This document shows, piece by piece, positions 1 to 64,000 of a stretch of 64,000 nucleotides of DNA. Position 1 is the stretch's first letter. Every line of letters starts with the position of its first letter. The translations under genes were made by a program, and so were the position numbers. The stretch lies in NCBI GenBank assembly GCA_904419525.1, contig CAJFRT010000007.1:69327-133326 (forward strand), in the 5' to 3' direction. Source of the DNA: Candidatus Gallimonas merdae (lineage in GTDB: Bacteria > Bacillota > Clostridia > Christensenellales > Borkfalkiaceae). The notes beneath the pieces were generated by a model. The model was not told the DNA's origin, searched no databases, and saw only the letters and a list, made by a program, of their open reading frames with translations.

Positions 1-38
1 GCGCGGTTGCGTGTGACGCGATCGGCGCAATGCGCAGC
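1..38. repeat. 38-bp direct repeat, copy 1
   Basis: These 38 bases recur without mismatch at 151-188, exactly 150 bp further on. The copy touches the window edge, so the repeat may extend to the left. The unit is GC-rich and has internal complementarity (TTGCG with CGCAA). No reading frame is supported here. It looks like a duplicated non-coding segment or part of a longer 150-bp tandem unit. Confidence 0.85.
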
Positions 39-89
39 GATCGCTGTTCCGTCGCTCCGCTCCTTGCGCTCGCGTCTCCCCTGCCAAAG

Positions 90-121
90 CCGTCTGCGAT
101 GAACGCAGGCGGTTTTCTTTT
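90..121 (+). terminator. Intrinsic terminator of an upstream plus-strand gene
   Basis: A 9-bp stem (CCGTCTGCG with CGCAGGCGG, one G-T pair, loop ATGAA) is followed directly by TTTTCTTTT on the plus strand. This implies a plus-strand gene ending left of the window. It lies between the two copies of the 38-bp repeat. Confidence 0.7.
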
Positions 122-136
122 GCGATTCTCCATGCA

Positions 137-154
137 GCGCGGCGAATGCCGCGC
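137..154. repeat. Perfect GC-rich hairpin
   Basis: GCGCGGC-GAAT-GCCGCGC forms a perfect 7-bp stem that runs into the second copy of the direct repeat. It has no T tract, so it is not an ordinary terminator. Its role is unknown. Bases 189-318 to its right hold nothing I can identify. Confidence 0.5.
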
Positions 155-188
155 GGTTGCGTGTGACGCGATCGGCGCAATGCGCAGC
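151..188. repeat. 38-bp direct repeat, copy 2
   Basis: Identical to bases 1-38. The identity stops after base 188, where GA is replaced by CT. See copy 1. Confidence 0.85.
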
Positions 189-318
189 CTGAACTATTCT
201 AAGGAATAATTTCTTACAACGAGTCTATTTTATATCAACAGGCAGAAAATGTCAAACAAACGAATCCGATCGGATACAAGGTGACGAAAAAAACACAAAA
301 GATTCCCGGTATAAGTGT

Positions 319-344
319 GCCGGCCGACGAAATCGTCGGCCGGC
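319..344 (-). terminator. Strong hairpin downstream of the giant surface-protein gene
   Basis: An 11-bp perfect stem (GCCGGCCGACG with CGTCGGCCGGC, loop AAAT) starts six bases after the TAA of the giant gene. The T tract on the minus strand is poor, so it may stabilise the 3' end or act with Rho as well as terminate. Confidence 0.6.
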
Positions 345-350
345 AAATCC

Positions 351-3300
351 TTATTTCTTTTTTCTGACGGCTCTTCCGCCGGTCAGCAGGATCATTTTAA
401 CTGCATCCATGGAGAAGTCATGCGCTTCCACGACAAGCGGCTTATCGATGAATCCGCGGGCGAGTACTTTCAGGGAGTCAACGTTTTCAGAGATGAGTTT
501 GCGTTCCTTGATGAGTTCAAGTGTCACGACATCATGGGGCGCAAAGTTCTGTGAAAGCGTATCGATATTGATGATTCCCTTTTTTACGCGCTCTTTGCGG
601 ACAGGGACATTCTGCGGCGTTCGCTCTGTCCGCACATCCGCTTCGGGAATCTTTTCCGGGACCGCTTCCGTTTGCTCAGCCGGTTCGGAAACGGGTTCTT
701 CAGGGATCTCCTCCTCTTCTTCCAGGTACATCGCGGCGACCTCATCGGTCATAGCGCTCTGCGCTTCCCGCAGTGTGATCTTTTCCCGAATGAGGGTCGC
801 GATATCTGCCTTGACATATTCCGCATCTTCAGAGAGTTCCTTATTGGAGAAAACCCTGACAAGATCCTGTTCGATCAGCGCTTCCGTCGTCTCATAAGGA
901 AGGCGGAATTCATGGCTGACGACTTCTCCCTGCTCCAGACCGTTCTGTGCCGCGACCTGCGCAAACAGATATTTTGCATAGCGCAGCTTGCGGTCGGAAA
1001 TGACTTTGAGAAGCATGGGCGTCTTTTCGTACCGCTTGATCTCCGACATATCCAGCCCGTGGTACTTGGTGTCCTCATATGCCTTGGGATCCAGCGCGTA
1101 GGCGACGCAGAGCTTTCTGCCCTTGAACAGGACGGATGCAAGCGTCTTTCTTCCCGAATAGACGCGCACCTGCTTCCAGCTCTCCTTGGTCTTGACCTTG
1201 GGATAGGAGGCAAATTCGTCCATGAGCTGTCCGAATCTGTCCTGAATCTCTTCAGGCGCCTGAATGAGCTTCGCGCGGAAGCTGTAATTGTAGCGGACAA
1301 GGATTCTCCTTCCGTCAATGATCGTGATGCCGGATTCGATGCTCCCGACGTTCTCTGCTTCGCTCTCTTCTTCGGGTTCTGCCTCTTCGGGGAGTTCTTC
1401 TTCCTCCGCTTCGGCAACCGCAAGTTCTTCTTCGGGTTCCGCTTCTTCGGGGAGTTCTTCTTCCTCCGCTTCGGCAACCACAAGTTCTTCTTCGGGTTCC
1501 GGCTGAACTTCTTCTACGGGCGCTTCTTCCGTGACCGGAGGCACATCTTCCGCAACGGGCTCCGCTTCGGCGATCGGCTCTTCCTGCTTCTTTCCGGAGC
1601 GCTTTGCGAAGAGCACGATTTCCACAGCGGCAAGCGCCGCGACTGCGGCGGCAAGCAGGGCAACGCCTGCGATCTGCCAGGCCGTGATGGCGAGCAGGCC
1701 GAACAGAGCGGGAGCCGCAAAGCTTGCCGTTACAGTTCTTCCGCTTTGATGCGGTTCATCGGGCTGATCGCCGCCTCCATCGACAGCCCCCGCTTCCGAC
1801 AGCTCCCCGGAAGAGGTATCTTCTGTCGCAGGGATATCAGTCTCATCGACAGCCACCTCTCCTTCGGTCACTTCCCCCGCAGAGATATTTTCTGTGGCAG
1901 GCGTATCTTCTGCCGTTCCCTCAGAATGAGCATCTGTGCTGCTTTCGGGATCACCGTTTCCGTCGTCCGGTGTCTGCGGCCCTTCCGGAGAATCGGGAGG
2001 CGTTTCCTTAGATTTAGGCGTGCTTCCGCCCGAAAGGAAATAGGCTGCAAGAATGATCAGCTCCACGCCGAGCGCCGAAGCAAGGCCGATCATTGCCCAG
2101 ACGATGGGATCCAACCCGTCCTGAATAATGTTCCACTCAAGCGTCAGTTCGCCGGTTGTTCCGTCGCTCCAGGCATAGTTATCGGCATCGCGCAGGAAGA
2201 CCGTCACGCTGTATGCACCCTCATCGGTCGCCTGCAGGGAGATACTGTTGTCCGCATTCGGGACGAGGCCTGTTCCGACTCCCGCGCCGCGCACACCGAT
2301 GAGCGAAAGATCGATCGGAATGCGGATATTCTGCGCTTCACCCGTTTTTACGGTATCGACGGAGAACGGCGTGTCGTCATTGTCGACAGTCGGTTTATCA
2401 ATGAGGGCGCGGGCGATCGTGAACGCCTCGGAACTGCCTGTGTCGCTCAATACATAGTTTGTCGCATTGATACGCGCCCTGACCGTGTAGCTTCCTGCGG
2501 AGACAGGCGCTTCCGTCGAATTCCATGTCGTTCCGTTGTTTGCCGTGCCACTGTATACGAGCGTGACGTTCAGCGAATCTCCACCGGCAAGGCCGTCCGT
2601 GATGCGTACAGTTGCCGATTTTGCCGTACCGTCATAGGTCAGGTTATCGCCGAGCGTGATCTCCACAGTCAGTTCAGCAGGCGTGATCGTCAGCGTGCCG
2701 CTGCGGAATTCGATGGAATAGTTCTTGTTGTCCCAGTTTCCGGTGATGACATACGTCCCCGTATTCCACTCACCGCTCATGTCCGAGACGGTGAGCGTGA
2801 TACCAAGGTTGCTGTAACTTCCTGCGGTCTGCACCGTGTAAGCCGTCTGATCGAGGACGGGCATGCCCCCGCTGTACGCAAAGCTCTGATTTCCGATGAC
2901 GATCACGAGCGATGCGGAATTCATGACGAGAGATGTCTGCGTTCCGTTCAGAATATAATTGTCGTTTGCTTCACGGAAAGAAGCCGTTGCGGAGTAAGTT
3001 CCGACATCGCAGAACTGCTTGCCGTCGCCGATGGTGACAGTAAGAGCATGCGACATCTCGTCGACATCGACATAGTAGGCCGTGACCGTCTGTTCGCTTC
3101 CGTTGTAAGTGAACTGCGTCTGTTCCCAGACAACATCCACCGTGACGGGAAGCAGCCTGATCCGCACAGAGATCGCTTCCGGAGTTTTATAGTTGCCGCT
3201 GGTCGTGGAGAATGTGGCCGTGCGGGTCACAGTTCCGTCCGCGACATTGGTCACGCTTCCGGAGTACTCGACATGAAGATCGACGCCGTCAAGCCCGACG

Positions 3301-6300
3301 GACAGAGCAGAGATGACAGGTGCATGCGTCTTTCCGTCGTAAGACATGGCGTACACGCCGTCTTCGGACGTCCAGCCGGTCATGTCAAATGCCATATCGG
3401 CGTATGTGGCCCTTGCGATCTCGAATGCGACCGGTTCGGATTCCACACGTTCATAGTTGTTTGTCTGAGCGGCAACCGCAACGACGAAGTAACTGCCTGC
3501 ACGGGTGGGAATCGTAGCGTATTGCTGCGATTGTTCATACGACCAGATCCCATCATTGGAAGCACCGTAATAATAGTAGGTGATGCTTCCGCCGCCGGGG
3601 ACGGTCTGCGAGCCGCCGATGCTGTAAGTCGGTTCGTGTTCCGCCGTTCCGTTATACGTCCAGCCGTCGAGATCTGCTGTAAGCACAAATGTGGCGCGCA
3701 GGATATGGAATTCCTGTTCGGCGGTACCGCCGTAATAGTTGGCCGTTGTCTGGACGGAAACCGTCAGGCGATAGGTACCGGCATTTTCAGGCGCATCCGC
3801 ACTGTTCCAGGACGATCCGTCGTAGGCGAGTCCGGTGTAGAGATAGGTGACCGTCTGTCCGTCCTCTTCGTAGTAGCCGCTGACCTGAGGCTCCGCCTTT
3901 GCCTGTCCATACGTCCAGTCGCCGATCGTGACGGCAAAGGTATCGTCAACGCTCTTGCGGTCGATCAGGAACGACGTCTCTTCTGTCCTGAAGCTGAAAT
4001 AGTTGACGGTCTCAGCGATCACGGCGTACACCGAGTAAGAGCCTGCCTGGGTCGGGATCTCCTGCGTCAGGGCATAATCTTCCGAGGCGTTGGTCGTGCC
4101 TTTGTAATAATACGTTACAGCGCCGCTTCCCGGATTTTCTGTCAGAACAGGAGTCTTTTCCTCTTCTCCGTAGACCCAGTCTTCATTTGAGATCTCGCTT
4201 GTAAACGATGCACGGGCGATGTCAAAAGTCTGTTCATAATCGAAAGCGGTGTAGTTTTTATCACCGTGGAACATGACCACGACATGATAGTTGCCCGCAT
4301 TGGCCGGTGCCTCGGTTTCGGGTTCTTCCTGGGAACCGTACGGCGTTCCGCCGTTGTCCGCACCGTAATAGCCGATGGTGTAGAGCGAATCGTCCAGACC
4401 GCCGACAAGAACGGACAAACCTTCCCCGTATGTCGTTCCGGAAACGGATACAGTGACGCTTCCGTCCTCGCCGAAGATCGATTCGCCCTGTGCCTGCTCG
4501 ATCGTGAACTCGAAGTATGTCGGCACGCCGGAAGCACCCAGCCAGGCTTCGAGATAGTTCTCCGTTCCTTCGACATAGGCGGCCACGTAATATACACCCG
4601 CTTCGGACGGCACTGCATCCAGCCGGTTGTATGTGCCGTCTTCCAGAACAAAGTACGCATACTTTGCGTCCACCTGTCCGACGCCGCTGACCGTTACGCC
4701 GGACGGTTCATTGGCTGCTTCGCCGTAGGTCCAGTTTTCGATCGAGATCGTCCCGTTCAGGACCGGCGTCCCCTTCTCGATCTTCCAGACGATGTCGCGT
4801 CCTTCCGTGCCGCCGGCTTCATCGTTCCAGACATAGTTCGGATCGATGATCGTGACGACGCCCGCATAGGTGCCGACATTCGTTGCCGTTACGGAAAGGC
4901 TTCCGTCCTCGCCCGTCGTAAGCTGCAAGCCGGTGATCCAGGTGACGGTGCTGATGTAGTTTACGATCTTGTTGGTCTGCGCTTCGCCGTTATAATTTGT
5001 AGAACTCTGCTCGAACGTCGGGATATCGATTGCGCGCGGCGCGATCGTAAATTCGGCCGTTGCAGATGCCCCGCCGTAGTTTTCCGTGCGCAGAACGCTG
5101 ATCGTAACTTTGTACGAACCGGCGTTGACGGGCACGTCGGACGAGTCATATCCTCCACCGTCCGTGGACTGGAACCGATAGACGTACTGCCCTTCCGCCG
5201 TCACGCTGAACGCAATGAACAGACTGCTTTCCGAAGGGTTCTGCGCATATCCGATGATCTGATTGCTGTCAAGATCTGCCGTGTCGAGATATGTCCAGCC
5301 GTATACCCCTTCGCCGAGCGTGCGGTTGATCGAGATCGTCACGCTGTTTCTCTGTGCGTCGATCGAGAAGACAAATACAAACGTGATGTCTTCCGAATCT
5401 TTCCAGGTGTAGTTATCGGGATCCGCAAGCGTGATCGAAACGCTGTATTCGGAGGCCGTCGTTGCGGTGATGGTGGGATATCCCGTAACAGAATCGGTGC
5501 CATAGGTACCGCCGCTCGACACGATGCCGGTGAAGATTTCAGAACTGAAACCATTCATCCAGGCTTCCGAACGCATATTTGCAAGAATCGCCGTCTGCGG
5601 TTCTCCCGTAAAGAGCAGGGAGTTATCTTCGATGGGCTCGCCGTCCACGGTCCAGGCAAGATCGATCGCATATTTGTTGACATAGAACGCGCAGTTGAAT
5701 GTCTGATCGTTCCAGTCGTAGTGCTCGCCGTCCTCGGCATGGCCCGCGACGAAGAATTTGACATAATACCAGCCGGCGCCGTTTTCACGCGCGGTGACGG
5801 ACTGCACGAACGCTTCGTAAGCCTCATCGGCGCTTTCGTACAGCGAGGCGTCGAGAATGCGTTCGCCCTCCGTTTCGCCGTTGCCCAGATAGATCCCCTC
5901 CAGGCTGGCTTCGCCGAACCGGACCTGCTGCGTGGAGCGTTCGCCGCTGCTTGTTGTGCCGTATTCCAGTCCCGTCCAGCTGAAATCGGTCAGTTCGTTG
6001 GTGGCTGTTCCGATCTCCACCTCGAAGGCGAACTGCGTGCGGACATAGCATTCCGTGTCGCCCGAAGCAGCGACGATGTAGAAGTAATATGTGCCGCTCT
6101 CGGAGACGTGCATGACCTTGAACTGATCGGCCGGAATGCCGCTTTGGGTGTCGCCGGGCGTCTTGGTCACATAGAAGGTGACGGAAAGTCCGTTCTTCGA
6201 TGCAGCGGTCTCCTCGGAGAGCTGATAGGAAGCGAGCGCCTGATGCTGATTTCCGTCATAGATCGCGGGCTCGCCGGCGCCGTAACCGCTGTAAGTGATG

Positions 6301-9300
6301 TCCTCTTCCCCGAATGTGGCGGCATCCACCGTATAGACCCCGGCATTGGAGGAACCTTCGCCGTGATCGGTGTTGCCGCGGAAGGTGACGGCATAATTGT
6401 CATTCAGCGGCGTGCCGAATACGACATAGCTGCCCACGATCGTTGCGGTATCGATTCCGCCCTCCACTTCAAGGCGGACAACGGGATTGTCAAGCAGCAA
6501 TGTTTCCCCGTTGGGGCCTGCATCGGCGTCCGCGGCGGAAAGGCGCGTCCCCTCGGCAAGCTGCGCCGTGAGCGTCGTCATCTCTGTGCCGTAATCGGAA
6601 CGGACGTCACCGATCGTGACGATGATCTCGCGGCGGGAAACGGTGAACGTTCCGTAAGTTCCGTCTTTGCTGCCTGTGAAGGTGATGATATAGTTCTTGA
6701 GAAGTTCTGCATCTGCCGATGCCTCGGCAACAAGGTAGTAGGTCCCGACGGCCGTCTGCTCGGAGACAAGGCTGCCGTCCGGGGCGATCATCGCCGTGAC
6801 AATGATGCCGATATCATCGACAAATTCATGGCTTCCGCCGGCGTAGTTCCACCATTTCCCCTCCGCACTCTGCGCTGCGGGTGCGGTATCGCCGTAGGCC
6901 ATGCCGTCGTCCGACACCTCGATGTAGATCTGACGCTCGTTGATGACGAACTGTTCGGAATCGTCGCTTAAAACATAGTTTCCGAATTCGTTATCCACAT
7001 CGTCGAATTTTGCGTAGAACTCATAGGATCCGACCGTCTCAAATGCAGCGGGAGAACGTCCGTCGTCGATTGCAAGCGTGACGTCGGAATCATCGACGTT
7101 CCGATAAACGGGTTTGATGTCCGTCTTATGGTCTTCGCTGTCGTACGTATACTCCGTCTCGCCCCAGTCCACATCGACGGAAAGAGGCGTTACGGCAACG
7201 TAAACCGTGACATCGTCGGGGGCATGATAGTTGCCGCTGGCCGTCGTGAAAGTGATCGTGATTTCCTTGTAGTAATATTCAACGTCGTTTACCGTGATCG
7301 TCTGATCGGTGTCGCGGACATTGATCTTACCCGTTGTCCCGTCGGCAAATTTCGCTGTCGGACTGCTGTCGTCCGCACCGATGATATGCGTGCTCAGATA
7401 TTCGTTGGAGAAAACAGCCTTGTGCTCTTTGCCGTCGTAGGTGTAGACAAAGATGAACTGCTGACCGCCGGCGGAGAACTCGATCATGCGCCCGCCGTCC
7501 TCTGCCGACAGGAACTGCGTGAGATCGATCGCCGAATATTCTGCCTTGAAGATCTCAAAGCGGGTCGAGGCGGACGTGAGCTCATAGTTCTGGTTGTTAG
7601 CGCTGACCGTCACGCGATAGTAACCGACATCGGTCGGCGCCTTGTTGCTGTGATATCCTTCGGAAATGGGATTCCCGTCCTGATCGACGGCGCGGTACGA
7701 ATAGACAAAGTCGAAGTCAACGCCTTCTTCAATGTCCGAATTTCCGCTCTCATCGTAGATGGAGGCAACATAACCCTTGGGAGTGCCGTCGTACGTCCAA
7801 TAGCCGGAGCCTGACCCTTCGGGCGTCAGTTCGATCCGGACGCCGCGCGCAAGCACCTCGTATTGGCCCGCAGCGATTCCTTCATACGATTTGGAACCCG
7901 TAAACGTGATGTTATAGTTGACAGAAGTTCCATCCAGAAGCGATGCAACGATCACATAATCGTCTCCAGCAGGCGCCCGGAGCTGATCGTCGCTGTTTGC
8001 CGTATAGTCATAGAACGGATTTTCAGGAACTCCCCAGTAGGGACCGAGCACGGAGAGCGTGATCAGATCGTTCCACGCGCCGTCCTTGGCATAGATCTTT
8101 TCCTCGCTGGTGACTTCGGCGCTGACGGGGTTGAAGGGATTTCCGTAGGTCGAACCGACGTTTTCACCCTTGGTATCGTTGATATGAATGGTGATCTCGC
8201 GCCGTGCGACAGTCAGAACGCCCTCTTCAAGAGAGATATTGTAGTTGAGCGTGTCGAACACGACGCTGCCCGCGCCGAGCGTGATCGGATAACTCTCTGC
8301 GTCCATACCGATCTGATATGTCCCGGCCGCAACGGTGAGAAGAAGGTTCCCGCCTTCGTCGGCAAGGCCCATTTCGCGGAGAGATTCGCCGAACGGCCGT
8401 TCCTGCGTCCAGCTTCCGGCTCCGTACTGATAGGACAGCGTATAGTCCTTCTCCGTGTCGAAGTCATAACCGTACGTGATCGTACCGTCCGCCTTGATCG
8501 AGAGTTCGTATTGCTTGATCACGACCTGGAACGAATACTCCTCGGAATTCTGCGTGCTGCTTCCGTAGTCATTGTGATTGGGAGCGGCGATATAGAAGTA
8601 GACGGTATATGTGCCCGCGTCGGTGAGCGTCAGATCGGTCTCCCATTCGTCTTCTTCCGAAAGACGGAAATACCAGGTCGCCGTCTGATCGTTGCGCGTG
8701 GTCACGTGATAGCCGGTATTCAGGACCGCGTGCGCTTCGGAGTCATAGATGCCGTTATACGCCTCATAGACCGCCTCCTGCATATCGGCAGCCCGAATGG
8801 CATACGTGGAGGAACCCTCTCCCGTATAGACAAACTCTACGGTATAATTGGCGTTGTGTTTGGAGCCGCTGACCGTATAATTGCCGACAGCGGTATCGCG
8901 CTGCAGCGTCACGCTCGGCGTGAATGTGACGATATCGCGCACGCCGTCGTCGATCAGATCGGAAAGCCCGCCGGCGATCGCCTCCTCATAGACGCGGTCG
9001 ATGCCGATATTCTCGTCATAGTAGATGTTGTCGAGGTCCGGAACCGTGATCGTTACGTGACGGGGCGACACGACAAGTTCATCTGTGACGATTGTGATGC
9101 TGTAGTTGGTCAGCTCCTCCGTGTTGAGAACGGGAGAAATGGTATAGCTTGCACAAGCGCTTCCGGGAATATAATCTTCTGTTCGATAGCCGGTGACCTG
9201 CAGAAGCTGCTTTTCTTCATCGCTTGCGGCTTCCGCCCAGCCGGTGATCTCCGAAGAATACCTGTCCGTATCGATCGCGTCGCCGTAATGGAACACATCG

Positions 9301-12300
9301 TACGAATTCGTGACCGTGACGGTAAGTTCCTTTTGGGCGATCGAGAACTCTGTACTGCCGTTCTGCGTCAGGCGGTAGTTTGCCGTCTGCTCGCCCGTTC
9401 CGAGCCGGACCGTGACCGTCCATTCGCCCGCGTCCTTCGCGCAAAGGTCCGTGTCGTACGCAAATTCGCCGCCGCTCCACGTATAGGAGTAGGTATAGAC
9501 GAGCGTATCGCCGTCAAGGAGCCCTGCGGGATCTGTTCCGTTATCCTTGGAAGGCGTCACGGTGATCTGCACGGCCAGCGCATCGTAGATCTTGGTGTTG
9601 CCGTTGAGGCCGCTCGAAACCGCAAGGCTGACTTCACGCTGTTCGACGTTCAGCGTGGTCTCCGGAAGCGTAAAGGTATAGTTGGGCAGATTGGCACCGA
9701 GGCTTGTTACCGTGACGGTATATTCCCCGACATTTCCCGCCGTGCGGCCGGGAACGTAATCCGTTCCGTCCCTTCTGGTCGCAAAGGTCGGATCGATTTT
9801 GAGAGATTCTTCATCTTCGGTTCCGGCAAAATTCCCGATCGTGAGAGAATACTCCGGCGCGGCTTCGCCGTAAATGGTCATATAGCCGTCCTGCGCGAAT
9901 TTCACCGTGAGCTGTCTCTTCTGGATGGTGAATTCCTTGGAGTAGCCGTTGCTGTCTGCCAGCTCGTAGTTTGCGGTGTCCTCCCCTTCACCGAGCGTGA
10001 CAACGACTTTCCATTTGCCCGCATCCTTGGCAAACGCCTGACTCTGAACGCCCACCGGGGTGCCGCCCTTTGTATAGGTAAACACATAGACGAGGGTGTC
10101 TTTGTCAAGTTTTCCGGAAGACGAAGGCGTGACGGTCACTGCGGTGCCGTCATAGACCTTTCCGTCCGGTTCGTCCGTGTCGATCGCAATTTCATCAATG
10201 GAAATCTTTTTGGGATCGACTGTCAGCGTGCCCTTGTCGCTGTATATAAACGTATAGTTGTCGGCTTCAAGTCCTTTCGGAAGCACTTGATACGTTCCGA
10301 CGGGGCTGCCGGAAGCATAGTTGTCCTCCGGTCCGCTGTATGTGAACGCCAATCCGTCCTTTTTGACAACGCCTTCGCCGTCCGTTCCGACCCAGCCGCC
10401 CTCGTAGACCAGCTTATATTCGGGCGCATCGTCGCCATAGGAAACGGTCGTGCTCTTCACCGAAACGGTGAGCGTTTTCTGGTCGATATGGAACGCGGCG
10501 GAAAGCGGTTCAAGCGTATAGTTCCCGTTCGAGATCGAGACGGTCACGGTGTAGTCGCCGGCGTTGATCGGGGCCTGATCGCCGGTTGCGCCGTAATTGT
10601 ACGACACGCCGAGTGCGGAGAACGCATCCGGTTCGCCCACGCCGCCGGGGCTCTTCAGAGTAACGCCGTCGTCCACGAGAGCTTCGCCGACGGAGCCGTA
10701 TGTGAACGTATAGCCGCTCCCGTCCTGATAGCCGCTTCCGATCAGTTCCAGCGTCAGGGGAGCCGGATCGATCGTAAATTCGATCTCGAACGTGGCAGTT
10801 TCGTAGTCAGACTGATTGGACGTTTCGATTCTGAGATGCGCGGTATACGTGCCCGCATACTTCGGCATTTCCGTGCTTGCGCTGTCGACATCATCAAACG
10901 TCCAGCCGCCGCAGTTGTCCGGGTCAGCGGGTGAGCCGTAGTAGTAGATCGTGGGCGTCATGTTCGCCAGATTGGACGTATCATAGACGGGCGCCTTTAC
11001 AGATGTTCCGTATTCCCATTCCGTGATGTTGCCTTCAAAATGGAAGTTGACGTCCGGAAGCGTCGTCTTTGTGATCTGATACCACATCCAGATGACGTCA
11101 TCGTCGGTCAGGCCCTCTTTCTGATCGGAAGCCGATGCAGGATGATCAAAGGCATTACGGTTGATATCATTTTCCGCAAGCGTGATGCTCCACCGGTAGT
11201 CACGGGTATTTTTGAGCGTCACGATCACCCAGTAGGTGTTGTAAGTCGTGCTCGAATCATCCTCATATTCATATCCGATGATGCCGCTCATGCTAACAAC
11301 ATACAGATTTTTCGGAACATTCAGCGTGATTTCAGGTGTCCAGACGCTGTTGTTGAACTCTTTTTTACGCTGGAACGAGATCACTTCGCCCGTGACAAGC
11401 GTAAATTTTTCGATCTTAAACGAGCAGGAGATATCCGCAGCGCCGCTCAATGTATAGTTGTGCGCGTCCCCGCCTTCCAGTCCGGAAACGCTGACAGTGT
11501 ATGACCCGGCATGGCGCGCTTCTTCAACCTCTGCCGTACTTTCACCGGTCGTCTCGGTGAATTTATATTGGAACGAGACTTCGTCGCCGCCAATGACGTT
11601 GCTGCCGGAAACGACAGGTTGCTTTGCCCGGTTGTCAAAGACAAGGTCTTCCTCTCCCGACCAATCATTGACCGAGAGAACAAGTGGTTTGATTTCAACC
11701 GTGCAGATTTCCCGCGTCTCGCCTGCCGCCGTTCCGTCCGCCCACGCAAAGTTGACGGGATCGGAAAGTTTCAGCGAGATCGTGTAAGTGTCGGCGTTTT
11801 CCGCGGAGAATTTACCCGTTGCATTGTCTGTCTCATAGGTATATACAGATGTAACGGCAAATTCGAGCGGACGCTTCCCCTCGACGCCCGACGTCCAGCC
11901 CGTAAGCGTAACGGTCTGCAATTCGCTGCTGTACGTCAGAGTTGCGTCCTCCGATTCGGGAAGAGCGATCTTGAGCGGAAGGACGTTCCAGGTCAGGGAA
12001 TGCGTTTCGCGGCCGCCGCCTGTCCACTGATAGTTATCCCCAGGCTTCAGGGTAACGGTATAGTCTCCGTCCGTTTTGACGGAATTTGCTGTCTTTTCGC
12101 CCGAAAGGGTATAACCGGGGTTCTCCTCCCCGTCCGGCGTGTCCGTGATTGCGTCGGGCGTTGCGGTGATCGTCTCGTCGTAGTTATAGGTGTTGCCGGC
12201 TTCCAGTCCACCGACAAACAGCAGATCTGTCGGTTTGTCGATCGAAAAACGGGCGATCGTCCAGGGGAGCTGATAGTTTTCGGTCGATCCCGTCGAGTCG

Positions 12301-15300
12301 TCGATCCAGCAATAGTTGCCGTCAAGGCGGAATTCGACCGTATACTCGTCGGCGTTCTGCCCCTCGTAGCCGCTTACAAAGGAGTATGCCTTGTTCAGCC
12401 AATCCTGCGACGCCGCATCGAGCTCTACGGTCTGCACCTTGGCATTGTATTCATAGGATTTGTCTGCAAGCACGGGATAAGGCACGCCCTTGCGCGTGAT
12501 CTGCCACGTGAGTTCATAGGGGTCGTTTTCACCGGGCTCTGCCGCTTCGCTGCCCCAGACATAGTTGTGGCTGAGTTCGATCTTAATGGTGTAGTCGTTG
12601 ACTGCATTGGCAGAGAGCGCGCCCGTCTGAGGATCGACGGTCGCCGTGTCCGAAGAAGCCGTCATCACGGTTCCGACTGTGTCCTCAGAAACATAGCCGG
12701 AAAGCTGTCCTGCCGTCGGGCCGTCGGGATTGAACACCACGGACGGTGCGGTGGGCTTTTCGATGGCCTTGCGCATGATCGTCCAGCCGACACGGGCAGC
12801 GGCGGTTTCCCCTGCATCATTGTCCAGCCAGACATAGTTGGTTTCGCCCTTGGTGTTTTCTTTCAGCGTGAATGTGACGAAATAGTTGCCGGCATCGGTT
12901 GCAGAAAGGTCGTCGGATTTTTCATAGGCATCGTCTGCGTATGTCTCCTCATCGAACAAAACTTCCTGCACATTTTCATTGTACGTGTAGGGCGCCCCGC
13001 TGACCTCGGGAACGGAGATTTTGAAAGGCGTGATCTTCCAGGTGACCTCCGTCGTATCCACATCGCTGCCGTCCTCTCCCCAGCAGTAGTTGAGGTTCGT
13101 GAGCGTCACCGTCAGCTTATAGGGGCCGGCGTCCTCCGCGGTCAGCTTGCCGCCCTCGATCTGCAGGCCGCTCTCCTCGGTGGAAGCGGACATGATGTCC
13201 GCGTCAAAGCCATCGAGCGTGACGGAGCTGCTTCCGAGCGGAACATACTCCGCGTTCGGAGCCGTCGGAACGGTCAGACCCTTGCGCAGGACCGTCCAGG
13301 AATACGTATAGCCCGCGTCCGGCTCCGCCCATACAAGATTCGTCGCGTCGTTGAGCGAAAGGCTGATCGTATATGTGCCGGCATTCGTGACAGAGACGCC
13401 GCCCGAAAGCACGGATCCGTTCTGATTGATTTCGATTTTGATCGCGTTCGCAAAGACGCCGCCTTGCAGAAGATCGGATTCGACGACGTCCTGTCCCTCG
13501 GCAATCTGATTGAAGCTGTCAAACGAGCGCGACTGGCCTTCTTCGGTAAAGACGCTTTCAGATTCGTTGAACGTCGGTTTTACGATTTTGAGCGGGACGA
13601 TCTCGAACTCGTCGGAGACGGCGGCATCATCCTTGTCCTTCCACTTGGCATTGTTGCGTTCGCTTTCCTTGATGGTGAACGTGATCGTATAGGTATTTAC
13701 GTCTTTCTGCGTGTAGTCCCCGGTAATATCGCAGTACCGCTGATAGGTCTCCCAGGCTTCTGAAGTCTCTTCAAGGAAGTTTTCGGCAGACTGCACGACC
13801 CCGTTGTAGACGGCAGTCTTGAACGACGGGAGTTTGAGTTCGCGCTGACCGATGCGGAAGTAAATTCTTCCGCTTTCGCCGGCGTTGAAGTTATCCGACT
13901 CCGGAGCGGTGACGTACAGCGTATAATCGCCGCGCGCGGTCGGCATATCGGAGGCATCGGACACGCCGTTGTCCCCGTTATAGTGGTAGACGATCTGCGC
14001 GCCGCCGTAGTTGTTGGAGACGACGACCGCAGGCGTGGAATCGCCGTGGTTCCAGGTATACGGATGAGAGGAAGAGCCGTTGTTGGTGTCCGGGTCGATC
14101 AGGGATTCGCCCTCCAAAGCAACCGCAAGCTCGTTCAGATTCGCCTTTGCGACAGTAAATGTCACATCGACACTGCGGTTATCCCCGCTTGAACTTCCCT
14201 GCCATATATAGGCATCATTCGTCAAAGTAATTGTAACGGTATAATCTCCGGCGTCAGTCACGGTTACATATGTCTTTGTGAATGTATCTAAAATCTGCTC
14301 CCCTTTCTTCAATCCCGTAATTTCCATATAAGCGGCATTGAATGTATCCTGAAGAGGTTCTGCTTGCTGCTCCTTTCCGACTGCCAACCCTTCCGAAACA
14401 GTGTAGTCATACACAATATCTGAACGGAATCCGGGGCTGGCGACTTCGATTCTGCTGACACGAACCCTTCGCATGGGGCTTTGAACAGTTGTCCCGTTCT
14501 CCGTGTATGAAACCCCGATTGTACCCCATGAGGCATCATATACAAAGGAGGTGTACGACTGCCCGTCGGAGCCGTTTACGTTTCCGGAAGCATCGCCGTA
14601 TCTGACATTGAAATAACGGCTATCAGCCAAAGACAATGTGACACTCGGATTTCCCATCGGATTGATGTCGGTCGGATAGTTGATTGTAATATTAAATTTT
14701 CCGGCATTCCCGTTTTCTTCCAGCGTGGAATATGCGTCGAAAATTTCATTACTGCTGATCGAAATCGAAGTGGGAGTAAGCGCATGAATTCCTTCGACTA
14801 AAACGGTGCCTTCCGCCGTAGCGGTGGTGCCGTTCGCCTCAACCGAATAACGGACGGTCATCTCCTTGGAGAAGGTAGCGATTGAGCCATCGTAAGTGGT
14901 CGTTTTGTCCGGTACAAACGTGCCGGTCATCATAATGCTTTCCGAAGTCAAAGGGATTTCTTCGCCGGCATAATTGACACCTACGAAGGACGTGATATAG
15001 CTTCCCATCTGATATGTATCGGAATTAGAGTAAATTGTCTCGTCGGGCTCAAAAACTATATCTTTGATCTCTTTGATGCGATTGACCTGTACCGTGAGGT
15101 TTACAGATGTTTCATACTCGCCATATGTAACGGTAAAGCGCTGCGACTGGGAAAGAGACCCCGATGCCACAGAAATATCGCCGGCGACCGTGAAACCATC
15201 CGTCCCGATTTCGTCATATTCAAGCGCATCTCCAACCTGCTGTCCCTCTGCGTCTACAAGCGTAACAAGGAGCACATCGCCAAGCTGCGCATGGGTCATG

Positions 15301-15476
15301 CCTGTATATACATCTTTCCCCGATTGGAGCTGTGCGCGAATTCCCACAGCTTCCCCTGCGGCGCGCGCATCGGCGCGATCCAGCGTAAGAAAGCCGAAAA
15401 GCGCAGCAAAAAATGCCGTAAACATCAACGCAACGGCTGTAAATGTTCTGATCAATCTGTGTTTCTGTTCTCTCAT
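351..15476 (-). CDS. Giant MBG/YDG-repeat surface protein with a cytoplasmic uL15-like tail
   Basis: This 5041-residue protein is probably a surface adhesin or matrix protein. The start chosen is MREQKHRL (15476), preceded by GGAGG at 8 nt and followed by a signal peptide with a hydrophobic core around residues 12-30. A 37-residue upstream extension lacks a ribosome site. About 4400 residues are repeated beta-sandwich modules of two kinds. One has the NYxW(x)DG...LxWxI pattern; the other is MBG/YDG-like (YGD...Y...LTV, with YDG and AGxYxVxV). One hydrophobic segment (DNA about 2027-2115) and a hydrophobic hairpin (about 1585-1740) follow. The tail carries a duplicated 20-residue acidic segment, a conserved domain around RYNYSFRAKLIQ, a second acidic stretch, and a 77-residue end resembling the C-terminal half of ribosomal protein uL15. 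If the topology is right, that tail is cytoplasmic. There is no LPXTG motif. The gene is monocistronic with its own promoter and terminator. Function is inferred only. Confidence 0.85.
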   Translation of the reverse strand: MREQKHRLIRTFTAVALMFTAFFAALFGFLTLDRADARAAGEAVGIRAQLQSGKDVYTGMTHAQLGDVLLVTLVDAEGQQVGDALEYDEIGTDGFTVAGDISVASGSLSQSQRFTVTYGEYETSVNLTVQVNRIKEIKDIVFEPDETIYSNSDTYQMGSYITSFVGVNYAGEEIPLTSESIMMTGTFVPDKTTTYDGSIATFSKEMTVRYSVEANGTTATAEGTVLVEGIHALTPTSISISSNEIFDAYSTLEENGNAGKFNITINYPTDINPMGNPSVTLSLADSRYFNVRYGDASGNVNGSDGQSYTSFVYDASWGTIGVSYTENGTTVQSPMRRVRVSRIEVASPGFRSDIVYDYTVSEGLAVGKEQQAEPLQDTFNAAYMEITGLKKGEQILDTFTKTYVTVTDAGDYTVTITLTNDAYIWQGSSSGDNRSVDVTFTVAKANLNELAVALEGESLIDPDTNNGSSSHPYTWNHGDSTPAVVVSNNYGGAQIVYHYNGDNGVSDASDMPTARGDYTLYVTAPESDNFNAGESGRIYFRIGQRELKLPSFKTAVYNGVVQSAENFLEETSEAWETYQRYCDITGDYTQKDVNTYTITFTIKESERNNAKWKDKDDAAVSDEFEIVPLKIVKPTFNESESVFTEEGQSRSFDSFNQIAEGQDVVESDLLQGGVFANAIKIEINQNGSVLSGGVSVTNAGTYTISLSLNDATNLVWAEPDAGYTYSWTVLRKGLTVPTAPNAEYVPLGSSSVTLDGFDADIMSASTEESGLQIEGGKLTAEDAGPYKLTVTLTNLNYCWGEDGSDVDTTEVTWKITPFKISVPEVSGAPYTYNENVQEVLFDEETYADDAYEKSDDLSATDAGNYFVTFTLKENTKGETNYVWLDNDAGETAAARVGWTIMRKAIEKPTAPSVVFNPDGPTAGQLSGYVSEDTVGTVMTASSDTATVDPQTGALSANAVNDYTIKIELSHNYVWGSEAAEPGENDPYELTWQITRKGVPYPVLADKSYEYNAKVQTVELDAASQDWLNKAYSFVSGYEGQNADEYTVEFRLDGNYCWIDDSTGSTENYQLPWTIARFSIDKPTDLLFVGGLEAGNTYNYDETITATPDAITDTPDGEENPGYTLSGEKTANSVKTDGDYTVTLKPGDNYQWTGGGRETHSLTWNVLPLKIALPESEDATLTYSSELQTVTLTGWTSGVEGKRPLEFAVTSVYTYETDNATGKFSAENADTYTISLKLSDPVNFAWADGTAAGETREICTVEIKPLVLSVNDWSGEEDLVFDNRAKQPVVSGSNVIGGDEVSFQYKFTETTGESTAEVEEARHAGSYTVSVSGLEGGDAHNYTLSGAADISCSFKIEKFTLVTGEVISFQRKKEFNNSVWTPEITLNVPKNLYVVSMSGIIGYEYEDDSSTTYNTYWVIVTLKNTRDYRWSITLAENDINRNAFDHPASASDQKEGLTDDDVIWMWYQITKTTLPDVNFHFEGNITEWEYGTSVKAPVYDTSNLANMTPTIYYYGSPADPDNCGGWTFDDVDSASTEMPKYAGTYTAHLRIETSNQSDYETATFEIEFTIDPAPLTLELIGSGYQDGSGYTFTYGSVGEALVDDGVTLKSPGGVGEPDAFSALGVSYNYGATGDQAPINAGDYTVTVSISNGNYTLEPLSAAFHIDQKTLTVSVKSTTVSYGDDAPEYKLVYEGGWVGTDGEGVVKKDGLAFTYSGPEDNYASGSPVGTYQVLPKGLEADNYTFIYSDKGTLTVDPKKISIDEIAIDTDEPDGKVYDGTAVTVTPSSSGKLDKDTLVYVFTYTKGGTPVGVQSQAFAKDAGKWKVVVTLGEGEDTANYELADSNGYSKEFTIQKRQLTVKFAQDGYMTIYGEAAPEYSLTIGNFAGTEDEESLKIDPTFATRRDGTDYVPGRTAGNVGEYTVTVTSLGANLPNYTFTLPETTLNVEQREVSLAVSSGLNGNTKIYDALAVQITVTPSKDNGTDPAGLLDGDTLVYTYSYTWSGGEFAYDTDLCAKDAGEWTVTVRLGTGEQTANYRLTQNGSTEFSIAQKELTVTVTNSYDVFHYGDAIDTDRYSSEITGWAEAASDEEKQLLQVTGYRTEDYIPGSACASYTISPVLNTEELTNYSITIVTDELVVSPRHVTITVPDLDNIYYDENIGIDRVYEEAIAGGLSDLIDDGVRDIVTFTPSVTLQRDTAVGNYTVSGSKHNANYTVEFVYTGEGSSTYAIRAADMQEAVYEAYNGIYDSEAHAVLNTGYHVTTRNDQTATWYFRLSEEDEWETDLTLTDAGTYTVYFYIAAPNHNDYGSSTQNSEEYSFQVVIKQYELSIKADGTITYGYDFDTEKDYTLSYQYGAGSWTQERPFGESLREMGLADEGGNLLLTVAAGTYQIGMDAESYPITLGAGSVVFDTLNYNISLEEGVLTVARREITIHINDTKGENVGSTYGNPFNPVSAEVTSEEKIYAKDGAWNDLITLSVLGPYWGVPENPFYDYTANSDDQLRAPAGDDYVIVASLLDGTSVNYNITFTGSKSYEGIAAGQYEVLARGVRIELTPEGSGSGYWTYDGTPKGYVASIYDESGNSDIEEGVDFDFVYSYRAVDQDGNPISEGYHSNKAPTDVGYYRVTVSANNQNYELTSASTRFEIFKAEYSAIDLTQFLSAEDGGRMIEFSAGGQQFIFVYTYDGKEHKAVFSNEYLSTHIIGADDSSPTAKFADGTTGKINVRDTDQTITVNDVEYYYKEITITFTTASGNYHAPDDVTVYVAVTPLSVDVDWGETEYTYDSEDHKTDIKPVYRNVDDSDVTLAIDDGRSPAAFETVGSYEFYAKFDDVDNEFGNYVLSDDSEQFVINERQIYIEVSDDGMAYGDTAPAAQSAEGKWWNYAGGSHEFVDDIGIIVTAMIAPDGSLVSEQTAVGTYYLVAEASADAELLKNYIITFTGSKDGTYGTFTVSRREIIVTIGDVRSDYGTEMTTLTAQLAEGTRLSAADADAGPNGETLLLDNPVVRLEVEGGIDTATIVGSYVVFGTPLNDNYAVTFRGNTDHGEGSSNAGVYTVDAATFGEEDITYSGYGAGEPAIYDGNQHQALASYQLSEETAASKNGLSVTFYVTKTPGDTQSGIPADQFKVMHVSESGTYYFYIVAASGDTECYVRTQFAFEVEIGTATNELTDFSWTGLEYGTTSSGERSTQQVRFGEASLEGIYLGNGETEGERILDASLYESADEAYEAFVQSVTARENGAGWYYVKFFVAGHAEDGEHYDWNDQTFNCAFYVNKYAIDLAWTVDGEPIEDNSLLFTGEPQTAILANMRSEAWMNGFSSEIFTGIVSSGGTYGTDSVTGYPTITATTASEYSVSITLADPDNYTWKDSEDITFVFVFSIDAQRNSVTISINRTLGEGVYGWTYLDTADLDSNQIIGYAQNPSESSLFIAFSVTAEGQYVYRFQSTDGGGYDSSDVPVNAGSYKVTISVLRTENYGGASATAEFTIAPRAIDIPTFEQSSTNYNGEAQTNKIVNYISTVTWITGLQLTTGEDGSLSVTATNVGTYAGVVTIIDPNYVWNDEAGGTEGRDIVWKIEKGTPVLNGTISIENWTYGEAANEPSGVTVSGVGQVDAKYAYFVLEDGTYNRLDAVPSEAGVYYVAAYVEGTENYLEAWLGASGVPTYFEFTIEQAQGESIFGEDGSVTVSVSGTTYGEGLSVLVGGLDDSLYTIGYYGADNGGTPYGSQEEPETEAPANAGNYHVVVMFHGDKNYTAFDYEQTFDIARASFTSEISNEDWVYGEEEKTPVLTENPGSGAVTYYYKGTTNASEDYALTQEIPTQAGSYSVYAVIAETVNYFSFRTEETSFLIDRKSVDDTFAVTIGDWTYGQAKAEPQVSGYYEEDGQTVTYLYTGLAYDGSSWNSADAPENAGTYRLTVSVQTTANYYGGTAEQEFHILRATFVLTADLDGWTYNGTAEHEPTYSIGGSQTVPGGGSITYYYYGASNDGIWSYEQSQQYATIPTRAGSYFVVAVAAQTNNYERVESEPVAFEIARATYADMAFDMTGWTSEDGVYAMSYDGKTHAPVISALSVGLDGVDLHVEYSGSVTNVADGTVTRTATFSTTSGNYKTPEAISVRIRLLPVTVDVVWEQTQFTYNGSEQTVTAYYVDVDEMSHALTVTIGDGKQFCDVGTYSATASFREANDNYILNGTQTSLVMNSASLVIVIGNQSFAYSGGMPVLDQTAYTVQTAGSYSNLGITLTVSDMSGEWNTGTYVITGNWDNKNYSIEFRSGTLTITPAELTVEITLGDNLTYDGTAKSATVRITDGLAGGDSLNVTLVYSGTANNGTTWNSTEAPVSAGSYTVRARINATNYVLSDTGSSEAFTIARALIDKPTVDNDDTPFSVDTVKTGEAQNIRIPIDLSLIGVRGAGVGTGLVPNADNSISLQATDEGAYSVTVFLRDADNYAWSDGTTGELTLEWNIIQDGLDPIVWAMIGLASALGVELIILAAYFLSGGSTPKSKETPPDSPEGPQTPDDGNGDPESSTDAHSEGTAEDTPATENISAGEVTEGEVAVDETDIPATEDTSSGELSEAGAVDGGGDQPDEPHQSGRTVTASFAAPALFGLLAITAWQIAGVALLAAAVAALAAVEIVLFAKRSGKKQEEPIAEAEPVAEDVPPVTEEAPVEEVQPEPEEELVVAEAEEEELPEEAEPEEELAVAEAEEEELPEEAEPEEESEAENVGSIESGITIIDGRRILVRYNYSFRAKLIQAPEEIQDRFGQLMDEFASYPKVKTKESWKQVRVYSGRKTLASVLFKGRKLCVAYALDPKAYEDTKYHGLDMSEIKRYEKTPMLLKVISDRKLRYAKYLFAQVAAQNGLEQGEVVSHEFRLPYETTEALIEQDLVRVFSNKELSEDAEYVKADIATLIREKITLREAQSAMTDEVAAMYLEEEEEIPEEPVSEPAEQTEAVPEKIPEADVRTERTPQNVPVRKERVKKGIINIDTLSQNFAPHDVVTLELIKERKLISENVDSLKVLARGFIDKPLVVEAHDFSMDAVKMILLTGGRAVRKKK
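354..584 (-). other. uL15-like domain at the C-terminus of the giant protein
   Basis: Residues about 4965-5041, from KKGIINIDTLSQNF to the end. The pattern INIDTL...VTLELIKERKLI...LKVLARGFIDKPLVVEAHDFS...GG matches the C-terminal half of bacterial ribosomal protein L15 (INLxDL...VTPELLKExGLI...VKVLGxGELxKxLTVxAHxFSxxAxxAIExAGG). The resemblance is my own alignment by eye. Confidence 0.65.
930..1335 (-). other. Conserved tail domain of unknown function (RYNYSFRAKLIQ type)
   Basis: About 135 residues between the two acidic linkers, containing RYNYSFRAKLIQ, SWKQVRVYSGRKTLA, GRKLCVAYALDPKAYEDTKY and KVISDRKLRYAKYL. I recall similar segments in membrane proteins of gut Firmicutes but know no assigned function. 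It is rich in Lys and Arg, in contrast to its acidic flanks. Confidence 0.5.
1366..1500 (-). repeat. 60-bp tandem repeat in the acidic tail of the giant gene
   Basis: Bases 1381-1440 and 1441-1500 match at 58 of 60 positions, and a further partial unit lies at about 1366-1380. The period is exactly 20 codons and encodes an acidic segment (EEEELPEEAEPEEE). Copy number could change by slippage without breaking the frame. Confidence 0.9.
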
Positions 15477-15682
15477 CCCTCTGCCCTCCAACCGGTAGTT
15501 TTCAAATATATCATATGACCCGCAGTACACATCAAGCACTGCGGTTGAATCCGATCGTGTGTTATCCGCGTGCATTTTTCCACACATTTTGTCGGAATAA
15601 TGCCCGTGAAAGATTATAACGAAATTAAGTTATCAACACTTCATATCCGCGATAACACTCAATTTATATTGAATTTACTTCT
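15477..15682 (-). other. Leader (5' UTR) of the giant gene
   Basis: About 200 nt separate the predicted transcription start (about 15676) from the chosen ATG. The leader contains a 7-bp stem (CCGCAGT 15520-15526 with ACTGCGG 15538-15544) and repeated TTATC/GATAA segments at 15559-15570 and 15628-15655 that could pair. I recognise no known riboswitch. Short open frames here lack ribosome sites and were not called. Confidence 0.45.
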
Positions 15683-15710
15683 ATTATATCTCCCCCCTGA
15701 ATTTTGTCAA
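15683..15710 (-). promoter_or_regulatory. Sigma-A promoter of the giant surface-protein gene
   Basis: On the minus strand TTGACA (15705-15710) is separated by 16 bp from TATAAT (15683-15688). The spacer holds a run of six G. It points at the giant gene. Confidence 0.8.
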
Positions 15711-15885
15711 GAGAAAAAGCGAAAAAATATAAAATATCATAATATTTTATTACATTTTTTGTTAAAGCAGGTTGAAAATGGTTTGTAATAATACACTTTA
15801 CGGGTTTTTTGTACATTTTGTAAAAGATTCACACTGTGAATATTGCTCATGTTCAGCCGATGATATGGCACATGCACGCAGAAAT

Positions 15886-15914
15886 TTGACAAACGTATCA
15901 GAATACGATATAAT
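15886..15914 (+). promoter_or_regulatory. Consensus sigma-A promoter of the DUF1848 gene
   Basis: TTGACA (15886-15891), 17 bp, TATAAT (15909-15914). The expected transcript start near 15921 excludes the in-frame TTG at 15927 as a practical start and supports the ATG at 15951. Confidence 0.85.
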
Positions 15915-15950
15915 TTCAGCCGGAATTTGTCCACAGGGAGCGGTCGTCAG

Positions 15951-16892
15951 ATGATCATCAGCACAGGTATCCGAACAGACATTGTCAACCATTATTCCGA
16001 CTGGCTTCTGGAACGGTTTCGGGAAGGATTCGTCTATACCCGAAATCCCCTTTTTCCCAACCGCGTCACGCGCTATGAACTGCATCCGGACAAAGTGGAC
16101 GCCGTACTCTTCTGCTCCAAAAACTACGAACCGATTTTAAGCAGACTGACGGAAATCACCTCTCATTACCGCACTTTTTTTCATTATACGATCACGGCGT
16201 ACGGAAATGATATCGAGCCGAATATTCCCCCCGCCGACGACCGCGTCAGAACATTGCAAAAACTCAGCCGCCTTGTGGGCCGCGAACGCCTGATGTGGCG
16301 TTTTGACCCCGTATTTTTTACAGACAGCTACCCGCCCGAAAGGATCCTTGAAACCTTCGACCGGCTTGCAGAGCAGATCTCGGACTATGTATGCGGCTGT
16401 TCCTTCGGATTTGTGGAGGCGTTCTTCTCGCTCCGTACCCGCCTGCCGGATCTCCTTCCCCTGGACAATGAGATCAAACATGATTTTGCAAGACGGCTTT
16501 CTTCGATCGCGGCGAGGCATTCCCTCCCGCTGCAGACGTGCGGCTCCAACAATACCTATGAGGAATACGGAATCAAAAAAAGCGGCTGTTATACGCTGGA
16601 TATGATCGGAAAAGCGAACGGCTGTGCGTTCCGCAGCGCCAGACATCTCGGGAACCGCCGCGGCTGTCTCTGCATCACAAGCCGTGATGTCGGCTGGTAT
16701 GACAGCTGTCCGAATCTGTGCCGCTACTGCAACGCGAACCATTCCGTGGCGGAAGTCCGCGAAAACATAAAAAAACATGATCCGCATTCCCCCTTGCTGA
16801 TCGGCGGATTGAATGCAGACGACGAACTGATCGACGGAGTGCAGACCAGTCTTTTGCGGGACGAACGTCAGATCTCCCTTTTCGATTTGTAA
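15951..16892 (+). CDS. DUF1848 family protein
   Basis: A 313-residue protein of the DUF1848 family. Its biochemical function is not established to my knowledge. Visible family features are the opening IISTGIRTDIVNHYSDW and the late cysteine cluster in DVGWYDSCPNLCRYCNAN, which has Cys-x3-Cys-x2-Cys spacing like a radical-SAM iron-sulfur site but near the C-terminus. Other cysteines (GCLC, TCG) lie close by. The ATG at 15951 is preceded by GGGAG at about 10 nt and a consensus promoter; it is a single-gene unit that ends in a shared bidirectional terminator. A redox or nucleic-acid modification role is possible only by inference from the cysteine motif. Confidence 0.85.
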   Translation: MIISTGIRTDIVNHYSDWLLERFREGFVYTRNPLFPNRVTRYELHPDKVDAVLFCSKNYEPILSRLTEITSHYRTFFHYTITAYGNDIEPNIPPADDRVRTLQKLSRLVGRERLMWRFDPVFFTDSYPPERILETFDRLAEQISDYVCGCSFGFVEAFFSLRTRLPDLLPLDNEIKHDFARRLSSIAARHSLPLQTCGSNNTYEEYGIKKSGCYTLDMIGKANGCAFRSARHLGNRRGCLCITSRDVGWYDSCPNLCRYCNANHSVAEVRENIKKHDPHSPLLIGGLNADDELIDGVQTSLLRDERQISLFDL

Positions 16893-16930
16893 CAAAACAG
16901 CGGGACGCATATCTGCGTCCCGCTGTTTTG
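16893..16930. terminator. Bidirectional terminator between convergent genes
   Basis: A 17-bp perfect stem (16893-16909 with 16914-16930, loop TATC) starts directly after the DUF1848 stop. The stem ends in A/T on both sides, so it serves both this gene and the RNA methyltransferase gene on the other strand. Confidence 0.9.
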
Positions 16931-16938
16931 TATCATAC

Positions 16939-17838
16939 TTATGAAATCGTAAACATGGACAGAAAGAAGCCCTCATACAGTGCGTCCGGACAGATGCACG
17001 CCGTTCCCTCCGGCGACGGCAGCCGCGGAATTTCTGCGGGAAGATCGACCGGAATCATTTCAGCCCCCGTCCTTTGCGCCCGCGCAATGATCTGTCCGTT
17101 TTCTTCATTCAGGACAGAACAGGTCGAATAGAGCAGAACGCCGCCCTTTTTCAGCAGTTTCAATGCCTTATCAAAGAGTTTGGCCTGCAAACGCATACAG
17201 CGCGCAAGGTAGTCCTCTGAATAACGAATTCCCTTTGCCATGGAAACGGTTCCCGTTCCGGTGCAGGGCGCATCGAGCAGGATCTTATCGAATTTCAGGG
17301 CATCGTCAAGGGAGAGCGCGTCCTGCTTCAACACATTCACCCGCGTTGCCCCCTGCCGTTCGAGATTGAATTTCAGCCGTTCGCAGCGGATATGATCCCG
17401 CTCGCATGCCGTGATCAGGGCCTTTCCCCCTGAAAGCGCATAAAGTTCGGTCGTTTTTCCGCCGGGGGCGGCAGTCATATCGAGAATATTTTCGCCCGGC
17501 TGCGGCCGGAGAAGTATGGGCGGCAGCATGGAAGAAAGGCTCTGCAGATAGATTTCTCCGCGCGCATAGAGCGGCGTCTCTTCCAGCGCCTGTTCGCGGA
17601 CGCCGTCCGCAATAAGGGCTTCTTCATACCATTCGGCCGAAACGGTTCTGATCCCGTGAACGGCAAGTTCCTGCCGGACAGCCTCCGCCGTAGTTTTGCA
17701 CGTATTTACACGGAGCGTGACGGGACGCTCTGCCCGAAAGCCCCTCTCGATCAGCGGAAAAAAATCTCCGTACGTATGTTTCAGACGCACGGAGAGAGAT
17801 TCGGGCAGTCCAGTGCTCATTCGATTGCCGTGACCCAT
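16939..17838 (-). CDS. RsmB/NOP2/Sun-family RNA (cytosine-C5) methyltransferase
   Basis: A 299-residue S-adenosylmethionine-dependent RNA m5C methyltransferase. The SAM-binding motif is DMTAAPGGKT (about residues 119-128). The family's two cysteines are in DAPCTGTGT and YSTCS, and the NP-type fold order is intact. It is shorter than RsmB because it lacks the N-terminal NusB-like domain, and it has no C-terminal RNA-binding extension, so the exact target (16S rRNA or tRNA) is uncertain. The start at 17838 has GGAG at about 10 nt and overlaps the flavodoxin gene by 22 bases. An alternative ATG at 17820 overlaps the flavodoxin stop as ATGA but has a poorer ribosome site. It is cotranscribed with flavodoxin. 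Confidence 0.85.
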   Translation of the reverse strand: MGHGNRMSTGLPESLSVRLKHTYGDFFPLIERGFRAERPVTLRVNTCKTTAEAVRQELAVHGIRTVSAEWYEEALIADGVREQALEETPLYARGEIYLQSLSSMLPPILLRPQPGENILDMTAAPGGKTTELYALSGGKALITACERDHIRCERLKFNLERQGATRVNVLKQDALSLDDALKFDKILLDAPCTGTGTVSMAKGIRYSEDYLARCMRLQAKLFDKALKLLKKGGVLLYSTCSVLNEENGQIIARAQRTGAEMIPVDLPAEIPRLPSPEGTACICPDALYEGFFLSMFTIS

Positions 17839-18290
17839 GTTTTCACATCTCCTGCGGGAGTGACCTGCGTTCCGTTTTCAAAACGGATACCGAGGACAGG
17901 CGAAACCTGCGCCCCTCGCATTGCTTTTCTGAAATCGCTGGGCGTGTGGCCGAGATCCCCGCCGTGTGTGGCAAAGGGATACACCTTTTTCCCCTTCCAG
18001 GAGACGCCGGCCATAAATTTTTTGACTGCCGGAGCGTAGCTGCTCCACCAGACGGGCGTGCCGAGCACGATCGTCTCGTACCTGTTCGCATCAAAAGGAA
18101 GCTGTTCGATCTGCGGCATATAGCCGCTTCTGATCTCTTTCTGTCCGAGACTCAGCAGTACGTCGTAATCATCCGGATAGGATTTGACGGTGCGGATCTC
18201 CATAAGATCGGCGCGCAGTGTCCGCGCGATCCGTTTTGCGACCGCGCGCGTGTTTCCGCTCAGCGAATAATATACGACCAGCTTCTTCAT
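17817..18290 (-). CDS. Flavodoxin-family protein
   Basis: A 157-residue flavodoxin-like FMN protein acting as an electron carrier or small NAD(P)H-independent reductase in the cytoplasm. The phosphate-binding loop is YSLSGNTRAVA (residues 8-18). FMN-contact loops are GTPVWWSSYAPAV (about 79-91) and ATHGGDLGHT. Its length is normal for short-chain flavodoxins. It is first in a two-gene unit with the RNA methyltransferase, behind a TTTACA-17-TATAAT promoter and a GGGAGG ribosome site. The partner oxidoreductase is not visible nearby. Confidence 0.88.
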   Translation of the reverse strand: MKKLVVYYSLSGNTRAVAKRIARTLRADLMEIRTVKSYPDDYDVLLSLGQKEIRSGYMPQIEQLPFDANRYETIVLGTPVWWSSYAPAVKKFMAGVSWKGKKVYPFATHGGDLGHTPSDFRKAMRGAQVSPVLGIRFENGTQVTPAGDVKTWVTAIE

Positions 18291-18312
18291 CTTTTGCCTC
18301 CCTTACGGCCCG

Positions 18313-18341
18313 ATTATATCACAAAATCAAAAAATTGTAAA
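18313..18341 (-). promoter_or_regulatory. Sigma-A promoter of the flavodoxin gene
   Basis: Minus strand TTTACA (18336-18341), 17 bp, TATAAT (18313-18318). Confidence 0.75.
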
Positions 18342-18350
18342 GGGCACATA

Positions 18351-18382
18351 AAAAAATGCCGCTTTTTTTGCGGCAATTTTTT
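18351..18382 (-). terminator. Intrinsic terminator of the M29-COG0523 operon
   Basis: Stem TGCCGC/GCGGCA (18357-18362 with 18370-18375) with A/T runs on both sides. On the minus strand it is followed by TTTTTT. The TAA of the COG0523-DUF1980 gene lies at its edge. Confidence 0.8.
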
Positions 18383-19322
18383 AATAGAATGTGGCAAGTT
18401 CCTGCTCCGGAGGAGCGCAATATGCAATTTCGGAGGCGGACAGCACAGGTCCCTTTTGTCCGTATATGGAGTGATACATGATGTCGATGCGGGCTGTCAC
18501 CATGACCCAATCGCGCGTCTTGAAGGCAAGATCGGATTTGTGGTGGCAGACAAGGCCGCTGTAAGCGATGTCCGCCTCGCAGCAGGTCATGATGTGGCGG
18601 CCAATGACGATCGTTCCCTTTTTCATGCTTTTGTCCACGGCGACAAGTCCCTTGAAACGGACCGTCTTTCCGCGGTACTTCTCCGTCTCCTCCACCAGAT
18701 CGCGGTAGAAAAACGCATAGTCGCGGTCGGCGATCTCAATGACGGGCGCGTCGATATCGTATGGAAGCGGATCGACGATCTCATCGTATACCGCTTTTCC
18801 GCCGAGATATTCATAGACGATCCCGGGGCGGCGGGACATTCCGCGAATAATTTTATGGAACTCTTCCTGTGAATACTCTCCCCGGAAACGGTTGAATACG
18901 ACCATGTCGGCATATTGTACCTTGTCGTATACAAGCTGACGCATATTCTTGTTGTAGGTCAGAAATGTCGTCGCATCGAAGAACGTCATGACCTGTGCGA
19001 TCGCCCAACCGTCCGGCATTGCATCGAAGAACTTCTGCAGTTCGCACATGCCGTTGTATTCGACAACAACGCGCTCCGCAGAATATTTCCTGACAAGCGC
19101 CGCAAGACCCGATTCGGTCATTTGCCCGATGTCGAGATACTCTACCGCATACGAAGGATTTGCAAAGCGGGAATGATCGTATTCTTCCTCGCCCTCCTCC
19201 AGAACGAGCAGCAGCGTCCGCTCGCCCGAATCAAACCGCTCGTCCTCGAGTGTCTCCTGAATGAATTTCGTCTTTCCGGATTCCAGAAATCCGAGAAAGA
19301 GATAGACAGGAATTTCCTGCAT
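18381..19322 (-). CDS. COG0523-type GTPase fused to a DUF1980/YcgQ-like domain
   Basis: This 313-residue protein joins two domains usually made separately. The N-terminal half is a G3E (CobW/YciC-like) GTPase with P-loop GFLESGKTKF (about 11-20) and a Walker-B-like VVVEYNGM, but it lacks the CxCC metal motif present in its neighbour. The C-terminal part (about 205-300) has KTVRFKGLVAVDK, HIMTCCEADIAYSGL and DWVMVTARI, which resembles the C-terminal domain of TIGR03943/YcgQ (DUF1980), including its paired cysteines. The neighbour is a canonical COG0523 GTPase three bases upstream, so the two probably act together in metal (zinc, cobalt or nickel) handling. That role is inferred from family and context. 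There are no membrane segments, so it is cytoplasmic. Confidence 0.75.
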   Translation of the reverse strand: MQEIPVYLFLGFLESGKTKFIQETLEDERFDSGERTLLLVLEEGEEEYDHSRFANPSYAVEYLDIGQMTESGLAALVRKYSAERVVVEYNGMCELQKFFDAMPDGWAIAQVMTFFDATTFLTYNKNMRQLVYDKVQYADMVVFNRFRGEYSQEEFHKIIRGMSRRPGIVYEYLGGKAVYDEIVDPLPYDIDAPVIEIADRDYAFFYRDLVEETEKYRGKTVRFKGLVAVDKSMKKGTIVIGRHIMTCCEADIAYSGLVCHHKSDLAFKTRDWVMVTARIDIMYHSIYGQKGPVLSASEIAYCAPPEQELATFY

Positions 19323-19325
19323 AGT

Positions 19326-20411
19326 TTACCCCAAAAAAAGTGCTTTCAGTTTTTCTTCCTCAAGCTGACAGCCGATCACGCAGAGCCGACCCGTTACGCC
19401 CGGCGCCCCCGTACGGACATCGGGTTCATCGGGAACATAGTCAAAGTACAGCCAATCGCTGCCCCCGTCCACAATGCCCTTTGCGCGCAGAACCTGCCCG
19501 TATTCGCCCGAGGCGAGCGCCGCAAGCAGGGATTCAAGTTCCTCTTTTGTGAACTTTTTGTTGGTCTCAATACCCCAGCTTGTGAAAACTTCATCGGCGT
19601 GATGATGCCCGTGCCCGCCGTGTTCATGATCGTGGTGGCAATGCTCCCCATGCTCGTGATCATGGTGGCAGTGCTCATCGTGTTCATGGTCATGATGACA
19701 ATGCCCCTCATGTTCATGCTCATGGTCGTGATGACAGCAGTGTCCGTCGCCGTCATGCTCATGATCATCATGATGGCAATGTTCCTGCGTCTCATGCGCC
19801 AGCTTTTCAAGCTCCTCTTCCAGCGTGTCCTTCCGTTCGATCGCGGCAAGCAGATCTTTTCCGGAAAGTTCATTCCAATCGGTCGTAACGATCGTCGCAT
19901 GCGTGTGTTCTTTCAGAAGCTCGACGGCCTGCGCAACCTTCTGTGCGTCGTTTGTATGCGAAAGAACGATACAGCCCGCATTTTCCACCTGATCCAGGAA
20001 AAATTCCCCGAAATTCTTCAGGTACATTCTGCATTTTTTTGCATCGACGACCGTACAGAACGCATTGAGCTGCGCATTCTGTACGCCGGCGCTCTGTACC
20101 GCGCGAATGACATCGGAGAGCTTGCCCACGCCGGACGGTTCGATGACGATCCTGTCCGGGGAATATTTTTCGGCGACTTCACGAAGCGCCTTAGCAAAGT
20201 CGCCCACCAAGGTACAACAGATGCACCCGGAATTCATCTCCGTGATCTCGATGCCGGCGTCCTGTAAAAATCCGCCGTCCACGCCGATCTCGCCGAATTC
20301 GTTCTCGATGAGTACGACCTGCTCCCCGCGGTATGCTTCCTGAATGAGTTTCTTGATGAGCGTCGTCTTTCCTGCGCCCAAAAATCCTGAAAAAATATCG
20401 ATCTTGATCAT
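19326..20411 (-). CDS. COG0523 (CobW/ZNG1-family) metal-chaperone GTPase with a His-rich loop
   Basis: A 361-residue G3E GTPase. The P-loop is SGFLGAGKTTL (8-18), the metal motif GCICC (about 62-66), and Walker-B-like VIEPSGVGKL. A His/Asp/Glu-rich loop (about 208-280, built of HCHHDHEHxx units) separates the GTPase domain from the C-terminal CobW_C domain (SWGIETNKKF...LRAKGIV). Family members deliver Zn, Co or Ni to client enzymes. The client could be the metal-dependent M29 peptidase encoded 38 bp upstream, but this is inference. I see no Zur box or cobalamin element. GTP switch residues look intact. Confidence 0.88.
   Translation of the reverse strand: MIKIDIFSGFLGAGKTTLIKKLIQEAYRGEQVVLIENEFGEIGVDGGFLQDAGIEITEMNSGCICCTLVGDFAKALREVAEKYSPDRIVIEPSGVGKLSDVIRAVQSAGVQNAQLNAFCTVVDAKKCRMYLKNFGEFFLDQVENAGCIVLSHTNDAQKVAQAVELLKEHTHATIVTTDWNELSGKDLLAAIERKDTLEEELEKLAHETQEHCHHDDHEHDGDGHCCHHDHEHEHEGHCHHDHEHDEHCHHDHEHGEHCHHDHEHGGHGHHHADEVFTSWGIETNKKFTKEELESLLAALASGEYGQVLRAKGIVDGGSDWLYFDYVPDEPDVRTGAPGVTGRLCVIGCQLEEEKLKALFLG
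19621..19710 (-). repeat. 30-bp tandem repeat encoding the His-rich loop
   Basis: Three consecutive 30-base units (19621-19650, 19651-19680, 19681-19710) encode ten-residue HCHHDHEH-type blocks, with degenerate units continuing to about 19790. The units differ mainly at third positions. The length of this metal-binding loop could vary between strains. Confidence 0.8.
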
Positions 20412-20449
20412 GGTGTTACCTCATTCATATATACCCCGCGGGAAGAACT

Positions 20450-21676
20450 TCAAAACGCCCAGTTTCCGTTTTTGAAGATCGCCACGCGATCGCCGTTCTT
20501 CGTGATCCCCGTGATCTCGAGATCTTTGCTTCCGATCATAAAATCGACATGGATCATGCTGTCGTTGATCCCGTATTCTTTGAGCTGTTCGTTCGTCATA
20601 TCCTCATATCCGCGCACACAGTTCCCGAATCCGCGTCCGAGTGCAAGATGACAGCTTGCATTTTCATCAAAGAGCGTGTTATAGAACAGGATCCCGAGAT
20701 TGTTGATGGGCGAATCATATGCGATCAGCGCGCATTCGCCGAGCATCGCCGCCCCCTCGTCCATGGAGACCATTTTTTCGAGCAGCGCCTGATTCTTTTC
20801 CGCCTTGACCTCAACAACTTTTCCGTGCTCAAAGCGGACAGAGAAATTTTCGATCAGCTGGCCCTGGTAGGAAAGCGGCTTGGTTGCATATACGATGCCG
20901 TCGGCATCGCCCGCACGGGGAGAAGTGAAGATCTCTTCCGAGGGAATATTCGGGTTATAATAGCGCCCTTTCAGATCATTTTCGCCGCCCCCCATAAAGA
21001 GCGCATCGGGAAGAAGTCCCACGCGGAAGTCAGTCCCGTTGGAAGATTTATATTCAAGCGCCGTAAGACCAAGCCGGTTGAGATAATCGCACCTCTTGGC
21101 AAGGTTATCGTTATGACGGGCCCACTCCCGCACAGGATCGGGGCCGTCCGCGCGGGCAGCCTTCAGAATGGCGTCCCAAAGCGCGTCGACTGCGCGATTG
21201 ACCTGCATCTGCGGGAAAACCTTTTTGGCCCACGCCTTTCCGGGGACCGCGGCAATGCACCAGGGATATTTGTTTTCCATCTTGTCCCGATACGGCTTGA
21301 TGATCTTCATGCGCTCGATCGTCACCGTACGCATCTTGTCCTGATCGATCCCGGCGAGCCCGTCAGGATCGTCCGAAATGATATGAAGCATCGCGGGAAG
21401 TTCCTTGGTGTACAGCTCCCAGCGGTCCTCTTCCCATTTGGGAACATTGGCGAGCACATCCTGCTTTTCATATTTATATTTCAGCTTGGTAAGAGGCTGA
21501 TGCGACCACTCCACCGTCACCTTGCCTGCCCCGGCCCGATAGAGCTCTTCCACCGTCCACTCAACGAATTCCGGCTGATCGAGCCCCGCATTGACGATGA
21601 CACACTGACCGCGCTTGACATTGATCCCGGTCTTGGCAAGCAGTTTTGCATAGCGTTTCAGTTGCAGTTTATTCAT
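20450..21676 (-). CDS. M29-family aminopeptidase (AmpS/PepS type)
   Basis: A 408-residue metallo-aminopeptidase that releases N-terminal residues from peptides in the cytoplasm. It has the M29 layout: an N-terminal nucleotide-fold-like domain, then a catalytic domain with likely metal ligands in IPSEEIFTSP, GECAL, FYNTLFDENASCHLALG and IHVDFMIGS, in the family order. It is first in an operon with the two COG0523 GTPases, preceded by GGAGG and a TTGACT-17-TATAAT promoter. Full length for the family. Confidence 0.9.
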   Translation of the reverse strand: MNKLQLKRYAKLLAKTGINVKRGQCVIVNAGLDQPEFVEWTVEELYRAGAGKVTVEWSHQPLTKLKYKYEKQDVLANVPKWEEDRWELYTKELPAMLHIISDDPDGLAGIDQDKMRTVTIERMKIIKPYRDKMENKYPWCIAAVPGKAWAKKVFPQMQVNRAVDALWDAILKAARADGPDPVREWARHNDNLAKRCDYLNRLGLTALEYKSSNGTDFRVGLLPDALFMGGGENDLKGRYYNPNIPSEEIFTSPRAGDADGIVYATKPLSYQGQLIENFSVRFEHGKVVEVKAEKNQALLEKMVSMDEGAAMLGECALIAYDSPINNLGILFYNTLFDENASCHLALGRGFGNCVRGYEDMTNEQLKEYGINDSMIHVDFMIGSKDLEITGITKNGDRVAIFKNGNWAF

Positions 21677-21705
21677 AAGAATCCTCCGTAAACAACTTTG
21701 CTTTC

Positions 21706-21734
21706 ATTATAGCGCATTCCGATTCAATAGTCAA
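21706..21734 (-). promoter_or_regulatory. Sigma-A promoter of the M29-COG0523 operon
   Basis: Minus strand TTGACT (21729-21734), 17 bp, TATAAT (21706-21711). The start codon lies 30 bp downstream. Confidence 0.78.
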
Positions 21735-21752
21735 ATTTTTGCCATTATTTAC

Positions 21753-21779
21753 AAAAAAATGCGGGGAATTTCCCCGCAT
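21753..21779 (-). terminator. Intrinsic terminator of nrdD-nrdG
   Basis: ATGCGGGG/CCCCGCAT stem (21759-21766 with 21772-21779). The minus strand continues as TTTTTTT. It lies just beyond palindrome copy 1. Confidence 0.88.
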
Positions 21780-21785
21780 GAAGCA

Positions 21786-21804
21786 TATTATGTCAGATAT
21801 AGTA
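21786..21804. repeat. Dispersed palindrome, copy 1 (overlaps the nrdG stop)
   Basis: TATTATGTCAGATATAGTA, one of five copies in this window of the dyad TATTATGTCWGACATARTA, all in the same orientation. Here the element supplies the last five nrdG codons and the TAA. Confidence 0.7.
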
Positions 21805-22309
21805 CTACGCTTTTTGTCTCTAAACTGCGTTTTACATCGATAACACGCTGATTAGAAGAACCGCGGAATTTCAATCGGATATCCTTGAGTTCTTCCACAA
21901 AGCGTCCGTCGACAAGCACGTCCAGCAAGGAAATCAGCTCCCTTGTCGTCTCACATGCCGCCTGCTCCTCTTCAATCGTCCCGTCACGGTACGTATAACC
22001 CGTATAGCACCAGATATTTTTGGAGGGAAAGCGTTCGCGGACTTCTCTGACGAACGGAAGCAGCGCGCGCTGATTCTCCGGCTCCATCGGATCGCCGCCC
22101 AGAAGCGTGAGTCCGGCGATATAATCGGGAGAGAGCGCCGCAAAAATTTCTTCCTCCGTCTCACGGGTGAACGGATTTCCGTAGGAAAAATCCCAGGTCA
22201 CCTTGTTGAAACAGTTTTTACAGTGTCTTCTGCAACCGGAAACGAAGAGGGAGACACGAACCCCCTCTCCGTTTGCGATATCCGTTTTTTTGATTTCTGC
22301 GTAATTCAT
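21788..22309 (-). CDS. nrdG: Anaerobic ribonucleotide reductase activating protein
   Basis: A 173-residue radical-SAM activase that uses a [4Fe-4S] cluster and S-adenosylmethionine to install the glycyl radical on NrdD. The cluster motif is CRRHCKNC (Cys-x3-Cys-x2-Cys, about residues 28-35), followed by TLLGGDPMEP typical of the family. The start is MNYAEIKK at 22309, whose ATG overlaps the nrdD stop by one base (TAATG). A longer open frame upstream is the nrdD C-terminus in another frame. The last residues (VVLYLT) are encoded by a dispersed palindrome. Confidence 0.93.
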   Translation of the reverse strand: MNYAEIKKTDIANGEGVRVSLFVSGCRRHCKNCFNKVTWDFSYGNPFTRETEEEIFAALSPDYIAGLTLLGGDPMEPENQRALLPFVREVRERFPSKNIWCYTGYTYRDGTIEEEQAACETTRELISLLDVLVDGRFVEELKDIRLKFRGSSNQRVIDVKRSLETKSVVLYLT

Positions 22310-24483
22310 TACAGATGCAGGACTCTGTCCCGGATTTCCTGCGTCCGGCCCTGATTCCAGAACTGCGTTCCGATATAACCGCATGTCCTGCGCGCAACAT
22401 TCATCTTCGTCTGATCGCGGTTGTGGCAGTGCGGGCATTCCCAGACAAGTTTTCCGTCGGCGTCCTCTACGATCTGAATCTCGCCGTCGTAGCCGCAGAC
22501 CTGACAATAGTCGCTCTTGGTATTCAGCTCCGCGTACATGATATTGTCGTAGATGTACTGCATGACTGCAAGAACGGCCGGGATATTGTCCTGCATGTTG
22601 GGCACTTCGACATAGGAAATCGCGCCGCCGGGGGAAAGCTGCTGGAATTCGCTTTCAAATTTCAGCTTGGTGAAGGCATCGATTTTTTCGCTGACGTGAA
22701 CGTGATAGCTGTTCGTGATATAGTTCTTATCCGTGACGCTGGGAATCACGCCGAAACGCTTCTGAAGGCACTTGGCAAATTTATAGGTCGTACTTTCAAG
22801 CGGCGTTCCGTACAGGGAGAAATCGATGTTTTCTTTCGCCTTCCATTCCTTGCACTTGTCATTCATGTGCTGCATGACGGAGAGCGCAAACGGCTTTGCC
22901 TCCTCGTCAGTATGGCTCTTTCCCGTCATATACTTGACGCATTCATACAGGCCGGCATACCCCAGCGAAATGGTGGAATATCCACCATAGAGCAATTTGT
23001 CGATCGTCTCGCCCTTCTTGAGCCTTGCCAGCGCGCCGTACTGCCACAGGATGGGCGCGGCGTCCGAAAGCGTCCCCTTCAAGCGGTTATGGCGGCACAT
23101 GAGTGCCCGATAGCACAGCTCAAGCCGTTCATCAAAGATCTTCCAGAAGCGCTCCTCGTTTCCGCCCGACGACAGGGCGACGTCCACAAGGTTGATCGTC
23201 ACAACGCCCTGATTGAATCTGCCGTAATATTTGGGTTTTCCGTTCTCGTCCACATAGGGTGTCAGGAAGCTGCGGCAGCCCATACAGGTATAGCAATGCC
23301 CCTCTCCGTTCTTGTCTACCTTATATTTGAGCATCATTTTCTCGGAGATATAGTCGGGGACCATGCGCTTTGCGGTACATTTCGCCGCAAGCTGCGTCAG
23401 ATACCAGTACTTGCTTCCCTCGCGGATATTGTCCTCTTCCAGCACATAGATGAGCTTGGGGAATGCAGGCGTGACCCACACGCCGGATTCATTCTTGACC
23501 CCGCGGATACGCTGGTTGAGTGTCTCTTCGATGATCAGGGCAAGATCTGCACGCTCCCGTTCATTGCGCGCCTCGCCAAGATACATGAACACCGTGACAA
23601 ACGGCGCCTGACCGTTGGTAGTCAGCAGCGTGACGACCTGATACTGGATGGTCTGGATTCCCTTGGAGATCTCAGCCTTCAGACGCTTTTCGGCGATCTT
23701 TGCGATCCGCTTTTCGTCCGTGATGCCGAGCTCTTTCAGCTCGTCTGCAACATCTGCGCGGATCTTCTGACGGCTCACGTCGACAAACGGCGCAAGATGC
23801 GTCAGGGAAATGCTCTGGCCGCCGTACTGGTTGGATGCGACCTGTGCAATGATCTGCGTGGCAATATTGCAGGCCGTTGAGAAAGAATGTGGCTTCTCGA
23901 TAAACGTTCCCGAAATGACTGTCCCGTTCTGGAGCATGTCCTCGAGATTGACAAGATCGCAATTGTGCATATGCTGTGCGAAATAGTCGGCATCATGAAA
24001 GTGAATGAGACCTTCGTCATGCGCCTGAACGATCTCACGGGGCAGAAGCATGCGGCGCGTCAGATCTTTGGAGACCTCACCCGCCATATAATCGCGCTGA
24101 ACCGAATTGACAGTGGGATTTTTGTTGGAATTTTCCTGTTTGACTTCCTCGTTGTTGCACTCGATGAGCGTGAGGATCTGCGCGTCCGTCGTATTTGCTT
24201 TACGGACCAAAGCGCGGGAATAACGATAGGTAATATACTTGCGCGCAACCGCAAACGCCTTCTGATCCATGATCTGGTTTTCCACAAAATCCTGGATCTC
24301 TTCGACGTTGACCGCACGATTGAGGTCGTTTGCAAGCGCGGTGACCTTTTTGCAGATCAGGGCGATCTGCTCTTCTTTCAGCCGATTGTCCTCGCTTACC
24401 TCGTTGTTTGCCTTGCGAATGGCGTTCTCGATCTTGCTGACGTCAAACGCGACTTCTGCACCATTCCGCTTGATGATCTTCAT
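22309..24483 (-). CDS. nrdD: Class III anaerobic ribonucleoside-triphosphate reductase
   Basis: A 724-residue glycyl-radical enzyme that makes deoxyribonucleotides without oxygen. Domains: an N-terminal ATP-cone (IIKRNGAEVAFDVSKIENAI, residues 3-22), the catalytic barrel with NPTVNSVQRDYMAGE and the THLAPF region, a zinc site near the end (CQVCGYDG and WECPHC), and the glycyl-radical loop RRTCGYIGTQFW close to the C-terminus. The start MKIIKRNG at 24483 has GGGAG and fits the ATP-cone opening; a 25-residue upstream extension lies in the leader. It pairs with nrdG and is behind two NrdR boxes. Confidence 0.96.
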   Translation of the reverse strand: MKIIKRNGAEVAFDVSKIENAIRKANNEVSEDNRLKEEQIALICKKVTALANDLNRAVNVEEIQDFVENQIMDQKAFAVARKYITYRYSRALVRKANTTDAQILTLIECNNEEVKQENSNKNPTVNSVQRDYMAGEVSKDLTRRMLLPREIVQAHDEGLIHFHDADYFAQHMHNCDLVNLEDMLQNGTVISGTFIEKPHSFSTACNIATQIIAQVASNQYGGQSISLTHLAPFVDVSRQKIRADVADELKELGITDEKRIAKIAEKRLKAEISKGIQTIQYQVVTLLTTNGQAPFVTVFMYLGEARNERERADLALIIEETLNQRIRGVKNESGVWVTPAFPKLIYVLEEDNIREGSKYWYLTQLAAKCTAKRMVPDYISEKMMLKYKVDKNGEGHCYTCMGCRSFLTPYVDENGKPKYYGRFNQGVVTINLVDVALSSGGNEERFWKIFDERLELCYRALMCRHNRLKGTLSDAAPILWQYGALARLKKGETIDKLLYGGYSTISLGYAGLYECVKYMTGKSHTDEEAKPFALSVMQHMNDKCKEWKAKENIDFSLYGTPLESTTYKFAKCLQKRFGVIPSVTDKNYITNSYHVHVSEKIDAFTKLKFESEFQQLSPGGAISYVEVPNMQDNIPAVLAVMQYIYDNIMYAELNTKSDYCQVCGYDGEIQIVEDADGKLVWECPHCHNRDQTKMNVARRTCGYIGTQFWNQGRTQEIRDRVLHL

Positions 24484-24520
24484 AGCTCTCTCCCACCTTG
24501 TTCCTTTCCCATAAAGGGTG

Positions 24521-24550
24521 TAAAAAGCGTTCCCCTTGTGAGGGAACGCT
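24521..24550 (-). promoter_or_regulatory. Terminator-like hairpin at the 5' end of the nrdD transcript
   Basis: AGCGTTCCC/GGGAACGCT stem (24526-24534 with 24542-24550) followed on the minus strand by TTTTTA. The expected transcript start (about 24547) lies at the stem base, so the mRNA would begin with this hairpin. It could be an attenuator or a 5' stabiliser. Confidence 0.55.
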
Positions 24551-24553
24551 TTT

Positions 24554-24582
24554 ATCATACATCATATCGTGGAATTTGTCAA
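24554..24582 (-). promoter_or_regulatory. Sigma-A promoter of nrdD-nrdG
   Basis: Minus strand TTGACA (24577-24582), 17 bp, TATGAT (24554-24559). Confidence 0.82.
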
Positions 24583-24589
24583 GAGTTTT

Positions 24590-24605
24590 CCACTATATTT
24601 TGATA
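24590..24605 (-). promoter_or_regulatory. NrdR box 1 upstream of nrdD
   Basis: CCACTATATTTTGATA fits the NrdR consensus acaCwAtATaTwGtgt in its core (CTATATTTTG, one deviation). It lies 8 bp upstream of the -35 hexamer. Confidence 0.72.
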
Positions 24606-24621
24606 AAATATTTTTCCTATA

Positions 24622-24637
24622 CCACTATATCTTGTGG
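24622..24637 (-). promoter_or_regulatory. NrdR box 2 upstream of nrdD
   Basis: CCACTATATCTTGTGG matches the NrdR consensus with symmetrical CCAC/GTGG ends. It is centred 32 bp (three helical turns) from box 1, the spacing expected for cooperative NrdR binding. NrdR itself is not in the window. Confidence 0.8.
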
Positions 24638-24708
24638 TGGCGGCGATTTCTGTCGAATTCCGCCGTGAAACAACGGACGCAGAATTTTTCACACGGAAAG
24701 CACCCGGT

Positions 24709-25374
24709 TCAAAGCAGAACAGCTCCGTTGATGACCAAAGAAAACCGACAGCTGAGGAACTCTGCGGCCTTGCGGGAGAGCTGCATCCTTCCGAAGTAAA
24801 TTTCAAAATAATCCATGACCGAGCAGATCGCAGTGTCGATCTCGATATGCAGCGCGATCACCTTTCCGTCCTCTTCCACTTTTACAAAGGAACGCTCGGC
24901 AGCAAGGTTCACCCTGTCGTGGATGTTTGCCTTGAACACATCGCTCACGGCATTTTTGACGCGGCTCTTGTGTACGTCGGCCTTATCCGCAATGATGAGC
25001 GCCGAAGAGACATCTGAAACGGGCTGTCCGTACTGCTCGTCATGATTACCGATCGCCATCATGATCTCCGCGGCGTCCGGCGCGCTCATACCGAGCCGGG
25101 TCAGAATTTTATATGAGAGGATCGCTCCGGATTGGGCATGGTCCTTGCGGTTGATGCAGTTGCCGATATCGTGCAGATATCCGGCGATCTCCGCGAGCCG
25201 TACGCGCTCCTCAGTCTTTCCGAGCGCCCGCAGGATCTCCCCCGACCACTTGCTGACGATCCCCGCATGCCGGCGGGAATGTTCGGTAAAACCGAGCGCT
25301 TCGATCTGCTTTTCCGACATCTCCATGATCGCTTCAACTTCGCTGTCGCGGCGAATGGTTGCAAGATCGAGCAT
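24709..25374 (-). CDS. HD-domain phosphohydrolase
   Basis: A 221-residue HD-superfamily protein, predicted metal-dependent phosphohydrolase or phosphodiesterase. Visible metal ligands are H31/H36 (FTEHSRRHAG), the HD pair in GYLHDIGN (about 66-73), GNHDEQYG (about 107-114) and the distal D in IIADKADVHKSR. The substrate is unknown. The gene starts one base after the stop of the PfkB-family gene and is probably cotranscribed with it. It has no GGDEF, ACT or RelA companion domain. Confidence 0.85.
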   Translation of the reverse strand: MLDLATIRRDSEVEAIMEMSEKQIEALGFTEHSRRHAGIVSKWSGEILRALGKTEERVRLAEIAGYLHDIGNCINRKDHAQSGAILSYKILTRLGMSAPDAAEIMMAIGNHDEQYGQPVSDVSSALIIADKADVHKSRVKNAVSDVFKANIHDRVNLAAERSFVKVEEDGKVIALHIEIDTAICSVMDYFEIYFGRMQLSRKAAEFLSCRFSLVINGAVLL

Positions 25375-25375
25375 G

Positions 25376-26299
25376 TCAGAACTCCGTTACACTGAGGCTG
25401 GCAAAAATTTCCTCGTATTTCGCCTTCGTAAACGATATCGTGTCAAATGTCGTCACCGTTGCCGTACCTGCGGCCACTCCGGCACGCAGGATATCGGGAA
25501 GATCTGCACCTTTCTGAAGCATCGTTGCGGCCGCCGCGACCATGCCGTCGCCCGCACCCACCGTGGAATTCACGGCCACGTTGATGCTCTTGCAGAAGTA
25601 ATTTCTGGTACCGTTTGTGATGACTGCACCGTCCTTACCGAGAGAAAGCAAAACCATCTTTGCGCCGCGGTCGAGAAGTTCCCGACAGCCCGCAAGCATA
25701 TCGTCCTTATCCTTGAATTCCCTTCCGAGTGTCTCCTGCAGTTCTTCCAGATTGGGTTTGACAAGGTCGATCCCGGCTTCCAGTGCTGCAAACAGCTTGG
25801 CTCCTTCCGTATCGGCGATCCTCAAAGAATGCGGATCGACTGTACGGAAAATTTCACGGTAATAACTTGTATCCACGCCGCGTGGAAGGCCGCCGGAGAT
25901 GACCGTGACATCTGACCGCGAAGAAAAGTTTCGGATCATATGCATCAGTTCGCCGAGTTTTTCACCGGCAACCTGTCCGCCGATATCATTGATCTCGGTC
26001 AGCATGGACTTTTTGTCGATGCACTTATAGTTTTCGCGGACTCTTCCGCTGTTCCAGACAAACGCGAAAGGAACCCCTTCCTTGTCGAGCGCCCGCTCGA
26101 ACATGGCGCCGTTCTCGTTGTACATGAATCCGGTTGCATACGCTTCGCCGCCCAGTCGCGCCACACCGATCGCCACATTGAGCGCTTTCCCTGTAAAAGA
26201 AAGCGTCTTGTTCTTGACGATGTTGACCTTGCCGACGTTGAGCGAATCCAGCTCTATGGTCACGTCCACGCTCGGACTCATGCAAACTGTAAGAATCAT
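25376..26299 (-). CDS. PfkB-family hexose-phosphate kinase (1-phosphofructokinase-like)
   Basis: A 307-residue ribokinase-fold sugar kinase of the FruK/LacC branch. The opening MILTVCMSPSVDVTIEL and GKALNVAIGVARLGG are typical, and the C-terminal signature NSTVGAGDGMVAAAATML contains the GAGD anion hole and catalytic Asp. The likely substrate is fructose-1-phosphate or tagatose-6-phosphate; no fru or lac genes are near to decide. The start at 26299 has GGAGG at about 11 nt. The gene has its own TTGAAA-17-TATAAT promoter and precedes the HD hydrolase. Confidence 0.85.
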   Translation of the reverse strand: MILTVCMSPSVDVTIELDSLNVGKVNIVKNKTLSFTGKALNVAIGVARLGGEAYATGFMYNENGAMFERALDKEGVPFAFVWNSGRVRENYKCIDKKSMLTEINDIGGQVAGEKLGELMHMIRNFSSRSDVTVISGGLPRGVDTSYYREIFRTVDPHSLRIADTEGAKLFAALEAGIDLVKPNLEELQETLGREFKDKDDMLAGCRELLDRGAKMVLLSLGKDGAVITNGTRNYFCKSINVAVNSTVGAGDGMVAAAATMLQKGADLPDILRAGVAAGTATVTTFDTISFTKAKYEEIFASLSVTEF

Positions 26300-26344
26300 T
26301 GTCGCGAAATCCTCCTGTCGCTTACTCCCTGAGGAAGGGATCAT

Positions 26345-26369
26345 ACATTGCGCTGTACATACGCAATGT
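26345..26369 (-). promoter_or_regulatory. 5' stem-loop in the PfkB-gene leader
   Basis: ACATTGCG and CGCAATGT form an 8-bp stem with a 9-nt loop at the start of the predicted transcript (about 26364). It could be an mRNA stabiliser or operator. I assign no known regulator. Confidence 0.4.
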
Positions 26370-26370
26370 T

Positions 26371-26399
26371 ATTATATTATGCTTTTTCCGAAATTTCAA
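26371..26399 (-). promoter_or_regulatory. Sigma-A promoter of the PfkB-HD operon
   Basis: Minus strand TTGAAA (26394-26399), 17 bp, TATAAT (26371-26376). Confidence 0.75.
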
Positions 26400-26461
26400 G
26401 AGCAAGCGGGAAAATTTTTGCAGAAAAAACGCTCTTTTTTGCAACTCGTATCAATCGATTC

Positions 26462-27424
26462 TTACATCGAGATCATCTGCAAGGTCTCATAAAGCTCATA
26501 ATTGAACTTTTTCTTCATGGAGACGGCTTCGATAATATCCATATCGATGATCTCGTTTTTACGGATCCCGACCACCCGATTGCCGATCCCGTCCTTCAGA
26601 AGGCGCACCGCCTTATTGCCGAACTGAGCCGCAAGCATTCTGTCGGCCATGGAGGGCGAACCACCCCTCTGCACGTGGCCGATGCAGGTAGAACGCACGG
26701 AATAGGTCGTCACCTCCTGAAGTTCACGCGCAAATTTTTCCGCACTCATCACGCCTTCGGCGACAATGATGATGTTGGAGTGCTTTCCGTTCGCACGCGA
26801 GCGGTTGATGCGCATGACGATATCGTCAAGATTGTAAGAAATCTCGGGAACGACAATGATTTCCGCACCGGAAGCGATGCCGGCATAGAGCGCAATGTCT
26901 CCGCAATGCCGTCCCATGACCTCGACAACCGAAATGCGCTCGTGCGAATTCATGGTATCGCGCAGTTTGTTGATGATCTCAAGGCACGTATTGACTGCCG
27001 TGTCGAATCCGAGCGTGTAATCGGTATATTCCAGGTCATTGTCAATGGTGCCCGGAATCCCGATCGTAGGGATCCCGTAATCCTCTGTCAGGCATTTCGC
27101 CCCGCGGAACGAGCCGTCGCCGCCGATGACGACCAGTCCTTCGATCCCGCGGCGTTCCAGTGTGGATACCGCCTGCTTTTGTCCGTCCACCGTGAGCATC
27201 TCCAGGCACCGCGCCGTTCTGAGCTTGGTTCCGCCCCTCTGCACGATGTCTGAAACAGAGCGCATCTCCATGGGCATCATCTTGTCCTCGATAAGCCCCG
27301 CATAGCCGCGCTCGATGCCGTAGACCTCCATGCCGAAATAAATCGCCGTTCTGACTACCGCGCGGATCGCCGCATTCATGCCCGGTGCATCGCCGCCGCT
27401 CGTCAAAAGTCCGATACGCTTCAT
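26462..27424 (-). CDS. pfkA: ATP-dependent 6-phosphofructokinase
   Basis: A 320-residue PfkA that phosphorylates fructose-6-phosphate at the committed step of glycolysis. Motifs are complete: LTSGGDAPGMNAAIRA (7-22), ATP-site GGDGSF (about 101-106), catalytic PGTIDND (about 124-130), MGRHCGDIA and HVQRGGSPS. The Gly after GGD marks the ATP-dependent rather than pyrophosphate-dependent type. It follows dnaE in the same direction, as in many Clostridia, with a 143-bp gap that holds its own -10 box and a GGAGG ribosome site. Confidence 0.97.
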   Translation of the reverse strand: MKRIGLLTSGGDAPGMNAAIRAVVRTAIYFGMEVYGIERGYAGLIEDKMMPMEMRSVSDIVQRGGTKLRTARCLEMLTVDGQKQAVSTLERRGIEGLVVIGGDGSFRGAKCLTEDYGIPTIGIPGTIDNDLEYTDYTLGFDTAVNTCLEIINKLRDTMNSHERISVVEVMGRHCGDIALYAGIASGAEIIVVPEISYNLDDIVMRINRSRANGKHSNIIIVAEGVMSAEKFARELQEVTTYSVRSTCIGHVQRGGSPSMADRMLAAQFGNKAVRLLKDGIGNRVVGIRKNEIIDMDIIEAVSMKKKFNYELYETLQMISM

Positions 27425-27474
27425 CGTCTGCCTCCTGTCAATCTTCCTGTGTGGTGTTTAATTCTATCTTACGC

Positions 27475-27503
27475 ATTATATCAAATAATTTCCGAAAAGC
27501 AAA
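27475..27503 (-). promoter_or_regulatory. Probable pfkA promoter
   Basis: A good TATAAT (27475-27480) on the minus strand with a weak TTTGCT at the -35 position 17 bp away. A stem CGCAGTC/GACTGCG (27539-27545 with 27557-27563) after the dnaE stop may be a weak terminator. Confidence 0.45.
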
Positions 27504-27567
27504 GTTTTTGCGCATACTTTTTTCGGAAAAGTTTTCCCCGCAGTCATAATTCTTCCGACTGCGTGTT

Positions 27568-30500
27568 TTACACGAGCTTGACGCAGTTCGCAGGAAGAAA
27601 ACTGCGCAGTTCCGCCGTCAGAGCCCTGGACAAATGTACGGAAAATTCATAGCGTTTTCCGCCGTGAAGGATCTTCGTTTTTACTTCCCCTTCGTAGGCC
27701 GCGATCGTCTCCAGAAGCTCGGAAAAGTCCTCTTCACTGAGTGAACGGGCATCCAGCCACAACACCTGTTCACGGACGGTTTCCTCATGCGTTTCGGCCG
27801 GCTGCTGTTCTTCGGGCGGTACAAATTCGGTGAGATGATCCAGAATAATGCAGGGCAATTTTTCTGCGGGGGTGTCGATCTTACCCGAAAGCCTTACGAC
27901 ACCGTCATGCCGCAGATAAGGTTTGATCTTCTCATAGACCCGCGGGAAAGCAACGCATTCCACGCTTCCGTAAAGATCTTCCACCGTGACAAAGGCCATG
28001 ATCGTTCCGCCCTTTGTATTGATCTTTCTTACGGCAGCAACGATGCCCCCCATACTCACCTGGTCGCCCGTCTTAAACTGCTGATAGGTTCTGTCGCCCG
28101 TCTCTTCGTCTTCTTCATAATCGGAGAGCATTCCCGTATGGAAAGTGCAATCGGTGAAATATGCCGAATAAGCGCCGAACGGATGACCGCTGACGTAGAC
28201 GCCGAGAACGGATTTTTCTTTTGAAAGGAGTTCCGCTGTGCTCCACTCTGGAATCTCGGGATAGGAAACCTCGGGAGCCTCTTCCTCAATGATATCTCCG
28301 AAAAGGGACATCTGAGCGCCCGATTTCTGTTTGTCGATCGCGGCAAGGCGGCGCATGACCTCTTCGTAAACGGCGTGATACTGCGACCGATGTTTGCCCA
28401 TCGAATCGAAGGCCCCGCCGAATATCAGGCTTTCCACCATCTTCTTGTTGATGAAGCGGACGCAGCGCATGATAAAGTCGGCAAAATCTTCGAATTTTCC
28501 GTGCTGTTCGCGCTCCTCGATCACCTTCTCCATTGCGCCGATCCCGACGCCGCGCAGGGCGCACAGACCGAACCGGAGCCCCTTCCCCTGGACGGAAAAG
28601 TAAGCCCGCGACTCATTGACATCGGGCGGATAGACCGCAATGTTCTTTTCCTTCATATAGACAACGTATTTTGCGATCTCTTCGATCTTGTCAATACGAT
28701 TATTGAGGACGCCTGCCAGGAACTCTTTCGGGTAATACTTTTTCAGATAGGCCGTCTGATACGTGACGACCGCATAGGCGGCGGCGTGCGATTTGTTGAA
28801 TGCATAGGAGGCAAAGCTCTCCATCTGCGCAAACAGCTCGGCGCTTACTTCGGGCGAGATCCCGCGCGAGGCGCAGCCGGCAATATTGCCGCCTTTGTCA
28901 AGATCGCCGTAAATGAACTTGTCCTTCTGCGCCATCAGTTCCGAGCGGTGCTTTTTGGCCATGGCGCGGCGCACGAGGTCTGCCTGTCCGAGCGAGTATC
29001 CCGCAAGGTTCTGGAAGATCTGCATGACCTGCTCCTGATAGATGATGACACCGTAAGTCTTTTCCAGAATGGGTTTCAGGAGCGGCGTAAGATAGGTGAT
29101 CTTCTCCGGCTCGGCACGGTTTTTCAGATAGGACGGAATGAAATCCATGGGTCCGGGACGATAGAGAGAGATCCCCGCGATCAGATCTTCAAGGCAGTTG
29201 GGCTGAAGCTGTTTCATAAAGCGCTTCATGCCGCCTTGTTCAAGCTGGAACACCGCATCGGTATCCCCTTCGCAGATGAGCTGATAGGCGCCCTGATCGT
29301 TGCATTCCTGTCCGAATGTGATCTCTTTGCCCGTGTCCTCTTTGATATAATCGAGCGTCTTTTTGATATCGGTAAGGGTCGTGAGCGCCAGGAAGTCCAT
29401 TTTGAGCATTCCGATGGACTCCACTTCCTTCATGTCGAACTGCGTGGTAATATCTTCGCCGTTTCTGGAAAGAGGCACGTTGTCGGCGATTTTTTTGCGG
29501 CAGATGACAACGCCCGCGGCATGCATACCGGTCTGGCGCGGCATGCCTTCAAGTTTCAGGCCCATGTCAATGACGCGCTTCAGCGTCTCGTCGGACTCAT
29601 AGATCTCAACAAATTCGGGATTGCGTTTCCCCTCCTGGTCGGCAAGTTTTTTGAGCGCTTCGTCATGCTTATCCTGATCGCCCTCCGTTTCGGCGACCTT
29701 TTTCCGACAGCTTTCAATATTCAGTCCGAGCAATTCGCGGATCGTGGACTTCCCGTCCATCAGTTTAGTAACGCGATCGGTATCCGAATAAGGGACGCTC
29801 ATGACGCGCCCGACGTCTTTGATGACCGCTCTCGATGCAAGCGTGCCGAATGTGACGATCTGCGCCACATTTTCCGGATGATAGCGGCGGCGGACATATT
29901 CGATTGTCTCTCCGCGCCTCTCGGTACAGAAATCCACGTCGAAGTCAGGCATGGAAACACGGTCGGGATTGAGGAACCGCTCGAAGAGAAGATCGTATCT
30001 GAGCGGATCGACGTTGGTGATGCCGATCGCATAGGCGACAATGCTTCCGACGCCGGAACCACGCCCCGGCCCCACCGGGATCCCGTTCATGCGCGACCAG
30101 TTTATGTAGTCCCACACGATCAGGAAATAGTCCGCAAATCCCATCTTGATGATGATGCCCAGCTCATATTCGGCGCGCTGCATGATCTCGTCCGTCACGG
30201 GATCGTAACGTTTGGGAAGCCCCTCCATCGTCAGCCGGCGCAAAAATTCGGGCGAGGGCGTGCCGTCGTCCGCCGTGTAGAGCGGGATCAGCGTCTTATC
30301 ATAGACGGGCGTGCCGTCCTCCTTCAGATTGAAGGGCGTGTCCGTGTCGGAGACCTTGTCGGCAATGACACGCGTATTGGAAATGGCTTCGGGAAGATTG
30401 GGGAAGAGTGCAGCCATTTCATCGCCCGATTTCATGTAGAATTCGTGCGTCTGCATCTTCATGCGCGAAGGGTCGTCAAGCGTGCGCTTGGTCTGAATGC

Positions 30501-31152
30501 ACATGAGGACATCCTGCATTTCCCAGTCTTCCTTGTGGAGGTAATGCACGTCGTTGGTCGCGACGAGCCCGATCTCCGTCTCCCGCGCCAAACGGACAAG
30601 AAGAGGCAGGATCTGTTTCTGTTCGGGGATCCCGTGATCCTGAATCTCGATATAGAAATCCTCGCCGAATGCCGCTTTCATGTCGAGCGCGAATTCTTTC
30701 GCTTTCTCGTACTCCCCCGCCATTAAAAGACGCGGAATCCGCCCGGCAAGACATGCGGAAAGGCAGATCACGCCGTTTGTGTGTTCTTTGAGTACGGTAT
30801 AGTCGATGCGGGGACGATAATAATAGCCGTCTACAAATGCAAGGGAATCGAGCTGAACAAGATTCACGTACCCCGCTTTGTTTTTGGCAAGCAGGATCAG
30901 GTGATCGGCGCGTTGATCGATGTGTTCGTGATAATCGTCCACAACATAGAATTCGCAGCCGATGATCGCTTTGATCTTATTTTTTTTACATTTTTCGGCA
31001 AATTTCAGGGAAGCGTACATGTTGCCGTGGTCGGTCACGGCAACCGCATTGATGTTGTTTTCCTTGCAGTGACGGACAAGCTCGTCCACTTTCACCGCGC
31101 CGTCCAGCAGACTGTATTCGGTATGCAGATGCAGATGAACAAAATCCGTCAT
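27568..31152 (-). CDS. dnaE: DNA polymerase III alpha subunit, DnaE type
   Basis: A 1194-residue replicative polymerase. The order is PHP domain (FVHLHLHTEYSLLDG, 4-18), palm and catalytic core (GPGRGSGVGSIVAYAIG and the aspartates of PDFDVDFC, about 395-402), helix-hairpin-helix region, a clamp-binding-like peptide QMSLFGD (about 985) and a C-terminal OB-fold (GGTIMAFVTVEDLYGSVECV). It lacks an internal 3'-5' exonuclease, so it is DnaE and not PolC. The ATG overlaps the whiA stop (ATGA), which indicates translational coupling. Confidence 0.96.
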   Translation of the reverse strand: MTDFVHLHLHTEYSLLDGAVKVDELVRHCKENNINAVAVTDHGNMYASLKFAEKCKKNKIKAIIGCEFYVVDDYHEHIDQRADHLILLAKNKAGYVNLVQLDSLAFVDGYYYRPRIDYTVLKEHTNGVICLSACLAGRIPRLLMAGEYEKAKEFALDMKAAFGEDFYIEIQDHGIPEQKQILPLLVRLARETEIGLVATNDVHYLHKEDWEMQDVLMCIQTKRTLDDPSRMKMQTHEFYMKSGDEMAALFPNLPEAISNTRVIADKVSDTDTPFNLKEDGTPVYDKTLIPLYTADDGTPSPEFLRRLTMEGLPKRYDPVTDEIMQRAEYELGIIIKMGFADYFLIVWDYINWSRMNGIPVGPGRGSGVGSIVAYAIGITNVDPLRYDLLFERFLNPDRVSMPDFDVDFCTERRGETIEYVRRRYHPENVAQIVTFGTLASRAVIKDVGRVMSVPYSDTDRVTKLMDGKSTIRELLGLNIESCRKKVAETEGDQDKHDEALKKLADQEGKRNPEFVEIYESDETLKRVIDMGLKLEGMPRQTGMHAAGVVICRKKIADNVPLSRNGEDITTQFDMKEVESIGMLKMDFLALTTLTDIKKTLDYIKEDTGKEITFGQECNDQGAYQLICEGDTDAVFQLEQGGMKRFMKQLQPNCLEDLIAGISLYRPGPMDFIPSYLKNRAEPEKITYLTPLLKPILEKTYGVIIYQEQVMQIFQNLAGYSLGQADLVRRAMAKKHRSELMAQKDKFIYGDLDKGGNIAGCASRGISPEVSAELFAQMESFASYAFNKSHAAAYAVVTYQTAYLKKYYPKEFLAGVLNNRIDKIEEIAKYVVYMKEKNIAVYPPDVNESRAYFSVQGKGLRFGLCALRGVGIGAMEKVIEEREQHGKFEDFADFIMRCVRFINKKMVESLIFGGAFDSMGKHRSQYHAVYEEVMRRLAAIDKQKSGAQMSLFGDIIEEEAPEVSYPEIPEWSTAELLSKEKSVLGVYVSGHPFGAYSAYFTDCTFHTGMLSDYEEDEETGDRTYQQFKTGDQVSMGGIVAAVRKINTKGGTIMAFVTVEDLYGSVECVAFPRVYEKIKPYLRHDGVVRLSGKIDTPAEKLPCIILDHLTEFVPPEEQQPAETHEETVREQVLWLDARSLSEEDFSELLETIAAYEGEVKTKILHGGKRYEFSVHLSRALTAELRSFLPANCVKLV

Positions 31153-32042
31153 TGGTACTTTTCTCCGTAAATTTGCATGAGTTTTCGCATTCTGTGATTG
31201 AGCCCCCCTTTGCTGACGCCGAGAAGCGCCGCCAGCTCGGCAAGGGAGAGCGTAGGATATTCCAGCCGCGCTTCGGCCGTCTCGCGAAGCGCCGCCGGCA
31301 GCGTCTGAAGCACGCCGTCTTCACGCAGTCTGCGCAGCGCCAAAGACTGGCGGGCAGAGGCGATCGCCGCTTTGTCCGCATTTCCGGCCATACAGTTCTG
31401 AATGCGGTTTTCATTGTTGCTCTGCTCGCGGGCGGCGGAGACGGCATTGAGTTTTCTGAGGGCATTCTCCGCGCCAAGCACGGATAAAACATCGGAGATC
31501 GCTTCCCGGCTCTTGATATAAGCGACGTAAGTATCGCCGCGCCGGACAACTTTTCCGTACAGTTCAAAGGAAGAGAGCAGCTCGCAGAACTCCTCTGCGC
31601 GTTCGGAAGTAAAAAAGACGCACTCGAGATGATACCCCGTCGAAGCGCCTCCGTGCGGAAGCGTGCAGCTTCCCCCGCCTAAAAAAGCGGCGCGCAGATA
31701 GCAGAGGGCCGCCTCCTCGTCCTCGGCAAGATGCATGTGCAAGGAACCCGTCAGCGACAGGATCTTCCGCGCCTCTTCCCCGCCGCAGAAGATCGTGAGC
31801 TTGTCCCGGCGGCGCTTCGGATCGCGCGTTGCTTCCCGCACCTCGGGATGCGCTCCGAACATCTCCGCAAGGCGGACAAAATATTCGGCGACCCGTTCGT
31901 TTTCGCTGATGACCTCAAAGCCGTCCTCCGTCAAGGAGGCCCCCGTGGAGAGAAGCGCCGCAAGCGCCGCGGCGGCTCCCGCCCGGGTCGACGGAAGATG
32001 GGCAAGCAGATCGCGTTTGATCTCGTTGGTAAAGTTCGTCAA
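31149..32042 (-). CDS. whiA: WhiA DNA-binding protein
   Basis: A 297-residue WhiA, a conserved Gram-positive regulator of division and sporulation. The N-terminal LAGLIDADG-like degenerate homing-endonuclease fold includes CYLRAAFLGGGSCT (about 111-124). The C-terminal helix-turn-helix includes LSLAELAALLGVSKGGLNHRM (about 262-284). Length is normal. It lies between the PHP gene (10-bp gap) and dnaE (ATGA overlap). The rapZ and yvcK genes that often precede whiA are absent. Confidence 0.95.
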   Translation of the reverse strand: MTNFTNEIKRDLLAHLPSTRAGAAAALAALLSTGASLTEDGFEVISENERVAEYFVRLAEMFGAHPEVREATRDPKRRRDKLTIFCGGEEARKILSLTGSLHMHLAEDEEAALCYLRAAFLGGGSCTLPHGGASTGYHLECVFFTSERAEEFCELLSSFELYGKVVRRGDTYVAYIKSREAISDVLSVLGAENALRKLNAVSAAREQSNNENRIQNCMAGNADKAAIASARQSLALRRLREDGVLQTLPAALRETAEARLEYPTLSLAELAALLGVSKGGLNHRMRKLMQIYGEKYQ

Positions 32043-32052
32043 TGCAAATCCC

Positions 32053-32826
32053 TCAAAGATGCTCTTTGCGCCATGCGGCCAGGCGGAACGTCGGCATTTT
32101 CCCGTCTATGTTGTCGATGCGTTCGGTCGGAATACCGACGCGCGTCACCTGCTCCTCTGCCCGGACGACGTCTCCGATCCTGTCGATGGAATGTGCGTCC
32201 GAATTGATCACGAACCGCACCCCCGTATCGGCGACTTTGGCAAGCTCATCGTCGGACAGGTGTGCTTTTTTGGAGCTGATCTCAAGGTATGTCCCATAGT
32301 CGCGGCAGCATTTGGCCACTTCCACGGGATCGGCAAAACAGCAGTAATTCAGATGAGAAATGATATCGACGGGATTCTTTTCGATGGCATTGATGTAGGC
32401 CCTTGTCGTCTGACGGACAAGACTGGCGGACGGTCTGATATGCATCTGGCTGCGAAACCAGCTTCCAAGGCCGAGTCTGCTGTCCGTCATCTTTTCAAAA
32501 TTGACAAATACATGGATCCCGACCACGAAGAGCTCAAAATCCGAAAAATCATGTTCATTAAGATCGCAGAGCCCGGATTCACCCCGGATATTGCTTTCCA
32601 GGCCGAGGAGCGCACGGATCCCCGTCTCCTGTTCCGCGGCGCGCAATTCAGAAATATACTGCGGAAGCTCTCTTCGTTTCAGGCCGCGGAAGACATGCGA
32701 AAAACCGTGTTCGGTGCAGCCGATTTCGGTCAGCCCCAACTCCTTTGCCCGACGGAAGTTCTCAAGAAAAGTATTTTTCCCGTCCGAATAGACGGTATGC
32801 GTGTGATAATCTGCAGTAAGTTTCAT
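32053..32826 (-). CDS. PHP-domain phosphoesterase
   Basis: A 257-residue PHP-family metal-dependent phosphatase or phosphoesterase, related to YcdX and HisK. Metal ligands are visible in DYHTHTVYSD (6-15), CTEHGFSH, GLESNI, DIISHLNYCC and INSDAHS. The substrate is unknown; no histidine genes are near, so histidinol phosphatase is not favoured. The start MKLTADYHTH at 32826 fits the fold. It lies in the murB-PHP-whiA-dnaE unit, a common clostridial order. Confidence 0.85.
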   Translation of the reverse strand: MKLTADYHTHTVYSDGKNTFLENFRRAKELGLTEIGCTEHGFSHVFRGLKRRELPQYISELRAAEQETGIRALLGLESNIRGESGLCDLNEHDFSDFELFVVGIHVFVNFEKMTDSRLGLGSWFRSQMHIRPSASLVRQTTRAYINAIEKNPVDIISHLNYCCFADPVEVAKCCRDYGTYLEISSKKAHLSDDELAKVADTGVRFVINSDAHSIDRIGDVVRAEEQVTRVGIPTERIDNIDGKMPTFRLAAWRKEHL

Positions 32827-32856
32827 GATATCCGTTCTCTTTTGCAAACAAAACGG

Positions 32857-33738
32857 CTACGGAAGGCATCTGATCTCCCGGCGGAGAAGAATTCCTGTCT
32901 GCCGTCTGACTTCTTCTTTGACAAAAGCGATCAGCGAGGAAATATCCGCGCTAGTCGCGCCTTCATTCAGAATGAAATTTGCATGCTGCTCCGAAACGAC
33001 CGCCCCACCGCGGCGGACGCCTTTCAGTCCGCACCGTTCGATAAGCTCGCCTGCCGACATGCCCTTCGGATTGACAAAAACGCAACCCATACTTCTGCCC
33101 TTGGGCAGACAGGACCGCCTTTTGCGAAAATAACAGCTTTCCCGCGCGATGTCCTCAGGACGTGCGATTTTCCCGCGCAAGCGAACTCCGATCACCGCGA
33201 TCCCCGATAAAAAGACACTGTCTTTTTCGGAAAAAGAGCAATCTCTCCATTCCAGTGTGCGCAATTTTCCGTTTTCGACGCACAGGACACGCCGTACCAC
33301 ATCGGAAAAATGAAGTTCGCGGATACCCGCATTCATTGCGGTGCCCCCGCCCACGCTCATGGGGATCCCGGAAAAAGGCGAAAAGCCGCCGATTCCCGCT
33401 TTTTCTGAAAAGGTAAGCAACTTCCCGCCCGTTACTCCGGCGCCCGCAAACACTTCTGTTTCCTGCCTGGCCAAAGAATCAAGGCGGTGAAATCGGATCA
33501 CAACGCCGTCAAAAAATCCGTCCGAAGGAAGTACGTTGGCCCCCGCGCCCAGAAAACAATGTGCGATTTTCTCGCGCGACAGCCACGTCAGCAATTCGGC
33601 CGCTTCCTCTGCACAGCACGGCGCCGCGGCGGCCGCCGCGATCCCGCCGCACCCGATCGTTGTATGGCGCGAAAAATCAAATGCCTTGGAACAATCCAGC
33701 CGCGGAAACCGCTCTTTCAGACGGGCAAAAAGCTCCAT
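32857..33738 (-). CDS. murB: UDP-N-acetylenolpyruvoylglucosamine reductase
   Basis: A 293-residue FAD/NADPH enzyme that forms UDP-MurNAc in peptidoglycan synthesis. FAD-binding motifs are GAGANVLPSDGFFDGVVI (about 59-76) and GIPMSVGGGTAMNAG (about 109-123). The late motif reads MGCVFVNP, where family members usually have GSxFKNP, so the proton-donor Ser appears to be Cys. The final EQHANFILNEGATSADI is typical. The start at 33738 has AAGGTG at 8 nt and its own promoter; an 80-residue upstream extension overlaps the neighbour and was rejected. Confidence 0.93.
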   Translation of the reverse strand: MELFARLKERFPRLDCSKAFDFSRHTTIGCGGIAAAAAAPCCAEEAAELLTWLSREKIAHCFLGAGANVLPSDGFFDGVVIRFHRLDSLARQETEVFAGAGVTGGKLLTFSEKAGIGGFSPFSGIPMSVGGGTAMNAGIRELHFSDVVRRVLCVENGKLRTLEWRDCSFSEKDSVFLSGIAVIGVRLRGKIARPEDIARESCYFRKRRSCLPKGRSMGCVFVNPKGMSAGELIERCGLKGVRRGGAVVSEQHANFILNEGATSADISSLIAFVKEEVRRQTGILLRREIRCLP

Positions 33739-33754
33739 TTTGATTTCACCTTTT

Positions 33755-33783
33755 ATTTTACCATATTCCGAAGCATATTTCAA
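33755..33783 (-). promoter_or_regulatory. Sigma-A promoter of the murB-dnaE operon
   Basis: Minus strand TTGAAA (33778-33783), 17 bp, TAAAAT (33755-33760). It overlaps the stop codon of the preceding gene. Confidence 0.7.
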
Positions 33784-34670
33784 ACACTTTTGAAATATTT
33801 CTCCGCATTTTTTTCGGAGCTTCCGGAGCGCACGGCTTCGGCCGCCTGTCCGAGCGTCTCCCGTGTAGAAAAGACATCGACAGTCCTTCCGGAAGCCCCC
33901 TCTGCGGGAAACATTCCGATGTCTGTCAGCGAAGATTGTATGTCGTCCGAAAACAACACATCGAGAAACAGCCGACACTCTTTTTTCATGTCCTCGGATA
34001 AGATGCAGACATACTGATACAGATCACAGTATGCCGAAAGTTCATGTGAATAAACCGTTACGCCGCGGCTGTTGAATCGGTTGGAATCCCGCTGCGTTCC
34101 AAGGAGATAGCGGAACTCCCCGTTCAGAAAAGAGAGATAAGCGGCAAGCGATTCCCGCTCCGTTCCTTCGATCCCGGAAAAATAGGCGGCCGCACAGGAC
34201 AGATTGTTCCCACCGACCGAGACAGCCGTTTCTCCGTTTTCGTCAAAATCATCGGTAAGAGAAAACAGATAATATTTGCCGCGGCACCACGGTACAGCAA
34301 GAGAATTCCCCGCAAACGTTCTTCCGAGGGAAATGCATCGGACCGCTTCCACTTCAAGACCGACTCCGAAGGAAAGAATATCGGGATATTCCCCGTTCAA
34401 CATTGCGGCACGGGCACCTTCCACGGTATAACTGATTACGCGATAGTATGTTTCGCCGCTGCTTTTCTCTGCGAGCCTTGCGACACGCTTGAGAAATGAC
34501 GTTCTGGAACCCTTCCCCCCTTCAAATGTATCGACATTCCAGACGGAAACAATTCTGGCAGTCTCTCCCTGACTTTCCTGCGGCACCGGATAGAATGCCA
34601 CCGTCAGGATCACTCCGGCAAGCAGAAGAAACGGGAAAGCCTTCCGACATTTTTTCCAAATGTTCTTCAT
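33780..34670 (-). CDS. Exported protein resembling extracellular solute-binding proteins
   Basis: A 296-residue protein with an N-terminal hydrophobic segment (about 11-28, FPFLLLAGVILTVAFYPVP) but no lipobox Cys, so it is a signal peptide or membrane anchor. The middle part (IVSVWNVDTFEGGKGSRTSF, GEYPDILSFGVG, NSLAVPWCRGKYYLF) resembles family-1 substrate-binding proteins, with the alpha/beta clamshell pattern. No permease or ATPase genes are near, so transport is doubtful and a sensing or sporulation-envelope role is possible. It ends 41 bp before murB. It has a modest ribosome site (AAAGAG) and no clear promoter. Confidence 0.6.
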   Translation of the reverse strand: MKNIWKKCRKAFPFLLLAGVILTVAFYPVPQESQGETARIVSVWNVDTFEGGKGSRTSFLKRVARLAEKSSGETYYRVISYTVEGARAAMLNGEYPDILSFGVGLEVEAVRCISLGRTFAGNSLAVPWCRGKYYLFSLTDDFDENGETAVSVGGNNLSCAAAYFSGIEGTERESLAAYLSFLNGEFRYLLGTQRDSNRFNSRGVTVYSHELSAYCDLYQYVCILSEDMKKECRLFLDVLFSDDIQSSLTDIGMFPAEGASGRTVDVFSTRETLGQAAEAVRSGSSEKNAEKYFKSV

Positions 34671-34728
34671 CTCTTTATCCTATGCAGTGCACGACGGAGG
34701 AATACCCGGAACCCCCATAAAATAGTTT

Positions 34729-34754
34729 CGGGAGAGACAGATCTGTCTCTCCCG
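34729..34754. terminator. 26-bp perfect palindrome, possible terminator
   Basis: CGGGAGAGACAGA and its complement form a perfect dyad with no spacer. On the minus strand it is followed by the T-rich GAAACTATTTTATG, 60 bp before the solute-binding-like gene. It may be a terminator or an operator. Confidence 0.45.
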
Positions 34755-34860
34755 CAGCCCTCCCGTGCGCACGGCGCGCGAAAGAACCTATATATGAAAG
34801 CGCGTTCCGGCGCCACACTCCGTAGTTTGACCGGACAACTGTCAAATATGTATTTCGCAG

Positions 34861-34890
34861 AAAAAAGAGAGGGAATTCCCTCTCTTTTTT
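34861..34890. terminator. Bidirectional terminator after the DUF1540 gene
   Basis: A perfect 30-bp palindrome whose outer six bases are A on one side and T on the other, with a GAGAGGGAA half-stem. It lies five bases after the DUF1540 stop. Confidence 0.85.
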
Positions 34891-34895
34891 CTGAT

Positions 34896-35045
34896 TCAGC
34901 GCTTGCAGAAGCTGTCGCAGCAGGTGCAGTGATCGCAATCGCACGTGTTGCCCACATGAATGGTGGTAAGCTCACAATGCATTCCGTCGCGGTTATACTT
35001 GCAGTCCGTAACGCCGCAGGAAACGCCGCTATTGATATTGTTCAT
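34896..35045 (-). CDS. DUF1540 small cysteine-rich protein
   Basis: A 49-residue protein with nine cysteines in the DUF1540 layout: VSCGVTDCKYNRDGMHC, then NTCDCDHCTCCDSFC. The domain is common in spore-forming Clostridia and is presumed to bind metal; function is not established. The ATG at 35045 has a strong GGAGG. A longer frame upstream runs through the rplI promoter and was rejected. It is divergent from rplI and followed by a perfect terminator. Confidence 0.88.
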   Translation of the reverse strand: MNNINSGVSCGVTDCKYNRDGMHCELTTIHVGNTCDCDHCTCCDSFCKR

Positions 35046-35108
35046 GTGCCTTTTCCTCCTTTTCACGCACAAGTATATGCAAATTTTACAAAAATATCGG
35101 AAACAGCA

Positions 35109-35137
35109 TTGACAAACACGATCGATCCCTGTAAAAT
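35109..35137 (+). promoter_or_regulatory. Sigma-A promoter of rplI
   Basis: TTGACA (35109-35114), 17 bp, TAAAAT (35132-35137). The leader is only about 13 nt but contains AAGGAGG. Confidence 0.75.
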
Positions 35138-35156
35138 AATATAAAAGGAGGTCGGT

Positions 35157-35603
35157 ATGAAAGTAATCCTCAAAGCAGATGTAAAAGGAAGCGGCAAGAA
35201 AGGTGATATCATTGAAGTTTCGGACGGATATGCCAGAAACTTTCTTTTGAAAAAAGGCCTTGCGGAGATCGCTACCGCAAGCGGTATCAACGAAATCTCT
35301 CAGAAACGCACCGCAGATGCGTTCCATAAGGCAGAAAACGAAAAAGCACTGCGTGAACAGGCGAAAGAGATCAACGGGAAAGAAGTGACGGTTGCCATTC
35401 GTGCCGGAGAAAACGGTAAGGTATTCGGCTCTGTTACAACAGCCCAGATCGCGGCGGCGCTTGAAGCGCTCGGATGCGAAGTCGACAAGAAGAAAATATC
35501 CATCAGGGAAGCTATTAAAACGATCGGAGCATTTGAAGCAGAAATACGTTTTATGGAAGGCGTCACGGCAAAAGTAATCGTCAATGTCGTTCCTCTTTCA
35601 TAA
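35157..35603 (+). CDS. rplI: Ribosomal protein bL9
   Basis: A 148-residue large-subunit protein. The N-terminal rRNA-binding domain shows KADVKGSGKKGDIIEVSDGYARNFLL (residues 6-31, the L9 signature), then a long connecting helix and a C-terminal domain (GKVFGSVTTAQIAAAL). Length is typical. It stands alone here, without the usual dnaB or rpsR neighbours, with its own promoter, GGAGG site and terminator. Confidence 0.96.
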   Translation: MKVILKADVKGSGKKGDIIEVSDGYARNFLLKKGLAEIATASGINEISQKRTADAFHKAENEKALREQAKEINGKEVTVAIRAGENGKVFGSVTTAQIAAALEALGCEVDKKKISIREAIKTIGAFEAEIRFMEGVTAKVIVNVVPLS

Positions 35604-35623
35604 ACACACTTGAACAAAATGAT

Positions 35624-35649
35624 AAACGCACCGCTGCAGCGGTGCGTTT
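35624..35649. terminator. Bidirectional terminator of rplI and the hydrogenase gene
   Basis: A perfect 26-bp palindrome around CGCACCGCTGCAGCGGTGCG with AAA/TTT ends, followed on the plus strand by TTTAATTTTAG. Confidence 0.88.
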
Positions 35650-35667
35650 AATTTTAGCAATCATTCA

Positions 35668-35686
35668 TATTATGTCAGACATAATA
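35668..35686. repeat. Dispersed palindrome, copy 2
   Basis: TATTATGTCAGACATAATA, the most symmetrical copy (9 + 1 + 9). It lies between the stop of the hydrogenase gene and the terminator. Confidence 0.75.
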
Positions 35687-35703
35687 CTTTTCAAATCCGT
35701 TAT

Positions 35704-37212
35704 TTATGGAAGTTGGATCTCATAAAGTTCCTTTTCAGGCAATTTCTTCGTGGAACCGTCAACAAACTTTTTCAGCTCGGCAGCGCCCTTTTCAACGGGA
35801 ATATTGACGCCGGCCCCCGCGACACAGCCGCCGGGGCACCCCATTCCCTCGATCAGACAGCCGTTTTTCTTTCCGAGTTTCGCCAGAAGGAGCATCTTTT
35901 TGCATTCCTCCAGGCCCTCGGCATGTTCGATCTTGACCTCAACATCCGGGTAGTAGGCGCGGATACATGACTCGACTGCAGAAGCAACACCTCCCGCCAC
36001 ACCGTAACCGCGTCCGGCCGCCGTTGCATCATGGATCGGCTCCTCTTTGCCATAGGTGGCAAAGTCAATGCCCTTTGCCTCAAAAATGGCGGCAAGTTCC
36101 TCGAATGTGATCACAAAGTCGACGTCGCTGCGCACCGTACGACGGCGAGCCTCAAGTTTTTTCGCCGCGCAAGGGCCGATAAACACAACGCGGGCATTGG
36201 GCCGATTCTGTTTGATCGTTCTCGAAGTCGCGACCATGGGCGTGAGCGCACTGGAGACCTTGTCCACCATATCGGGGAACTGTGTCTTCGCCAGCATGCT
36301 CCACGCGGGACAGCAGGAAGTGAGCAGGAACGGGAGTTCCCCCGTTGCTACTTCCGTTGCATAGTGATGCGCTTCTGTCGAGGCTCCGACATCGGCGCCG
36401 TGCGCAACTTCATATACTTCCCTGAAACCGATTTCCTTGAGTGCCGCTTTGATTTTCCAGAGCGTTACGCCGGGTCCGAACTGACCGATAATTGCCGGGG
36501 CGACCTCCGCCACGACCTCGTCGCCCTTCTTGATCGCACGGATGAGCTGGAAGATCTGCGACTTGTCCGCAATTGCTCCGAACGGGCAGCTGACCATGCA
36601 CTGTCCGCAGCCGACACACTTTTTCGGATCGATCTGCGCGCGCCCAAGTCCATCGCTTGAGATTGCCTTGACGCCGCACGCCTGCGCGCAGGGACGGATC
36701 TTGTGCGCGATCGCATCATACGGGCACGCCGCCTTGCATTTGCCGCATTTGATACACTTTGAGCGATCGATCACCGCTTTCAGCGTCTTGGGGTCGACGG
36801 AGATCGCTCCCTTCGGGCAAACCGTCATGCAATAGCGCGAAACGCAGCCGCGGCACTGATCGCTCACTTCATAGGCATTCTCCTCGCAGCGATCGCATGC
36901 GGACGGAATCACCTGCATGAGCGGCGGCTCATAATAGTTGTCCGAAATGTTACTTGCGTTCAGCCCGTTAGTAATGTGTGCGGGTCTGTCCTGCGGATTG
37001 AGGGACATACCCATTGCGAGACGCACACGCTCCGCGGCGATCGCCCGCTCACGATAGATGCTCTCGCGATACTGCGGCGTCTCCGTGGGTGTAATCTTAT
37101 AGGGGATCTCCTCAATGTCGCTGGCGACGTTATCCGACTCGAATGCGATCTTCGCGACTTCGACGAACACCTGCCGCCTCAGTTTCCTGACCGAAGTTTC
37201 CAGGCCTCTCAT
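35704..37212 (-). CDS. Monomeric [FeFe] hydrogenase, group B-like
   Basis: A 502-residue iron hydrogenase. Several ferredoxin-type clusters precede the H-cluster domain: cysteines in CDRCEENAYEVSDQCRGC...CMTVCPKGAI, CIKCGKCKAACPYDAI and CVGCGQCMVSCPFGAI (about 105-220). H-cluster motifs are LTSCCPAW, GPCAAKKLEA and EGMGCPGGCVAGAG. These variants fit the group B (TIGR04105-like) enzymes rather than the classical group A. It would evolve or sense H2 in the cytoplasm. The start at 37212 has AGAGG. It lies downstream of rex-adhE in the same direction, so it probably belongs to the same redox regulon. Maturation genes hydEFG are not in the window. Confidence 0.88.
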   Translation of the reverse strand: MRGLETSVRKLRRQVFVEVAKIAFESDNVASDIEEIPYKITPTETPQYRESIYRERAIAAERVRLAMGMSLNPQDRPAHITNGLNASNISDNYYEPPLMQVIPSACDRCEENAYEVSDQCRGCVSRYCMTVCPKGAISVDPKTLKAVIDRSKCIKCGKCKAACPYDAIAHKIRPCAQACGVKAISSDGLGRAQIDPKKCVGCGQCMVSCPFGAIADKSQIFQLIRAIKKGDEVVAEVAPAIIGQFGPGVTLWKIKAALKEIGFREVYEVAHGADVGASTEAHHYATEVATGELPFLLTSCCPAWSMLAKTQFPDMVDKVSSALTPMVATSRTIKQNRPNARVVFIGPCAAKKLEARRRTVRSDVDFVITFEELAAIFEAKGIDFATYGKEEPIHDATAAGRGYGVAGGVASAVESCIRAYYPDVEVKIEHAEGLEECKKMLLLAKLGKKNGCLIEGMGCPGGCVAGAGVNIPVEKGAAELKKFVDGSTKKLPEKELYEIQLP

Positions 37213-37246
37213 ATCTCTTTCCTCTCCGATAATACAAGCTTGCAAA

Positions 37247-37274
37247 CGAGGGCAAGGGAAATCCCCCGCCCTCG
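37247..37274 (-). terminator. Hairpin between adhE and the hydrogenase gene
   Basis: CGAGGGC/GCCCTCG stem with an inner GGG/CCC pair, 20 bp after the adhE stop. The following minus-strand tract is short (TTTGC), so it probably attenuates rather than blocks transcription. Confidence 0.45.
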
Positions 37275-37294
37275 TCCGCAGAAATTGTTCTCAA

Positions 37295-39919
37295 TTACTT
37301 CTTGCGGTTTTTGCGACCGTAGTATGCGTTGAGGTACATCTCCTTGATCTCGCTCATGAGCGGATAACGGGGATTTGCACCCGTGCACTGATCGTCGAAC
37401 GCGTCCTCTGTCATCTGATCGAGGCGGGCAAGGAACTGCTCCTCCGTCACCTTATCCCCCAGCGCTTCCTTAATGGTCTTGGGCTGGCCGATCGCCTCCT
37501 GAAGTTCTTTCAGTTTTTTGATGAGAGCTTCCACAAGTTCATCATCATTCTTGCCTTTCAGGCCAACATAACGCGCGACATCGGCATAGCGTGCCTTGCA
37601 CTGAGGATATGCGTACTGCGGGAACGTACCCATCTTGGTCGGCTGCTCGGAGCTGTTGAACCGGATGACCTCTTCCAGCATGAGCGAGTTTGCCATGCCG
37701 TGCGGGATATGCCAGTAAGAACCGAGCTTGTGCGCCATCGAGTGGCAGACGCCGAGGAATGCGTTTGCGAATGCCATACCTGCCATCGTGGAAGCATTGG
37801 CCATCTTTTCACGCGCGATCGCGTCATGCGCACCCTTGGCATAGGCATCGGGAAGGTACTCAAAAATCAGCTTTGCGGCTTCCTTGGCAATGCCGTTCGT
37901 GAAGTCGGTTGCCATCACAGACGCAATCGCTTCAAGAGCATGGCTCATTGCATCGATACCGGAACAGGAAGTAAGTCCCTTCGGGATATTCATCATCAGA
38001 TCGGAATCGATGATCGCAACGTCAGGCATCAGCTCATAGTCGGCAAGCGGATATTTGGTTCCCGTCTTTTCGTCGGTAATGACGGCGAAAGGCGTAACTT
38101 CGGAACCGGTACCGGCTGTCGTGGGAATTGCCACGAACAGAGCTTTGTCGCCCATGTGCGGGAACGTATAGACACGCTTACGGATATCCATAAAGCGCAT
38201 CGCCATATCGTCGAAATCCACTTCGGGGTGCTCATACATCACCCACATGATCTTGGCCGCGTCCATAGGAGAACCGCCGCCGATCGCAATGATGACATCG
38301 GGTGCAAAGTCGCGCATCTGCTTGACGCCCTCGTTTGCACATGCAAGCGTAGGATCGGGCGTAACGTTGAAGAATGTCGCGTGAGAGATGCCCTGTGCAT
38401 CGAGAATATCGGTGATCTTCTTCGTGAAGCCGCTCTCAAACAGGAATTTATCGGTGACGACAAATGCCTTTTTCTTGTTGTAAACCTGCGGGCCGAGTTC
38501 CTTAAGAGCAACACCCAGGCAGCCGCGCTTGAAATAAACTTTCTCAGGAGCTCTGAACCAAAGCATATTTTCCTTCCTTTCCGCAACGGTTTTGATATTG
38601 ATGAGGTGTTTGACGCCGACGTTCTCCGAGACGGAGTTGCCGCCCCAGGAACCACAGCCAAGCGTCAGGGACGGAGGCATTTTGAAGTTGTAAAGATCGC
38701 CGATACCGCCCTGCGAAGAAGGAGTATTGATAACGATACGGCAGGTCTTCATGACCGAACGGAAATATGCAATTTTATCAGCGCCCGTCTCTACATTGAT
38801 ATAGAGCGACGAGGTGTGGCCGAGGCCGCCGTCTTTGATCAGCCTGTCTGCCTTTGCGACCGCTTCCTCGAACGTCTTGGCCTTGTACATCGCCAGGACG
38901 GGAGACAGTTTTTCATGCGCGAATTCTTCGGAAAGCTCCACGGACTCCACTTCGCCCACAAGGATCTTGCTGCCCTCAGGTGCCTTGAAGCCGGAAAGCT
39001 CGGCGATCTTGCATGCGCTCTGACCGACGATCTTGGCGTTGAGCGCGCCGTTGATGATGATCGTCTTTCTTACCTTGTCCGTTTCTTCGGGCGTGAGGAA
39101 GTAAGCGCCGCGCATCTTCATCTCTTTCTTGAACGCATCGTAGACATCGGCAAGCACGATCGTGGACTGCTCGGAAGCGCAGATCATACCGTTGTCGAAC
39201 GTCTTGGAGTGCAGAATGGAAGAAGCCGCAAGCTGAATATCCGCGGAGGAATCGATGATCGCGGGCGTATTGCCGGCGCCGACGCCGAGAGCGGGCTTGC
39301 CGGAGGAATATGCCGCTTTGACCATGCCGGGACCGCCCGTCGCAAGGATCATATCCGCTTCGCGCATGATCATGCCGGACAGCGGAACGGTAGGCTGATC
39401 GATCCAGCCGATGATATCCTCGGGCGCACCTGCCTCCACAGCAGCCTCAAGAACGACCTTTGCCGCCTCGATCGTGCACTGTTTTGCACGGGGATGAGGA
39501 GAGATAATGAGGCCGTTTCTCGTCTTCAGACAGATCAAACACTTGAAAATCGCCGTGGAAGTCGGGTTCGTCGTGGGAATGACAGCCGCAAGAACGCCGA
39601 TGGGCTCCGCGATACGGGTAAGCCCGAATCCCTCGTCGCGCTCGATCACGCCGCAGGTTTTCGTATCCTTATAGGCGTTGTAGATGTACTCCGAGGCGTA
39701 GTGGTTTTTGATGACCTTGTCCTCGACAACGCCCATGCCGGTCTCTTCGACCGCCATTTTTGCGAGCGGGATCCTCATCTTATTCGCCGCAACTGCCGCA
39801 TGGAAGAAGATCTTGTCCACCTGTTCCTGCGTGTAGGTCGCGAACTTCGCCTGCGCCGCCCTCACACGAGCGAGCATTTTCTCGAGAGATTCTTCATCAT
39901 TGACGATGAAATCTTTCAT
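37295..39919 (-). CDS. adhE: Bifunctional acetaldehyde-CoA/alcohol dehydrogenase
   Basis: An 874-residue AdhE that converts acetyl-CoA to ethanol with two NADH. The N-terminal aldehyde dehydrogenase half (about 1-440) has the catalytic Cys in [10 protein letters not shown]. The C-terminal iron-dependent alcohol dehydrogenase half (about 460-870) has [30 protein letters not shown] and [19 protein letters not shown] with the iron-binding histidines. The linker and NAD-binding segments look intact. A strong GGAGG precedes the ATG. It is 35 bp downstream of rex and probably expressed from the rex promoter under Rex control. Confidence 0.97.
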
Positions 39920-39954
39920 GTGCTACCTCCGTTTCCCATAATTATTTTCGTTTT

Positions 39955-40590
39955 TTATTGATTTTCGGCACCCTCGCCACACAGAGCGGCAAGCGAAACC
40001 GCCAAATCCTCATACTTTACGGATACGCCGTCCGGGACTTGCAGATAGACGGGCGCAAAGTTCAGGATCGCCGGAACGCCCGCTCTTACGATCTCGTCGC
40101 AAGCCTCCTGCGCCGACCCCCTTGGAACGGTGAGGATAGCGACCCGGACGGAGAACCGAAGAACAATGTCCTTCAGGCGATCCATGGGATAGACGGGTTT
40201 TCCGCCCACGGCGCCCACTTTCGCCGGTGAAGAATCAAATGCCGCGATCACGTGGATCCCGTAATTTTCAAACCCTTCGTAAGCAAGGATCGCGCGCCCC
40301 AGACCGCCGGCACCGACGATCACGGCGTTCGTCCAGCGATGGTATCCCAAAAATTTCTCGATGTCCTCGATCAGGCGGCGCACCTCAAACCCGAACCGGG
40401 GTTTCCCGGGGCGGGAAGCGACCAGTGCGAGATCCTTTCTTACTCCGACCGCCGAAACGCCGAGCGCCTTGGCGACCGCGGCAGAGGAGACATACTCAAC
40501 CCCCTTCCCCGCTTCGCCTTTCAGATATCTGAGATAGGCAGGCATGCGGGAAGCGGTTGCCTTCGATACCGCATTTTCCGTGTTCCCCAT
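39955..40590 (-). CDS. rex: Redox-sensing transcriptional repressor Rex
   Basis: A 211-residue repressor that releases DNA when NADH rises. The N-terminal winged helix includes YLRYLKGEAG...VSSAAVAKALGVSAVGVRKDLA (about 20-60). The C-terminal Rossmann domain has VIVGAGGLGRAIL (about 89-101). A conserved swapped C-terminal helix is present. It is first gene of a rex-adhE-hydrogenase unit, with a Rex-like operator over its own transcription start. AAGGGG precedes the ATG. Confidence 0.95.
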   Translation of the reverse strand: MGNTENAVSKATASRMPAYLRYLKGEAGKGVEYVSSAAVAKALGVSAVGVRKDLALVASRPGKPRFGFEVRRLIEDIEKFLGYHRWTNAVIVGAGGLGRAILAYEGFENYGIHVIAAFDSSPAKVGAVGGKPVYPMDRLKDIVLRFSVRVAILTVPRGSAQEACDEIVRAGVPAILNFAPVYLQVPDGVSVKYEDLAVSLAALCGEGAENQ

Positions 40591-40618
40591 ACCAGTCCCC
40601 TTTCACCGTCTCATGGAA

Positions 40619-40636
40619 TCGATAAATTTTTATCAA
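40619..40636 (-). promoter_or_regulatory. Putative Rex operator at the rex promoter
   Basis: TCGATAAATTTTTATCAA is an 18-bp dyad (TYGATAAA-TT-TTTATCRA) that resembles the Clostridia Rex site TTGWTAANNNNTTAWCAA. It covers the predicted transcript start (about 40635), so Rex bound there would block its own operon. Confidence 0.62.
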
Positions 40637-40641
40637 TTATA

Positions 40642-40670
40642 ATTTTAGCAGATAGAATCCCCGCTGTCAA
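40642..40670 (-). promoter_or_regulatory. Sigma-A promoter of rex-adhE
   Basis: Minus strand TTGACA (40665-40670), 17 bp, TAAAAT (40642-40647). Confidence 0.78.
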
Positions 40671-40726
40671 CTGTTTGAAAGCGATATTTTGCCCGATCAC
40701 AGACTTTTTTATTTGTCTCTTGCAAC

Positions 40727-40760
40727 AAAAAAACTCCGCCCGGTCAGGCGAAGTTTTTTA
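40727..40760 (-). terminator. Intrinsic terminator of valS
   Basis: ACTCCGCC/GGCGAAGT stem (40733-40740 with 40747-40754, one G-T pair), followed on the minus strand by TTTTTTTG. It begins 14 bp after the valS stop. Confidence 0.85.
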
Positions 40761-40773
40761 ACGGTATATCCCA

Positions 40774-43398
40774 TCAGAAATCTTTCAGGCGTTCTTCTAC
40801 TTTTGCCCTTGCATCGATCAGCTTTTCCAGCTTGGCGCGTTCATCTTCAACCAGCTTTTTGGGTGCCTTGGCAATAAAATTCTGATTGGCAAGTTTCCCG
40901 CTGGCGCGTGCGATCTCAGCCGTAACGCGCTCAAGTTCCTTTTCAAGGCGGACTTTTTCCGCTTCAAGGTCGACAAGCTCCCCGAGCGGAATAAAGATCT
41001 GTCCCAGCTCGCAGACACGGGAGACGATTTTTTCTCCCGCAGCCGGTCCGTTTTCGGCAAAACTGATGTCACTTGCGCCCGCAAGCCGCTCGATCGCGCC
41101 CCTGTTCGCCGCAACCAGCCGGCGGGCCTCCGTTGCAAGATAGACATGTACTTTCCGCGACGGCGGACAGTTGACTTCCACTTTCATCGCGCGCACCGTC
41201 TTGATCAGGTCGATGACGCCCTCGAATGCTTTTGCCTCTTTCTTATAGGCAAGCCGCGAATTATAGCGGGGATAGTCCGCCGTAATGATCAGTCCCTTTG
41301 AGGTAGGCAGATAGGAGTAAATCTCTTCCGTCACATAGGGAATGAACGGATGCAGGAGCCTGAGGGCATTTTCAAGCACCATCATCAGAACGGCAATGGC
41401 GCCGCGCTTCCTCTCCGCATCCTCGCCGTAGAGTGCAGGCTTGGAAAGCTCGATATACCAATCGCAGAAATCGTTCCAGACAAAATCAACCAGCTTATCC
41501 GCCGCAATTCCCAGATCAAACTTTCCGAGCGCGGCCGTCACTTCGCGGATGCAGGACTGCAGGCGGGAAATGATCCACCGGTCCGCGGGCTGCAGACGGA
41601 TCTCGCCAAGCGACGGGATCTTTGTTCCCTTCGTATTCATGAGAACAAATCGGGACGCATTCCAGAGCTTATTGATGAAATTGCGCGACCACTCCACCTT
41701 CGCATCGGTAAAGCGGGTATCATTGCCTGGAGCGACCCCGGTCACAAGCGAAAGGCGAAGGGAGTCCGCACCGTATTTTTCGATGATCTCCAGCGGATCG
41801 ATCCCGTTGCCGAGCGATTTGGACATCTTCCGTCCCTGTTCGTCGCGCACAAGTCCGTGGATCAGTACATCGCGGAACGGCACTTTCTCCGTGTGTTCGA
41901 TCCCCGAAAACATCATGCGCATGACCCAGAACGGAATGATGTCATATCCCGTCACGAGCACGTCCGTAGGATAGAAATAGCTGAAATCCTCCGTTTCATC
42001 CGGCCACCCGAGCGTAGAAAACGGCCAAAGCGCAGAGGAAAACCAGGTATCGAGGACGTCCTCATCCTGAGTGAGATGCGTTCCGCCGCACTTGGGACAG
42101 ACCGTCGGCGTTTCGCGCGCGCAGATCGTCTCGCCGCAGTCGCCGCAGTACCAGACCGGGATCCGGTGCCCCCACCAGAGCTGACGGGAGATACACCAGT
42201 CACGGATATTTTCCAGCCAGTTATAATATATTTTGGAAAAGCGGTCGGGCGTAAATTTGGTCTTCTTTTTGACGACCGCATCGATCGCCGGCTTTGCAAG
42301 CGGCTTCATCTTGACGAACCACTGTTTGGACACGATCGGTTCGACCGTGGAATGACAGCGGTAGCAGTGCCCGACGTTGTGCGTGTGCGCCTCGATCTTT
42401 ACGAGCAGACCGAGCTCCTGCATTCTGGCCACGATGCGCTTTCTCGCCTCGTAGCGGTCAAGTCCCTCATATTCTCCCGCAAGCTCATTCATGGTTCCGT
42501 CGTCGTTCATGACGCGGATCACGGGAAGATCGTGGCGGAGCCCCACCTCAAAGTCATTCGGATCGTGCGCGGGCGTGATCTTGACCGCACCCGTCCCGAA
42601 CTCCGGATCCACATATTCATCGGCCACGACGGGGATCTTACGGTCTGTCAGGGGCAGAGAAAGCGTCTTGCCGACCAGGGCGGCGTACCGCCTGTCCCCG
42701 GGATGGACAGCCACCGCCGTATCGCCGAGCATCGTCTCCGGACGGGTAGTCGCAATTATGATCTTTTCGTCGCTCCCGTCAACCGGATATGCAAAATACC
42801 AGAAGTGACCCTGTTCCTCGGAATACTCCACTTCCGCATCGGAAAGCGCCGTTTTACAGCTCGGACACCAGTTGATGATACGGCTGCCGCGATAGATAAG
42901 CCCCTTCTGATAGAGGCGGAAAAAGGCCTCCCGCACGGCTTTTGAGCACTTTTCGTCCATGGTGAAGGCAAGGCGAGACCAGTCGCAGGAAGAGCCGAGC
43001 TTTTTGAGTTGCTCCACGATCCTGCCCCCGTATTTTTCCTTCCAGGCCCATGCACGGCGGAGAAACTCCTCTCTTCCGAGCTGCTGCTTGGAAAGGCCTT
43101 CCTTTTTCATCTGTTCGACGATCTTGACCTCCGTCGCGATGGAAGCGTGGTCGGTTCCCGGAAGCCAGAGCGCGCAATACCCCTGCATTCTCTTGAATCG
43201 GACAAGAATATCCTGCATCGTCTCGTCCATCGCATGCCCCATATGGAGCTGCCCCGTCACGTTGGGCGGGGGCATCATGACGGTGAACGGAACTTTGTTC
43301 TTGTCGATTTCAGCGTGAAAACAGCCGTTCTCCAGCCACTCACGGTAAATTTTATCCTCGAATTCTTTGGGGTTGTACGTCGTTCGCATCTCTTCCAT
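40774..43398 (-). CDS. valS: Valyl-tRNA synthetase
   Basis: An 874-residue class I synthetase that charges tRNA-Val. The HIGH-type motif is [14 protein letters not shown] (about 42-55), the KMSKS motif is [14 protein letters not shown] (about 525), with the editing domain between, a zinc-like cluster (CGDCGE...CPKCGG), the anticodon domain, and the C-terminal coiled coil ([17 protein letters not shown]). The start [14 protein letters not shown] at 43398 follows AGGAAAAG; earlier in-frame ATGs lack ribosome sites. The leader is short and shows no T-box, unusual for a clostridial synthetase gene. Confidence 0.95.
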
Positions 43399-43481
43399 GT
43401 CGGTCTTTTCCTGTTCCTGCATTCCTGCTTTCATTGATGGGAGATCTGCGGCGTAAATATGCCGCACCCATACGGGAAAAC

Positions 43482-43510
43482 ATTATAAATCATTTTTAAC
43501 CCATTGTCAA
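43482..43510 (-). promoter_or_regulatory. Consensus sigma-A promoter of valS
   Basis: Minus strand TTGACA (43505-43510), 17 bp, TATAAT (43482-43487). A TGCGGC/GCCGCA hairpin lies at 43447-43466 near the 5' end of the transcript. The 75-nt leader is too short for a T-box. Confidence 0.85.
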
Positions 43511-43565
43511 TTATTCCGCCGCGGACATAGGATATATTATTCCTTTATTTTTCACGGAGCTGACT

Positions 43566-44564
43566 ATGAAAAAACTCTTGGCAACTCTCGGAGCCGCGGT
43601 ATTCGCGCTCCTTCCCCTCTCCGCCTGCGGCGAAAGCGGCGACGGACTCACGACGGTAAAAGTCAACGAAGTGACGCACTCCGTTTTTTACGCGCCCATG
43701 TATCTTGCCGACTCCCTCGGCTATTTTGAGGAAGAGGGCATCCAAATCGAGCTGACAAACGGAGGCGGCGCAGACGCCGTCATGGCGGCCGTCCTCTCGG
43801 GCGATGCGGACGTCGGGTTCTGCGGCCCCGAAGCTGCGATATATGTGCTGCTCGGCGGCTCACAGGACGTCCCCACCGTCTTCGGACAGCTCACCAAACG
43901 CGACGGCTCCTTCCTCGTCTCCCGTGTCGATGAGCCGGATTTCCAATGGGAAGATCTCAAAGGAAAAGAAATTCTGGCCGGACGCAAAGGCGGCGTGCCT
44001 GCAATGACCTTTGAATACATTCTGCGCGAACACGGCTTTACAGACGCCGATATCAATCTGAATTTCGATGTCGCGTTCAACCTGATGACGGGTGCCTTTG
44101 AAGCGGGAACGGCGGATTACTGCACGATGTTCGAACCGCTTGCTTCCGAATATCAGGCCGCAGGCAAGGGTTATATCGTAGCATCTGTCGGGGAGGCCGG
44201 CGGCGAGGTCCCTTACACGAGCTACATTGCAAAGCGTTCCTGGCTCAATGATAATGAGGACACCGCAAAGGGATTTCTGCGGGCCATCCTCAGGGGCGTA
44301 CAGTATGCGCAGACAGAAGACGCCGCCGTGATCGCAGAACACCTTGTCAGTCATTTCCCGTCCACATCCGTGGAATCGCTTGCGACGAGCGTCACGAGTT
44401 ACCGGAATATCGACGCGTGGGTCACGGATATGGCGATGACTGAGGCGAGTTTTGAACGGCTTCAGGACATCATCGAAAGCGCCGGAGAACTTGACCGCCG
44501 CGCCGACTTCGACGCCCTTGTGGATAATTCCTACGTCAAGGAAGTATACGCACAGCTCGACTGA
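43566..44564 (+). CDS. ABC transporter substrate-binding lipoprotein, SsuA/ThiY (NMT1) family
   Basis: A 332-residue lipoprotein with signal peptide and lipobox LSAC (Cys about 21). The NMT1/SsuA fold is shown by TVKVNEVTHSVFYAPMYLADSLGYFEEEGI (30-59), VLSGDADVGFCGPEAAIY and AGRKGGVPAMTFEYILREHGF. The ligand cannot be read from the sequence; relatives bind sulfonates, nitrate, or thiamine and riboflavin precursors. It is the first gene of a three-gene transporter. A ribosome site (ACGGAG) is present. The promoter is weak: TATATT at 43533 without a clear -35. Confidence 0.88.
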   Translation: MKKLLATLGAAVFALLPLSACGESGDGLTTVKVNEVTHSVFYAPMYLADSLGYFEEEGIQIELTNGGGADAVMAAVLSGDADVGFCGPEAAIYVLLGGSQDVPTVFGQLTKRDGSFLVSRVDEPDFQWEDLKGKEILAGRKGGVPAMTFEYILREHGFTDADINLNFDVAFNLMTGAFEAGTADYCTMFEPLASEYQAAGKGYIVASVGEAGGEVPYTSYIAKRSWLNDNEDTAKGFLRAILRGVQYAQTEDAAVIAEHLVSHFPSTSVESLATSVTSYRNIDAWVTDMAMTEASFERLQDIIESAGELDRRADFDALVDNSYVKEVYAQLD

Positions 44565-44594
44565 ATTACATTTCTGCAAACGAAGGAACCGCCT

Positions 44595-45326
44595 ATGAAA
44601 AATATCCTGCGATTTCAGGACGTAACATACATCTATCACACCGTGCGCGGAGAGCTTGTCGCAGCAAAAGACCTCTCTTTTTCGGTGGACGAGGGAGAAT
44701 TCGTCGCGATCATCGGCCCCTCCGGATGCGGAAAGACAACGCTGCTGTCTCTTGCAGCCGGACTTCTGAAGCCCTCGGCGGGGACGATCGAGAGCCGCGG
44801 CAGCTTCGGTTACATGCTGCAAAAGGACGAATTATTTCCCTGGCGCACCATTGAAAAGAATATCTTCCTTCCCCTCGAAATCAGGCATCAGAAATCGCCT
44901 GAGCACAGGGAACGGGCAATCGCTCTTGCAAAAAAATACGGCCTCGGAGACTTCCTGAAAAGCTATCCCGCCCAACTTTCCGGCGGAATGCGTCAACGTG
45001 CGGCCCTCATCCGTACCCTCGCGACCGATCCGGATATCCTCCTGCTTGACGAGCCCTTTTCGGCGCTCGACTATCAGACGCGGCTGAACGTCTGCGAAGA
45101 CGTCGCAAACATCATCCGCAGCGAAAAAAAGACGGCGCTCCTGATCACGCACGACATCTCCGAAGCGATCTCCGTCGCTGACCGCGTGCTCGTTCTCACA
45201 GCCCGTCCCGCACGCGTCGCACATGCGCACACGCTCGACTTCGGCGGCATTCCGCCGCTGAAACGAAGAGAACAGCCCGGTTTTTCAGGCTGGTTCGAGC
45301 GACTGTGGGGAGAACTGAACTCATGA
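44595..45326 (+). CDS. ABC transporter ATPase, SsuB/TauB family
   Basis: A 243-residue ATPase subunit. Walker A GPSGCGKTT (about 40-48), Q-loop MLQKDELFPWRTI, signature LSGGMRQR, Walker B ILLLDEPFSALD and the switch His in LLITHDISEA are all present, so it should be active. It lies 30 bp after the binding-protein gene, and its TGA overlaps the permease ATG. Confidence 0.92.
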   Translation: MKNILRFQDVTYIYHTVRGELVAAKDLSFSVDEGEFVAIIGPSGCGKTTLLSLAAGLLKPSAGTIESRGSFGYMLQKDELFPWRTIEKNIFLPLEIRHQKSPEHRERAIALAKKYGLGDFLKSYPAQLSGGMRQRAALIRTLATDPDILLLDEPFSALDYQTRLNVCEDVANIIRSEKKTALLITHDISEAISVADRVLVLTARPARVAHAHTLDFGGIPPLKRREQPGFSGWFERLWGELNS

Positions 45327-46132
45327 AGAACATCACATATTCCAAAGAGCACGCACGCTTTCTGCGGCGTCGAAAAAAGAATCTTGCCCTGATCTGGACG
45401 CTCCGCATCGGCGTCCTCGGCCTGCTTCTCGGCTTATGGGAGCTTGTCACAGCCTGCGGTTGGGTCGACCCCTTTATTATGAGTTCCCCCTCCCGCATCG
45501 CAAAGACCATCGCATCGCTCTATGCGGATGGAAGTCTGTTTTACCATATCGGCGTAACGCTCTGGGAAACGCTTGCCGGCTTTGCGATCGCAGTCGTTCT
45601 GGGATTCGGGATCGCTCTGCTTCTTTGGTGGAGCGATACATTGCGAAAAGTGTTGGAGCCCTACATCGTCGTTCTCAATGCTCTGCCGAAAATCGCACTG
45701 GGACCTCTGATCATCATATGGTTCGGCACGGGAAGCGAAGCGATCGTATTTATGACGGTGCTCGTCGGCATTATCGTAGCGATCATTCACATGCTGTCCG
45801 CCTTCATTGAGACAGATCCGAACAAGATCCTGCTCATGAAGTCCATGGGTGCCAGCAAACCGCAGATCCTATGGAAGCTCGTCATTCCGTCCTCCTATCC
45901 CGCCGTGATCTCCATGCTCAAAGTCAACGTCGGCATGGCCTGGATCGGCTCGATCATGGGCGAATACATCGTCTCAAGGGCGGGGCTCGGATATCTGATC
46001 GTCTACGGCGGTCAGGTGTTCAAACTTGACCTTGTGATGAGCGCGACCTTTATTCTCTGCCTTCTGGCGGCGGGAATGTATGCGCTGGTGGTATTGCTTG
46101 AAAAAATACTCGTTAAAAATACAGACCGCTGA
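45323..46132 (+). CDS. ABC transporter permease, SsuC family
   Basis: A 269-residue inner-membrane subunit with about six membrane segments. The EAA-type coupling loop is MKSMGASKPQILWKLVIPSSYP (about 170-190), and GMAWIGSIMGEYIVSRAGLGYLI is typical of SsuC/TauC. The ATG at 45323 overlaps the ATPase stop (ATGA). The last 159 bases overlap the 3' end of the convergent YkvI-like gene, and no terminator lies between. Confidence 0.9.
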   Translation: MKNITYSKEHARFLRRRKKNLALIWTLRIGVLGLLLGLWELVTACGWVDPFIMSSPSRIAKTIASLYADGSLFYHIGVTLWETLAGFAIAVVLGFGIALLLWWSDTLRKVLEPYIVVLNALPKIALGPLIIIWFGTGSEAIVFMTVLVGIIVAIIHMLSAFIETDPNKILLMKSMGASKPQILWKLVIPSSYPAVISMLKVNVGMAWIGSIMGEYIVSRAGLGYLIVYGGQVFKLDLVMSATFILCLLAAGMYALVVLLEKILVKNTDR

Positions 46133-47035
46133 AAACACTGCACCAAACACTCCGACTGCCGGGTAGAGCACGCCGATAACTCCGTTCAATCCAAGTCTGG
46201 ACAATAAGAATGCCGCAAGCAGGATAACGATCTTTGCGGCGTTCTTTTTTTCTCCCGCAAATCGCTCACAGGCAGAGAGAAGCGGAAAAAGCGCAGAAGC
46301 CAGTGAAGTGAGGACCGCGCATGCGACGGCCGCAAAAAAAACTTTGCTTCCGCGCATGACGTACAGATAGGGCATCGGTGCAGAAACGGCATCTCCCCCT
46401 GCGCCGAAAACTCCGCCGAGAATGATAGCCCCGCACAGAAAGACCGCGCCACTTGCGAGCACGGAAGATCTCACGGGAGCACGAGTATCCCTGCCTGCGT
46501 CCATAAAGGCCGGGGCCGCAAACGCCGCATTCATTGTTGCATACAGCAGTCCCCTTCCCGTCTCGCTTGCCGAAGGAAATGCCGCAGTCACAAACCCGGT
46601 CCCCGAAAAGAAGATAAAGACAAGAAGCAGCGGAACCAGCAGAACACTCAGAAAGCTGACCCCACGCATTCCGCGGGATAAAAACACAAGGACGATCGCA
46701 AGGCCCGCGAGCGACGGCAGCGGCCTGTAAGCGGGCAGCAATTCGTCGAGTCCCGCAAGCATTCCGGCGCACGGAACAAATGCTACTGCAAGGAGCAAAC
46801 AGGTAACAATATTTGCTCCACGCCCGAAAAGCGCACGCATTGCGCCGGCAAATCCGTTGTATTTTTTCCCGAGGTGCAATAAAAAGGCGCAGACCAAGCA
46901 ATAGACCGCACACGAAAAAGCCAGGGATGCAAGACTGCCCGCGCCCCCGAAAAAACGAATGAGTTCTGCTCCCGTCAGAAAGCCTGCACCGATGGTCGTT
47001 CCGACGAGAAAAAACGCCGTACGCACGATTCCCAT
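45974..47035 (-). CDS. YkvI-like predicted membrane transporter
   Basis: A 353-residue protein with about ten membrane segments. The opening MGIVRTAFFLVGTTIGAGFLTGAELIRFFG matches the COG3949 (YkvI) and amino-acid-transporter-like fold (GxxIGAGFxTGxE). The substrate is unknown. I prefer the start at 47035 (AAGG about 9 nt upstream, just before the first membrane helix) over an in-frame ATG at 47089, which lacks a ribosome site. The hydrophilic C-terminal tail (about 50 residues) is encoded antisense to the end of the ABC permease gene. Palindrome copy 3 lies upstream, with a promoter-like TAGTCA/TAATTT pair. Confidence 0.75.
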   Translation of the reverse strand: MGIVRTAFFLVGTTIGAGFLTGAELIRFFGGAGSLASLAFSCAVYCLVCAFLLHLGKKYNGFAGAMRALFGRGANIVTCLLLAVAFVPCAGMLAGLDELLPAYRPLPSLAGLAIVLVFLSRGMRGVSFLSVLLVPLLLVFIFFSGTGFVTAAFPSASETGRGLLYATMNAAFAAPAFMDAGRDTRAPVRSSVLASGAVFLCGAIILGGVFGAGGDAVSAPMPYLYVMRGSKVFFAAVACAVLTSLASALFPLLSACERFAGEKKNAAKIVILLAAFLLSRLGLNGVIGVLYPAVGVFGAVFSAVCIFNEYFFKQYHQRIHSRRQKAENKGRAHHKVKFEHLTAVDDQISEPRP

Positions 47036-47091
47036 CTCTCTTAACCTTATGCGCGTCGTTTCTTTTCTATGTTTTTTAGAAAAAATCATAA

Positions 47092-47110
47092 AATTATGTC
47101 TGACATAGTA
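47092..47110. repeat. Dispersed palindrome, copy 3
   Basis: AAATTATGTCTGACATAGTA, in the interval between the divergent YkvI-like and PadR genes, 10 bp before the PadR -35 box. It is the only copy not downstream of a stop codon. Confidence 0.7.
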
Positions 47111-47119
47111 CTTTGACTA

Positions 47120-47148
47120 TTGACAAATTTTGTCGTTTCGTATATAAT
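47120..47148 (+). promoter_or_regulatory. Consensus sigma-A promoter of the PadR-type gene
   Basis: TTGACA (47120-47125), 17 bp, TATAAT (47143-47148). The ATG at 47174 follows an AGGAG site. Confidence 0.88.
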
Positions 47149-47173
47149 GTAAAAAAACAACAGGAGTACGGGC

Positions 47174-48910
47174 ATGGAAGAAAGCGTCGCATTGGAAGAG
47201 CGCCCCGAAAAATCCGTCAGTTCGGACCTCATTCGCGGGCACATCAACACGATCATTCTGCGCGCCCTCTATGACGGGGACAAATACGGCTACGAGATCA
47301 TTTCAGAGATCGAGCGCAAGAGCCACGGACAATATTCACTCAAACAGCCCTCCTTGTACAGCGCTCTCAAACGCCTGGAAAAAGACGGCTATGTCACTTC
47401 TTACTGGGGCGGTTCGGTCAGCGGCGGAAGAAGAAAATATTTCTCACTCACCGAGTCGGGGAAAGCCATCTCCGAACAGAATCAATCCGAGTGGGAATAT
47501 TCGCGCACGGTGATCGACAGCCTGATCTCGGACAAGGATTTTGACTTCTCAAATCCAGCCCCCACCGCCGTAAACATGCGCGTACTGCGAGAAACCACTT
47601 CCCGCGTTCCGCGCGGCGAAAGCGATGATGACGAACTGGATTTCGAGCCCTCTTTCGACGATGCGGAAGAACTCGGAAAACTGGAAGCGCATTACAATGA
47701 ACAGCTCAAAGCCTTGGAGGCACGCAGCGAGGAGCTGACGCGCCGCGAAGAAGCCTTTGAGGAGGAAATGTGCGCCCGCAACGAGGCGATCATCAAGGAG
47801 CGCGGCTGGAGAGAGAGCGAAATCGCGGCACGCGAACAGGCGCTGGCGCAAAAGCGCGCCGAACTGGAAACACTTCGCGCCCAGCAAGCTGCGCAGCAGA
47901 CACGCGAAGAGAATGAACAGGCGGAGGCACTTCGTTCCCGCATTTCCTCTCTGGAATATGAGCTGCGGGAAAGCGAGGCGGCGCTTGAAACCACGCGCCG
48001 TCAGAGCGAATCGCAGGCCGAGGCCGACCGTATCCGCATCGATGAGATCCGCGAATCCGAGCGACGCACCTATGAGGAAAAATTTTCCAAAGCCCTCGAA
48101 GAAGAACGCGCCAGACATGCGGAAGATCTGAAAGCACAGGAGACCCGTATCGTTGCCGAGCAGGAGGAGCTCTTCCGCAAACGCGAACAGCAACTTCTGC
48201 ACCGCAACTATCTCGATCTTGTCAATACTCCGCCCACGGAAGAGGAATCGCACGACTATACGTACTACAGCACTCCCGCCCCGCAGGAAGAGAGCGAGCC
48301 TCTTGCAGAGGACTATCGCACCGTGGTTCACCGTCTCTATGCAAATGCGGTTTCCGGAGAGACGCCGCCCGCAGCGGAAGATAAGGCGACATCTCTTGAC
48401 GGAATCGATATCACCGATCTTGAAACGCGCGCCGCGCAGGACGGGATCAAGATCCAGACTGCCGGAAGCACCGTAAAGAGCGACAAAAAGCAATCGGAAA
48501 GTCTCGTTCATAAGGGAAAAGCTCTCTTCATGAGCGGAATTGTCACCTTCCTTTTCTGTGTCGCGCTCGGAAGTGTTCTGCTCGGCGTCACCCCCGGCGC
48601 AGGACTCCCCGCGTTCTTCCCCTATCTCATCTGGGGAATCGGACTCGCCGTTCTTCTTGTGACGGGCCTTGCCTACGCAAACCGCTACGGTGAAAATGCC
48701 CTCCGTAGAACAGGCCCCGTCATTCTCAACGTTGTCGTCGGATATATCCTGCTCGTCATCGTCACGCTGATCGCCGCTCTTTCAGCCAGGGCCGACTTCA
48801 ATGATCCCGTCCAGCTGAATTCCTGGGTCACAGTTCCCGTGATCGCCTATCTCGGCGTTGTGCTGTTCGGCGTTGTCTATTATCTGCAGGTCAGACCAAA
48901 AAAGAAATAA
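47174..48910 (+). CDS. Membrane-anchored PadR-family regulator with a long coiled coil
   Basis: A 578-residue protein. Residues about 18-105 form a PadR winged helix (IRGHINTIILRALYDGDKYGYEII, SLYSALKRLEKDGYVTSYW, GGRRKYFSLTESGK). Residues about 163-345 are a continuous Glu/Arg/Ala-rich coiled coil. After an acidic linker, four hydrophobic segments (about 452-474, 483-505, 515-540, 552-573) anchor the C-terminus. PadR regulators are normally about 110-180 residues and soluble, so this is a predicted membrane-tethered DNA-binding protein. The YkvI-like gene next to it is a candidate target. Regulator class is clear; ligand and target are unknown. Monocistronic with promoter and terminator. Confidence 0.85.
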   Translation: MEESVALEERPEKSVSSDLIRGHINTIILRALYDGDKYGYEIISEIERKSHGQYSLKQPSLYSALKRLEKDGYVTSYWGGSVSGGRRKYFSLTESGKAISEQNQSEWEYSRTVIDSLISDKDFDFSNPAPTAVNMRVLRETTSRVPRGESDDDELDFEPSFDDAEELGKLEAHYNEQLKALEARSEELTRREEAFEEEMCARNEAIIKERGWRESEIAAREQALAQKRAELETLRAQQAAQQTREENEQAEALRSRISSLEYELRESEAALETTRRQSESQAEADRIRIDEIRESERRTYEEKFSKALEEERARHAEDLKAQETRIVAEQEELFRKREQQLLHRNYLDLVNTPPTEEESHDYTYYSTPAPQEESEPLAEDYRTVVHRLYANAVSGETPPAAEDKATSLDGIDITDLETRAAQDGIKIQTAGSTVKSDKKQSESLVHKGKALFMSGIVTFLFCVALGSVLLGVTPGAGLPAFFPYLIWGIGLAVLLVTGLAYANRYGENALRRTGPVILNVVVGYILLVIVTLIAALSARADFNDPVQLNSWVTVPVIAYLGVVLFGVVYYLQVRPKKK

Positions 48911-48942
48911 AAAGAACCCGCTTTTATGAAGCGGGTTCTTTT
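48911..48942 (+). terminator. Intrinsic terminator of the PadR-type gene
   Basis: AAAGAACCCGCTT with AAGCGGGTTCTTT (loop TTATG), followed by TTTATAT. It starts directly after the TAA. Confidence 0.9.
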
Positions 48943-48950
48943 TATATAAA

Positions 48951-48982
48951 ATGTCCTCCGTGCACATATGCGCGGGGGACAT
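48951..48982 (-). terminator. Intrinsic terminator of the rho-ROK operon
   Basis: ATGTCCTCCGTG pairs with CGCGGGGGACAT through G-T wobbles (48951-48962 with 48971-48982). The minus strand continues TTTTATAT. It lies 8 bp after the ROK stop. Confidence 0.72.
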
Positions 48983-48990
48983 TTCGTTTT

Positions 48991-49938
48991 TCAAAGCCGG
49001 TCGAATGCGTACTGAGCTGCCCCATACAGTCCCGCATCGTTCCCGAGGGAAGCGCATACAAGCGCAAGAGGCGCATCCTTTTCCGAAACAAGGATCCTTG
49101 CCCGAACAACACGGCGCAGCGGCTCAAGCAGGGCTTCACCCTCCGCAGAAATTCCGCCTCCAATGATGATGGCCTGCGGCCGGAGCATATTGACGACATT
49201 GGCAATTCCCTCGCCGAGCGCTCCGATGTACTCGTCCAGAACGCGCTGTGCGGCAGAATCGCCCTCTTTTGCCGCAAGAAATGCCGTGCGTCCGTCCGCC
49301 TCGTCAAGCGTACAGGCAAACCGCCACATCGCGCTCCCGCGTTCTTTTTGCATACTCTCGCGGGTGAGACGGATCAGAGCAGAAGTTGCCGCATACCGCT
49401 CAAAACACCCGCGCCGACCGCACGAACAAAGTTCTCCGTTCATGCGGATCACGGTATGCCCCAATTCGGCACCCGCGCCGCGGAACCCTTCAAACAGCTT
49501 CCCGCCGATGATGATCCCGCTCCCGACGCCCGTACCGAGGGTGATGAGCACGCTGTCCGAATAATCTTTTCCGGCGCCGAATTTGTACTCCCCCAGGGCC
49601 GCGGCATTCGCGTCGTTCAGGACAAAGGTCTTTTTCCCGGTATATTTTTCAACCAACTCGCCAAGCGGCACATTATTCCAGCCGAAATTGGCCCAGGAGA
49701 CGACGACACCGCGCGCGCTGTCAATGAAACCGGGCGATCCGATCCCGATCGCCTGAACATCGTCCATACTTTTCCCTGCCTTTTCCGCCGTCTGCACAGC
49801 AAGCTCGGCAAGCGCGACCGCCGTCTTTTCCGCGGGATCCTCCGCAGAGGTAACGACGCGCGATTTCCCTTCCAGTTTCGTCCCTGCAAGCAGGGCGGCC
49901 TTGGCGGACATACCGCCCAGATCAATTCCTATGACCAT
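48991..49938 (-). CDS. ROK-family glucokinase
   Basis: A 315-residue sugar kinase, probably glucokinase, that feeds glycolysis. The ATP site is IGIDLGGMSAKAAL (3-16), the catalytic Asp is in LNDANAAALGEYKFG, and the ROK zinc motif reads ELGHTVIRMNGELCSCGRRGCFERY (His and Cys ligands), with IIGGG near the end. No N-terminal helix-turn-helix is present, so it is a kinase and not an Nag/Xyl repressor. It lies 14 bp after rho in the same direction and ends at a terminator. Confidence 0.9.
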   Translation of the reverse strand: MVIGIDLGGMSAKAALLAGTKLEGKSRVVTSAEDPAEKTAVALAELAVQTAEKAGKSMDDVQAIGIGSPGFIDSARGVVVSWANFGWNNVPLGELVEKYTGKKTFVLNDANAAALGEYKFGAGKDYSDSVLITLGTGVGSGIIIGGKLFEGFRGAGAELGHTVIRMNGELCSCGRRGCFERYAATSALIRLTRESMQKERGSAMWRFACTLDEADGRTAFLAAKEGDSAAQRVLDEYIGALGEGIANVVNMLRPQAIIIGGGISAEGEALLEPLRRVVRARILVSEKDAPLALVCASLGNDAGLYGAAQYAFDRL

Positions 49939-49952
49939 ATTTTTCCCTTTTC

Positions 49953-51404
49953 CTATGAATTTTTATAGACCCGGATCCATTCGGGGATCCGCGCGATCAA
50001 CTCTTTGTTGTCGGAGGTGCGTTTGATCATCTCAATAAGTCCCGCCGCATTCTCCGTCAGGCCTCTCTCCCGAAGTTTATAGACGGCGGCAAGCTCGTCA
50101 GCAGACAACAGCAACTCCTCTTTGCGGGTTCCGGAACGGCGGATATCGATCGCGGGGAAGATCCTGCGCTCGGCGAGATCGCGCGAAAGGAAAATATCGC
50201 AATTTCCCGTCCCCTTGAATTCTTCATAGATCACATCGTCCATGCGGCTGCCCGTATCGACCAGCACCGTCGCAAGAATGGTCACGCTGCCGGCCTCCCT
50301 GGTATTGCGTGCAGTTCCGAAAAACCGCTTGGGTTCCGCAAACGCGCCGGCGTCAAGTCCGCCCGACAAAGTCTTTCCGGAATTGTCACAAAGATAATTG
50401 CAGGCACGCGTGAGTTTTGTAAGGGAATCGAGAAGGATCACGACGTCTTTCCCCTGTTCCGCGTACCTCTTGGCGTGTTCAAGAGCAAGGTGCGCCGCGC
50501 GGACATGATGTTCGGCGCCCTCGTCAAACGTCGACGAAACGATCTCTGCTCCGGGAACGCTCTCACGCATATCCGTCACTTCCTCGGGGCGTTCGTCAAT
50601 GAGCAGAACAATGAGCATCATCTCGCCGTGACGCTCACCGATCGCACGGGCGACACTCTTCAGCAGCGTCGTCTTTCCCGCTTTGGGCGGCGCGATCACA
50701 AGCGCGCGCTGACCCCGCCCGATGGGAGCAAACAGATCGAGGATCCGCAGAGCAAGATCGTCCGATCCCTCGGACAAAGAGATCTTTTCTTTGGCATACT
50801 GCGCCGTAAGCGCATCGAAGTGCGGCCTCTTTTCATATCTTCCCACCGGAAGTCCGTTGACGCTGAGCAGCTCGCCGACAGCCGCGGAATCGTTCTTCTG
50901 GCGGGGTTTCGCCGTGCAGGCAATAAAATCTCCCTCACGGAGAGCCCAGCTGTGAATGAGCGGCGCCGGAATAAAGACGTCCTCCCCCGTTGTGGAGGGC
51001 TGACAATTCCTTGCGCGCACAAACCCGTACCCGCCCTGCGTAATATCAAGAATGCCCGTATAAACGGGCGCGTCAAAAAGCGGAGGCGCATCGTTTTCCC
51101 CCGATGCGACCTCCAAAATATTTTCCCGCTCGCGCGCATCGGCTTCCCCGATACGCTTGATTTCGGAGAGTTTTTCCAGAATAGACGGATCGATATACGT
51201 CTGCTTGGCGGGCGCACCCCGGTTGGAGCGCGGTGCAGGCGCCTGCTTTCCCGTCAGAATATTGACGATCTCACCGATCAGGACATTCTTATTGTTGGAT
51301 GATGCGTGCCCGACCCCGGATTGCCTGCCGAGAATACGCAGTGTCGATAAAGGCAGGGTCTCGAGAAATTCCCGATACCTCTGTTCCGCCGTTTTCAATT
51401 CCAT
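49953..51404 (-). CDS. rho: Transcription termination factor Rho
   Basis: A 483-residue hexameric RNA helicase. The N-terminal Rho_N helix bundle (1-50) is followed by a linker of about 70 residues, the RNA-binding OB-fold ([17 protein letters not shown]), Walker [13 protein letters not shown] (about 250-261), Walker [15 protein letters not shown], and the Q- and R-loops ([22 protein letters not shown]). All core motifs are present. Its operon position between a metallo-hydrolase and glucokinase is unusual. Confidence 0.96.
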
Positions 51405-51409
51405 TCAGC

Positions 51410-52066
51410 TTATTTCTCCCGTTCCATGATGATCACCTTCGTACTCTCTTCCGATATGTCGTCACGGAACAGCTCCAGTTCGCTTTCTTCGAGCTCCTCC
51501 ACTTCTTCTGTATCGAATTTGTCAGCAAAATCATCGACTTTGTCGACATCGATATTGAGTCCCTTGGTCTTATAGTGCATCGGAATGACGATCGCAGGCA
51601 TGATGCGGTCGACATATTCTTTGGCCTGTTCGGCATCAATGGTGTAATTCCCGCCGACAGGGATCAACAGAACATGCACGGGAAGAAGCGTTTCGATCAG
51701 GGCAGAAGAGCACTCTTCCCCCAAATCGCCGAGATGACAGATCTCCAGCCCGTCCATGCGGAACTTGAAGATAAGATTTTCGCCCCGTTTCATGCCGTTT
51801 TCGTCGTCATGATAGCTCTTGATCGCCGTAATATCGACGCCGCCGATCTCATAGGTGCCCTCTTCGTCGAACACGACAGGCTTTCCTTCCTTGCCTTCCA
51901 CCGCGCCGACGTTGTTGTGGTCGTAATGCCCGTGGCTTACGGTCACCGCGTCCGCCTTGACGGTCGGCATAGTATATCCGATGGCGCCGTATGGATCGGT
52001 CACGATCGTAGTACCCGTACTTTCCGTCAGGACAAAACAAGAGTGCCCCAAATATCGTATTTTCAT
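51410..52066 (-). CDS. UPF0173-type metallo-beta-lactamase-fold hydrolase
   Basis: A 218-residue MBL-fold protein related to UPF0173/YtkL and UlaG-like enzymes. Metal ligands lie in MKIRYLGHSC (start), VSHGHYDHNNVG (HxHxDH), HLGDLG and MHYKT. The substrate is unknown. The start at 52066 overlaps the DUF1934 stop (ATGA) and has GGAGG. It precedes rho by 5 bp. The C-terminal tail is acidic (EEVEELEESELELF). Confidence 0.88.
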   Translation of the reverse strand: MKIRYLGHSCFVLTESTGTTIVTDPYGAIGYTMPTVKADAVTVSHGHYDHNNVGAVEGKEGKPVVFDEEGTYEIGGVDITAIKSYHDDENGMKRGENLIFKFRMDGLEICHLGDLGEECSSALIETLLPVHVLLIPVGGNYTIDAEQAKEYVDRIMPAIVIPMHYKTKGLNIDVDKVDDFADKFDTEEVEELEESELELFRDDISEESTKVIIMEREK

Positions 52067-52455
52067 TGTTCCTCCGATATGATATTTACCGCAATTGTCA
52101 AGCGGTATATCTGAACCTCTGCAAACATCAGGCGATAGCGGAGCGCGATCCGCCAGCCGTCCCGCATTCTGCGTGCCGCACAGACCTCTGTGATCATGGG
52201 TATGCCCCCGGAACCGTCCGGACAACCGATCGACAGTTCGCCCGTTTCGCCCTCAGAAAAATGTGCACGAATGGCGTTCCCGCCCTGTCTGTCCATCGTA
52301 AGCGCATTTCCGGACAATTCAAGAAGCACTTCGTCTCCCTCGTCGGAATATACCGCCGTAAAACCGTCTTCCCGCTCACAAAAACTGCCGACAGACGTAA
52401 AACGGGAACGATTACCCCCTGCGAACGTGACGATTTCCACCCTGCACGCTTTCAT
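52063..52455 (-). CDS. DUF1934 (YwiB-like) beta-barrel protein
   Basis: A 130-residue protein that fits the DUF1934/YwiB calycin-like family: beta strands with GFTAVYSDEGDEVLLELSGNALTMDRQGG and a late IALRYRLMFAEVQIYRLTIAV. Function is unknown. It opens the DUF1934-hydrolase-rho-ROK unit. No ribosome site precedes its ATG; the -10 box lies only nine bases upstream, so the mRNA is probably leaderless. Confidence 0.72.
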   Translation of the reverse strand: MKACRVEIVTFAGGNRSRFTSVGSFCEREDGFTAVYSDEGDEVLLELSGNALTMDRQGGNAIRAHFSEGETGELSIGCPDGSGGIPMITEVCAARRMRDGWRIALRYRLMFAEVQIYRLTIAVNIISEEQ

Positions 52456-52464
52456 TTGCTATCT

Positions 52465-52493
52465 ATTATAATACAAAAAAGAAAATTTGTAAA
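52465..52493 (-). promoter_or_regulatory. Promoter of the rho operon, nearly leaderless
   Basis: Minus strand TTTACA (52488-52493), 17 bp, TATAAT (52465-52470). The predicted transcript start is 1-3 nt before the DUF1934 ATG. Confidence 0.78.
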
Positions 52494-52524
52494 TGGATTG
52501 AAAGCATTTTTGAATGATTATCCT

Positions 52525-53343
52525 TCAATTCCCGCTGAAAAATTCCCGATAACGGGATTTCCCTTCGCGCATCAATGCACAAAGCTCCTTCTCATCGCTC
52601 CGATCGACGGCCGTGCGGAACTGTTCCAGCCTGCAGATCAATCTGCCAATCTCCTCCGAAAGAGGCGCAGAATTCATGCAGAACAGCTCTGCCCAGACCT
52701 GTTCGTCCACCGGCGCGACGCGCGTCATGTCCTGAAAACTTCCGCCGGTAAAACCCCTGCAGCCGGAAGCAAGCGGGCTCGTCACGTAGGCATTGGAAAC
52801 GACGTGCGCCAGCTGCGATGTCAGAGCGATCATTCTGTCATGCTCTTCGGCCGTACATTCGACAATGCGGCCGAATCCCATATCTTTTGCCAGGGAACGA
52901 ACCGTTTCAAGAGCGCCATTCTCCGTCTGCGGCGCACGGGTCAGAATAAAGTTCGCTCCCCGAAAAAGATCTTCACTTGCAGAACGGATCCCCGACGTTT
53001 CCTTTCCCGCCATCGGGTGCGTCCCGACATACTTCCAGGTACGCGGCCTGGAATAGACGACCCGCTCCAAAGGAGCCTTGACACCGCAGATATCCGCCAC
53101 GATGCACCCTGCCGGAAAATCCGACTCGTCAAGCACACGCATCGTGACACGCGGCGGAAGCGCAAGAACAACGATATCCGCCCCGGAAAAGCCGACGGCC
53201 TCGCCGTCGATCATGCGGTGCTCCAACGCATAATCAATGCTTACACGGCTCCGGTTCATTCCCAGAACCGTATGCCCCGCCCTTTTTAAGGAAGCCGCAA
53301 CAGATGCTCCGATAATTCCAAGTCCGTAGACGATGACCTTCAT
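52525..53343 (-). CDS. tyrA: Prephenate dehydrogenase
   Basis: A 272-residue NAD(P)-dependent enzyme of tyrosine synthesis. The Rossmann motif is YGLGIIGASVA (6-16), the catalytic His region GTHPMAGKE (about 108-116), and LTSQLAHVVSNA is a family element. There is no ACT or chorismate-mutase domain. GGAG precedes the ATG. A TTGAAC-16-TAATAC promoter overlaps palindrome copy 4. aroA of the same pathway lies nearby on the other strand. Confidence 0.92.
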   Translation of the reverse strand: MKVIVYGLGIIGASVAASLKRAGHTVLGMNRSRVSIDYALEHRMIDGEAVGFSGADIVVLALPPRVTMRVLDESDFPAGCIVADICGVKAPLERVVYSRPRTWKYVGTHPMAGKETSGIRSASEDLFRGANFILTRAPQTENGALETVRSLAKDMGFGRIVECTAEEHDRMIALTSQLAHVVSNAYVTSPLASGCRGFTGGSFQDMTRVAPVDEQVWAELFCMNSAPLSEEIGRLICRLEQFRTAVDRSDEKELCALMREGKSRYREFFSGN

Positions 53344-53362
53344 TGGTTCTCCTTTTTTTAAC

Positions 53363-53390
53363 GTATTATGCGTGACATAGTACTGTTCAA
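53363..53390 (-). promoter_or_regulatory. Possible tyrA promoter overlapping palindrome copy 4
   Basis: Minus strand TTGAAC (53385-53390), 16 bp, TAATAC (53363-53368). The palindrome fills the spacer and -10 region, so a protein bound there would block it. Confidence 0.5.
53364..53382. repeat. Dispersed palindrome, copy 4
   Basis: TATTATGCGTGACATAGTA, the least symmetrical copy. It lies 17 bp after the stop of the YgjP-like gene and upstream of tyrA. Confidence 0.65.
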
Positions 53391-53399
53391 ATTAAAAAA

Positions 53400-54047
53400 T
53401 TATAGGAACAGCATGAGTGAACTCTTGCTCCGAAGCCCCTTTCTTATCGCAAGATAATCCGGAAAAATATTGCGGACCTCTTTCCAGAAAGCGGGGCCAT
53501 GATTCATATGCCGCGTATGACAGAGCTCGTGAACAGCGATATACCGCGCCTCTTCGTCCGTCAGAAATGCCGTACGAAAAGAAAACGACAATGTTCCCGA
53601 AGTGCTGCAAGAGCCCCATCTCCCGCGTGCCGAAGAGATCTGAATCGATGTATACAAAAATCCATAACGGGCCGCATACTCCGAAACGATCCGGCACATG
53701 CGTTCGCGCACCATGCGTTTCAGAAGACCGATCAGAGCAGTCTCCCTTCCCTGTTCCGGGAGACGAAGCGTCTGTCCGGATATTCCCGCGCGGCCCGACG
53801 GAACGATCGTATACTGTCTGCCGCAGATTTCCACCGATGCGCCGTCTGAAAAATCTGGACGGCTCCGCTCGATTTCTTTACGGCGGCGCGCGATCCATTC
53901 CGAATGTCTGCTTACAAACTGTTGGATTTCATCTGTGCGGGCAGAATTCGGCGCACGCACCACCGCGTCGCCCTTTTCATTGACAGAGAGAGAAAGTGTT
54001 TTCCGTTTTCCCCGCAGAACGATCACTGCAAATTCCTGTTTCTTCAC
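53400..54047 (-). CDS. YgjP/DUF45-family zinc metallopeptidase
   Basis: A 215-residue WLM/YgjP-like protein. The zinc site is HELCHTRHMNHGPAFW (about 168-183: HExxH plus a third His), preceded by SSARGRWGSCSTSGTLSF, the family signature. Substrates are unknown; relatives act with restriction or DNA-protein repair systems. The start is GTG at 54047, six bases after a TATAAT box and without a ribosome site. An in-frame TTG at 54086 lies upstream of that promoter. Confidence 0.83.
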   Translation of the reverse strand: MKKQEFAVIVLRGKRKTLSLSVNEKGDAVVRAPNSARTDEIQQFVSRHSEWIARRRKEIERSRPDFSDGASVEICGRQYTIVPSGRAGISGQTLRLPEQGRETALIGLLKRMVRERMCRIVSEYAARYGFLYTSIQISSARGRWGSCSTSGTLSFSFRTAFLTDEEARYIAVHELCHTRHMNHGPAFWKEVRNIFPDYLAIRKGLRSKSSLMLFL

Positions 54048-54053
54048 CCGAAC

Positions 54054-54083
54054 ATTATAGCATATCCGTCGCGCATTTTTCAA
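54054..54083 (-). promoter_or_regulatory. Leaderless promoter of the YgjP-like gene
   Basis: Minus strand TTGAAA (54078-54083), 18 bp, TATAAT (54054-54059). The GTG start begins seven bases after the -10 box. Confidence 0.65.
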
Positions 54084-54122
54084 CAACTTTTTTGCCGCAG
54101 GACGCCAAAGACGGGCTTTTTC

Positions 54123-54151
54123 TTGACTTTTTCATCTGCAGGGACTATAAT
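54123..54151 (+). promoter_or_regulatory. Leaderless promoter of aroA
   Basis: TTGACT (54123-54128), 17 bp, TATAAT (54146-54151). The ATG begins seven bases after the -10 box, where transcription should start. Confidence 0.8.
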
Positions 54152-54157
54152 TTTCAC

Positions 54158-55435
54158 ATGAGCGCTTACCAGGTACAACATCTTTCGCCGCACGGCATCA
54201 TCGAGACAGATGTCCCCGCTTCCAAAAGCATTCTCAACCGTGCGCTGATCCTTTCGGCCTTCGGCAAGGGAGAAATTTTTCTCTCCTGCGGAGACTTTGC
54301 TGAGGATACGCAGGCAATGCTCTCCTGCTTCACACAACTGGGAATCGGTTGGACGCGCGAAAAGAACGGGCTCCGGATTGTCGGCTGCGGCGGAAATGTT
54401 CCGAATAACCGCGCAGAACTCGATGTCTGTTCCGCAGGAACCGCGGCACGGTTTCTGACTGCGGCGCTTGCTTTTCTCGGCGGAGAATACACGCTGCATT
54501 CTTCCTTACAGATGCAGAAGCGTCCCATGGAAATTCTCACAGTTCTGGAACGTTCCGGAGTACAGATCGAGTACTTGGGCGAGCCGGGTCATTTCCCCTT
54601 CCGGATGATTTCCCATGGAATTACGGCCGAAGAACTTTCTGTTGATACCGATCTGAGCACACAGTATGCAAGCGGAATTTTGCTTGCCGCGGCCGTCAGC
54701 CGTCCGATCAGGCTGCATCTGACAGGAACCCGCACAGACGGAAGTTACATCACAATGACCCTGCGCCTGTTGGAACAATTCGGCGCACAGTGGTCACGCA
54801 CGGAAAACACCGTCTGCGTCACCCCTTCGGAGCGTGCACCCGAATCGCTTGAGATCGAAGCAGATCTTTCCGCCGCATGCTACTTTTACGCAATGTCGCT
54901 TCTTTTATCTGCCTGCGTCCGCGTACGGCGCGTTCATTCCGACACCATGCAGGGTGACAGGAAATTTCTTGACCTCCTGAAATCACGCGGCGTCCGTTTT
55001 ACGGATACCCCCGAAGGATTGCTCGCCGACGGAAGCAGGGTCTCTGCCTATCGGGGATTTACCGAAAACATGCGTGACTTTTCAGATCAGGCGCTCACTG
55101 TTGCCGCCCTCGCGCCCTTTGCCGCAACCCCCACACAAATCACCGGAATCGGTCATATCCGCAGACAGGAGTGCGACCGGATCCACGCCATCGTCAAAAA
55201 TCTGAATGCGATCGGCGTCATCGCCACGGAGCAGGAGGACGACGTAACGATACTCCCCTCCGCTGTACACGGCGGAACAATCCGGACATTCGGCGATCAT
55301 CGGGTCGCAATGGCATTTGCTTTGATCGGCCTGAAGGCCGGAAACATCGTCATCGACGATCCGCTCTGTTGCAGAAAAACATTTATAAATTATTTTGATA
55401 TCCTTGACAAACTGACAAAAACAGGGAGCGCATGA
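54158..55435 (+). CDS. aroA: 3-phosphoshikimate 1-carboxyvinyltransferase (EPSP synthase)
   Basis: A 425-residue shikimate-pathway enzyme. Motifs are PASKSILNRALILSAFG (about 22-38), CSAGTAARFLTAAL, QKRPMEILTVL, FGDHRVAMAFALIGL and CCRKTFINYFDIL. The usual LxxGNSGTxxR segment is altered to DVCSAGTAARF. The start MSAYQVQHL at 54158 has no ribosome site and coincides with the predicted transcript start; longer in-frame starts lie upstream of the promoter. The stop codon sits inside the loop of the shared terminator. Confidence 0.93.
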   Translation: MSAYQVQHLSPHGIIETDVPASKSILNRALILSAFGKGEIFLSCGDFAEDTQAMLSCFTQLGIGWTREKNGLRIVGCGGNVPNNRAELDVCSAGTAARFLTAALAFLGGEYTLHSSLQMQKRPMEILTVLERSGVQIEYLGEPGHFPFRMISHGITAEELSVDTDLSTQYASGILLAAAVSRPIRLHLTGTRTDGSYITMTLRLLEQFGAQWSRTENTVCVTPSERAPESLEIEADLSAACYFYAMSLLLSACVRVRRVHSDTMQGDRKFLDLLKSRGVRFTDTPEGLLADGSRVSAYRGFTENMRDFSDQALTVAALAPFAATPTQITGIGHIRRQECDRIHAIVKNLNAIGVIATEQEDDVTILPSAVHGGTIRTFGDHRVAMAFALIGLKAGNIVIDDPLCCRKTFINYFDILDKLTKTGSA

Positions 55436-55450
55436 AGCGCTCCCTGTTTC
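55417..55450. terminator. Bidirectional terminator that contains the aroA stop
   Basis: ACAGGGAGCGC/GCGCTCCCTGT stem (55421-55431 with 55437-55447), loop ATGAA, with AAAA and TTT flanks. It serves aroA and the convergent DtxR-type gene. Confidence 0.88.
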
Positions 55451-55814
55451 AGTTCTCAGAAAAATATTTTTTTATGATCTCAAACAATTCATCGGATACA
55501 ACATGTTCGACCCGACAAGCATTTTCTTCGGCAACATTTGCCGGCGCCCCCATTCTGATGAACGCATTGGTGAAAACGCGGTGTTTTTCGTAAATGTCCT
55601 CCGCCTTTTTCTGTCCTGCCGCCGTGAGCGTGATATCACCGTTTTCGTCAATGCGGATCAGGCCGCTGTCCTGCAACAGATTGACGGCACGCGAAACGCT
55701 GGATTTCGCATAGCCAAGCTCTTCCACGATATCCACCGACCTGACATTTGCCTTGCGCATACGCAAAAGCAAAATCGTTTCAAGATACATTTCCTGTGAT
55801 TCATGCGTTCTCAT
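55449..55814 (-). CDS. DtxR-family metal-dependent repressor (single-domain)
   Basis: A 121-residue repressor: N-terminal winged helix (SQEMYLETILLL, VDIVEELGYAKSSVSRAVNLL) and dimerisation/metal domain (EKHRVFTNAF, ENACRVEHVVSDE). The ligand set looks like DtxR (Met in QEMYLE and Cys in EENACRVEH) rather than MntR (Asp and Glu there), which suggests Fe(II) sensing; this is inference. The C-terminal SH3-like domain is missing, as in the short family members. It has its own promoter. Confidence 0.88.
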   Translation of the reverse strand: MRTHESQEMYLETILLLRMRKANVRSVDIVEELGYAKSSVSRAVNLLQDSGLIRIDENGDITLTAAGQKKAEDIYEKHRVFTNAFIRMGAPANVAEENACRVEHVVSDELFEIIKKYFSEN

Positions 55815-55837
55815 CGTTCTACCCTGCCTTTTCCGTG

Positions 55838-55866
55838 ATTATACTATATTTTCTTTTCTTTGTAAA
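55838..55866 (-). promoter_or_regulatory. Sigma-A promoter of the DtxR-type gene
   Basis: Minus strand TTTACA (55861-55866), 17 bp, TATAAT (55838-55843). Confidence 0.78.
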
Positions 55867-55902
55867 GGGAATTTCCCGATTTCCGTCGATCATACAAAAT
55901 GA

Positions 55903-56373
55903 TCAGATCAATCTTTCCCGCAACAGATACTCCAAAAATGCATTGCAGCCCTCAGAAATATCCGAAAATGTCTCATCGAAGTTTCCGGTATACCACGGAT
56001 CCGCAATGGCCCGCGGACGCGCCGAATAATCGAGAAGCAGTCCTGTATGTGCTCGACAGCTTCCCAGAATGCGGCGCATATACCGCAGGTTCTCTGAATC
56101 CATTCCAAGGATATAATCCTGTTCCGCCCCGTACTGCCGCGTCAGTAGCCGCGCCCGATGCGGAACAAGTGGAATGCCCTCCGCGGCAAGTTTTTCCCGC
56201 GTTCCGTAATGCGGGATATTTCCAAGTTCGTCTGTATGCGTCGCCGCAGAAGAAACGGAAAAACGGCCGGCATATCCTCTCTGCCGGACCAGAAAATCAA
56301 AGTAACTTTCTGCCATCGGAGAACGGCAGATGTTCCCGTGACAGACGAATAAAACTCTGATGTGATCTGCCAA
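55903..56373 (-). CDS. Low-molecular-weight protein-tyrosine phosphatase
   Basis: A 156-residue LMW phosphatase. The P-loop is VLFVCHGNICRSPMAES (CxGNICRS, about 7-23) and the general-acid loop is IADPWYTGNFDETF. The start is TTG at 56373, with GGGGAGG nine bases upstream; earlier in-frame starts lack a site. It could act on protein-tyrosine or protein-arginine phosphate. No capsule kinase gene is near. Divergent from the XRE gene. Confidence 0.9.
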   Translation of the reverse strand: MADHIRVLFVCHGNICRSPMAESYFDFLVRQRGYAGRFSVSSAATHTDELGNIPHYGTREKLAAEGIPLVPHRARLLTRQYGAEQDYILGMDSENLRYMRRILGSCRAHTGLLLDYSARPRAIADPWYTGNFDETFSDISEGCNAFLEYLLRERLI

Positions 56374-56455
56374 AATATCAGACCTCCCCACTTTACTAAA
56401 AATACCGCTAAGAGAAAAAACCCGCAAACGGTGTCGATTTTTGTCGGAAAATAGG

Positions 56456-56484
56456 TTACAAAAGTCCTGGAAATCAAGTATAAT
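56456..56484 (+). promoter_or_regulatory. Leaderless promoter of the XRE gene
   Basis: TATAAT (56479-56484) lies six bases before the ATG at 56491. The -35 (TTACAA, 17-bp spacing) is moderate. Confidence 0.65.
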
Positions 56485-56490
56485 ACTTTC

Positions 56491-56703
56491 ATGAAAATTT
56501 TCTCAGAACGCCTCATCGAGCTCAGGAAAGAACGTGGTCTTTCTCAGGCCACCGTCGCCAAAGACCTGAATGTCAGCCTGGGGATCATCTGCTATTGGGA
56601 AACCAACAAGAGTGATCCGACCGCAGGAAATATCGCAAAAATTGCGCGTTACTTTAACGTTTCAGCTGACTACTTACTCGGACTGAGCGACCGCACAGAA
56701 TAA
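56491..56703 (+). CDS. XRE-family small DNA-binding protein
   Basis: A 70-residue protein that is one Cro/CI helix-turn-helix (RLIELRKERGLSQATVAKDL, VSLGIICYWETNKSDPTAGN, YFNVSADYLLGLSD). No effector domain. The start at 56491 lacks a ribosome site and coincides with the predicted transcript start. Target genes are unknown; the divergent phosphatase is a candidate. Confidence 0.9.
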   Translation: MKIFSERLIELRKERGLSQATVAKDLNVSLGIICYWETNKSDPTAGNIAKIARYFNVSADYLLGLSDRTE

Positions 56704-56800
56704 CCGCTAAGACGTCAATTCCTTCAGTTCATTCCCTTACCGCCTTCCTTTTCCTTCGCGACCCACTTGCACACGGCATCGGAAATACGGTTGTTTTATT

Positions 56801-56828
56801 CTGCCCTCGGGCAGGTTTTTTATTTTTT
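56801..56828 (+). terminator. Intrinsic terminator downstream of the XRE gene
   Basis: CTGCC-CTCG-GGCAG hairpin followed by GTTTTTTATTTTTT on the plus strand, 97 bp after the XRE stop. The 97-bp interval shows no gene and could be a 3' UTR or short RNA. Confidence 0.78.
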
Positions 56829-57655
56829 CAGGACAATTCTTCCGATACTGTTCCGGATTCTTCGGAAATACTCCGCAGCCGCGCGTCAATCCGCTCCGCG
56901 CCGGAAATGTCACCGGACGCAGAAAGATATTCCTTCTGTAATTTCAGAAGTTCTGAAAAAACGGGACTGTCTTCCCGGATCACGGGGACATCGAAAAGCA
57001 AACCGCGCGGAATCTCTGCCAGGGTGACATCGGTCAGCAAGGACTGCACCTTCATGACCCGGATCGCAATTTCCGTCTCCCCGGTTTTTCCGATCAATTC
57101 CGCAAGCACGAGCCCGTCTGTCTTCCCTGAGAGAAATTCTGCGGGCAGGAGCTCGGAAAGCGCCTCGGCAAGCACAGAGGGCGCACATAGTGCAAAGAAA
57201 AAAAGCGCCGGGTGCGGCGGGAGCAATCCCCAAAGAAGCAGAAAGATTACCCCGTACATAAGTCCGAAAAGCGGCCCGCCGAGTGACGCCGCAAACAGCC
57301 TGACATGTGCGCCGCGCACCTTTCGCAATGCAAATTGCGTTTCTCCGGCAGGCCTCCCCTTTGAAAATTTCAGGCCGTCTCTTCCGACACAGAGCCAGCC
57401 GACGCGCACCCGACCGATACGCAGGCCTGCGCACAGTCCGAACAGAAGATGCCCCGATTCATGAACCACATAGGGAAACCCCAGCACCAGCAGGCACGCA
57501 ACGGCGCCGATGCTGACGTATCCCGCAGTCATTTTTTCTTCTGTTGTCTGCAGCATCGTCATTTCATACCAGATCATGGCAACGGTTCCGGCCACGGCAC
57601 ACAAAAAAAGAACAACCCCGATCGCCGACGCCGCATGACGGGAAATCCTTTTCAT
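56828..57655 (-). CDS. M50-like membrane metallopeptidase
   Basis: A 275-residue integral membrane protein with a zinc motif VVHESGHLLFGLCAG (about 63-77, HExxH) in a hydrophobic segment. Other membrane segments lie near 12-30, 45-62, 120-140 and 145-165. It resembles small site-2-protease-like (M50) and M48-like proteins in clostridial genomes. A second metal-binding Asp (NxxPxxPLDGG in M50) is not evident, so activity is uncertain. Its ATG overlaps the ppx/gppA stop (ATGA), last in the yabP operon. Role in sporulation is inference from context. Confidence 0.68.
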   Translation of the reverse strand: MKRISRHAASAIGVVLFLCAVAGTVAMIWYEMTMLQTTEEKMTAGYVSIGAVACLLVLGFPYVVHESGHLLFGLCAGLRIGRVRVGWLCVGRDGLKFSKGRPAGETQFALRKVRGAHVRLFAASLGGPLFGLMYGVIFLLLWGLLPPHPALFFFALCAPSVLAEALSELLPAEFLSGKTDGLVLAELIGKTGETEIAIRVMKVQSLLTDVTLAEIPRGLLFDVPVIREDSPVFSELLKLQKEYLSASGDISGAERIDARLRSISEESGTVSEELS

Positions 57656-58506
57656 ATCAGCCCCCGCACGGCAAGATAACCTTCAAGGTTGTCCGCATCG
57701 GAAAAATACACTTCCGGGAGATGGAGTTTCTCTACAGCCGCCGAAAGCAAGACAGCCGCACCCGCAATCACATCTGCGCGCCGTAAATCCATGCCGGGAA
57801 TTTTTTTGCGCTCTTCCACCGGAAGCGATAGCAGGCGTCCGGAGATTTCCGAAAGCCAGTCGCGCGGTAAGGAAAGCCCGTTCAATTTCTTCGCATCGTA
57901 CTCCGAAAGGCCGAGTCTGATACTTGCAAGTGTAGATGCGGTTCCGCCGATCGCATACATCTGTGCAGGCCCGCAAATTCCGTGCAGAGGGTGCAGCGCA
58001 TCTTCCACAAAAGCACGGATCTTTCGGGGATCCTGCCCGCACTGTTCCAGAATACGCACCGCTCCGATCGGAAGGCTGACCGAAAAAACGATCTCCCCGC
58101 CCCGACGAATGCAGATCTCCGTGCTTGCTCCGCCAATATCGATCATTCCGCCGTCCGAATGCCCGAGCGCGCCGGAAAGTCCGAGCAAAGCCTCCTCTTC
58201 CCCGGAGATCACATCAACATTCAGTCCGCACATCTGCCGGACAAGGGCACAAAAATCGCCACCGTTGGCAGCGCTCCTCACGGCCGCCGTCGCAAATGCC
58301 AGTACATGCGCATTTTCTTTTTGTCCTTCATGATAAAAATCTGCGACGGCACGCGCTGTGCGCTCCATCGCAGACTGACAGAGCGACCCGCTGGCGGAGA
58401 GCCCCTCCGCAAGGCGGGTCGTACATACTTTTTTATACAAAGTACCGTCCGCCCAAAGCATCAGGCGAACGGAATTGGAACCGATATCGATTACTGCGTA
58501 TTTCAT
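57652..58506 (-). CDS. Ppx/GppA-family phosphatase
   Basis: A 284-residue actin-fold phosphatase of exopolyphosphate or pppGpp. The opening MKYAVIDIGSNSVRLML and the motif MIDIGGASTEI (about 129-139) bind phosphate. It is shorter than GppA of Escherichia coli because it lacks the C-terminal HD domain. The start at 58506 has AGGTGAG upstream; an alternative GTG at 58521 overlaps the divIC stop. It lies between divIC and the M50-like gene. Confidence 0.88.
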   Translation of the reverse strand: MKYAVIDIGSNSVRLMLWADGTLYKKVCTTRLAEGLSASGSLCQSAMERTARAVADFYHEGQKENAHVLAFATAAVRSAANGGDFCALVRQMCGLNVDVISGEEEALLGLSGALGHSDGGMIDIGGASTEICIRRGGEIVFSVSLPIGAVRILEQCGQDPRKIRAFVEDALHPLHGICGPAQMYAIGGTASTLASIRLGLSEYDAKKLNGLSLPRDWLSEISGRLLSLPVEERKKIPGMDLRRADVIAGAAVLLSAAVEKLHLPEVYFSDADNLEGYLAVRGLI

Positions 58507-58517
58507 GGGGATCTTGC

Positions 58518-58799
58518 TCACCTGGAAACGATCCAGCCGCGCTCAATTGCCAGCTCGCGGAGCGCCTCTTCCGACTGAAGAAAATCAAGCGTGATCTCGC
58601 CGTTTTTAAGAAGCTCTTCATATCTTGCGATCTCGGCGTCATATTCCGCTTTTCTTTTGTTGGCAATCCCGATCTGCACGAACTGCACGATGAGAATGAC
58701 CACAAGAAAGAGAATGAGCAAAACTCCCGCGGCAGTTCCGCCCGCCGCGATCTTCCTCATTTTTTCGTCGGTAATACCCGTCTTTCTTTTTCCGGACAT
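58518..58799 (-). CDS. divIC: DivIC/FtsB-like septum initiation protein
   Basis: A 93-residue bitopic protein: basic N-terminus, one membrane segment (about 24-45, GVLLILFLVVILIVQFVQIGI), then a coiled coil (NKRKAEYDAEIARYEELLKNG) and ELAIERGWI, the family ending. It should act at the division septum. Its 5' end overlaps yabQ by 43 bases. The order yabP-yabQ-divIC is conserved in spore formers. Confidence 0.88.
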   Translation of the reverse strand: MSGKRKTGITDEKMRKIAAGGTAAGVLLILFLVVILIVQFVQIGIANKRKAEYDAEIARYEELLKNGEITLDFLQSEEALRELAIERGWIVSR

Positions 58800-59128
58800 C
58801 TGTACCGTCCCCTTCGTACTCGTTTCAACCCATTATATATCTTTTTTCCGAAAAATGCAACAATTTTGTGCAAAGTTTTCAGATAGAGGAAAAAGCCGAG
58901 TGCACAGGCCAGAAATGTATAAAACCTGAGATCGGGAAACGCAAGCGAAACGGAGACAAACAGATAAAATGCCGCAAACAGAATGCAGAACAAAATATCC
59001 GTCACGATCACGACCGGTCTTTTTGCAACGGGAGCACGGATCAGACAGATCAGATCATACATCAATCCGCCTACCACGCCGCAGCAGATGCCGACAAGAA
59101 AAACATAAAATTGATCGGTTCCGTTCAT
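58757..59128 (-). CDS. yabQ: Spore cortex biosynthesis protein YabQ
   Basis: A 123-residue membrane protein with four hydrophobic segments (about 8-26, 42-60, 68-86 and one weak) and a basic C-terminal tail, as in the YabQ family. The N-terminal QFYVFLVGICCGVVGGLMYDL is characteristic. YabQ localises to the forespore membrane and is needed for cortex formation in Bacillus subtilis. Its ATG overlaps the yabP stop. Confidence 0.86.
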   Translation of the reverse strand: MNGTDQFYVFLVGICCGVVGGLMYDLICLIRAPVAKRPVVIVTDILFCILFAAFYLFVSVSLAFPDLRFYTFLACALGFFLYLKTLHKIVAFFGKKIYNGLKRVRRGRYRCPEKERRVLPTKK

Positions 59129-59382
59129 TTAAACAGATGAGACGCACCCTTGACGGTCTGCGAAAAACGAATGCTGTCCACGTTCCCGCTCGCCGTAAAA
59201 TTTCCGCTCCCTTCCGAAAAAGAAAGCACCTTCAGTTTGCTTCCTTCAATGCGCGCCTTTTTTCCTCCGACCGTGAGGCGTATCTCCCGATCGGAGAACG
59301 AATCCACACGTTCCACCCCTGTCAGAGCAAGTCTGGATTGGTTTTCAAGTGTAAGAATACTTTGCCTGATTTCATTCTGCAT
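59125..59382 (-). CDS. yabP: Sporulation protein YabP
   Basis: An 85-residue YabP/YqfC-family protein (SRLALTGVERVDSFSDREIRLTVGGKKARIEGSKLKV). YabP works with YabQ in spore coat and cortex formation. No ribosome site is seen before the ATG; a sigma-E-like promoter ends five bases upstream. First gene of the sporulation operon. Confidence 0.88.
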   Translation of the reverse strand: MQNEIRQSILTLENQSRLALTGVERVDSFSDREIRLTVGGKKARIEGSKLKVLSFSEGSGNFTASGNVDSIRFSQTVKGASHLFK

Positions 59383-59387
59383 ACTTT

Positions 59388-59416
59388 ACTGTATGCCTGT
59401 CTACCGAAAAAAATCC
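59388..59416 (-). promoter_or_regulatory. Putative sigma-E promoter of yabP
   Basis: On the minus strand GGATTTT (59410-59416), 14 bp, CATACAGT (59388-59395) approximates the sigma-E consensus KMATATT-N14-CATACAHT (-10 fully, -35 five of seven). It overlaps the typA terminator, so the operon would be uncoupled from typA. Confidence 0.55.
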
Positions 59417-59431
59417 GCCTGAACGGCGGAA
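59407..59431 (-). terminator. Intrinsic terminator of typA
   Basis: TCCGCC/GGCGGA stem (59414-59419 with 59425-59430), followed on the minus strand by ATTTTTTT. Confidence 0.85.
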
Positions 59432-59449
59432 TTTTTCCCAATTCAAATG

Positions 59450-59468
59450 TATTACGTCTGACATAATA
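59450..59468. repeat. Dispersed palindrome, copy 5
   Basis: TATTACGTCTGACATAATA, lying between the typA stop and its terminator. Confidence 0.7.
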
Positions 59469-59478
59469 CCATGCAAAC

Positions 59479-61305
59479 TTATTGCAATTTGGCTTTTGCA
59501 CGCGCTTTAGCACGCAATTCGCTGTCAAGAATGCGCTTGCGGATACGCACATTGAGCGGCGTGATTTCAAGGAGCTCGTCGTCTCCGATAAATTCAAGCG
59601 CTTCTTCCAGACTGAGCTTCTTGGGCGTGATCAGGCGGAGCGCATCGTCCGAAGAGGAAGAGCGGGTATTGGTAAGGTGCTTCGTCTTACAGACGTTCAC
59701 GTTGATGTCCTCGTCCTTCGGTGAAAAACCGATGACCATTCCCTCATAGACGGGCGTTCCGGGTCCGATAAAGAGCGTTCCCCTCCCCTGCGCGTTGTAG
59801 AGCCCGTATGTGACGGCTTCTCCCGTTTCAAAGGCGACGAGCGATCCCGTGGAGCGGCGGCTGATCTCCCCTTTGTAGGGCTGATATTCAAAGAAGACCG
59901 AGCTCATGACGCCTTCACCCTTTGTATCAGTCAGGAATTCACTCTTATACCCGAACAGTCCGCGGGCAGGGACAAGAAATTCCAGCCGCATACGGGAGCC
60001 CATTGCATGCATATGAACAAGCTCGCCCTTCCGCTCTCCCATGCTCTGGAAAATCGGGCCGGTATTATCCTCCGGCACATCGACGATCAGACGTTCCACC
60101 GGCTCATACTTCACACCGTCGATTTCATGGTAAAGCACTTTCGGGGAGCTCACCTGAAATTCGTATCCTTCCCGGCGCATCGTTTCGATCAGAATGGAAA
60201 GGTGCATTTCCCCGCGTCCGCTGACACGGAAAGCATCCGTCGAATCGGTATCTTCCACCCTGAGCGAAACATCGCGCAAAAGCTCGCGGTAAAGTCTGTC
60301 GCGCAGATGCCGGGTCGTGACGAACTTGCCCTCCTTCCCCGCAAACGGGGAGTCATTGACAGAAAAAATCATTTCTACGGTCGGATCGGAGATCTTGACA
60401 AAGGCCGCCGGCTCCACGCAATCGGAAGCGCAGACCGTATCGCCGATGTTGATCTTCTCAAGGCCGGAAAAACATACGATATCTCCTGCCGAAGCACTGT
60501 CGCACGGAACACGGCTCAGCCCCTCGATTTCATAGAGATTGACGATTTTTCCGCGCAGAGAAACTTCCGGGTGATTATAATTGCAGACTACAACGTCCGC
60601 ATTCTGTTTTGCGACGCCGCGCTCTACTCTTCCAATCCCGATCCGCCCCACATACTCGTTGTAGTCAATGGAGGACACCAGGATCTGCAATGCCCCCTTG
60701 TCGTCCATATCGAGCGGCGGGAAGTGCGACAGAATGGTATCAAAGAGCGGTGTCAGGTCTGTTCCGCGCTCATTTTCATCGAGCGAAGACGTCCCGTCTC
60801 TGCCGGAGCAGAACACAAACGGGCTCTCAAGCTGATCGTCGGAAGCATCGAGATCCATCAGAAGTTCCAGCACCTCGTCGATCACCTCTTTGATGCGCGC
60901 ATCGGGGCGGTCGATCTTATTGACGACAATGATCAGCCTGAGCCCCATTTCCAGGGCTTTCTGCGTGACAAAACGTGTTTGCGGCATAGGTCCTTCTGCT
61001 GCGTCCACAAGGATCAGGACGCCCGAGACCATTTTCAGGACCCGTTCCACTTCGCCTGAGAAGTCGGCATGTCCCGGCGTATCGACAATGTTGATCTTGA
61101 CGCCCTTATAATGAACGGAAGTATTCTTTGCAAGAATGGTGATCCCGCGCTCCCGTTCAAGATCGCCGGAGTCCATGACGCGCTCTTCGACCACCTGGTT
61201 TTCGCGGAAAGTTCCCGCCTGTTTGAGCATCTGATCGACCAGCGTCGTCTTTCCGTGGTCGACGTGCGCAATGATTGCAATATTTCTTAAATCCTCTCTG
61301 ACCAT
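59479..61305 (-). CDS. typA: Ribosome-associated GTPase TypA/BipA
   Basis: A 608-residue translational GTPase of the EF-G superfamily. G motifs: [15 protein letters not shown] (about 11-25), DTPGHADF, and NKIDRPDAR. The TypA-specific C-terminal domains ([39 protein letters not shown]) follow domains II-III-V. The start [12 protein letters not shown] at 61305 has AGAGG; a longer extension has no site. It is monocistronic with a promoter at 61338-61366. Confidence 0.96.
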
Positions 61306-61337
61306 AAAAACCTCTGTATTCTTTCGTCCAAGGAGGT

Positions 61338-61366
61338 ATTGTAATACTTTTGGACGCTTTACGCAA
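61338..61366 (-). promoter_or_regulatory. Probable typA promoter
   Basis: Minus strand TTGCGT (61361-61366), 17 bp, TACAAT (61338-61343). Confidence 0.6.
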
Positions 61367-61386
61367 GAAAAAATGTGCTTATCGGC

Positions 61387-61411
61387 GAAAAAAATTGCCC
61401 TGCAGGGCAAT
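61387..61411 (-). terminator. Intrinsic terminator of gltX-thyA-dfrA
   Basis: ATTGCCC/GGGCAAT stem (61394-61400 with 61405-61411, loop TGCA), followed on the minus strand by a run of T. The dfrA TGA lies at the stem edge. Confidence 0.88.
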
Positions 61412-61908
61412 CATATCTGTTTGGGAGCCATATTCCGATACGTACAGAACCGGATCATATATCCATTGTCCTCCACGGGATCGCTCTCTGCCGTCAACCG
61501 GAAATGCTCATCGGCATCGAGATCGGGAACAAACGTGTCGGCATTCCCGACGGCGTCGACCCGGGTCACCAGCACCTCCGAACAGTATGGAATCAGCGCA
61601 CGATAGACGCTTGCACCGCCGATGACAAAGACATCGTCCGCGGGATATTTTCCGACCTCGCGGAAAAGCTCTTCCGGCGAATGTACAACGATCACGTCTT
61701 CATCGAGCTCATCCGGACATAAAACGATATTGGTGCGGTTTTTCAGCGGCTTTCCCTCCGGAAAGGAACGGAGCGTATTCAGCCCCATCACGACCACTTT
61801 TCCCTTTGTCGTCTCACGGAAAAACTTCATATCTTTGGGGAGACGGAACATCAGATCGTTATTCCGCCCGATCCCCCATTCTCTGTCTGCATGAAAAATC
61901 GCTCTCAT
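61411..61908 (-). CDS. dfrA: Dihydrofolate reductase
   Basis: A 165-residue chromosomal-type DHFR that regenerates tetrahydrofolate after thymidylate synthesis. The opening MRAIFHADREWGIGRNNDLMFRLPKDM, the NADPH loop VVMGLNTLRSFP and FVIGGASVYRALIP are typical. The substrate-binding acid (Asp or Glu in position 27) corresponds to the D in LPKDM. Its ATG overlaps the thyA stop. I use the name dfrA for DHFR; folA is the same function. Confidence 0.94.
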   Translation of the reverse strand: MRAIFHADREWGIGRNNDLMFRLPKDMKFFRETTKGKVVVMGLNTLRSFPEGKPLKNRTNIVLCPDELDEDVIVVHSPEELFREVGKYPADDVFVIGGASVYRALIPYCSEVLVTRVDAVGNADTFVPDLDADEHFRLTAESDPVEDNGYMIRFCTYRNMAPKQI

Positions 61909-62735
61909 ATTGCCACCGGAATCTTAGTTGTCAAGGGTGTATACTCATAGTTTTCGAGCCGGAAACTGTCCACGGTGAAATCATAGAAATTATGCACATC
62001 GGGATCGACGATGAGTTTCGGCGCGGGCTTGGGCTCATTGCTGATGACTTCCCTGACGATCGGAATGTGCCGGTCGTAGAGATGCGCATCCGCAATGACG
62101 TGCACAAGTTCGCCCGCTTTCAGGCCGCTGACCTGCGCAAACATGATCAGAAGCACCGCATACTGCGTCACATTCCAGCCGTTTGCCGTCAACATATCGT
62201 TGGAACGCTGGTTGAGGATCCCGTTGAGCGTATCGCCCGAGACGTTGAACGTCATGGAATAGGCGCACGGATAGAGATGCATCTCGTGGAGATCCTCGAA
62301 ATTATACAGATTGGTCATGATACGCCGCGACGCGGGATTGTGCTTCAGATCGAAGAGCACTCTGTCGACCTGATCGAATTCTCCCTCACGATAGATCGCT
62401 TTTTTCCCCAACTGATAGCCGTAAGCCTTCCCGATGGAACCCGTTTCATCGGCCCAGCTGTCCCAGATATGTGAATTCAGATCATGAACGTTATTGCTCT
62501 TCTTCTGCCATATCCAGAGAATCTCGTCTACACAGGAACGAAACGCACAGCGGCGGATCGTCTGAATGGGAAATTCCTTACGCAGGTCATAGCGGTTGAC
62601 GATCCCGAATTTTTTGACGGTATGCGCAGGCGTCCCGTCCTCCCAGTGCGGACGGACATTGGCCTCCGTATCCCAAACGCCGTTTTCCAGAATATCCTTA
62701 CAGTTCGCAATAAAAATCTCGTCCGCTCTGCTCAT
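61905..62735 (-). CDS. thyA: Thymidylate synthase, ThyA type
   Basis: A 276-residue folate-dependent synthase that makes dTMP. The catalytic Cys is in LYPCAYSMTFNV (where many ThyA have PCH), with RRIMTNLYN, QRSNDMLTANGWNVTQYAVL and HVIADAHLYDRHI. Start MSRADEIF at 62735 has GGGAG; an upstream extension is the gltX tail. Length is normal. Couples with dfrA downstream (ATGA). Confidence 0.95.
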   Translation of the reverse strand: MSRADEIFIANCKDILENGVWDTEANVRPHWEDGTPAHTVKKFGIVNRYDLRKEFPIQTIRRCAFRSCVDEILWIWQKKSNNVHDLNSHIWDSWADETGSIGKAYGYQLGKKAIYREGEFDQVDRVLFDLKHNPASRRIMTNLYNFEDLHEMHLYPCAYSMTFNVSGDTLNGILNQRSNDMLTANGWNVTQYAVLLIMFAQVSGLKAGELVHVIADAHLYDRHIPIVREVISNEPKPAPKLIVDPDVHNFYDFTVDSFRLENYEYTPLTTKIPVAI

Positions 62736-62748
62736 CGTTCTTCTCCCT

Positions 62749-64000
62749 TCAGGTACGCGCCGCAAGAATGCGTTCGCGCGTGCGTTCTTCGCCCAAAATC
62801 TGCATGATCGTCCAAAGATCGGGCGAATTTGCCCGCCCCGTCACTGCGATGCGGAGCACCTCGGCGACATCGGACACATTTCCCTTATACGCTTCCGGAT
62901 TGGCTTTATAGTCACGCATTTCCGCCGCATACCCAAGCGATGCGGCCAACGCTTTGACGTTAGAAAACCACACCTGCGCGTCGTTATTGATATCATAAGA
63001 CGCAAGGAAACCGTCCAGGATCGCATTTCTTGTAGCATCGTCCACGCAATACGCATCTTTTTGCTTGCAGGCTCCGAAAAAGTATCCGATCTCCTCCACG
63101 GCCTGTTTTGCCGTCACAAAATCCTTGCGCCGCTTTTTGCCCGACGTCCCCATGCACAGCGAAAGAACGCGCAGCAGATACTCTTCGTCGGAAAAATAAT
63201 CCTTTTGTTCCTGCGTGCCGAATGCAAACGTCCACTCCTTGAGAAATGCGGCCATGTCCTCGGCGGAAAGGCGCGAAAGCTCCGTCCGCGAGATATCGTT
63301 GAGCTTGTCCAGATCAAACAGTGCGCCGCTCTTGCTCATTTTTCCGATGCGGAACGGGAACTCTCCGAGCGGCTTGTCGGGGAATTTCTGATGCCACTCC
63401 TCGAAATCGGAGTTCAGAAGCGTGAGCATATACACCTTGACCGCAAACGGGTGATACCCTTCCTGCCTGTAAAAGGAGAGGGAGAGCTCAGGGTCTTTCC
63501 GCTTGGAAAGTTTGCGCTTGCTTTCGCCGTCCATTTTCATGAGCGAGCAATTGTGCCCGTATTTGGGACGGCGGAATCCAAGCGCATCAAAGAGTTCGAG
63601 ATGAATGGGAAGGGACGCGAGCCACTCCTCGCCGCGGATCACCAGCGTGGTACGCATGAGATGATCGTCCACCGCGTGCGCAAAATGATAGGTCGGGATC
63701 CCGTCCGATTTCAGGATCACGACATCCTGGTCGTTCTCCGTGACGGTGACGTCGCCCTTGATCTCGTCATGGAACGTGAATTTATGAGAGGGATCCCCAA
63801 GCGATCTCAAACGGATCACATAGGGCTTTCCCGCGTCGAGCGCCGCATAAATTTCTTCTTCCGAAAGATTCCGGCACTTCGCGTATTTTCCGTAATAGCC
63901 GGTGATCTCCTTTTTTGCCGTCTGCTCGTCACGCAGTTCGGAGAGTTCTTCCTCCGTGCAGAAACACGGATATGCCCTGCCCTGCCGGATCAGCTCTTTG
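62749..64000 (-). CDS. gltX: Glutamyl-tRNA synthetase (N-terminal part beyond the window)
   Basis: The last 416 residues of a class I GluRS. Visible are YPCFCTEEELSELR, the GDVTVTENDQDVVILKSDGIPTYHFAHAVDDHLM region and KLSKRKDPELSL (KMSKS loop), then the anticodon-binding domain. The HIGH motif and start lie to the right of base 64000. The gene ends 13 bp before thyA and is probably cotranscribed with thyA and dfrA. Confidence 0.95.
   Translation of the reverse strand, partial: KELIRQGRAYPCFCTEEELSELRDEQTAKKEITGYYGKYAKCRNLSEEEIYAALDAGKPYVIRLRSLGDPSHKFTFHDEIKGDVTVTENDQDVVILKSDGIPTYHFAHAVDDHLMRTTLVIRGEEWLASLPIHLELFDALGFRRPKYGHNCSLMKMDGESKRKLSKRKDPELSLSFYRQEGYHPFAVKVYMLTLLNSDFEEWHQKFPDKPLGEFPFRIGKMSKSGALFDLDKLNDISRTELSRLSAEDMAAFLKEWTFAFGTQEQKDYFSDEEYLLRVLSLCMGTSGKKRRKDFVTAKQAVEEIGYFFGACKQKDAYCVDDATRNAILDGFLASYDINNDAQVWFSNVKALAASLGYAAEMRDYKANPEAYKGNVSDVAEVLRIAVTGRANSPDLWTIMQILGEERTRERILAART

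Follow-up and report, generated by a model that had tools for sequence, protein, structure and literature searches.

A giant surface-type protein encoded in the window, the 64,000-nucleotide stretch of DNA analysed here, ends in 77 residues that show homology to the C-terminal half of bacterial ribosomal protein uL15. These residues close a predicted cytoplasmic module that is found both fused to giants of this type and encoded by separate genes adjacent to genes for surface-type proteins, and the two arrangements tie the module to surface fibres. It appears that a fragment of a universal ribosomal protein was duplicated, relocated to the membrane and retained in very large proteins of gut Clostridia. 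In those parts of the literature that were accessible to the search, neither the architecture nor the function of such a module was found to be described, and the proposed module for anchoring or assembly of surface proteins, with its repurposed ribosomal-protein domain, appears to be new with respect to these sources. It provides a handle on how giant adhesins devoid of a sortase motif might be anchored, assembled or sensed from inside the cell.

The giant is specified by an open frame of 5078 amino acids on the minus strand (354..15587), or by 5041 amino acids if translation starts at Met38 (15476), which is preceded by the Shine-Dalgarno-like sequence GGAGG. Its N-terminus is hydrophobic and signal-like, and profile searches with Pfam detected MBG_2 (E 2e-9) and MBG_3 (E 3.1e-9) in residues 1-4900. 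Repeats of these types, a signal-like N-terminus and a C-terminal span are also features of MBG-repeat fibrillar surface proteins and giant adhesins; a surface location of the protein is predicted from its signal-like N-terminus and its span. Unlike these adhesins, the window giant runs on into a hairpin, a YjbR-like and a uL15-like domain, and no LPxTG-type motif was found by pattern scan. All parts of this C-terminal region are on the minus strand. It starts with TM1 (residues 4495-4518; 2034..2105), which contains an internal Glu and is, by its flank charge, likely a stop-transfer span. The linker behind it (residues 4519-4622; 1722..2033) ends just before the point at which relatives encoded by separate genes and stand-alone relatives begin. 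Next are a likely membrane hairpin with a basic C-flank (residues 4623-4661; 1605..1721), whose sequence aligns with the N-terminal part of separately encoded partners, and a basic stop leading into an acidic low-complexity linker (residues 4662-4763; 1299..1604; net charge -35 over residues 4662-4755). A candidate YjbR/YdhG-like alpha/beta domain, designated mid domain (residues 4764-4914; 846..1298), a segment of the type EAxxxMTDExA that is conserved in the alignment (residues 4923-4953; 729..821) and the uL15-like tail (residues 5002-5078; 354..584) complete the protein. The mid domain differs from YjbR, YdhG (DUF1801, frataxin-like) and DUF5655 proteins in its low identity to them of about 10%, in having no Pfam family of its own, in its frequent tandem arrangement and in being linked to the membrane. 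In a structure model of mid domain and tail built with 50 sequences, the motif segment is predicted to be helical with low confidence (model helix 169-199, block pLDDT about 47-56). Within the acidic linker, positions 1365-1496 specify a tandem repeat of two almost identical units, each about 21 residues long and of the type EELVVAEAEEEELPEEAEPE. This stretch seems to be prone to duplication, since a close copy in the databases (P0121) contains two mid domains.

That the 77-residue C-terminus resembles the C-terminal half of L15 had been proposed in the original prediction and was borne out by the PF00828 profile, which matched at 369-572 with 41.6 bits (curated cut-off, 21.5), and by the predicted fold. 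The model for full-length L15, TIGR01071, matched over its positions 67-142 only and with 32.8 bits, below its cut-off of 77.95. Two tails showed a mean identity of about 33% to 25 ribosomal uL15s over up to 79 columns. For broader comparisons, 23 tails were picked by hand and L15 sequences were taken by a motif rule, which yielded 25 from 31 loci, at least one of the 31 (L111) not being an L15 locus. Twelve positions reach 90% conservation among tails and L15s alike; a further twelve do so in the tails only, some of these being nearly as conserved in L15. Conserved departures from uL15 are LARG for LGxG and AVKMI for AxxKI. In a tree of the 79 columns, which leave many forks open and in which P0112, a broken sequence, forms a long branch, tails and ribosomal L15s were divided by a branch of length 1.9 with support of 100/100. 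The tree is consistent with one origin of the tails and, judged from these alignments, the tail separated from L15 long ago and has its own set of conserved positions. The basic N-terminal arm of uL15 binds rRNA; the N-terminal and C-terminal halves of the 25 L15s have mean net charges of +13.9 and +1.4, respectively. This basic half is absent from the tail, and an acidic linker stands before it instead. The tail itself is mildly basic, with a mean of +5.7 including flanks in the 23 tails and +4 in the window giant. Its gene also differs from rplO in context, as it is not located in a ribosomal operon and specifies a membrane-linked giant; the L15 gene of the source genome (C6 in L001) lies between ribosomal genes and a secY-like ORF, the neighbours being named by eye. 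Databases hold many members of the tail family and label such carriers as ribosomal proteins. The original prediction had mentioned uL15-like labels on odd clostridial proteins, and two listed records (P0017 and P0266; Firmicutes, Bacilli) are indeed named uL15 family ribosomal protein. They belong to the same family as the tail, but the rest of the protein and the gene context do not fit the name.

Among 52 distinct giants, mean pairwise identity was 65% for the tail and 58% for the last mid domain, compared to 23-29% for the linkers and 25% for a 400-residue slice of the ectodomain. Tail identity exceeded ectodomain identity in 1323 of 1326 giant pairs, and the tail is the best conserved of the parts compared. 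It is present in 118 of 120 giants among the matches listed. The tail is not essential to the module, since it is missing in nine of the 20 linked partner proteins described below and in the fused giants P0224 and P0225; a Pumilibacter strain record (L080) likewise has a tail-less module. These two form a group with L043 and L050, the latter a Candidatus Coproplasma record, in which the fused module has two mid domains and no uL15 tail.

The membrane topology was deduced from 43 distinct giants. Exactly two hydrophobic segments were obtained for 28 of them; for the other 15, with three to six segments, the last two were taken, by which a few giants such as P0180 are mis-assigned. The 15 residues flanking TM1 contain on average 0.23 K+R on the outer and 3.07 on the inner side. 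For the second segment the means are 1.02 before and 3.74 after, and for the span of 44 distinct stand-alone proteins 0.2 and 4.11. A second segment of 37-45 residues was measured in 29 giants, while the remaining 14, which include mis-assigned ones, have 15-28 residues, and the alignment revealed a central PxGQ-like turn in many sequences. Because of these lengths, the basic C-flanks and the central turn, the segment likely forms a hairpin that leaves the tail in the cytoplasm. The order of one span, a linker and a likely hairpin before the tail, as well as the cytoplasmic position of the tail, had been expected from hydropathy; both agree with the predictions made here, the latter by the flank charges and by mid-domain paralogues which by eye have neither span nor signal peptide. 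Of the 43 giants, 37 carry an acidic residue in TM1 as well as in the second segment, the latter judged by its C-terminal half; three further giants were unclear and three had one acidic residue. In the stand-alone proteins, no acidic residue was detected in the C-terminal half of the span (0 of 44). This difference suggests that TM1 and the second segment may pack together. Of the separate pairs, 19 of the 20 (all except L078) were inspected by eye, and only three of them (L005, L006 and L009) show acidic residues in both spans, which does not favour such packing.

The best 80 of 178 matching stretches, representing 79 loci, were used to compare fused and separate genes. ORFs were called mechanically as the longest ones, by which the family gene was missed in some loci; in L061 and L082, a spoIVA-like ORF is present but no family ORF was called. 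In total, 71 ORFs with a mid domain were obtained, 16 of which have at least 443 preceding residues in frame and were read as fused surface-type proteins (L004, L008, L010-L013, L017, L018, L025, L029, L039, L041, L043, L045, L050 and L060; sequences were read for L043, L045, L050 and L060). Neighbours were counted for the 53 mid ORFs whose start was complete and which had an ORF upstream; 17 mid ORFs cut at the locus start and that of L050, which lacks an upstream ORF, were excluded. A mid ORF was considered linked if the upstream ORF is on the same strand, ends in a hydrophobic span and is separated by -30 to +60 bp, the limits of distance and hydropathy having been fixed after a first look at the neighbours. 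By this rule, 20 of 53 mid ORFs are linked, with distances to the upstream ORF ranging from -20 to +41 bp, versus seven of 262 control neighbour pairs from the same loci. If the upstream ORF must have at least 1000 amino acids, 17 mid ORFs and no controls remain. Due to near-copies (L006/L009, L069/L071, L077/L078), the 20 loci are not 20 independent events. All four upstream proteins scanned with Pfam have surface-type repeats, MBG in L006, L065 and L073, and Listeria-Bacteroides repeats with a coiled coil in L026. No upstream gene fitting the rule was found for 33 mid ORFs; three of these are themselves fused (L011, L045 and L060) and four follow a spoIVA-like ORF (L053, L056, L058 and L066).

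An alignment of 11 fused, seven separate and four stand-alone proteins revealed homology between the second hydrophobic segment of the giants and the segment with which the separate proteins begin. From this homology and the adjacency of the genes, the window giant is best explained by two neighbouring genes that became fused, with the joint probably within or beside linker residues 4519-4622; we infer fusion rather than fission as the direction. Two tail-less mid-domain partners (L073 7394-11161 and L062 653-2140) have a common C-terminal domain of the type RRRGRKVYWFDPDGKTWEKGEIALY instead and show Ig-like stretches after the span by eye, for which no Pfam match was obtained. In L072 (9554-11962), the tail is specified by a separate ORF of 116 amino acids, 108 bp past an ORF with two mid domains, perhaps a split gene.

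Regarding function, we favour, at about an even chance, a module that acts as a protein-binding cytoplasmic anchor or assembly platform for the extracellular fibre and not as an RNA binder. The giant would be exported until TM1 halts the process, and the hairpin would pack against TM1, each contributing a conserved membrane acidic residue. The YjbR-like and uL15-like domains would extend on acidic linkers into the cytoplasm, where they would hold a predicted partner. By hairpin docking and binding of a cytoplasmic partner, one type of platform could serve many different ectodomains; in the lineage of the source genome, ectodomain gene and module gene would have become fused. The conservation, the linked separate genes, the alignment of the second segment, the paired acidic residues and the missing basic half of uL15 favour this proposal. 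The mild basicity of the tail speaks against it, as it could serve RNA binding, and so do the tail-less partners, the 33 mid ORFs that have no upstream gene of the required kind, the 14 giants with a second segment short for a hairpin and the few separate pairs with acidic residues in both spans. The original prediction had indeed considered binding of RNA, ribosomes or a partner. Its uL15 assignment and cytoplasmic placement hold, but a role in RNA or ribosome binding is weakened by the missing basic half and by the LARG and AVKMI differences. The YjbR-like domain before the tail, the 481-residue paralogue described below and the occurrence of the module as a separate gene go beyond the original prediction. 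A tail that binds ribosomes, rRNA or a ribosome-associated factor, holding translation or export of the giant at the membrane, would agree with the uL15 fold, the identity to ribosomal uL15s, the predicted location and the strong conservation, and a substrate of 5000 residues should gain from such coupling. We regard it as unlikely, given also the low score with the full-length L15 model and the tail-less linked partners; moreover, the tail is translated last and should not be able to aid export of its own chain. A membrane-bound ribosome receptor on giants and partner proteins, catching ribosomes or a factor recognising uL15, appears more doubtful still; if it existed, the next 5000-residue chains would be made directly at the membrane export site.

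Transmembrane signalling, in which the ectodomain would sense contact and the YjbR-like and uL15-like domains would relay it to soluble proteins, perhaps spore-related ones or the soluble YjbR-like paralogues encoded in the source genome, is also judged improbable. Two span-less mid paralogues in the source genome, the spoIVA neighbourhood of a third paralogue and of four related loci, and the presence of two mid domains plus tail in 71 of 120 giants among the matches listed would fit. However, a Pfam search of the last 649 residues yielded neither a kinase, phosphatase or cyclase nor a DNA-binding domain, and the spoIVA loci are related and may share synteny only. It is very unlikely that the second segment is a single span with mid and uL15-like domains outside. 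The 14 giants with segments of at most 28 residues would allow this, as would a stand-alone protein in L033 with a weak match after its span (E 1.1e-4, 22.7 bits, cut-off 27) to the Listeria-Bacteroides repeat, usually an extracellular domain. The longer segments of the other 29 giants, the basic residues following the segment in giants and stand-alone proteins and the two paralogues devoid of span and signal peptide argue for the inside. That the tail is a neutral relic of an accidental fusion with an L15 copy, retained without function, is hardly credible; this reading is contradicted by the conservation and near-constant presence of the tail and by its old split from L15 with own conserved positions.

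Named relatives in the 79 loci are Candidatus Borkfalkia, Coproplasma, Gallimonas, Protoclostridium and Pumilibacter and two Anaeroplasma-type records. Of 121 genomes sampled from the order of the source genome, 43 contain the mid domain, and in 291 genomes of the class all matches listed that reach the mid part fall into this order. Among 29 genomes of the phylum, only the source genome has more than one PF00828 match. Its three genes are operon L15, the window gene and a gene for a 481-residue membrane protein with the same order of mid domain and tail. The latter (L116 8692-11914, outside the window) directly follows spoIVA (PF09547, E 2.5e-100), as the mid ORFs of L053, L056, L058 and L066 follow spoIVA-like ORFs, an adjacency which may be mere synteny of related loci. 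Mid domains are encoded at four loci of the source genome, the additional ones specifying a coiled-coil-like protein of 515 residues and one of 281 residues whose N-terminus is Cys-rich, both without span or signal peptide by eye. The gene of the 281-residue type (L118 9285-10127) adjoins a ClpC-like ORF by eye, and L033 5614-6309 also specifies a mid-domain protein with a Cys-rich N-terminus and, by eye, no span.
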